Notes under the pieces: model-generated
What the model saw: only the letters and a program-made list of their open reading frames with translations
Database searches by the model: none
What the model was told of the DNA's origin: nothing
Source: a virus
IMG/VR virus record: IMGVR_UViG_3300030430_003122
Location: 64,315-86,122 of that record
Length of the DNA: 21,808 nucleotides
Direction: 5' to 3' (one strand)
Made by a program: the position numbers and the translations under genes
Shown here: piece by piece, positions 1 through 21,808 of the stretch
Layout: each line of letters starts with the position of its first letter
Position numbering within the stretch: position 1 is the first letter of the stretch

Positions 1-2
1 GT

Positions 3-1112
3 AATTTATCTTATCTTTCTATTCGCTATGCGGGTAGAGTTGTCGGACTTTCTAACGAACTCAATGGTCTGTCTCTTGGTGCTATTGGTCGGAATACGAA
101 AATCCACCACATTGAAGTAATGAACAATGTCGATGATGGCATTGAAATTTGGGGTGGCACGGTTGACCTCAAGTATGTTTCTATTTGGAACGTCGGCGAT
201 GACTCGTTTGATGTTGATCAAGGTTGGAGAGGTCGGGCACAGTTTGGTTTGATTGTGCAAGGTTACTCCCGTGATGCTTCACAAGGTTCTGGACTCGGAG
301 ATAATATCTTTGAGTTTGATGGTGCAGAAAACTCTGACGCACAACCAAGAACCCGTGCAGCAATCTATAACTTTACTACGATTGCGAACACCGAGTCTGG
401 CGATGGCACAACCACTTGGAGAGACAACGCATCGGTTCAATTCCGAAACAACATCTTCATCGGCAAGGGAGACAAACTGGTTCGTGCTGACGGGGATGAC
501 GGAGATGGTTCTTCGGGATATGGTCATAACGGGACTCTGACGCTCGCTGAACGCTTCGAGACTGACGCAATTGACTCGGACGGTTCACCTTACGTTGACT
601 CAGTAAATGCTGGTGCTTCGTCTGTGATGGACAACCTGTATCAAGCACAAACCGAGGGTAAACTTGCAGAATTGTCGAACAATATCATCTCTGGTTTCGG
701 CGACATTTCCGATGACCCATACTACGATATCGTGCCTGCGTCCATGCGTATGACAAACATTGAAACCGCAGAACTTCCGATTCGCTCATTGGTTCGTGCG
801 CCGAGTGTTATTGTTGGTGGCAAGTCTGTAAATGCCGTTATGTCAATTGACCCGACACCGATTGACTCTGACATCATCACGACACCTGCTCCTGCACCTG
901 CAAATGGTTTCTACTCACCCGTTACCTATCGTGGTGGGTTCGCTCCCGATGAAAACTGGTTGACTGGTTGGAGTGCTGCTGATGAGTTTGGTTTATTGAC
1001 AGGGACAGACGATAGCGAGTGTGGAACTTGTGTGGGTGATGCAAACGCCGATGGTGTGGTTGGTTTTCTTGACCTAACCACCATTCTTGGAAACTGGGGT
1101 TGCGAAGGTTAA
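3..1112 (+). CDS. Secreted beta-helix-type protein with C-terminal dockerin-like repeat (5' end outside window)
   Basis: The frame is open to the left edge, so only the C-terminal part (about 369 residues) is present; the ATG at 120 is internal. The visible sequence has short repeated strands such as GLSLGAIGRNTKIHHIEV, DDGIEIWGGTVDLKYVSIWN and DDSFDVD, a pattern known from right-handed beta-helix proteins secreted by marine bacteria. The last residues contain GDANADGVVGFLDLTTILGN, a single EF-hand-like dockerin type I repeat bounded by cysteines. Such C-terminal repeats are common in Planctomycetes exoproteins. The TonB-like gene overlaps its end by 13 bases. It could be a host-acquired surface protein or a virion fibre/adhesin. 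Fold assignment is inferred from repeat pattern only. Confidence 0.8.
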   Translation, partial: NLSYLSIRYAGRVVGLSNELNGLSLGAIGRNTKIHHIEVMNNVDDGIEIWGGTVDLKYVSIWNVGDDSFDVDQGWRGRAQFGLIVQGYSRDASQGSGLGDNIFEFDGAENSDAQPRTRAAIYNFTTIANTESGDGTTTWRDNASVQFRNNIFIGKGDKLVRADGDDGDGSSGYGHNGTLTLAERFETDAIDSDGSPYVDSVNAGASSVMDNLYQAQTEGKLAELSNNIISGFGDISDDPYYDIVPASMRMTNIETAELPIRSLVRAPSVIVGGKSVNAVMSIDPTPIDSDIITTPAPAPANGFYSPVTYRGGFAPDENWLTGWSAADEFGLLTGTDDSECGTCVGDANADGVVGFLDLTTILGNWGCEG

Positions 1113-1738
1113 TTAGATCACTTCTTGCTTTCATTCTCGCATTAGGATGCACAGCATTCTTCTTTATGCTGTTGCCTTTGCTTCAAGCAATCAACTCTCC
1201 ATTCCAAGGTGATTCTATGGCACGAACGATGGAGGTGGTATCCGTTCCACCTCCTCCTCCTCCACCACCAATGGACGAACCGGACGAACCAGAACCGGAA
1301 TTGGAACCACCACAAATGGACTCTACCCCTGAACCACTCGATATCAGTCAGTTGGAGATCATGCTGAATCCCGGTTTTGGAGATTTCTTAGGTGGTAACT
1401 TCGGTGTTCAGTTGAAAACTGCCTTAACCAACAGCGAGGAGATGAATGAAATCTTCTCTTCATCAGAACTTGATCAGAATGCTCGTCGATTGAGTGTGGT
1501 TCAACCGCGTCTTACCTCTACCCTACGTCGTCAAACCCCTGCAACCGTGGTTGTAATCTTTATTGTTGATGAAAATGGTCGGGTTCAAGACCCTAAAGTC
1601 CAGCGAACGACAAACCCCTCATTTGATCGCTCTGCTCTTACTGCTATTAAGCAATGGAAATTTGAACCCGCAAAAGTCCAAGGTCGTTCCGTTTCAAGTC
1701 GCCTGCGTCAATCTTTCTCTTTTGAGAACAACACATAA
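1100..1738 (+). CDS. TonB-family protein (TM anchor, proline-rich linker, TonB C-terminal domain)
   Basis: The 212-residue product has one N-terminal hydrophobic segment (about residues 4-30). A run of eight prolines and an acidic Pro/Glu stretch follow (about 50-80). The C-terminal domain of about 65 residues has the family pattern: VVVIFIVDENGRVQDPKV, then FDRSALTAIKQWKFEPAKVQG. TonB couples inner-membrane proton motive force to outer-membrane receptors. The proposed start is TTG at 1100, which includes the whole membrane anchor and overlaps the preceding gene; an ATG at 1165 would cut the anchor. No ExbB or ExbD is visible. The RuvC-like gene follows after 19 bases, probably on the same transcript. 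TonB in a phage is unusual; it may alter host uptake or act as a receptor-interacting protein. Family call firm, role inferred. Confidence 0.8.
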   Translation: MRRLIRSLLAFILALGCTAFFFMLLPLLQAINSPFQGDSMARTMEVVSVPPPPPPPPMDEPDEPEPELEPPQMDSTPEPLDISQLEIMLNPGFGDFLGGNFGVQLKTALTNSEEMNEIFSSSELDQNARRLSVVQPRLTSTLRRQTPATVVVIFIVDENGRVQDPKVQRTTNPSFDRSALTAIKQWKFEPAKVQGRSVSSRLRQSFSFENNT

Positions 1739-1757
1739 ATAGTCATAGGAAACTACT

Positions 1758-2336
1758 ATGGCAATCGCAGGTATTGATTATTCTCTTTGTGGACCTTGCA
1801 TCTGTATCTTCGACGGAACAGTCAGGGAGACTTTTGGCATACACCGATGTTCTTTTTACTTTCTTACAAATGTAAAGAAACATGCAAAAGTATATGAAGA
1901 TATAATCTACGGTGAAATGTTTGATGATTACAACCATGAGTGCGAGCGATATGAAACCATCGCCGACTGGGCAGTTGATAAAGTTATGGGTTGCAATCAA
2001 GTTGGTCTTGAGGGTTACGCCTACGGTGCTTCGGGTCGCTCAATATTTCAAATTGCCGAGAACTGTGGTTTGTTAAAATATAAATTGTATCAGGCGGGTA
2101 AACCATTTTCGGTCCTGACCCCAACCACAGTAAAGAAACACGCCACAGGCAAAGGTAATGCGTCTAAGGAGTTGATGGTGAAGTCCTTCGACAAGGATAC
2201 CGGTATGAAATTAAAATATACCATTACACCTGACAGACAAAAAATCGGCAACCCCGTTTCCGACATTGCCGACTCTTATTATATTTGTTCTTTATTGCAC
2301 AGAAATCTTAGGAAGATTTCGGACGAACTCGCCTGA
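1758..2336 (+). CDS. RuvC-like Holliday junction resolvase
   Basis: This 192-residue protein fits the RuvC/RNase H-fold resolvases of phages. The four acidic positions are visible: D7 in IAGIDYSL, a Glu in VGLEGYAYG, and two Asp in PVSDIADSYY near the C terminus. A basic segment (VKKHATGKGNASKE) lies between, as in RuvC, where it contacts DNA. The enzyme would resolve branched DNA during recombination or before packaging. AGGA at 1747-1750 lies 7 bases before the ATG. It is the last + strand gene and ends inside the convergent lipoprotein gene, a 29-base overlap of the two 3' ends. Length is near that of bacterial RuvC (about 170). Confidence 0.85.
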   Translation: MAIAGIDYSLCGPCICIFDGTVRETFGIHRCSFYFLTNVKKHAKVYEDIIYGEMFDDYNHECERYETIADWAVDKVMGCNQVGLEGYAYGASGRSIFQIAENCGLLKYKLYQAGKPFSVLTPTTVKKHATGKGNASKELMVKSFDKDTGMKLKYTITPDRQKIGNPVSDIADSYYICSLLHRNLRKISDELA

Positions 2337-2577
2337 ACTCTTTCCAGACAAAGTATCCTGCAATGCTACACAGACATAACCATAACATTAAATTTGTTGG
2401 ATCGAAGAATGATAATTCTAAATAAGTTTCGTATCCTAGTTTATCCCCTGCTCCCAGTGGGACATCAACCGGAGATGCTGCCTCATCTAGACTCATCCTG
2501 TTACCAAATGGTGATGTTTGTTTTTTAACAGAACTACACCCAGCGATAAATGGTAAAGAAAGTAAAAACTTTTTCAT
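2308..2577 (-). CDS. Small lipoprotein with C-terminal membrane helix; candidate unimolecular spanin
   Basis: The 89-residue product begins with a lipoprotein signal: two Lys, a short hydrophobic stretch and the lipobox I-A-G-C, with lipidated Cys at about residue 14. A second hydrophobic segment lies near the C terminus (NLMLWLCLCSIAGYFVW), followed by Arg/Lys. A lipid anchor at one end and an inner-membrane helix at the other is the architecture of u-spanins such as phage T1 gp11, which fuse the outer and inner membranes in the last step of lysis. The segment between is only about 45 residues, short for spanning the periplasm. It overlaps the holin-like gene upstream by 4 bases, which supports a lysis role. 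Spanin is an inference. Confidence 0.6.
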   Translation of the reverse strand: MKKFLLSLPFIAGCSSVKKQTSPFGNRMSLDEAASPVDVPLGAGDKLGYETYLELSFFDPTNLMLWLCLCSIAGYFVWKEFRRVRPKSS

Positions 2578-3026
2578 CGAGTCCTTCCAACCGCAGAACC
2601 AAAATAGAATCCCACGATGGTGACGAGGATCTGTCTGTTCTCTGTCGTGAACAAGTATCCGTTAACGGGAACAAACTCTGTCTCGCTATATGTCCCGAAT
2701 AGACCAAAGAAGTCTAGCGGGTGTGGTCTGCTCTCAACCAACTCAACCACGGTGGGGACCGAGAAGAATGGTAGGATGAATGGTGCGAGAATGGTTCCGA
2801 ATAGAATGCATAAAACGATGAATCGTCGCACCCACTTACCAGCATCACTGCTGACTCGTTCGATTGCTTGATTATACGATTCGTTAGATGCCTTGTTCGC
2901 CTCTAAGATTCGATTGAATCTTTCTTGTTCGTTCTGTCTTTTCTCGGCAAGTGATTTGAAAATAAATCCAGTGACACTACCACCGACCAAAGATAAAAAT
3001 TCTGTTGTAAGTAAACTTTCAATCAT
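2574..3026 (-). CDS. Holin-like membrane protein (three hydrophobic segments)
   Basis: The 150-residue protein has a moderately hydrophobic N terminus (LVGGSVTGFIF), a charged helical region rich in Glu, Arg and Asn (about residues 28-65), a strong membrane segment (FIVLCILFGTILAPFILPFF) and a C-terminal membrane segment ending VGFYFGSAVGR. A glycine-rich end of the FGYxFGSxxGR kind recurs in holin-like proteins of marine myoviruses. Holins time lysis by opening the inner membrane. It overlaps the lipoprotein gene downstream and the gene upstream by 4 bases each. Family recognition is by topology and the C-terminal motif only; a different phage membrane protein remains possible. Confidence 0.55.
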   Translation of the reverse strand: MIESLLTTEFLSLVGGSVTGFIFKSLAEKRQNEQERFNRILEANKASNESYNQAIERVSSDAGKWVRRFIVLCILFGTILAPFILPFFSVPTVVELVESRPHPLDFFGLFGTYSETEFVPVNGYLFTTENRQILVTIVGFYFGSAVGRTR

Positions 3027-3466
3027 GACTTGTTGTGTCTAAGTCTTCCGTCGTTTTGTCTGCGACGAAGAAAGACAACTTCTCCCGTTTCTTCGTTTTT
3101 AATAACAACCGGTTTAGATGGATTTCTCAAAGAATACTTTTTAATCTCCATCCCCAGTTCGGAGTTTTCATCGATATAATTGTTCCACCTAGCACCACGA
3201 ATTTTTCCCGCTTTAAGTGTTTCAAACTCCTCGGCAGAGACGCTAAATGTTCTTCCGTTGTATGACTCTAATTCTTTTTTTCTTTTTTTCTTGAGTAGTG
3301 GTTTGTCAAGACCGGCAACCTTATCAAAAGATCCATCAGTGTTTACACCCCCCTGTGCGATGGACGCTCCTCCAGCGTTGACAGGTGCATCCTCCACAAA
3401 ACAAAGATCAGTTAACTCAATGTTTCCGTATAAAGTCTTTTTTAGTTCTATAAAATTTTTCATCAT
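3023..3466 (-). CDS. Conserved phage-type protein of unknown function
   Basis: The 147-residue product is basic and has a low-complexity middle part (Gly/Ala/Asn-rich, about 28-50, then PLLKKKRKKE). The C-terminal half reads FSVSAEEFETLKAGKIRGARWNNY, then IKKYSLRNPSKPVVIKNEETGEVVFLRR. From memory a C-terminal block of this form (aromatic at a Gly-Lys turn, then NPxKPxxIxNExTGExxFL) recurs in cyanophage proteins of unknown role. The start offers two adjacent Met codons. It overlaps its neighbours by 4 bases on both sides, so it belongs to the same late operon. No catalytic motif seen. Confidence 0.65.
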   Translation of the reverse strand: MMKNFIELKKTLYGNIELTDLCFVEDAPVNAGGASIAQGGVNTDGSFDKVAGLDKPLLKKKRKKELESYNGRTFSVSAEEFETLKAGKIRGARWNNYIDENSELGMEIKKYSLRNPSKPVVIKNEETGEVVFLRRRQNDGRLRHNKS

Positions 3467-3840
3467 AGTCCTCTGAGTATCTGTATTACCTTAGTGTCCA
3501 TTGGAATCCTAACATATTGTTCATCCTCTGGTAAGTAGTTAAGGTAAACCAAAAATGTTTTTAGCAGTGGTTTAAACTTTTCTTCCATGCGATAGAAAAG
3601 CATTCTTGTCGCTGCTTCCATTTCAAACACATTATACAAGATGATGATATGGTTTAATATTAACCGTTCTTTCAATTCACCCGTCGAGTTATATCTACCG
3701 AATAAACGTTTTATGTATTTTATTCGATTTATGTCCTCCTCAAACTCCTCTTTTCCAGAGCAAGCAGGATTGATATAACTTTGCATCGCGTAAATCATAA
3801 AAGCATCATCATCAAACTCATGACAACTATTTTCTATCAC
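3463..3840 (-). CDS. Phage protein resembling the DUF7207 family
   Basis: The frame is open further upstream to 4089, but that part lies inside the preceding gene. I place the start at the GTG at 3840, one base after the stop of the preceding gene, with GGAAG about 10 bases upstream; this gives 125 residues. The protein is helical: EEFEEDINRIKYIKRLFGRY, ELKERLILNHIIILYNVFE, then ATRMLFYRMEEKF and LKTFLVYLNYLP. This order matches a conserved family of T4-like cyanophages (DUF7207, function unknown), recalled rather than searched. Its stop overlaps the next start by 4 bases. Confidence 0.7.
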   Translation of the reverse strand: MIENSCHEFDDDAFMIYAMQSYINPACSGKEEFEEDINRIKYIKRLFGRYNSTGELKERLILNHIIILYNVFEMEAATRMLFYRMEEKFKPLLKTFLVYLNYLPEDEQYVRIPMDTKVIQILRGL

Positions 3841-3841
3841 A

Positions 3842-4150
3842 TCAATGTTCTTCCCATCTTTTCGCTGCGTTATTTTGAGCGACTTTGTTTGCAATCTCAT
3901 TTTGAAATGCTGTTTGCAGTTTGGTCTCTTGGGGCACTCCCTCCGATGCAGTATTAAAATGCTTTTGCACAATTTTTGTAATGTCATCGTTCGTGGTTGG
4001 TCCCTCAAGGGCAGCGATTTCTTCTGCTGCTGCATCAATGTGAGAATTGAACTGGTCAGGAATAACTGGTTGCCCTGAAATAATTTCACTTACCGCGTCT
4101 ACAACATTTTTTAGACTGTCGGTGCCGTTAAATGGATTTGGATCTGTCAT
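3842..4150 (-). CDS. Hypothetical acidic helical protein (102 aa)
   Basis: The ATG at 4150 shares one base with the stop of the large fusion gene upstream (TAATG), which points to translational coupling. The product is rich in Ala, Asn, Asp and Glu, without Cys, signal peptide or membrane segment. It seems mostly helical (SLKNVVDAVSEIISG, HIDAAAEEIAALEG, LQTAFQNEIANKVAQNNAAK). I do not recognise a family. Its place between the fusion enzyme and the DUF7207-like gene suggests a late or virion-related role, by context only. Confidence 0.65.
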   Translation of the reverse strand: MTDPNPFNGTDSLKNVVDAVSEIISGQPVIPDQFNSHIDAAAEEIAALEGPTTNDDITKIVQKHFNTASEGVPQETKLQTAFQNEIANKVAQNNAAKRWEEH

Positions 4151-6378
4151 TATGAATCTCCTTTAAAGTATGTATCTGCAATCTCATTCAATTCACCCGG
4201 AGTCATTTTCTTATATCGCTTCACGATTTCGTCAGTTCCTTCCTCGGGAGGAGAATCAAAATCAATATCTTCCTCTGTGGCATCACGTTTTGCCATCTTA
4301 GTCGCGGTGGCATACATCACCGACTTATAGTCATCACCATAGCGTTTCTTGAAATCCTTCGCACGCTTTTTCAGTGACTTTACATATTTCTCTTTTTTAT
4401 CTTTTTCACCCTTGGTAAGCGTTCGCTCCTCAAGTTCTTGCATAAAGACTTCGCTGGTATGCACAACTACATTATTTTTCTTCATGAATTCGTTTCCAAG
4501 CAGCACAGGATACACGTTGGAACTTCGATCCGACAAAGAAAATTTTACATTTTCAAAAATCTTTCTACCGATCTTCATGTCCAGTTCAACAACATATCTC
4601 TTTTCAATGTTACCACTACCCACATTTATTTCCACCATATCAACCACAGGACGCTTAAACTTCATACCATCAAACATGAATCGAACCGTCCCTTTCGATT
4701 CCTTTACATTCCGTGCATCAACCACCGAGTAAGTAGAATTCCCTGAGTCAATTCTTGCCTTGATAGTTCTGTTTCCAACTTTAACTTTTTCAACACGACC
4801 AACAGTGAACTCCTCCGCTGGTTTTGAAATTAGCAAAGATCTCTCCACGATCTCTTTTACTAATTCATCTCCGTTGATGACACCCGCCTCTTCGTCCTCT
4901 TTAATATATTTTGTATACTCTTGGGCACCGGATCCGGGAGATGCGTTGACTTCAATCGCATATAGTTTTCCGTCTTTGGCGATGGCATGATCTACTCCGG
5001 CAAGAATCGCACCAGACGCTTTTGCTACCCTCTTTACAAATTTCTTTTCTTGCTCCGAGAGTGAATATGGTTCGCTTTCTGCTCCCAACGCCTTATTGGT
5101 CCGGAAATCTTTTTTCGCTTTCATTCTTTTCATTGAAGCGATGATATTTCCGTCCATCACAATACTTCTTATATCACCATCGATGTCTATCATTTCCTGA
5201 ACTAGAATATCCTCACCAGTCTTACGCAAAGACTGAACCACCGACTTAAACGATTCTTGTGAGTCAACCTTCGCAACACCAATTCCCTCCGCTCCGTGAA
5301 GAGATTTGACGATGACCGGGAACTTTCCGCCAACCTTTTTGTGCGCCCGCTCAATCGATGACTCGTTCGTGATCAACGCGGTTCGTGGTGTATTGATATT
5401 TTCTTTTTCAAACAAAATGTGGGTGGCATATTTGTTGCCAACTAGATCAAAAACTTTCTTTGAGTTAATGACCACAGCGTTACTATTATCGAACCCCTCG
5501 ACCAAAGCACGACCACCAGCGGTCTTCATCGCAGATCCACGAACAAACACAATTGTTTCTTTTACATTGACGGTTATATCTTCGCCTTTTTTATCAATGT
5601 TTTCAATTGTCATATCATCGCCTTCAACTTTACCGATGTATGCTGTATCAGAGCGAATGATAGTTGGTCTGTGACCCAACTCTTCAACTGATGTAATAAT
5701 TTTATTTGTTGTGTCCCCTTGCTCGGTGGAACTTATGATAAGAAACCGTTTGAGTTTTTCTTTCTTTTCGGTCTCCTCACGAAGTCCCATGTTTCTTTTT
5801 AGTGTCTCAAACATTTCGCTGGCGATTCTTTCTGACATCTTACTTGGAACTCCACGAAGAAACGCACTGAAGTCATTGTCGGCAACAGCGGCACGCATCT
5901 TCGATGCACTCATACCACTGACATCAGTTGCATCTGGATCTCGTTGACCCGCACTGACTACTTCAAAATCTTTCACTCCCATTTCATCAATGTAGGGAGC
6001 GATGGTTTTTCTAAACTCATCTACACGGTCTCCTCCAACAACGAGAGTTATTTTAGTGTAGTTTCTTTTGACTAAACTTTCGATTGCCTTGAAGACTGTT
6101 TTTGCGTTTCTATCATCAACGATTTTTACACGGGGAAACGCTCGCTTCATATAAAAGACTTTTTCCTTTGGTGTCAAAGGATTTTTCTTTTTATCATTTG
6201 TTCGACTGGGGAAAACAAAGGCATCCGCCCCCAGTTTCTTCGCGGTGGATTGGACAGCATCCACCAGTTTTTCATGTCCGGTGGTAGGTGGTTGGAACCT
6301 ACCAAAAGTGAGGACAGCAGATTTCTCTTTCTGCCCCCTAAGTAGGGACCGCTCGTATAGTGAACGGTATTCTATCAT
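4150..6378 (-). CDS. Fusion: nucleotidyltransferase + RimK-like ATP-grasp ligase + retropepsin-like domain + phage C-terminal motif
   Basis: The frame extends to a TTG at 6393, but the ATG at 6378 overlaps the stop of the small gene upstream (ATGA) and follows AAGGAAGG; this gives 742 residues. Residues 24-200 form a nucleotidyltransferase of the NMNAT/PPAT type (FGRFQPPTTGH, HxGH-like; SGMSASKMRAAV at about 154-165). Residues 210-515 form an ATP-grasp domain like RimK: KSLHGAEGIGV at 358-368, metal-binding EVNASPG at 476-482. Residues 520-645 resemble the RimB/DUF785 aspartyl-protease fold (ARIDSGNS; YPVLLGNEF), with DSG in place of DTG. A C-terminal tail with FKKRYGDDYKSVMYATATKM is, from memory, shared by many T4-like phage proteins. 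Domain calls follow known families; substrate unknown. N terminus resembles a capsid targeting sequence. Confidence 0.85.
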   Translation of the reverse strand: MIEYRSLYERSLLRGQKEKSAVLTFGRFQPPTTGHEKLVDAVQSTAKKLGADAFVFPSRTNDKKKNPLTPKEKVFYMKRAFPRVKIVDDRNAKTVFKAIESLVKRNYTKITLVVGGDRVDEFRKTIAPYIDEMGVKDFEVVSAGQRDPDATDVSGMSASKMRAAVADNDFSAFLRGVPSKMSERIASEMFETLKRNMGLREETEKKEKLKRFLIISSTEQGDTTNKIITSVEELGHRPTIIRSDTAYIGKVEGDDMTIENIDKKGEDITVNVKETIVFVRGSAMKTAGGRALVEGFDNSNAVVINSKKVFDLVGNKYATHILFEKENINTPRTALITNESSIERAHKKVGGKFPVIVKSLHGAEGIGVAKVDSQESFKSVVQSLRKTGEDILVQEMIDIDGDIRSIVMDGNIIASMKRMKAKKDFRTNKALGAESEPYSLSEQEKKFVKRVAKASGAILAGVDHAIAKDGKLYAIEVNASPGSGAQEYTKYIKEDEEAGVINGDELVKEIVERSLLISKPAEEFTVGRVEKVKVGNRTIKARIDSGNSTYSVVDARNVKESKGTVRFMFDGMKFKRPVVDMVEINVGSGNIEKRYVVELDMKIGRKIFENVKFSLSDRSSNVYPVLLGNEFMKKNNVVVHTSEVFMQELEERTLTKGEKDKKEKYVKSLKKRAKDFKKRYGDDYKSVMYATATKMAKRDATEEDIDFDSPPEEGTDEIVKRYKKMTPGELNEIADTYFKGDS

Positions 6379-6506
6379 CCTTCCTTGTTCCAAGGAAAGA
6401 ACTTACGAACCCAGTACCAAATCTTCTTACCACTAAGTGCGCCGAGACCAAACACGACGATGGTATAGAAGACGGTTCCTAAAACGCTAGATGCTAATAA
6501 TTCCAT
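6375..6506 (-). CDS. Small membrane protein (43 aa)
   Basis: ATG at 6506 follows AAGGAG with a 7-base gap. The product has one membrane helix (about residues 4-25, VLGTVFYTIVVFGLGALSG), then a basic aromatic tail (KKIWYWVRKFFPWNKEG). Its TGA overlaps the start of the fusion gene by 4 bases, which also fixes that gene's start. The helix and basic tail could suit a membrane-targeted phage peptide, but I recognise no family. Confidence 0.65.
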   Translation of the reverse strand: MELLASSVLGTVFYTIVVFGLGALSGKKIWYWVRKFFPWNKEG

Positions 6507-6517
6507 TGATTAACTCC

Positions 6518-6691
6518 TTATTTTTTGGTGGACTTTTTCGCACGCTTCTTTGGTGCGGGTTTTACGACGGGAACTTCTGTAACAGTTTCGATTTTGACTG
6601 GAACTTCTACGATTGGTTTAGAACAAATCTCTTCCCGACGAGTATGCTTTGCAATTTGGTATTTTTTACCACTGAATTTTCTGAGTGCCAT
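6518..6691 (-). CDS. Small highly basic protein with Lys/Pro-rich tail (57 aa)
   Basis: ATG at 6691 follows AGGAG with a 7-base gap. The N terminus is basic (ALRKFSGKKYQIAKHTRREE), the middle alternates Val/Pro/Glu (IVEVPVKIETVTEVPVVK) and the end is PAPKKRAKKSTKK, similar to histone H1-like or nucleoid protein tails. It may bind DNA or RNA. It lies between the KxDG protein and the small membrane protein on the same strand with short gaps. No family recognised. Confidence 0.65.
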   Translation of the reverse strand: MALRKFSGKKYQIAKHTRREEICSKPIVEVPVKIETVTEVPVVKPAPKKRAKKSTKK

Positions 6692-6711
6692 TGTGGATCT
6701 CCTTTAACTAT

Positions 6712-7923
6712 TTATTTATCCCAATTCTTTGCTGCATTAAAGTTTGCTTGGGAAAAATTCAATCTGTCTACAAGTTTAAACGCTCGGTTGGACAATCTAT
6801 CGATTGCGACAAACCCTTCCGGGGCGGTGACCTTGAATCCATCATTAGTCTTGAGGAATAGTCCAATGGACTTGACCTCCTCGATTTTACGAACGAGAAT
6901 CATTTTCACATCACGCAAGGCGGCGTGGATAGTAAACATACGAAGCAACGCCTTAGAGTTACTACGAATGTAAGACATCATTTCTTTCTTTGCTTGTTGT
7001 TTCTTTTCTTTACCTTTTTCGCTCTTGAGTTTATCAATGTCGGTATCGAACTTCTTTTCGGTCCACTCCTTGAATCCAGCATATGTTGCGGACGGCGTGC
7101 CGAAAGATCCTTGACGAACGAGAGTATTATAAAAAGTCTTAATATAAAGTTGCATGTTAGGATCAGCAAGGAACTTGTCTAGAACACCCATTGTCTTCCT
7201 GTCCATCATACTACGAATCTTTAATATCTTTTTCTGCACTGCATCAGTTTGTTTGCTTGTAAATGTAGCAGCACCACTATGATCTTTCAAGGTAGCATCA
7301 TCAAACCACACACTGGGTGTCTTTTTGAGATAAGATATATCAGGACCGAATGATGCCTTCATCGATTGCATATCGCTTCCGGTATATTCGGTGTGAAAGA
7401 TAATCCCCATTTTTGCTTTTACAATTTGTTTTGCCAGATCACTGTTAGTGGGAACTGCGTATGTGATCGTGTTGGGAGTGAATGTAATATAGTTTACTCC
7501 GTCGATAGTGTCAGATGATAGATCATCGCTATACATCATATCACCCTGTAGCACATTCTTGATACCCAGTTTTGATAAGTTTTCTAATGCAACTTCTAAC
7601 TTGGCGGCAAGTCCCCCGGTGTGGTTTCTTTTGATATCTGCTTTGGTATAGTTTATTTTTGGGGTGACATTGAAAACACTCTTTGAACCTACGAAGAACT
7701 TTCCGTTCTCGGGGTTGATGCCCGCGAAAACTGCGGGGGCACCGTCCCACTTGACGGTAATATTATATTTCTTGGATGACTTCCCCGCTAACATTTTTAC
7801 AAGAGAACTTGCAAATTCGATTGCCTCTCTTGCACCCCGAGATCCGTTATTGATCAACTCGTCTTCGAGGTGTTCGAGATGTAGATTTTTTTCCTCAGAC
7901 AGAAATCCTTTAAAATCAAACAT
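6712..7923 (-). CDS. Phage protein with ligase-type KxDG motif (nucleotidyltransferase-like)
   Basis: The frame begins at 7950, but the ATG at 7923 has GGAGG 9 bases upstream and lies one base after the preceding stop; this gives 403 residues. It contains the adenylation motif of DNA/RNA ligases: TVKWDGAPAVFAG with Lys58-x-Asp-Gly, then GKFFVGSKS, NVLQGDMMYSDD (possible motif III) and MGIIFHTEYTG (possible IIIa). Ahead of it is LHLEHLEDELINNG, which I recall from T4-like cyanophage proteins of family DUF6267. The C terminus (250-403) is helical and basic. A polynucleotide ligase or capping-like activity is an inference from motif order; motifs IV and V are not clear to me. N terminus MFDFKGFLSEE resembles a capsid targeting sequence. 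Confidence 0.75.
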   Translation of the reverse strand: MFDFKGFLSEEKNLHLEHLEDELINNGSRGAREAIEFASSLVKMLAGKSSKKYNITVKWDGAPAVFAGINPENGKFFVGSKSVFNVTPKINYTKADIKRNHTGGLAAKLEVALENLSKLGIKNVLQGDMMYSDDLSSDTIDGVNYITFTPNTITYAVPTNSDLAKQIVKAKMGIIFHTEYTGSDMQSMKASFGPDISYLKKTPSVWFDDATLKDHSGAATFTSKQTDAVQKKILKIRSMMDRKTMGVLDKFLADPNMQLYIKTFYNTLVRQGSFGTPSATYAGFKEWTEKKFDTDIDKLKSEKGKEKKQQAKKEMMSYIRSNSKALLRMFTIHAALRDVKMILVRKIEEVKSIGLFLKTNDGFKVTAPEGFVAIDRLSNRAFKLVDRLNFSQANFNAAKNWDK

Positions 7924-7924
7924 A

Positions 7925-8641
7925 TCAATATCCCTCCATGCCATACACATGAGCGGGTAAGTCTCTATATTTTAATTGACTAATCTCATCGGTTTTCATC
8001 GAAGCGTATAATTTATTACCTAGATCAACTCCTGCTTCGTGGTCGCTAGGATAGTGCAGACCGGCGTTGAGTCTGGACTGACCACACTCTTCTGCCATAT
8101 CTACGAAACTCTTAGCGTGGTCTCTGTGGAGACCTGAGAGGTATAGTGCGACGAGACGAGACTGCGTGCTGTGTCCACTGGGATATGATGGAGTCGCTGC
8201 TGTGCCGCTCTTGAGGGCGGACAGAGGGATACCTAGACTCTTTGCCAACTGCTTTGGTCTAGGTCGATTAAAAATATATTTTTGCTTTAAGACGATAATC
8301 GTAGATTGACTAACGAGATCATCCAAAAATTTCTTATCGTGTTTCAAGTTATTATCTTTAAGATATTTTATAAAAGGAACAACCAAGTCAAGATCCCATT
8401 TTCTAAGTAACTCATCATTGTCTTTTTTCATTTCCACGCGATCTTGTAATTCCATGAGTTCCACCCGTGTCTCATCAGAAGAATTGGACGGGGGCGAAGA
8501 GACAAGACTCTGATCGGAGTTCACGGGCAGAATCTCATGGGGTTTATTCATGATGCGACTATGTTTAGTCGTTGGTTCATCGAAAGTAAGATCCTCTGGA
8601 CTTTGCTCTTGAAGAGAGATGTACGACTTAAAAGATTTCAT
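7925..8641 (-). CDS. PAP2-family acid phosphatase
   Basis: The 238-residue protein carries the whole PAP2/class A acid phosphatase signature in order: KYIFNRPRP (K121, R128), PSGH at 154-157 and SRLNAGLHYPSD (S189, R190, H196, D200). These residues bind and transfer phosphate through a phosphohistidine intermediate. No signal peptide or membrane segments are visible, so unlike many family members it looks soluble. The N terminus MKSFKSYISLQEQ resembles the capsid targeting sequence of its neighbours, and residues 15-60 look disordered. ATG at 8641 overlaps the preceding stop (ATGA). Substrate unknown; a nucleotide or phospholipid headgroup phosphatase is possible. Confidence 0.88.
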   Translation of the reverse strand: MKSFKSYISLQEQSPEDLTFDEPTTKHSRIMNKPHEILPVNSDQSLVSSPPSNSSDETRVELMELQDRVEMKKDNDELLRKWDLDLVVPFIKYLKDNNLKHDKKFLDDLVSQSTIIVLKQKYIFNRPRPKQLAKSLGIPLSALKSGTAATPSYPSGHSTQSRLVALYLSGLHRDHAKSFVDMAEECGQSRLNAGLHYPSDHEAGVDLGNKLYASMKTDEISQLKYRDLPAHVYGMEGY

Positions 8642-8871
8642 CCACCACCCTTTGCGATCATAATCGCTGCCATGTAATCGTTGGCATCTTTTTCATTTTT
8701 ATAAGTTTTCTTCAACTCCTTTGCGTGTTGTCCGCCCGGAGTCATGATACGCTGCCTTTTATTTTTACCGTCTTTAGTTTTTACAGTCTTAAATTTGTCT
8801 GCAAAAACACCAAAAGTACCATCGGGCATCTTGCGAACATCCTCGTCTATAAACTGTTTAAAAGATAACAT
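8638..8871 (-). CDS. Small basic phage protein (77 aa)
   Basis: ATG at 8871 follows GGAG with a 9-base gap. The product is MLSFKQFIDED, then a basic region with KTVKTKDGKNKRQRIMTPGG and a C-terminal Ala/Met-rich helix ending in KGGG. The first 11 residues match the T4-like capsid targeting pattern, and IDE is a possible prohead protease site. If cleaved there, a 68-residue basic peptide would remain, of the size of T4 internal proteins. Function not known. Confidence 0.7.
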   Translation of the reverse strand: MLSFKQFIDEDVRKMPDGTFGVFADKFKTVKTKDGKNKRQRIMTPGGQHAKELKKTYKNEKDANDYMAAIMIAKGGG

Positions 8872-8900
8872 AATTTTTACTCCGTAATAAGTTAAAGAAT

Positions 8901-9983
8901 TTATATTTTAGTAAAGTCGATGTTGTTGTTGAAGGAAATTTCTGGGGTCGCACCGAGGAACTCAATAAGGTTCTTTGCGGATTTGACAACAAACTCTTTG
9001 ATCTTAACCATCATCTTTCGGAGGAACCCGAGGAACTTGTTAAATGCTCTCTTAAGTAAGTTCTCGTCGAGAGTACCCTCTGCAAGAAGTTGTCCGATCT
9101 CTTCGTAACTCTCTGTAAGTTTATCTACAATAAGACCGATGGCAGACCAGTAACGATAACGCCCGGTTTTGACTCCACCTGTTTTTTCACTGGTGGTCTT
9201 GAACCGGACGGAAACTTTCATCTTACTTGCAACTTTTCTTACATATGCCTCGTCACCAACGGGAACTAGTTTGATGGTGTTTCCATCGTCGGAGACTGAG
9301 AGGAAGTGGGAACAGGTTCCGTCACTACCACCGAACTTGACATCGCCGGTCATTGCCTCATATGCAAATTCATATGCAAAGTCTGGGTTACTTGCAAATA
9401 ACTTTTTCATGTCTGCCATGAGAGTCTTGTGTGCTTCGTTCGCTGCTTTTACAACTTTATCTTTACCGAGTTTAATCTCACTCTTGAGATCGCTCTGTGC
9501 AATGCTTGAGGGAGACAAGTCAAGCATTGCCTTTTCGATGCGAGACGCGAGACCATTCAGGTTCAGACCAAGGCGATCGACAGCGGCATAAAAAGTAGCC
9601 ACCGACTCATTTCGACCACCACTCATCAACTGTGCAGCACCACCAGTCTTAAGAGACATCTTGTGGTTACCGATGATGAAGTCGGTCTTCGGGGTCTTCG
9701 TGGAAGCAGGAACCTTTCCGGGCAACCAGTATTGTGACCAGAGTTCGGTGACTGCGAGTTGGTCTGCACCCAACACTCTACCCTTGCCCTTTACACCCTG
9801 CTTGCGTAGTTGCTTTGCAATTCTCTCGCCTGCACCATCCTCGATACCAAACTTTGAAACTGGTTGTGGTTCTTTGTTGATTGCTGCAATAATAAATTCT
9901 TCCATCTCCTCACCACGGGATCTTGCTTCCGTGAGGGATTGCTGATTCTTTGCACTTTCGTATAGGTCTTTAAAGTCTTTCAT
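8901..9983 (-). CDS. Phage protein, possible PD-(D/E)XK-type nuclease
   Basis: The 360-residue product starts at ATG 9983 with GGGAG about 10 bases upstream. The N terminus MKDFKDLYESAKNQQSLTEA resembles the capsid targeting sequences of the next genes, with LTE as a possible protease site. Residues 95-125 contain TDFIIGNHKMSLKTGGAAQ: an Asp (101), a beta strand, then S-L-K (112), the layout of the PD-(D/E)XK core where E can be replaced. Glu80 lies before it. The C-terminal 60 residues form a basic amphipathic helix region. The nuclease call rests on this one motif; structural protein is the alternative. First gene after the terminator at 10023-10050. Confidence 0.6.
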   Translation of the reverse strand: MKDFKDLYESAKNQQSLTEARSRGEEMEEFIIAAINKEPQPVSKFGIEDGAGERIAKQLRKQGVKGKGRVLGADQLAVTELWSQYWLPGKVPASTKTPKTDFIIGNHKMSLKTGGAAQLMSGGRNESVATFYAAVDRLGLNLNGLASRIEKAMLDLSPSSIAQSDLKSEIKLGKDKVVKAANEAHKTLMADMKKLFASNPDFAYEFAYEAMTGDVKFGGSDGTCSHFLSVSDDGNTIKLVPVGDEAYVRKVASKMKVSVRFKTTSEKTGGVKTGRYRYWSAIGLIVDKLTESYEEIGQLLAEGTLDENLLKRAFNKFLGFLRKMMVKIKEFVVKSAKNLIEFLGATPEISFNNNIDFTKI

Positions 9984-10022
9984 TTATTAAGTCTCCCTTG
10001 ACCCAATATGTAGGCATAAAAG

Positions 10023-10050
10023 AAAAGCACCACCCGAAGGTGGTGCTTTT
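10023..10050 (-). terminator. Strong intrinsic terminator hairpin
   Basis: A perfect 12-bp stem (AAAAGCACCACC with GGTGGTGCTTTT) closes a four-base loop. On the - strand it is followed by TTTTCTTTTA, so it ends transcripts arriving from the tmRNA unit. The A-rich flank on the other side means it could also act on + strand RNA. Confidence 0.85.
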
Positions 10051-10085
10051 GAGGGTTGCTATTTCGACTACTTTAACCCACAAAG

Positions 10086-10331
10086 TTAGTCCTCCTCTAC
10101 AATGCCGAGGATTTGGCGTATATCATGGGACTCTGGACTGTCGTAATTACCAGAACCTTTCGGGTGACTGTACGATTGACTGTGTACCCTACTCAGACCA
10201 TCCTGCACACCCCGCTAAGGGTCATCCCGCAAGCATTTCTGCATCGCTAAGGACAGGTCGCTAAACCATTCAGGATTTGCACTATCCCCAGTCAGAGGAT
10301 CATTATGCGAGTCCCAGAAAGAGACGATCAA
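10086..10331 (-). pseudogene. Open frame interrupted by one in-frame TAG (38 + 42 codons)
   Basis: Read from a TTG at 10331, the frame encodes MIVSFWDSHNDPLTGDSANP and on to KCLRDDP, then a TAG (10215-10217), then continues RGVQDGLSRVHSQSYSHPKG to a TAA at 10086. Both halves look protein-like. The start is weak: no ATG in frame and only AAGAAAGAG upstream. A 7-bp hairpin (AAAGAGA/TCTCTTT) overlaps the start region. Possibilities are a gene broken by a nonsense mutation, two micro-ORFs, amber readthrough, or non-coding RNA. It lies between the 42-residue gene and the terminator of the tmRNA unit. Confidence 0.35.
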
Positions 10332-10352
10332 TCTCTTTCTTGTGTTTGGTTG

Positions 10353-10481
10353 TCACTTCCGGTTCAACGCTTCGCGTCTTGCCTTCCGTAGTTGGCGGAA
10401 CTTGGCGTTCCATGATTCACGCTTCCAGTTTTCATACCAGCGACGGTAATCGTTCTGTTCACGATAGGTCATCTTTGACAT
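10353..10481 (-). CDS. Small basic protein downstream of tmRNA (42 aa)
   Basis: ATG at 10481 has AAAGGAG with a 7-base gap. The product, beginning MSKMTYREQNDYRRWYENWK, is rich in Arg, Lys, Trp and Tyr and probably one helix. It is the first protein gene after the tmRNA coding piece and before the terminator, so it shares the tmRNA promoter. The composition suggests RNA or ribosome contact, but no family is recognised. Confidence 0.6.
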   Translation of the reverse strand: MSKMTYREQNDYRRWYENWKRESWNAKFRQLRKARREALNRK

Positions 10482-10499
10482 GCCGTTCTCCTTTCGTGC

Positions 10500-10836
10500 T
10501 TCCTAGAGTTAATGAAATCGGCATTTGTCTTGAATGCCTTAGATGGGGTTACCCCCATCCAAGGGTCCGTGCTGCTCAAGCAGCGAGTTTGAAACTGTTG
10601 CCAGTTAAGTTTTGCAACCGCGATTAGTGAGTAGGTTGCCTTCTCAGTCATCTCCAACAAGTTGTATCCACCGAATCGAATCCAGTCGCCCCCGTCAAAC
10701 ACACTCTCCCGCCGTGTCGGATCTTTAGTTGTCGTTTCGTTTCTTTTATTAAAAACGAGAGAGTGTGTTTGGTGGAGGCGGGGAGAATCGAACTCCCGTG
10801 TCCTTGTGTCTCGCGTTGTCTTCCTCGATGACACAG
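10500..10836 (-). ncRNA. ssrA: Circularly permuted (two-piece) tmRNA
   Basis: The - strand first encodes an acceptor piece (about 10836-10770) ending in a T-arm (GGGAG, loop TTCGATT, CTCCC) and CGCCTCC-A-CCA. After a 76-base intervening segment the coding piece starts at 10693 with GGGGGCGACTGGATTCGATT, the conserved tmRNA 5' end. GGGGGCG pairs with CGCCTCC over 7 bp with G-U at position 3-70, the alanine identity pair. GATGAC (coding) pairs with GTCATC (acceptor), and GTTG with CAAC, as P2. A frame ending in K-L-A-A then TGA (10576) within a GCTGC/GCAGC hairpin looks like the tag end; the resume codon is unclear. Two more hairpins follow: GATGGGG-GTAA-CCCCATC (10542-10559) and GGCATT/AATGCC. 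Inverted repeats 10759-10769 and 10698-10708 close the intervening segment. Mature ends are estimates. Confidence 0.88.
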
Positions 10837-10841
10837 TATGT

Positions 10842-10869
10842 ATTATAGCGAGTCATTCGTTTCTGTCAA
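10842..10869 (-). promoter_or_regulatory. Consensus sigma70-type promoter for tmRNA
   Basis: TTGACA (10869-10864), a 16-base spacer and TATAAT (10847-10842), both perfect. The expected start near 10835 coincides with the 5' end of the tmRNA acceptor piece. The -35 box and its upstream bases lie within the 3' end of the 69-residue gene. Confidence 0.85.
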
Positions 10870-11062
10870 CCCCTTGGGACGCATTCTCGTTTAATTTATT
10901 AAGTTGCTCCCAATATTCTATTTCACGCTGGTGATCGTCAATCTGCCTTTTAATATATTTTTGCAATTCAGGTGTACCCATAATAAAAGATTTACAACCC
11001 TTTACAAAAACTCTGGTCCCACCGTGCAACTCCCCATGATGTCGAATCGTATATGGAATCAC
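10853..11062 (-). CDS. Hypothetical small protein (69 aa)
   Basis: ATG at 11062 overlaps the stop of the nuclease gene by 4 bases. The first half is MIPYTIRHHGELHGGTRVFV with three His; the second half is a charged helix (ELQKYIKRQIDDHQREIEYW) that could form a coiled coil. No signal peptide or known motif. Its 3' end carries the -35 element of the tmRNA promoter. Confidence 0.6.
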   Translation of the reverse strand: MIPYTIRHHGELHGGTRVFVKGCKSFIMGTPELQKYIKRQIDDHQREIEYWEQLNKLNENASQGVDRNE

Positions 11063-11400
11063 TTGTAGACTTCCGCATGTCCTTCTTCGAGTAACATATC
11101 ATTTAGACTGCGACCGCCAAAGAAGATCTCACCAAGATAGCGACCGAACTTTCCTCGCTCCTTACCGGTCCTGACGACGACCTCAGTCCCCGGAGGGATC
11201 AGGTTTAGGACAAACTCCTTCGCCTTGAGACCACGCTCTCGCTCCTCTCCGCGAGTCTCCCATGCGTCCACACCATAGAATCGAATGCGTTCTTTTCTAA
11301 TGATATTAAACCCACAGTCAACCAGAAGATCAACAGTGTCTCCGTCCACGACTTTCGTGACGGTTGCCTTGTAAATATACTGCGGTTCTATTTCTTTCAT
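11059..11400 (-). CDS. Staphylococcal nuclease-like (SNase) protein
   Basis: The 113-residue product matches the thermonuclease fold: TKVVDGDTVDL (calcium-binding Asp), RIRFYGVDAWETRG (catalytic Arg, Asp, Glu equivalents), KEFVLNLIPPG, GKFGRYLGEIFF (second catalytic Arg) and SLNDMLLEEGHA. SNases are calcium-dependent nucleases cutting DNA and RNA to 3' phosphates. It has no signal peptide, so it would act in the cytoplasm, for instance in host DNA breakdown. Slightly shorter than the 149-residue mature Staphylococcus enzyme. ATG overlaps the preceding stop by 4 bases. Confidence 0.88.
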   Translation of the reverse strand: MKEIEPQYIYKATVTKVVDGDTVDLLVDCGFNIIRKERIRFYGVDAWETRGEERERGLKAKEFVLNLIPPGTEVVVRTGKERGKFGRYLGEIFFGGRSLNDMLLEEGHAEVYK

Positions 11401-11783
11401 TTAAGTTCTTTCTTTACTTTGGGTAGGGGTGCCTCATAATAAATGTCAAGACCCATTGCCTTCGCTAGTGCCAACTCTGCGTTTGCACCTTTGCTCCGTT
11501 CCCAGTTGCTCATCATATAGACTGCGGTGCAGTCCTCGCAAATTGCAACCATGTCACGACGCAATGCCATTCTCATAAACTCATGGTCCTCATAGTTTGT
11601 GTCCGGTGCAAACGACATCGGATCTGACATGGGTTTCCCCGCATCTCTGTCCAGTTCGGCGGGGTTGATAACAATCCATCCCTGTTCGCGGAGGACTCTT
11701 GCACATCGGTCGAATGCAGGGTAATTGTAGTTTTCGTAACCACGCATCGGACCTGCAACATAAATCGTCGGTTCTCTATTCAT
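11397..11783 (-). CDS. DUF4406 protein (nucleoside 2-deoxyribosyltransferase-like)
   Basis: The 128-residue protein has the DUF4406 pattern: IYVAGPMRGYENYNYPAFDR, LREQGWIVINPAELD, RDMVAICEDCTAVYMMSNWE, then SKGANAELALAKAMGLDI. The family is related to nucleoside 2-deoxyribosyltransferases and is common in phages; a catalytic Glu is plausible in NAELALA. It may act in nucleotide salvage, but activity is not established for DUF4406 as a whole. AGGAG lies 10 bases before ATG, which shares one base with the preceding stop. Confidence 0.85.
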   Translation of the reverse strand: MNREPTIYVAGPMRGYENYNYPAFDRCARVLREQGWIVINPAELDRDAGKPMSDPMSFAPDTNYEDHEFMRMALRRDMVAICEDCTAVYMMSNWERSKGANAELALAKAMGLDIYYEAPLPKVKKELK

Positions 11784-12106
11784 TAGTGGGATCTCCTAAA
11801 TTCCTCATTGTTATAATTTGCTTCTTCTCTACCTGCGATGGATTCATCTTTGGCGTACCATTCACCATACATGATTTCCCATTCGCGGTTGTTTGCAAGT
11901 TCTCCCGTTGAGTGTGCATTTTCAATCATCTGATATCCACGGACAGAAACCCATGCATCAAACTCATCGGTCCAGTATGCTTCGTCCTCTGGTTTGATTG
12001 TCTCGCCAGTAACGAAACACTGATGGTCGCCGGAAAGTCGAATCACATCGTCCGGGGAAACGGGACCGCCGGAGTCCCAACAGTAGAAACTAAAACCCTT
12101 AGTCAT
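11783..12106 (-). CDS. Hypothetical protein (107 aa)
   Basis: ATG at 12106 overlaps the stop of a 25-residue gene by 4 bases, with GGAG 9 bases upstream inside that gene. The product is acidic and rich in Trp, Tyr and Glu (CWDSGGPVSPDDVIRLSGDH; GEWYAKDESIAGREEANYNN). Two Cys are present but no clear zinc motif. No family recognised. It sits in the operon running from the sugar dehydrogenase to the SNase-like gene. Confidence 0.6.
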   Translation of the reverse strand: MTKGFSFYCWDSGGPVSPDDVIRLSGDHQCFVTGETIKPEDEAYWTDEFDAWVSVRGYQMIENAHSTGELANNREWEIMYGEWYAKDESIAGREEANYNNEEFRRSH

Positions 12107-12180
12107 TGTTCATCTCTCCATTCACAATAGGTGTAATAAAAGAAAAGTAGTAACCAACCAACGAGCAATACAGCATTCAT
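12103..12180 (-). CDS. Membrane micropeptide (25 aa)
   Basis: ATG at 12180 overlaps the stop of the zinc-finger gene (ATGA), and its TGA overlaps the next ATG in the same way, so it is embedded in a coupled operon. The product is MNAVLLVGWLLLFFYYTYCE followed by WRDEQ: one membrane helix and a short charged tail. No family recognised. The double coupling is the main support for it being a gene. Confidence 0.5.
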   Translation of the reverse strand: MNAVLLVGWLLLFFYYTYCEWRDEQ

Positions 12181-12386
12181 CTTGCCCTCGCATACTCACG
12201 GTTGAGTCGTCGAATATTTTCCTTACCCTTGGCAATGATAACTTCGCCAGCGGTCTTGTGATTGTAAATCATTCTACCAATCACAGGTTCAGTGTGCTTG
12301 TCTGCACAGTTTACACAATAGTCTGTATCCGGCATCGCCTCCATACGAGCGGGAGGGATCTGGTTTCCACATTCAAGACAGTGCAT
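12177..12386 (-). CDS. DksA/TraR-type C4 zinc-finger protein
   Basis: The 69-residue product begins MHCLECGNQIPPARMEAMPD and continues TDYCVNCADKH. Two CxxC pairs about 18 residues apart with IPxARxEAxP between are the DksA/TraR zinc-finger signature. The long coiled coil that DksA inserts into RNA polymerase is missing; instead a basic C-terminal helix follows (ENIRRLNREYARAR). Small TraR-like phage proteins can affect host RNA polymerase, which is a possible role. It overlaps the DUF4385 gene by 14 bases. Confidence 0.75.
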   Translation of the reverse strand: MHCLECGNQIPPARMEAMPDTDYCVNCADKHTEPVIGRMIYNHKTAGEVIIAKGKENIRRLNREYARAR

Positions 12387-12840
12387 TTTCTTGTTGTCTC
12401 CATTCCTTATACATTTTCTTATAGACCGTATTGGTTCTTGCTTTGTCGTAAACTGCTTTGAAGATTCTCGCGGACTCTGCCTTGTCGCATGTCCAGTGAT
12501 CGTCTTCTTGGGGTTTTACATTTCCATTTTCATCGTACTTCCGACCGGAGCGGTGGTTCGCATATCGTCTTGCTCGGGTCCATCCCATCATGAGAAACTT
12601 GCGTGCCATATCAGCACCAACAAACTCACCACGAACAAGATAGTCATCGAACATAGCGTAAATTCTATTTGACGATCTGACCGCGATTTCTGGCGTGCGG
12701 AATCTCCAGTGTTTACAGATTTCTGATTTGTAGGGTTCAACTAACAATACTCCTTGTTCACCACGACCAATGCGATACAGTTCCGGGTTCTCCCGAAAGT
12801 CGATGTTGTCATAATCTAAACTATAATCAAACTCTTTCAC
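12373..12840 (-). CDS. DUF4385 family protein
   Basis: The 155-residue product matches the DUF4385 pattern that I recall from bacteria and phages: FDYSLDYDNIDFRENPELYR, IGRGEQGVLLVEPYKSEI, HWRFRTPEIA, and FVGADMARKFLMMGWTRARR followed by YANH. Length fits the family. Function unknown. The start is GTG at 12840 because the family begins at this point; it overlaps the dehydrogenase gene by 14 bases. Confidence 0.85.
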   Translation of the reverse strand: MKEFDYSLDYDNIDFRENPELYRIGRGEQGVLLVEPYKSEICKHWRFRTPEIAVRSSNRIYAMFDDYLVRGEFVGADMARKFLMMGWTRARRYANHRSGRKYDENGNVKPQEDDHWTCDKAESARIFKAVYDKARTNTVYKKMYKEWRQQENALS

Positions 12841-13681
12841 TTTTTACCGCCGATTCGTTTTTTGCCCAGTCCCAATCATTTCTATATCGCATATTGTCCT
12901 CCCAGACAGATTCCAAAATACTAGGGGAGACACCATGATCTTGTAAACTTTTAATCATGGCGTTCACATCCTTTGGAAAACATGTGCCACCGAATCCATA
13001 GTCTCCGTCAGGACCGGGAACCGCTGTGTGTGATCTACCAATTCTTGGATCGGATAGAACTCCTTCAAGGACGCGATCATAGTCTAGTCCAAACTCTTTA
13101 CCGAGCATGAAGATCATATTAAAGAAACCGACCTTCGTTGCGAGGAAACAGTTAGCGGCATACTTAACCATTTCAGATTCACATGATGTCATAGTATAAA
13201 CAGGGATGTCGGGAAAAACTTTCATGAATAATTCCTTTGCCATTTCGGAATATTTTTCTTCAACGTCCTCCCTAAGATATGGTGATCCGATCACAGTCCT
13301 ATCAGCGTTTACAAAATCATACTTTGCATTTGCAGCGGTCAAGAACTCAGGACAATGAACCAAGTTTCTTAGACTAAACTTTTTCGCCAACCTTTTAGTC
13401 GTGCCAACGGGGACGGTAGACTTGAGGATGATCACTTGCTCCCTGCTATATTGAAGTTTTTCCAAGCAGTCCTCAACGATGCTGGTGTTTGCTTCACCGC
13501 CAGTCTCACTCACCATTGGTGTGGGTAGGCAAATGAAAAGATACTTGCAGTTTGCAACCTCATCAAAACTATGTGTGGATGCTTCTGGATTGATATCGTA
13601 GATTAAAGGTTTTTGGTCGCGGAAACCATAAGCGACTGCACCTCCAACAAATCCATTTCCAATAATTCCAATATTGTTCAC
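12827..13681 (-). CDS. UDP-glucose/nucleotide-sugar dehydrogenase, short form
   Basis: I choose the GTG at 13681, which overlaps the preceding stop (GTGA) and gives 284 residues; a GTG at 13690 would add three. The Rossmann motif IGIIGNGFVGGAV is at the N terminus. ICLPTPM, LKSTVPVGTT, HCPEFLTAANAKYDF, MVKYAANCFLATKVGFFN and catalytic Cys in FGGTCFPKD (about residue 234) follow the UDP-glucose dehydrogenase order. The enzyme class oxidises nucleotide sugars to uronic acids with two NAD+. The protein stops soon after the active site, lacking the usual C-terminal UDP-binding domain (typical length 390-450). It may act on another sugar or alter surface glycans. Confidence 0.85.
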   Translation of the reverse strand: MNNIGIIGNGFVGGAVAYGFRDQKPLIYDINPEASTHSFDEVANCKYLFICLPTPMVSETGGEANTSIVEDCLEKLQYSREQVIILKSTVPVGTTKRLAKKFSLRNLVHCPEFLTAANAKYDFVNADRTVIGSPYLREDVEEKYSEMAKELFMKVFPDIPVYTMTSCESEMVKYAANCFLATKVGFFNMIFMLGKEFGLDYDRVLEGVLSDPRIGRSHTAVPGPDGDYGFGGTCFPKDVNAMIKSLQDHGVSPSILESVWEDNMRYRNDWDWAKNESAVKSERV

Positions 13682-13860
13682 TTCAACCACCCTTCACGAT
13701 TTACGATGCGTGTAGTCTGGATCTCACCACCACGCTTGTGCATGTTGCGTTGCTTGGTGATACCTTTGCCCCACCCACGCTTAATGACGGTGTGCTTTTT
13801 GATAGCGTTTCCTTCACGCTCCGCTTCCATATCAAATTGATCTAGTTGTCGCTTTGCCAT
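13678..13860 (-). CDS. Small basic protein (60 aa), probably from a leaderless mRNA
   Basis: ATG at 13860 lies only 8 bases after a perfect TATAAT box, so transcription should begin at or one or two bases before it; no well-placed ribosome site is needed. The product is basic and polar (MAKRQLDQFDMEAEREGNAI; KRGWGKGITKQRNMHKRGGE). No family recognised. The start lies inside the 3' end of the deaminase gene, and its stop overlaps the dehydrogenase start. Confidence 0.6.
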   Translation of the reverse strand: MAKRQLDQFDMEAEREGNAIKKHTVIKRGWGKGITKQRNMHKRGGEIQTTRIVNREGWLK

Positions 13861-14320
13861 TTGCTCTTATTATACTCCGCATGTTGAGTTTGTCAATGGG
13901 TAAGTTCATAGATTCGATTTTGTTCTCGTCGCCCGAAAAGATTTCGTATCCGTTATTCGTAGTGTAAATAATAGTTTTAAAGATTGCACTACACCACGGC
14001 ATACATTTTACACAAGGACGCGACGACCGGAAGTCACCGAACCTGTTGAACCTGTAATTTAAAAGTATAAGATCTTTTGCATTTCGCACATTTCTATCAA
14101 GACGCAGAAACGCATCGAGTTCAGAATGAACCTCGTTGTAACGGTATCCTATCTTTGCTGCTTCGGGATGTGTTCTAAAAGTGTTGCAACCAATAGAAAG
14201 CACATTCCCCTTTTTATCAAGAATCAGGGAAATGTGCTTCTTTGTCCTATCGATTTCCAACGCTTTGGGAAACGCCATTGTCGCATAGGTGTTAAGATTT
14301 TGAATTACACGATCAGACAT
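13832..14320 (-). CDS. Cytidine/dCMP deaminase-fold protein
   Basis: The frame is open to 14356 but would run into tRNA-Lys; ATG at 14320, just after the tRNA, gives 162 residues. The zinc-binding pair of the CDA superfamily is present: H65-S-E67 in NEVHSELDAF (usual HAE) and P102-C-V-K-C106. A third Cys (CMPWC) is next to it. The strand ISLILDKKGNVLSIGCNTF precedes, as in the family. Phage members include dCMP deaminases, which supply dUMP for dTTP; the substrate here is not determined. No strong ribosome site precedes the ATG. Confidence 0.75.
   Translation of the reverse strand: MSDRVIQNLNTYATMAFPKALEIDRTKKHISLILDKKGNVLSIGCNTFRTHPEAAKIGYRYNEVHSELDAFLRLDRNVRNAKDLILLNYRFNRFGDFRSSRPCVKCMPWCSAIFKTIIYTTNNGYEIFSGDENKIESMNLPIDKLNMRSIIRANGKATTRSI
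13869..13896 (-). promoter_or_regulatory. Consensus sigma70-type promoter, leaderless
   Basis: TTGACA (13896-13891), 16-base spacer, TATAAT (13874-13869), all within the end of the deaminase gene. The ATG at 13860 is 8 bases beyond the -10 box. It would drive the operon for the 60-residue protein, sugar dehydrogenase and genes further on. Confidence 0.8.
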
Positions 14321-14326
14321 TTTGAA

Positions 14327-14399
14327 TGGATCGGGGGAGACTCGAACTCCCAACAAACGGATTAAAAGTCCGCTACTCTACCAATTGAGTTACCGATCC
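14327..14399 (-). tRNA. tRNA-Lys (anticodon UUU)
   Basis: Acceptor GGATCGG pairs with CCGATCC, discriminator A. Anticodon arm GCGGA-CTTTTAA-TCCGT gives UUU. T-arm GGGAG-TTCGAGT-CTCCC. No encoded CCA. The D-arm region (TAACTCAATTGG, then GAGTAGCGG) is the same as in the neighbouring tRNA-Arg. It reads AAA/AAG. Confidence 0.95.
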
Positions 14400-14407
14400 T
14401 GAGTAAA

Positions 14408-14481
14408 CACGCTCGGCAGGACTCGAACCTGCAACTTGCGGTTTAGAAGACCGCTACTCTATCCAATTGAGTTACGAGCGT
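14408..14481 (-). tRNA. tRNA-Arg (anticodon UCU)
   Basis: Acceptor ACGCTCG pairs with CGAGCGT, discriminator G. Anticodon arm GCGGT-CTTCTAA-ACCGC gives UCU, reading AGA/AGG. T-arm GCAGG-TTCGAGT-CCTGC. No encoded CCA. It lies 8 bases upstream of tRNA-Lys on the same strand, probably on one transcript. Confidence 0.95.
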
Positions 14482-14486
14482 AGAGG

Positions 14487-14624
14487 TTATCGTCTAACTT
14501 TACGACCGGAACCCGAGCGAGCAGTCCTCGATACAGAGTTACCGTGTTTCGGTTTCTGTCTTCGTGGTCTACCAACTTTCATCATGTTGTTAACATGCTT
14601 GGAATACTGGGGGGACTTTGCCAT
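14487..14624 (-). CDS. Small highly basic protein (45 aa)
   Basis: ATG at 14624 follows GAAGGG with a gap of about 12 bases. The product is MAKSPQYSKHVNNMMKVGRP and then Arg/Lys/Ser-rich (TARSGSGRKVRR at the end). It has 16 or so basic residues and almost no acidic ones, which suggests nucleic-acid binding. It ends 6 bases before tRNA-Arg. No family recognised. Confidence 0.55.
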   Translation of the reverse strand: MAKSPQYSKHVNNMMKVGRPRRQKPKHGNSVSRTARSGSGRKVRR

Positions 14625-14632
14625 TTTTTATA

Positions 14633-14962
14633 TCAACCCTTCAATACATCTGCACCGATGACACCAGCGACATCACCAGCAGACTGCGAACCCGGAACGA
14701 CGAGACCCGACACTGCGGACATATGTTCCTTTGCAAGTTCATCGTGAGGAGTGACAATGAACACAATACGATCACTGTCAATTTCAATTCCGTCAGTGGC
14801 AATCGTGGTGTAAGGCATCCACGGTGCGAGTGCAAGAGACTTCTGCTGTGTTGGAATAAGAATCAGCGGATCCTTAATCGACACACCGGTATCAGTCGTG
14901 GTCACACGACCAATAATTTCTTCATGACTTGTCAGTCGGACGATCTTTGTTTCGTTTTCCAT
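14633..14962 (-). CDS. Small conserved phage protein, possibly Sm-like fold
   Basis: The 109-residue product starts with beta-rich sequence: KIVRLTSHEEIIGRVTTTDT, VSIKDPLILIP, LALAPWMPY, and IEIDSDRIVFIVTPHDEL. A similar order (IVKLxxGExIIG..., then a DP motif, then PWxP) occurs in small cyanophage proteins which I recall as Sm-like, but this is not certain. The C terminus is Gly/Ala/Val-rich and probably flexible. AAGG lies 6 bases before ATG. An RNA-binding role is only a possibility. Confidence 0.6.
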   Translation of the reverse strand: MENETKIVRLTSHEEIIGRVTTTDTGVSIKDPLILIPTQQKSLALAPWMPYTTIATDGIEIDSDRIVFIVTPHDELAKEHMSAVSGLVVPGSQSAGDVAGVIGADVLKG

Positions 14963-15074
14963 TATTTACCTTCTTCTTTTTCTTTCCGAAAATCTTTTCG
15001 TAATTCTCTCGATACTTTTCGAGATCTACCTTCCTGTATTTATCACCCTTCCCGGCAGAGTGCCGACCGCTCAT
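14922..15074 (-). CDS. Small basic phage protein (50 aa)
   Basis: I place the start at ATG 15074, which overlaps the preceding stop by 4 bases, with GGAGG about 12 bases upstream. The product MSGRHSAGKGDKYRKVDLEK continues YRENYEKIFGKKKKK. Phages often carry short proteins of the form SGKHSxGKGxxYRPVDxxKYxENYExIFG, which I recall with unknown function. The 3' end overlaps the next gene by 41 bases, long for this window, so the stop region is worth noting. Confidence 0.65.
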   Translation of the reverse strand: MSGRHSAGKGDKYRKVDLEKYRENYEKIFGKKKKKVNNGKRNKDRPTDKS

Positions 15075-15238
15075 GAGCGGTCGGTCCTCCACGGACAAGT
15101 CGGGGCAAGGAGCAAAAGGGTAGGAACCCAAAGACCAACGAAGATCCCAAGATCTTGATTGGTCTGGTAGATCCAGACCGACAGGAAGATGGAAAGAAAA
15201 GCGAAGAGATAAAGAATCTTTTCAAGTGACTTTAGCAT
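15071..15238 (-). CDS. Small two-helix membrane protein (55 aa)
   Basis: ATG at 15238 has AAGGA 6 bases upstream; the frame reading further upstream lacks support. Two membrane helices: ILYLFAFLSIFLSVWIY and GIFVGLWVPTLLLLAP. The second motif recurs in the 54-residue protein at 18369-18533 (GIFVGLWVAPLMILA), so these are paralogs. Function unknown. Confidence 0.65.
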   Translation of the reverse strand: MLKSLEKILYLFAFLSIFLSVWIYQTNQDLGIFVGLWVPTLLLLAPTCPWRTDRS

Positions 15239-15267
15239 TTTTATCCTTTTCGTTTGTACCGGAATCC

Positions 15268-15293
15268 GGAGGGGGGTTAGATAACCCCCCTCC
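15268..15293 (-). repeat. Strong GC-rich hairpin without U-tract
   Basis: An 11-bp stem (GGAGGGGGGTT with AACCCCCCTCC) closes a four-base loop, and ATCC/GGAT flanks extend it. No T-run follows on either strand, so it is more likely a processing or stability structure, or a partial terminator, than a clean intrinsic terminator. It lies between the winged-helix gene and the small membrane gene. Confidence 0.6.
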
Positions 15294-15317
15294 GCCGGAT
15301 CAGTTAGTCTACTGGAT

Positions 15318-15581
15318 TCAGTAGAGGTCAGCAAGATCGTCCGTGTCCACGGTGGGGCAGACGAGAGCGACACGCTTCATAGCGTACTGAGTCTCGCCAC
15401 CGTAGGTGCCGTCCTCAACGATCGCCCAGTTGCCGTACTGCTCGACGGTCTCACGCACATTGCGAAGAGTCGCGGACGGGTTCTTGACACCGAACTTGGT
15501 TCGCATCTGCTTGGGGGTGATGCTGAAACCGTTGGAGAGGTACGAGATAATCTGACGCTTAGGGGAGTTGTTGTTGCTCAT
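15318..15581 (-). CDS. Winged helix-turn-helix protein (87 aa)
   Basis: ATG at 15581 has AAAGG 8 bases upstream; the longer frame to 15746 runs through strong hairpins and is rejected. Residues 5-60 look like a winged helix: KRQIISYLSNGFSITPKQMR, then KFGVKNPSATLRNVRETVEQ and the wing GNWAIVEDGTYGGETQYAM. It probably binds DNA as a small regulator. The acidic end reads TVDTDDLADLY. A structured leader and a consensus promoter lie upstream. Confidence 0.7.
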   Translation of the reverse strand: MSNNNSPKRQIISYLSNGFSITPKQMRTKFGVKNPSATLRNVRETVEQYGNWAIVEDGTYGGETQYAMKRVALVCPTVDTDDLADLY

Positions 15582-15752
15582 GTTGCAACCTTTCATAATA
15601 AGTGCAGTGTGCTTGAGTTTGCTTCCACGATCCACTGCGAAATCGCTTCTAGCACATGAAAGATCTTTGCGAGGTTTCCCCCGCAAAGATCGGGGTATCG
15701 GAAGCGAGATGACTTGTCGGGGGTTTAACCCCATCATCTCCAACATAAGATA
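15582..15752 (-). promoter_or_regulatory. Structured leader of the winged-helix gene
   Basis: About 170 bases between two genes hold two strong hairpins. One has a perfect 10-bp stem (GATCTTTGCG with CGCAAAGATC, 15662-15691). The other pairs GATGA (15708-15712) with TCATC (15734-15738) around GGGGTTTAACCCC. The intervening frame is open but does not look coding. It could be an attenuator, a protein-binding leader or a small RNA. Confidence 0.45.
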
Positions 15753-15863
15753 CTAAACGGTTCCGATCCGGTCAGTACCACCTACCATATCGCTGGAGGC
15801 ACGCATCATAATACAATTAACAAAATTAATAATATCCTTTAGGGTAGGTTCTAAGGTTTTCAC
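15753..15863 (-). CDS. Small protein (36 aa), first gene after a consensus promoter
   Basis: GTG at 15863 has GATGGAG with a 9-base gap and lies about 22 bases after the predicted start of transcription. The product is MKTLEPTLKDIINFVNCIMM followed by RASSDMVGGTDRIGTV. The first half is a possible amphipathic helix. It ends with TAG, rare in this window. No family recognised. Confidence 0.5.
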   Translation of the reverse strand: MKTLEPTLKDIINFVNCIMMRASSDMVGGTDRIGTV

Positions 15864-15891
15864 TGTTGTGTTCTCCATCGGTTATGCGTCA

Positions 15892-15919
15892 ATTATAACA
15901 GGGATCTGGTTGATGTCAA
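15892..15919 (-). promoter_or_regulatory. Consensus sigma70-type promoter
   Basis: TTGACA (15919-15914), 16-base spacer, TATAAT (15897-15892), both perfect. The 16 bases TGTCAACCCCTTGGGA on the + strand covering the -35 box and its upstream side are identical to those of the tmRNA promoter. Confidence 0.85.
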
Positions 15920-15990
15920 CCCCTTGGGAAGACTTTCTGAATTGTTTCTTTTACGCATTGATACTTTACTAATTTAAAGATATTTTATAA

Positions 15991-16075
15991 TAGCGACGGG
16001 GGGACTCGAACCCCCATGAGGTTAACCCTCGTCGGATTTTAAGTCCGATGCGTCTGCCGATTCCGCCACATCGCC
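15991..16075 (-). tRNA. tRNA-Leu (anticodon UAA), class II
   Basis: Anticodon arm TCGGA-CTTAAAA-TCCGA gives UAA. A long variable arm (CGAGGGTTAACCCTCA) marks class II. T-arm GGGGG-TTCGAGT-CCCCC. Acceptor GGCGATG pairs with CGTCGCT, with G-U pairs including position 1-72; discriminator A. No encoded CCA. It reads UUA/UUG. Confidence 0.93.
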
Positions 16076-16088
16076 TGAAAAGATATTT

Positions 16089-16520
16089 TTACTTTCTACG
16101 ACGAGTTGTAAAAAGACTTGCAAAACCTAGAAGTGCGAATGCTCCGGGTGTAGGGATTGTGCTGGGTGCGATGGTGTCAAAGAAAATCTTTTGCGAATCG
16201 TAAAATGAAAACGCGACACCAAATGTGTCCTCATATCCGAATCCGTTACCGAAAAGAATAACACTTTCCATTTCACCGGGATCAAGATCGTTTCCGAAAC
16301 CAAGGTCAAGATCAAACGCTCCACCGACTGCCCAATTTGTAATTGCAATGGTTGAGTCTTGTGTGTTTAGCAAAGTGTAAAGATACTTGTCACTTTCCTC
16401 CCACCACTTTACACTATATTCGAGAGTAAAGTTTGGAGTCTCTAGGATCTGGGAGTCGTAGTAGTCCGGGGGTGGAGCGATACTTGAAAGAATAGATGCT
16501 GATAGAATAGTTGCGTACAT
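16089..16520 (-). CDS. Secreted PEP-CTERM-type protein
   Basis: The 143-residue product has a short hydrophobic N terminus (MYATILSASILSSIAPP) fitting a signal peptide. A beta-rich acidic middle follows. The C terminus is the tripartite PEP-CTERM signal: IPTPG, the hydrophobic helix AFALLGFASLFTT, then RRRK. In Planctomycetes and others, exosortase recognises this signal and sorts proteins to the surface. AAGGA is 7 bases before ATG. The middle (YSVKWWEESDKYLYTLL; FDLDLGFGNDLDPGE) matches no family I know. No exosortase is visible here, so a host enzyme would be needed. The gene lies between two tRNAs, a common site for acquired genes. Confidence 0.82.
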   Translation of the reverse strand: MYATILSASILSSIAPPPDYYDSQILETPNFTLEYSVKWWEESDKYLYTLLNTQDSTIAITNWAVGGAFDLDLGFGNDLDPGEMESVILFGNGFGYEDTFGVAFSFYDSQKIFFDTIAPSTIPTPGAFALLGFASLFTTRRRK

Positions 16521-16562
16521 AATAAATCCTTTTTGTTAAAAAACCGTAGCCGAAATGGCAAA

Positions 16563-16635
16563 TGGGACAGGGGAGACTCGAACTCCCGAAAACACCGTTA
16601 TAAGCGGTGCTGCTGATGCCATCCGCTTCTGTCCC
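16563..16635 (-). tRNA. tRNA-Ile (anticodon UAU), unusual D-arm
   Basis: Acceptor GGGACAG pairs with CTGTCCC, discriminator A. Anticodon arm CACCG-CTTATAA-CGGTG gives UAU for the AUA codon. T-arm GGGAG-TTCGAGT-CTCCC. The D-arm GCGGATGGCATCAGC has a mismatch in its 4-bp stem, and positions 8-9 are AA rather than the usual U8. No encoded CCA. Confidence 0.85.
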
Positions 16636-16643
16636 TGAATGTG

Positions 16644-16940
16644 TCAGACAGAATGGTGGAATGGGACATATGAGTCGCTGTCCCCATCCACACGAATGCG
16701 TATCTTTTTGTTGCTGGCGTGACCGTTCTCGTTTACGTCAAGGTAGTTGGACTTCTGGCGATCTTCGTCATTGCCGAGTCGGCAGTTAATTTCTTGAATA
16801 TCAAACTTACCAAGTGCAAGACGTTGGATACGTTCCTGAGAGTCCCCATCACGGAACACCCACTGTACGATCTGCTCGGCAACCTGCTTGGCGATCTCTT
16901 CGTTGTGACCAAGTGGAATGTCAACATGCAATCGATACAT
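16644..16940 (-). CDS. Hypothetical protein (98 aa)
   Basis: ATG at 16940 has GGAG about 10 bases upstream and follows the co-chaperonin stop at once. The product begins MYRLHVDIPLGHNEEIAKQV, with a helix (AKQVAEQIVQWVF) and a strand rich region (FDIQEINCRLGNDED; KKIRIRVDGD). A mixed alpha/beta fold is likely. It ends 8 bases before tRNA-Ile. No family recognised. Confidence 0.6.
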   Translation of the reverse strand: MYRLHVDIPLGHNEEIAKQVAEQIVQWVFRDGDSQERIQRLALGKFDIQEINCRLGNDEDRQKSNYLDVNENGHASNKKIRIRVDGDSDSYVPFHHSV

Positions 16941-16942
16941 TA

Positions 16943-17230
16943 TTAAAGGACTCCGTAAACTGCATCTTCCATTACGAGGTAAACCCCATCACTGATCTCG
17001 ACTGATGGTGCTTCGTCACGAATATAAACGGTGCATCCTTCGGTGATGTGTTCAGAGATACCATCACCACAACCAATTGCAATCACAGTTGCAAGATTTT
17101 CAAATTCTTTCTTTTTGTGATTCTTTGGTAGAATGATCCCCGCGTCAGTCTTTTCATTGTCAATCTTCTTGCGGGTGATTAGAAGACGATTACCAACGGG
17201 TTGAAACCCCTTGTCATTTTTATTTGCCAT
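16943..17230 (-). CDS. GroES-like co-chaperonin
   Basis: ATG at 17230 has AAGGA about 10 bases upstream; the TTG-started longer reading is less likely. The 95-residue product follows GroES order: FQPVGNRLLITRKKID (core strand), TDAGIILPKNHKKKEFE (mobile loop with the I-I-L contact for GroEL), ATVIAIGCGDG, VYIRDEAPSVEISDGVYLVM and a final strand VYGVL. Phage co-chaperonins such as T4 gp31 work with host GroEL to fold the capsid protein. A similar job here is an inference. Confidence 0.82.
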   Translation of the reverse strand: MANKNDKGFQPVGNRLLITRKKIDNEKTDAGIILPKNHKKKEFENLATVIAIGCGDGISEHITEGCTVYIRDEAPSVEISDGVYLVMEDAVYGVL

Positions 17231-17237
17231 TGTATAA

Positions 17238-17459
17238 TTATCCTTCAAAAAGCATTTCAGTATTTTCTTGTGCGTTCATTTCGTTTACCTTTGCCGATGC
17301 CATTTGTAGTGCGGATGCGAGACGCATACACTCATCGGAAGAAAGACCGTCACATTTTTCATTCAGTTGTAATATCGGGAATGCTGACCACAAACCACGA
17401 TGGTTTTTTTCAAATCGGATACCACATCCGTTCACGCCTGTATCTTGTATAAAATTCAT
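17238..17459 (-). CDS. Hypothetical small protein (73 aa)
   Basis: ATG at 17459 has AGGA 9 bases upstream and follows the preceding stop by one base. The product has an N-terminal strand region (NFIQDTGVNGCGIRFEKNHR) and a C-terminal helix (DECMRLASALQMASAKVNEM). It lies just before the co-chaperonin gene. No family recognised. Confidence 0.6.
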   Translation of the reverse strand: MNFIQDTGVNGCGIRFEKNHRGLWSAFPILQLNEKCDGLSSDECMRLASALQMASAKVNEMNAQENTEMLFEG

Positions 17460-17460
17460 T

Positions 17461-17748
17461 TCAAAAGTTCCTTTGTCTAAGAGTCTCGGATGCTTCTTCG
17501 TTGATCACCCTCATCGCGTAGAGGATGTCTACAAGTTCATCCACCTCCAGAGTCGCCTCCAGAATTTCGGTGTTGTCATTGACAACTGCGAACGCCTGCA
17601 CGACATCTGCCATGATCGCAGCGAAGTCCTCATGAGTTTCAAACTCTGCGAAACGATCCTCGACGGTTGGGTCACCGAGTGCTAGAAGAAAATTACAACT
17701 ATCACTGATCACACATCCGGAAGGTTTGTCTTTAGGGAAAAGATCCAT
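17461..17748 (-). CDS. Hypothetical acidic protein (95 aa)
   Basis: ATG at 17748 has AGGAG 6 bases upstream. The product is acidic and mostly helical (EDFAAIMADVVQAFAVVNDN; ATLEVDELVDILYAMRVINE), with two Cys near the N terminus. No known motif. It is separated by 20 bases from the upstream gene on the same strand. Confidence 0.6.
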   Translation of the reverse strand: MDLFPKDKPSGCVISDSCNFLLALGDPTVEDRFAEFETHEDFAAIMADVVQAFAVVNDNTEILEATLEVDELVDILYAMRVINEEASETLRQRNF

Positions 17749-17768
17749 GTTTGCTCCTATGCTTTTAT

Positions 17769-17963
17769 TTAGACAATCGTGAAGTAGTCCATCACGGTTC
17801 TGAGTAGATGATTATAGTCGCCAGCGGTCGCTTCGTCAAGGAACTCTTCAAGATATCTTTCGTCCCATGCCGCACGACGAGCAGCGGATTGACATTTTGC
17901 AAGAATAGAAAATGCATTGCCATCCTGATCAATAATTTCGACTTCGGGTTTTAAATCATTCAT
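17769..17963 (-). CDS. Small conserved protein (64 aa) with QDGNAF and GDYNHLL motifs
   Basis: AAGGA is 9 bases before ATG, which shares one base with the preceding stop. The product contains IDQDGNAFSILAKCQSAARR and ATAGDYNHLLRTVMDYF. Short proteins with a GQDGNAFxI start and an EAxSGDYxHLL end are, from memory, widespread in phages and some bacteria without known function. Length fits. Confidence 0.7.
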   Translation of the reverse strand: MNDLKPEVEIIDQDGNAFSILAKCQSAARRAAWDERYLEEFLDEATAGDYNHLLRTVMDYFTIV

Positions 17964-18061
17964 TATGAGTTGTCCTTAACATACCAAATTACAAAAGTTG
18001 TTACTAGAGTCAAGCACAAAAAGGGTGCGATAAAATAACCAAAAAAATCAACTATGCTCAT
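17963..18061 (-). CDS. Membrane micropeptide (32 aa)
   Basis: ATG at 18061 and TAA at 17965-17963 each share one base with neighbouring genes, so translation is coupled on both sides. The product MSIVDFFGYFIAPFLCLTLV, then TTFVIWYVKDNS, is a single membrane helix. It is one of four adjacent membrane mini-genes. Confidence 0.55.
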   Translation of the reverse strand: MSIVDFFGYFIAPFLCLTLVTTFVIWYVKDNS

Positions 18062-18276
18062 CACACGCTCCTTGAGTAATTACTCATAACCTCACTGTCA
18101 GGATTATCAGTATTTTGCCTTGTGATGGTTATGACATTGGTATTGCGAGTCTTACTTTTTTGTTTACTTGATGTGCTTTCTCTCCAAGAACTTCTACGAG
18201 ATCCACCACCAATGCAAACACAAACAATAAAACCAAAAAAATACAAAAATACCAAACAAACAACTACCGCTTCCAT
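18061..18276 (-). CDS. Small membrane protein with polar tail (71 aa)
   Basis: ATG at 18276 has GGGAGG about 7 bases upstream. One membrane helix (VVVCLVFLYFFGFIVCVCIG) is followed by a Ser/Arg/Thr-rich tail of about 45 residues. The segment FFGFIVCVCIG closely matches MFGFIICVCLG in the gene just upstream, so the two are probable paralogs. Function unknown. Confidence 0.6.
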   Translation of the reverse strand: MEAVVVCLVFLYFFGFIVCVCIGGGSRRSSWRESTSSKQKSKTRNTNVITITRQNTDNPDSEVMSNYSRSV

Positions 18277-18368
18277 TCATTCCTCCCGAGACAAACACAT
18301 ATAATAAAACCAAACATATACAAGATTGCCAAGCAAGTCAAAGCAAAAGCAACGGAAATTATATCCAT
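18264..18368 (-). CDS. Membrane micropeptide (34 aa), paralog of the next gene
   Basis: ATG at 18368 has GGAG 6 bases upstream and directly follows the stop of the gene upstream. The product MDIISVAFALTCLAILYMFG continues FIICVCLGRNEWKR: one membrane helix and a basic end. It stops with TAG and overlaps the next gene by 13 bases. Confidence 0.5.
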   Translation of the reverse strand: MDIISVAFALTCLAILYMFGFIICVCLGRNEWKR

Positions 18369-18533
18369 TCAAGTCTCCGCGTTTCTTGCTAGGATCATCA
18401 GGGGTGCAACCCACAATCCAACAAAAATTCCTGAAAGTTGATCATGGGCGAACCATAGAGCAACTGAAATGAGGATAGACAGGTATCCTGTAAACCAACA
18501 ATATCTTGACAAGAGAGAATTTTTCTTAAACAT
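18369..18533 (-). CDS. Small two-helix membrane protein (54 aa)
   Basis: ATG at 18533 has GGAGG 6 bases upstream. Two membrane segments, YLSILISVALWFA and GIFVGLWVAPLMILA, resemble those of the 55-residue protein at 15071-15238 in both sequence and spacing. Function unknown. Confidence 0.6.
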   Translation of the reverse strand: MFKKNSLLSRYCWFTGYLSILISVALWFAHDQLSGIFVGLWVAPLMILARNAET

Positions 18534-18573
18534 TTTATACCTCCATTGAGTAATTAACTTTTACTTTCAAAAT

Positions 18574-18963
18574 TCAAACAAGACCACACTTCCAGAAATC
18601 GTCTGCAAGTTCGTATTGGAGTTGGGTCGCTTCGCGTTCCCCTTCTCCCTTCCATGATCCACGCTCCCATTGAAGAACGTGTACCATTTCGTGCATGAGC
18701 GTAGCGATGAAGTCGCGGAGAGACTGATCGGTGGCGATGTCGATATTGTAATCAATACCGTTCTCGCCTTCGGAGCATTCACCCCAACACTTCATTGTCT
18801 TGGATGTCTTGAGATTGATATTCAAGATGCGGTTCTGATCTGCCGACTTCCTGTTCAGTGCATACCGACCAAGGAACCAGTGAACCACAGAGTTTACAAG
18901 TTCGCGGTGGTTGGTCTTGTTGCTGATGTTGTAAACACCATGTGTAATATCCCAGTTTGCCAT
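18574..18963 (-). CDS. SprT-like zinc metallopeptidase-type protein
   Basis: ATG at 18963 shares one base with the preceding stop and has AGGA upstream; this gives 129 residues. The zinc site is H91-E-M-V-H95 in LMHEMVHVLQWERG, with a third ligand probably Glu111 in EREATQLQYELAD. Before it lie ILNINLKTSK and an acidic loop with two Cys (MKCWGECSEG). SprT/SprT-like proteins are metallopeptidases that in eukaryotes cut DNA-protein crosslinks (SPRTN). Its substrate here is unknown. Confidence 0.78.
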   Translation of the reverse strand: MANWDITHGVYNISNKTNHRELVNSVVHWFLGRYALNRKSADQNRILNINLKTSKTMKCWGECSEGENGIDYNIDIATDQSLRDFIATLMHEMVHVLQWERGSWKGEGEREATQLQYELADDFWKCGLV

Positions 18964-19130
18964 TATGCTACTTCCTTTGCTGCTGCGAGTACGAGTCCGA
19001 AGTTTGCCAGTGAATACGATATCCAAACTAGCGACCAAGGGTAGTCCCTCTTTATAAAGTATCCGATACCAACGATAGCATATAGAACACCTGCAATCAA
19101 CGGACAGAATTTTACAAGTAGGTCAATCAT
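18963..19130 (-). CDS. Small membrane protein (55 aa)
   Basis: ATG at 19130 overlaps the preceding stop by 4 bases and has GGAG 9 bases upstream. Two membrane segments: CPLIAGVLYAIVGIGYFI and LVWISYSLANFGLVLA, with RDYPWS between. The pattern Y-A-x-V-G-x-x-Y and W-x-x-Y-x-x-A-N is seen in small phage membrane proteins, from memory. Function unknown. Confidence 0.65.
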   Translation of the reverse strand: MIDLLVKFCPLIAGVLYAIVGIGYFIKRDYPWSLVWISYSLANFGLVLAAAKEVA

Positions 19131-19273
19131 CGTTTGGTTCTCCGAGAGTTCTGTTCGTTGGTTTCCTTTATCCACTTTGAAACATCAATTGTTACAGTAG
19201 GCAAAGGGTTTCTTTTACTTTTCAAATATGCTTTTTGCATTTTATGATGTGTTTCTTTATCCGGTGTGATCAT
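19127..19273 (-). CDS. Small basic protein (48 aa)
   Basis: ATG at 19273 has GGAGG 6 bases upstream and overlaps the end of the upstream gene by 17 bases. The product MITPDKETHHKMQKAYLKSK ends with NSRRTKR and is strongly basic. No family recognised. Confidence 0.5.
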   Translation of the reverse strand: MITPDKETHHKMQKAYLKSKRNPLPTVTIDVSKWIKETNEQNSRRTKR

Positions 19274-19580
19274 CCGAGTCCTCCGCGTTTTTTTCAACGC
19301 GATTTTTTTGACCTGCATTTGCGATTTTTTCGTGGTCCTTCATCGTCCACTTTGCAGGATAGTCCACGGCAAGATCACGCGAATCCCACACGCCATGTTC
19401 GTTCGACGGAAATGCCATCGTCTCATCGACCATTGCATCCGGGAACCCGACATCAAACTTGCGTGAAGATGAAACCATGACGTACTCGCCAGTCGGAACA
19501 TGCTTCCAGAGAGTCTGCCAGACACGCCATCCCTCACGAACATCATTTTTCAAAGTTGTAACAAATTTAACATCGGTCAT
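19257..19580 (-). CDS. Hypothetical protein (107 aa)
   Basis: Two ATG codons are possible: 19586 overlaps the preceding stop, but 19580 has GGAGG at a 7-base gap and is preferred. The product contains VKFVTTLKNDVREGWRVWQT, HVPTGEYVMVSSS, ETMAFPSNEHGVW and a polar tail. It resembles a small beta-rich domain but matches no family I know. Confidence 0.6.
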   Translation of the reverse strand: MTDVKFVTTLKNDVREGWRVWQTLWKHVPTGEYVMVSSSRKFDVGFPDAMVDETMAFPSNEHGVWDSRDLAVDYPAKWTMKDHEKIANAGQKNRVEKNAEDSDDHTG

Positions 19581-19582
19581 CG

Positions 19583-20050
19583 TCATGCCTCCAGTGCGTA
19601 GTTTTCCCACATTCGCTCTTCCTTGGCGAGTTCCTCGTAAGACTTGTAATCCTCATCGTAATTGTAATACTTTGAGGTACTCTTCCATTGCTCATAAACA
19701 CTATCGTACTTGCTGGACTTGCTAGTCTTCACCCGCATGTAAACACGGGTTGCCCCGTTGTCCACTGCGTGATTCCAGCAGCGTCTCGCTTCTTCGGTAG
19801 TGAAAATAGTATTCTCACACCCACTGATCCATCCATGCCCTTGGTTGCTCCAGATGATCACCTTGTTGATTCCACGATCCGTCTTACCCGTCCACACTTG
19901 GTGGCAGATGATCTCACAACCACGATGAGCATCCAAGTAATACTCACCGGACAGAATCAAGTCTTCTTCGGGAGCGTTACGCGGTGGACGCTGAATGTCA
20001 TTCGACAGAAACGCTGCCGTTGCAGATTCGGTGTAAGACTCTTCGTTCAT
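19583..20050 (-). CDS. Hypothetical protein (155 aa)
   Basis: ATG at 20050 overlaps the lysozyme-like gene's stop by 4 bases. The product has an alpha/beta centre (INKVIIWSNQGHGWISGCEN; TTEEARRCWNHAVDNGATRV; YMRVKTSKSS) and a Tyr/Glu-rich C-terminal region (YNYDEDYKSYEELAKEERMW). Two tentative beta-alpha-beta elements, no catalytic motif clear to me. Confidence 0.6.
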   Translation of the reverse strand: MNEESYTESATAAFLSNDIQRPPRNAPEEDLILSGEYYLDAHRGCEIICHQVWTGKTDRGINKVIIWSNQGHGWISGCENTIFTTEEARRCWNHAVDNGATRVYMRVKTSKSSKYDSVYEQWKSTSKYYNYDEDYKSYEELAKEERMWENYALEA

Positions 20051-20490
20051 CGATTGAGTTCCTTCTGGACCTTTGCCCAATACCTGTCAAGGTTTTCCTT
20101 CTTCTTGCCCTTCGCCCAGACTGCACGGGGACCACCATTGTGCATCACTGCAATATCGCGTTGAGTAACGGGTCTACCCAACCGCTTCTCAGTGGCGTAT
20201 CGATCCATGTATGCTCGTACCACGCGATCCGCGTAATCACGCTTGTAACAATCCAGATACACACCACCAATGTTACTAAATTCAGTAGCGTCTTGCCAAT
20301 AAACTTTCCAAATTTGATAAACACCGATTGCCTTTCCATTGTCCCCGACTGCGTTCGGGTTGTTGTTGGATTCGACCACGCGGATTGCCGCGAGAACATC
20401 TGTCATCTCCTGTTCAGTCAGAGCGTATGCGGGAGCAGCACACTGTGACATGCCAAGAAGAAAAAATACAATTGCAGTTTTAAATTTCAT
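20047..20490 (-). CDS. Secreted lysozyme-like protein (candidate endolysin)
   Basis: The 147-residue protein starts with a Sec-type signal (MKFKTAIVFFLLGMSQCAAP, cut near AYA). The mature part has VVESNNNPNAVGDNGKAIGV followed by YQIW: Glu40 followed by GDxGKAxGxYQI is the lysozyme/transglycosylase-fold signature. IAVMHNGGPRAVW matches the HNGGP motif of the same families. It would cut peptidoglycan in the periplasm. Export by signal peptide means a holin may not be needed for its release. Many Planctomycetes do have peptidoglycan. AGGA is 10 bases before ATG. Confidence 0.8.
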   Translation of the reverse strand: MKFKTAIVFFLLGMSQCAAPAYALTEQEMTDVLAAIRVVESNNNPNAVGDNGKAIGVYQIWKVYWQDATEFSNIGGVYLDCYKRDYADRVVRAYMDRYATEKRLGRPVTQRDIAVMHNGGPRAVWAKGKKKENLDRYWAKVQKELNR

Positions 20491-20510
20491 GTGTGTGAAA
20501 TCCTTTTCAA

Positions 20511-20900
20511 TTAGAGGGGACGCTGGACGAATCGAAGGACTGCTTCGGCAACGCCTTCGGTGGTGAGAAACTGGACTGCCTTGTCCAGATGCTGACGGGA
20601 GAGATCACGCGGGGGGTTCTTGGTGTCGGTGAGAATCACCGTATGAACATCGGATGCGGATGAGTTCTTGTGAAGACCACCATCGGACATCCAGTCGATC
20701 CAGTACGCGGGGGAGTTGCGGTTCTCGACGCGACCGATGTCGGAGCGATACTGCTTGATGTCCCGCTGCATTTCGCGGAAGCAGTAGAGCAGGGATCGCC
20801 AGATCCACGACTGCTGGTTGATGGCGGAGACATGATCAGAGCGGACCATATCGCGGATGTGGTCGGCGGTGAGAGCGGTAGTGGTTGCTGTGTCGTTCAT
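20511..20900 (-). CDS. Hypothetical protein (129 aa), leaderless mRNA
   Basis: The ATG at 20900 lies 6 bases beyond the -10 box, so the message should start on the A of ATG; no ribosome site is present. The product reads ALTADHIRDMVRSDHVSAIN, a Trp/Arg-rich helix (QSWIWRSLLYCFREMQRDIK), and LDKAVQFLTTEGVAEAVLRF. Its DNA is higher in GC than most neighbours. No family recognised. A gene with its own near-consensus promoter is likely expressed early. Confidence 0.65.
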   Translation of the reverse strand: MNDTATTTALTADHIRDMVRSDHVSAINQQSWIWRSLLYCFREMQRDIKQYRSDIGRVENRNSPAYWIDWMSDGGLHKNSSASDVHTVILTDTKNPPRDLSRQHLDKAVQFLTTEGVAEAVLRFVQRPL

Positions 20901-20906
20901 GCGTTT

Positions 20907-20934
20907 ATTGTACCTTTGAATCTGCGGAGTGCAA
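20907..20934 (-). promoter_or_regulatory. Sigma70-type promoter, leaderless
   Basis: TTGCAC (20934-20929), 16-base spacer, TACAAT (20912-20907). Each box has one or two differences from consensus. The ATG follows the -10 box by 6 bases. Confidence 0.7.
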
Positions 20935-21130
20935 GGGGAAAGTTTGGAATCGAGTAAATTAGAAAAAGATGGATGGGGGAAAAATTGGTTTAAAAAAAAT
21001 TTTGAAAATGGATTTTTAAAAAAGTTTTACCCTATACTGTTAAAAACCCTTTTTTGAAATTTTTCATATGCCGCTAAACCCCCGATGGAACCTTATGGTA
21101 TTTTTTGCAAAATACTGTTAAAACCGGTTA
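20935..21130. other. AT-rich non-coding region with a repeated element
   Basis: No gene is seen. The stretch holds A- and T-runs and two copies of ATACTGTTAAAA (about 21034 and 21112), some 78 bases apart. GTATTTT-TTGC-AAAATAC next to the second copy forms a 7-bp hairpin. It may hold operators or upstream promoter elements for the gene at 20900. Confidence 0.4.
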
Positions 21131-21162
21131 CCCAGTGTCGCACACACACATGCGACACCGGG
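21131..21162 (-). terminator. Hairpin after the HTH gene, probable terminator
   Basis: A 12-position stem (CCCAGTGTCGCA with TGCGACACCGGG, one mismatch) encloses CACACACA. It starts 12 bases after the stop of the HTH gene. On the - strand TAACCGGTTTTAAC follows, with only a short T-run, so termination may be partial. Confidence 0.5.
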
Positions 21163-21174
21163 ATCCGGAGTGAC

Positions 21175-21438
21175 TCACGCCGATGCGGTCTCGGTGGTCG
21201 CGGTCTCAGTTCCGGTGGGATCCTGAGAAGTCGCGTCCGCCTTGATGGCGATTCCGCCCGTGCGTCCACGGGTGAACACCACGCGATTGCTGTAGTGTTC
21301 ATTGAGGGCGCGTCTCACGATCTGCGGAGAAACCTTGAGTTCCTCTGCAATATGTCGGACGGTCACACGTTCGCCGTTGGCGATACGTCCCTCAATGGAG
21401 GCGAAGTCGAGAGTAACGTTAATCATGGGTCGAGGCAT
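21175..21438 (-). CDS. Small helix-turn-helix protein (87 aa)
   Basis: AAGGA is 8 bases before ATG. After an N-terminal strand (MPRPMINVTLDFASIEG) comes a helix-turn-helix: VTVRHIAEELKVSPQIVRRA followed by LNEHY, where the second helix would read DNA. The end is Thr/Ala/Ser-rich and probably disordered (TGTETATTETASA). A transcription regulator is likely. Followed by its own probable terminator. Confidence 0.7.
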   Translation of the reverse strand: MPRPMINVTLDFASIEGRIANGERVTVRHIAEELKVSPQIVRRALNEHYSNRVVFTRGRTGGIAIKADATSQDPTGTETATTETASA

Positions 21439-21497
21439 TGTTTTTTCCTTTTTGAAAATGCTTCTTAAAAAAGTGATGAGAAAACGGGGTGGTTGGA

Positions 21498-21722
21498 TTA
21501 TCCCAACCAGTGAATCGGGTGGTCGAATCCCTGACGGGACTCGTATTCGTCGTCGATGTCCCCATAGGGGTAGTCATCGTCGTGGGGGAGTGCGTCGAAG
21601 TCGGACCAATCATCTTCGGTCTCTTCTTCCTCTTCGGTCTCCGGATCGAACGACCCTTCGGGGAATTCGATGTCGAAGTCGGGGAGTTCGTCGATGGTGC
21701 TATATGGTTCGTTGCTTGCCAT
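21498..21722 (-). CDS. Small highly acidic protein (74 aa)
   Basis: ATG at 21722 has AGGA about 10 bases upstream. Roughly 40 percent of residues are Asp or Glu, in runs such as ETEEEEETEDDWSDFDALPH and DDDYPYGDIDDEY. Such composition occurs in phage DNA-mimic proteins that block host nucleases or polymerases (T7 Ocr is the type case), but also in scaffold or disordered proteins. No sequence family recognised. Confidence 0.6.
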   Translation of the reverse strand: MASNEPYSTIDELPDFDIEFPEGSFDPETEEEEETEDDWSDFDALPHDDDYPYGDIDDEYESRQGFDHPIHWLG

Positions 21723-21748
21723 TTGCAAAATTCCTTTTAAAAACCCTA

Positions 21749-21808
21749 TCAATAGGGGCAGTTGTTGGGGTTGCTCGGGTCAACGCTGACCGGAGCCGAA
21801 TCGGGGTT
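21749..21808 (-). CDS. C-terminal end of a gene running off the right edge
   Basis: A frame open to the right edge ends with NPDSAPVSVDPSNPNNCPY and TGA at 21751-21749. It lies 26 bases ahead of the acidic-protein gene on the same strand. Only 19 residues are visible, Pro/Asn-rich; no family can be given. Confidence 0.5.
   Translation of the reverse strand, partial: NPDSAPVSVDPSNPNNCPY

Follow-up and report, generated by a model that had tools for sequence, protein, structure and literature searches.

Bacteriophage T4 carries the internal proteins IPI, IPII and IPIII in its head by means of an N-terminal capsid targeting sequence (CTS; Mullaney and Black, 1996; reviewed in PMC9026906), a 10-residue tag with aromatic residues at positions 4 and 7 and an L/I-x-E site that is cut by gp21. 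Mutagenesis of IPIII assigned residues 4 and 7 to targeting and residues 8 and 10 to processing (PMC9026906). IPIII begins MKTYQEFIAE, as had been stated in an earlier note, IPII begins in the same way and IPI begins MKTFKEF. Most documented cases of the T4 CTS so far are a handful of small proteins from T-even phages. The locus described here, from a marine T4-like bacterial virus, resembles this system in the tag itself, in the varied protein bodies found behind a conserved tag, and in having non-essential genes located near one another. It differs in that the T4 proteins are small and basic whereas the cargo here includes multi-domain enzymes, and in being a contiguous exchangeable island of marine T4-like phages; there is no homology between the bodies, those found here matching PAP2, DUF6267, cytidylyltransferase/RimK/Zn_protease or nothing.

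The T4 ADP-ribosyltransferase Alt offers a further parallel, as an enzyme that resides in the head, is processed by gp21, is injected and acts on the host, but it is a single unrelated enzyme encoded outside any such island. Closer to the present case are enzymes of cyanophage virions (cytidylyltransferase/NMNAT, SAM hydrolase and kinases; PMC10665884, PMC9602691, PMC9146016, PMC3037559), which are homologous or similarly tagged and some of which share a gene neighbourhood with the island. No packaging mechanism is given for them and the tag is unremarked in the bearing sections of those papers, and the enzymes could be dismissed as contamination; the tag connects them with the T4 CTS. The polyvalent proteins that phages and conjugative elements encode (PMC5512222) are also packaged multi-domain enzymes, with delivery alongside the DNA presumed early, but they are very large fused polypeptides, often with a peptidase of their own, whereas here separate proteins carry one short tag. 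In phiKZ-like giant phages, which belong to another lineage, a gp21-related protease removes N-terminal propeptides from inner-body and ejection proteins by cutting behind a Glu; this comparison is drawn from a review only. No earlier description of a CTS in cyanophages was found in the literature searched, an absence that remains unproven. CTS packaging as such is established for T4, and what appears to be new is that marine phages apply it to an exchangeable island of cargo genes.

The five tagged genes and their products

The window analyzed is a stretch of 21,808 nt (positions 64,315–86,122) of the 86-kb record IMGVR_UViG_3300030430_003122. Five tagged genes are spread over six consecutive genes (window 4150–9983; Table 1), each with a Shine-Dalgarno-like stretch upstream. 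The earlier note had listed five N-termini in this region, each with an [LI]-x-E tripeptide in its first 20 residues, and both claims held: all five are present, and the tripeptide ends no more than 19 residues from the start in 5/5. The exact IPIII register (residues 8–10) is found in two of the five. Aromatic residues occupy both position 4 and position 7 in three (the 77-aa, PAP2 and DUF6267 proteins), while in protein 1 and the fusion protein the aromatic at 4 is paired with Leu at 7. The codons differ among the five genes. The T4 late promoter TATAAATA was not found upstream of the cluster, and as it is missing from the entire genome its absence at the cluster is uninformative.

Table 1. 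Tagged genes and their N-terminal tags (window coordinates; a slash marks the predicted cut)
Feature	Position	Strand	Sequence	Tag residues	[LI]-x-E site
Protein 1	8901–9983	-	N-terminus MKDFKDLYESAK		
Protein 1 tag	9983–9927	-	MKDFKDLYESAKNQQSLTE/A	1–19	LTE 17–19
77-aa protein	8638–8871	-	N-terminus MLSFKQFIDED		
77-aa protein tag	8871–8842	-	MLSFKQFIDE/D	1–10	IDE 8–10
PAP2 protein	7925–8641	-	N-terminus MKSFKSYISLQEQ		
PAP2 tag	8641–8606	-	MKSFKSYISLQE/Q	1–12	LQE 10–12
DUF6267 protein	6712–7923	-	N-terminus MFDFKGFLSEE		
DUF6267 tag	7923–7894	-	MFDFKGFLSE/E	1–10	LSE 8–10
Fusion protein	4150–6378	-	N-terminus MIEYRSLYERSLL		
Fusion tag, degenerate	6378–6352	-	MIEYRSLYE/R	1–9	LYE 7–9
Possible weak sixth member, not counted	3023..3463	-	start MKNFIELKKTLYGN; relatives' start MKSFEEFKQYTQEQ		

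The earlier description of the products as five enzymes held only in part. Protein 1 (360 aa) is nuclease-like by motif only, having a TPKTD...SxK pattern that is invariant among its relatives; a Pfam search gave no family, the match to phrog_22045 is weak, and a fold search returned no significant match and left a PD-(D/E)xK nuclease fold unconfirmed. The glutamate of its LxE is kept without exception in 22 relatives, although its spacing varies, and 42/66 relatives are strictly tagged. The 77-aa protein is basic and no evident enzyme, and carries the tag in the exact F4/F7/I8/E10 register. The PAP2 label held for the 238-aa phosphatase of that superfamily (PF01569, E = 1.8e-11, 44.3 bits, cut-off 27.2). 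The KxDG ligase-like protein (403 aa) matches DUF6267 over the entire profile (PF19782, E = 6e-118, 394.8 bits, over the cut-off, positions 1–376 of 376). Its ligase-like K58-x-D60-G61 motif is invariant. A fold search placed the protein nearest to DNA ligases and capping enzymes, but only at a non-significant E = 0.085, and there was no sequence match in the PDB; 55 of 78 relatives are strictly tagged. The nucleotidyltransferase/ATP-grasp fusion (742 aa) was correctly but incompletely named, as a cytidylyltransferase-like domain (PF01467) and a RimK-like ATP-grasp domain (PF08443, 119.6 bits) are joined by a third, RimB-like Zn_protease domain (PF05618, 50.9 bits), the latter two over their cut-offs; among solved structures, RimK-type glutamate ligases come closest to it. 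A PADLOC search gave nothing convincing.

Frequency and conservation of the tag

Tags were scored by a fixed rule: an aromatic at residue 3–4, F/Y/L three residues later and [LI]xE inside the first 22 residues. The rule was derived from the T4 internal proteins, but it was fixed after the five had been seen. Its final form permits overlap, an earlier stricter regular expression with a poor choice of start codons having missed two of the five; the start model used agrees with the annotation for 32/40 starts on Melnitz. A genome-wide motif search, proposed in the earlier note, matched 5 of the 118 called genes of the whole record, exactly those of the cluster, against about 0.5 expected (0.62 with shuffled N-termini, p = 0.002; 0.45 with internal methionines), which is more than chance would give. 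Five matches inside six consecutive genes arose 1 time in 200,000 random placements. Because the rule was set after inspection of the five, a cross-family test was added, in which a weight matrix built from DUF6267 tags only was used to rank all 118 genes. The 77-aa protein ranked 2nd, PAP2 3rd, protein 1 8th and the fusion 45th; the possible sixth member ranked 18th. We regard the tag as strong in the 77-aa, PAP2 and DUF6267 proteins, intermediate in protein 1 and weak, when taken alone, in the fusion. As the fusion's own tag is degenerate, the inference that it is packaged rests on relatives; tagged cytidylyltransferases of related phages do occur in virions.

An intact gp21-type prohead protease is encoded in the same record (PF03420, E = 2.1e-40); its conserved His and Ser motifs, GHP and GVSSRG, match those of T4. 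Among nine phages with the protease 44/1978 genes match the rule, vs 1/485 in five phages without it, where there is no enrichment; in DLP6, S-SZBM1 and S-SCSM1, each taken alone, the excess of tagged genes is not significant. In DUF6267 relatives, which were collected by homology of the body, N-terminal positions 4, 7, 8 and 10 are conserved, with selection acting on the protein residues as in IPIII. The neighbours of DUF6267 genes in metagenomic relatives are tagged in 52/681 cases on the same strand, vs 4.25 expected, and in 0/166 on the opposite strand. Close relatives differ by gene exchange between protein 1 and PAP2, and every gene that is swapped carries a tag. The islands of Melnitz and HTVC008M have their genes in the order seen here. 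Relatives replace the proteins yet retain the tag, and the cluster is in this sense a cassette-like island.

Virion proteomes of related phages

Detection of tagged relatives in virions has been shown by others, in related phages only and not for this phage. The published virion list of S-CREM2 includes five of its six tagged proteins (P = 0.0026); one tag match in this phage, a terminase-small-subunit-like protein, is likely a false positive. In S-CREM2 ORF154 the predicted cut lies behind MKNFSSFLTE. The virion cytidylyltransferases of S-SM1, S-SCSM1 and S-SZBM1 are tagged, as is the virion kinase of S-CRM01, and the mature virions of S-CREM2, S-SCSM1 and S-SZBM1 that contained tagged enzymes had been purified on CsCl. 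The DUF6267 protein of S-SZBM1 is untagged and missing from that phage's virion list, in keeping with packaging by the tag; against it, the strongly tagged S-SZBM1_191 and S-SZBM1_192 are not among the 30 proteins detected in its virions. The authors of the S-CREM2 and S-SCSM1 studies could not rule out carry-over. That the cytidylyltransferase is the sole packaged protein was considered and rejected, as the S-CREM2 virion contains several other tagged families.

A proposed head-cargo island and its alternatives

The explanation that we favour, and consider likely as a whole, is that this cluster of five genes is a head-cargo island. All five proteins would carry a T4-type CTS, in which an aromatic residue at position 4 is followed by an aromatic or Leu at 7 and then by [LI]-x-E, and which would dock them onto the scaffold core during prohead assembly. 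Elsewhere, the same record encodes the gp21-type protease, which would cut behind the Glu so that the mature proteins stay in the head until infection, when they would be ejected along with the DNA. The present analysis shows the tag, the protease gene, the conservation of the correct residues and the tag-keeping gene exchange. The earlier suggestion of packaging in the head is supported, and packaging with the DNA has good support short of proof for this phage, by independent lines, namely the protease, conservation of the IPIII residues, protease-linked enrichment, tag-keeping swaps and the published virion proteomes of related phages, which include many of the tagged proteins. There are no virion data for this phage, and the presence of the proteins in its own virions, cleavage at [LI]xE, injection and any role in the host are inferred.

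Three alternatives may be considered. First, the tagged proteins may enter the prohead core for assembly only and then be degraded or lost, with no delivery. In favour of this, T4 gp21, gp22, gp67 and gp68 are core proteins cut up by gp21, the tag matrix picks up gp21 and gp22 as well, and S-SZBM1_191 and _192 went undetected. It is nevertheless unlikely, given the tagged enzymes in mature purified virions, and for a conserved assembly job one would not expect a set of nucleotide and phosphate enzymes that can be exchanged. Second, the N-terminus could be another signal, for instance for late-gene translation or for binding to another phage structure, and the virion enzymes could be the lysate carry-over that was not excluded for S-CREM2 and S-SCSM1. 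This we hold to be very improbable, as it is the protein that is under selection, at positions 4, 7, 8 and 10, while the codons differ, carry-over would give tagged proteins no preference, and phages without the protease have no excess. Third, chance resemblance of short N-termini combined with shared ancestry within each family, which the short, degenerate motif and a fusion that alone would not stand out might suggest, is highly unlikely for the whole cluster in view of the shuffled and internal-methionine nulls, the opposite-strand and no-protease controls, the clustering and the cross-family matrix, and stays possible only for the fusion's own N-terminus.

If the head-cargo explanation is correct, the tag proposes which proteins abundant marine phages deliver with their DNA, a hypothesis that is directly testable in existing mass spectra through cleaved N-termini, and for protein delivery it is a source of candidate peptides for targeting and of naturally occurring enzyme cargo. 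It is tempting to go further, and the evidence tips slightly towards doing so, in supposing that an exchangeable cargo island, its proteins united by a single cleavable tag for head targeting, is general among marine T4-like phages, with cargo that comprises ligase-like proteins, kinase, nucleotidyltransferase, RimK, PAP2, adenylate kinase, zeta-toxin-like proteins and many unknowns. This would amount to a delivered-effector system with a repertoire legible from sequence alone. Tagged relatives of the PAP2 protein are found in L166–L171 and L203, and the slot of the 77-aa protein varies between close relatives, holding other tagged genes or none in L166–L171.

Five tagged genes in one phage

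Among the genes of the 86,122-base virus record, of which the window is 64315-86122, is one for a T4-type prohead protease (PF03420, E = 2.1e-40). It is adjoined by portal, gp22-like and gp23-like genes that were named by position and sequence without a family search. Five genes in the window carry an N-terminal tag resembling the T4 capsid targeting sequence (CTS), and the bodies of their products belong to unrelated families. The earlier note had described five neighbouring proteins; the existence of their genes, their adjacency and the quoted starting residues all held, and all five lie on the minus strand. Its nuclease reading of protein 1 is unconfirmed, and in its nucleotidyltransferase/ATP-grasp fusion the third domain, Zn_protease, had gone unnoticed.

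Coordinates of the tagged genes and of other features
Source	Feature	Position	Strand	Remarks
Window	Protein 1	8901-9983	-	360 aa; no Pfam match
Window	77-aa protein	8638-8871	-	Basic; no family match
Window	PAP2 phosphatase	7925-8641	-	Family match
Window	DUF6267 protein	6712-7923	-	Family match
Window	Fusion	4150-6378	-	Cytidylyltransferase-like, RimK-like ATP-grasp and Zn_protease domains; closed by lysine-rich module KRYGDDYKSVMYATATKMAKR (residues about 660-701), common to other phage proteins (phrog_12788, phrog_727)
Window	TonB-family protein (TIGR01352); dockerin-like and PEP-CTERM-like C-termini (latter two by eye only)	1100-1738; 3-1112; 16089-16520	+; +; -	
T4 (NC_000866)	gp61.1	18966-19130		Hypothetical, 54 aa; adjoins primase; MKTFKEFIKED
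S-SCSM1	C-terminal tag-like peptide of a virion protein	91626-91835		KKRTFKEFLEYIE
S-CREM2	C-terminal tag-like peptide of a virion protein	7704-10313		PKTFRDFLN
L085 (metagenomic relative)	Paralogue-like tagged genes, unknown family	6439-7323; 7908-8810		
L109 (metagenomic relative)	Paralogue-like tagged genes, unknown family	2415-3368; 3709-4629		

The earlier note proposed a motif search of the whole genome, and random occurrence was not borne out. A single rule was applied, under which residue 3 or 4 had to be aromatic and the third residue after it F, Y or L, with [LI]xE inside the first 22 residues. It matched 5 of the 118 called genes, where 0.62 were expected from shuffled N-termini and 0.45 from internal methionines. 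The five fall inside six consecutive genes, a clustering equalled by 1 in 200,000 random placements. The rule was set from T4 internal proteins, but only once the five had been seen, and therefore a weight matrix built from DUF6267 N-termini alone was scored on the other families. Among the 118 genes it ranked the 77-aa protein 2nd, PAP2 3rd, protein 1 8th and the fusion 45th; thus three of the five tags are strong and that of protein 1 is intermediate, while that of the fusion is weak judged by its own sequence. In T4, the top eight of the matrix include gp61.1, IPI, gp21, IPII, IPIII and gp22. The best T4 match is gp61.1, which is therefore a candidate for a further T4 head protein.

Conservation of the tag and its link to the prohead protease

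Mutagenesis of IPIII assigned residues 4 and 7 to targeting and 8 and 10 to processing, with the cut after L/I-x-E (review of Black's work, PMC9026906). Eighty metagenomic DUF6267 loci were gathered through the conserved body, without selection on the tag. Phe occupies position 3 or 4 in 54 of 61 distinct full N-termini; aligned on it, these have F/Y/L/I/M at 7 (53/54), L/I at 8 (47/54) and Glu at 10 (46/54). In the protein 1 family a strict tag is found in 42 of 66 relatives, and the LxE Glu is invariant in a 22-sequence alignment despite its widely differing distance to the aromatic peptide. Judged by every feature testable here, the tag is a T4 capsid targeting sequence. Protein 1 also has a second conserved L-x-E (residues 300-302, E302 invariant) preceding a lysine-rich C-terminal helix (region 300-343), possibly a further protease cut.

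Across nine phages with Peptidase_S77, 44 of 1978 called genes were tagged, versus 1 of 485 in five phages without it (P-SSP7, PSS2, HTVC010P, N4 and FelixO1; 1.83 expected from shuffling; Fisher P = 0.001). Genome by genome, T4, S-CREM2, Melnitz, S-SM1 and this phage showed a clear excess and HTVC008M a marginal one; DLP6, S-SZBM1 and S-SCSM1, each taken alone, gave none that reached significance.

Same-strand neighbours of DUF6267 were tagged in 52 of 681 cases (4.25 expected from shuffling) and those of protein 1 in 56 of 603 (4.6 expected); no opposite-strand neighbours were tagged (0/166 and 0/126, respectively). DUF6267 and PAP2 are themselves among the neighbours of protein 1, and some of the contigs in that set are near-identical, so the two counts are not independent. 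The slot that separates protein 1 from PAP2 varies among close relatives, whose protein 1 is 86-89% identical: it holds the 77-aa gene in this phage, a 372-aa and a 153-aa gene in L166, a 494-aa gene in L167, the 372-aa gene again in L170 and no gene in L168, L169 and L171. All genes inserted there in the relatives compared start with the tag. Among the tagged neighbours at other loci are an adenylate kinase, a protein that fuses a cytidylyltransferase with a zeta toxin, a protein with a weak NT5C-like match, as well as PAP2 and cytidylyltransferases. Melnitz has a separate RimK-like ATP-grasp protein with its own tag (LTQKFSQFITEE); in this phage the same domain stands behind the cytidylyltransferase in the fusion. 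The paralogue-like tagged genes lying near each other in the islands of L085 and L109 might represent a duplicated effector family; the only one scanned (L085 6439-7323) had no Pfam match.

Tagged proteins in published virions

The S-CREM2 virion proteome comprises 52 proteins (PMC10665884), and five of the six tagged S-CREM2 genes are on that list (P = 0.0026): a SAM hydrolase (MKDFDSFLEE), an APH/ChoK-like kinase (VKRFDAFLTEE), a cytidylyltransferase (MKNFSSFLTEA), ORF15 and ORF155. The sixth, which we take to be a terminase-small-subunit-like protein, is probably a false positive. By matrix score, six of the top seven are virion proteins too. Cytidylyltransferases reported in virions of S-SM1 (T4-GC190; MKKFSAFLNEA), S-SCSM1 (MKSFLQFLKEA) and S-SZBM1 (MRFRQFIIEA) are all tagged. 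The kinase of S-CRM01, which is cited as a virion protein, served as a check from outside this sample; it starts MISFDQFLSEKK. In S-SZBM1 the untagged DUF6267 protein is absent from the virion list and its tagged neighbour is listed. Against packaging, S-SZBM1_191 and _192 have excellent tags, yet are missing among the 30 virion proteins detected. The S-CREM2 authors could not exclude carry-over (PMC10665884).

Tag-like peptides also close two virion proteins, and it is possible that the targeting peptide functions at the C-terminus as well. A second module (~AxxLxLxxxGxGxxxD, residues about 20-45) follows the tag or tag-like peptide in S-CREM2 ORF12 and ORF14, S-SM1_190 and S-SCSM1_91, and is common to unrelated virion enzymes.

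Proposed delivery route and cargo

The present analysis shows the tag, the protease and the comparative evidence; that the proteins are packaged in this phage, cleaved and injected is an inference. In the route that we consider most likely, the tag would dock each of the five proteins on the prohead core, the gp21-type protease would then cut it off, and the detagged protein would remain in the filled head and enter the next host along with the DNA. The tag would act as the capsid targeting sequence does in T4. The five proteins are not homologues of IPI-IPIII. Incorporation of varied proteins by a CTS is not a new principle, as a review already suggests that it may allow this in T4-like phages (PMC9026906). 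To judge by the literature searched, what is new is the spread of the CTS among marine T4-like phages, its presence on a contiguous exchangeable island with several enzymes, and its match with virion-associated cyanophage enzymes.

The RimK-like domain of the fusion is nearest to protein glutamate ligases, and modification of a host protein is therefore a reasonable guess, though no more than a possibility. In DUF6267 the KxDG motif is invariant; by fold the protein comes closest to ligases and capping enzymes, without a significant match.

Elsewhere in the window, the TonB-family protein and the dockerin-like and PEP-CTERM-like C-termini may be a clue to the host or to genes from it. Such C-termini are common in planctomycetes.
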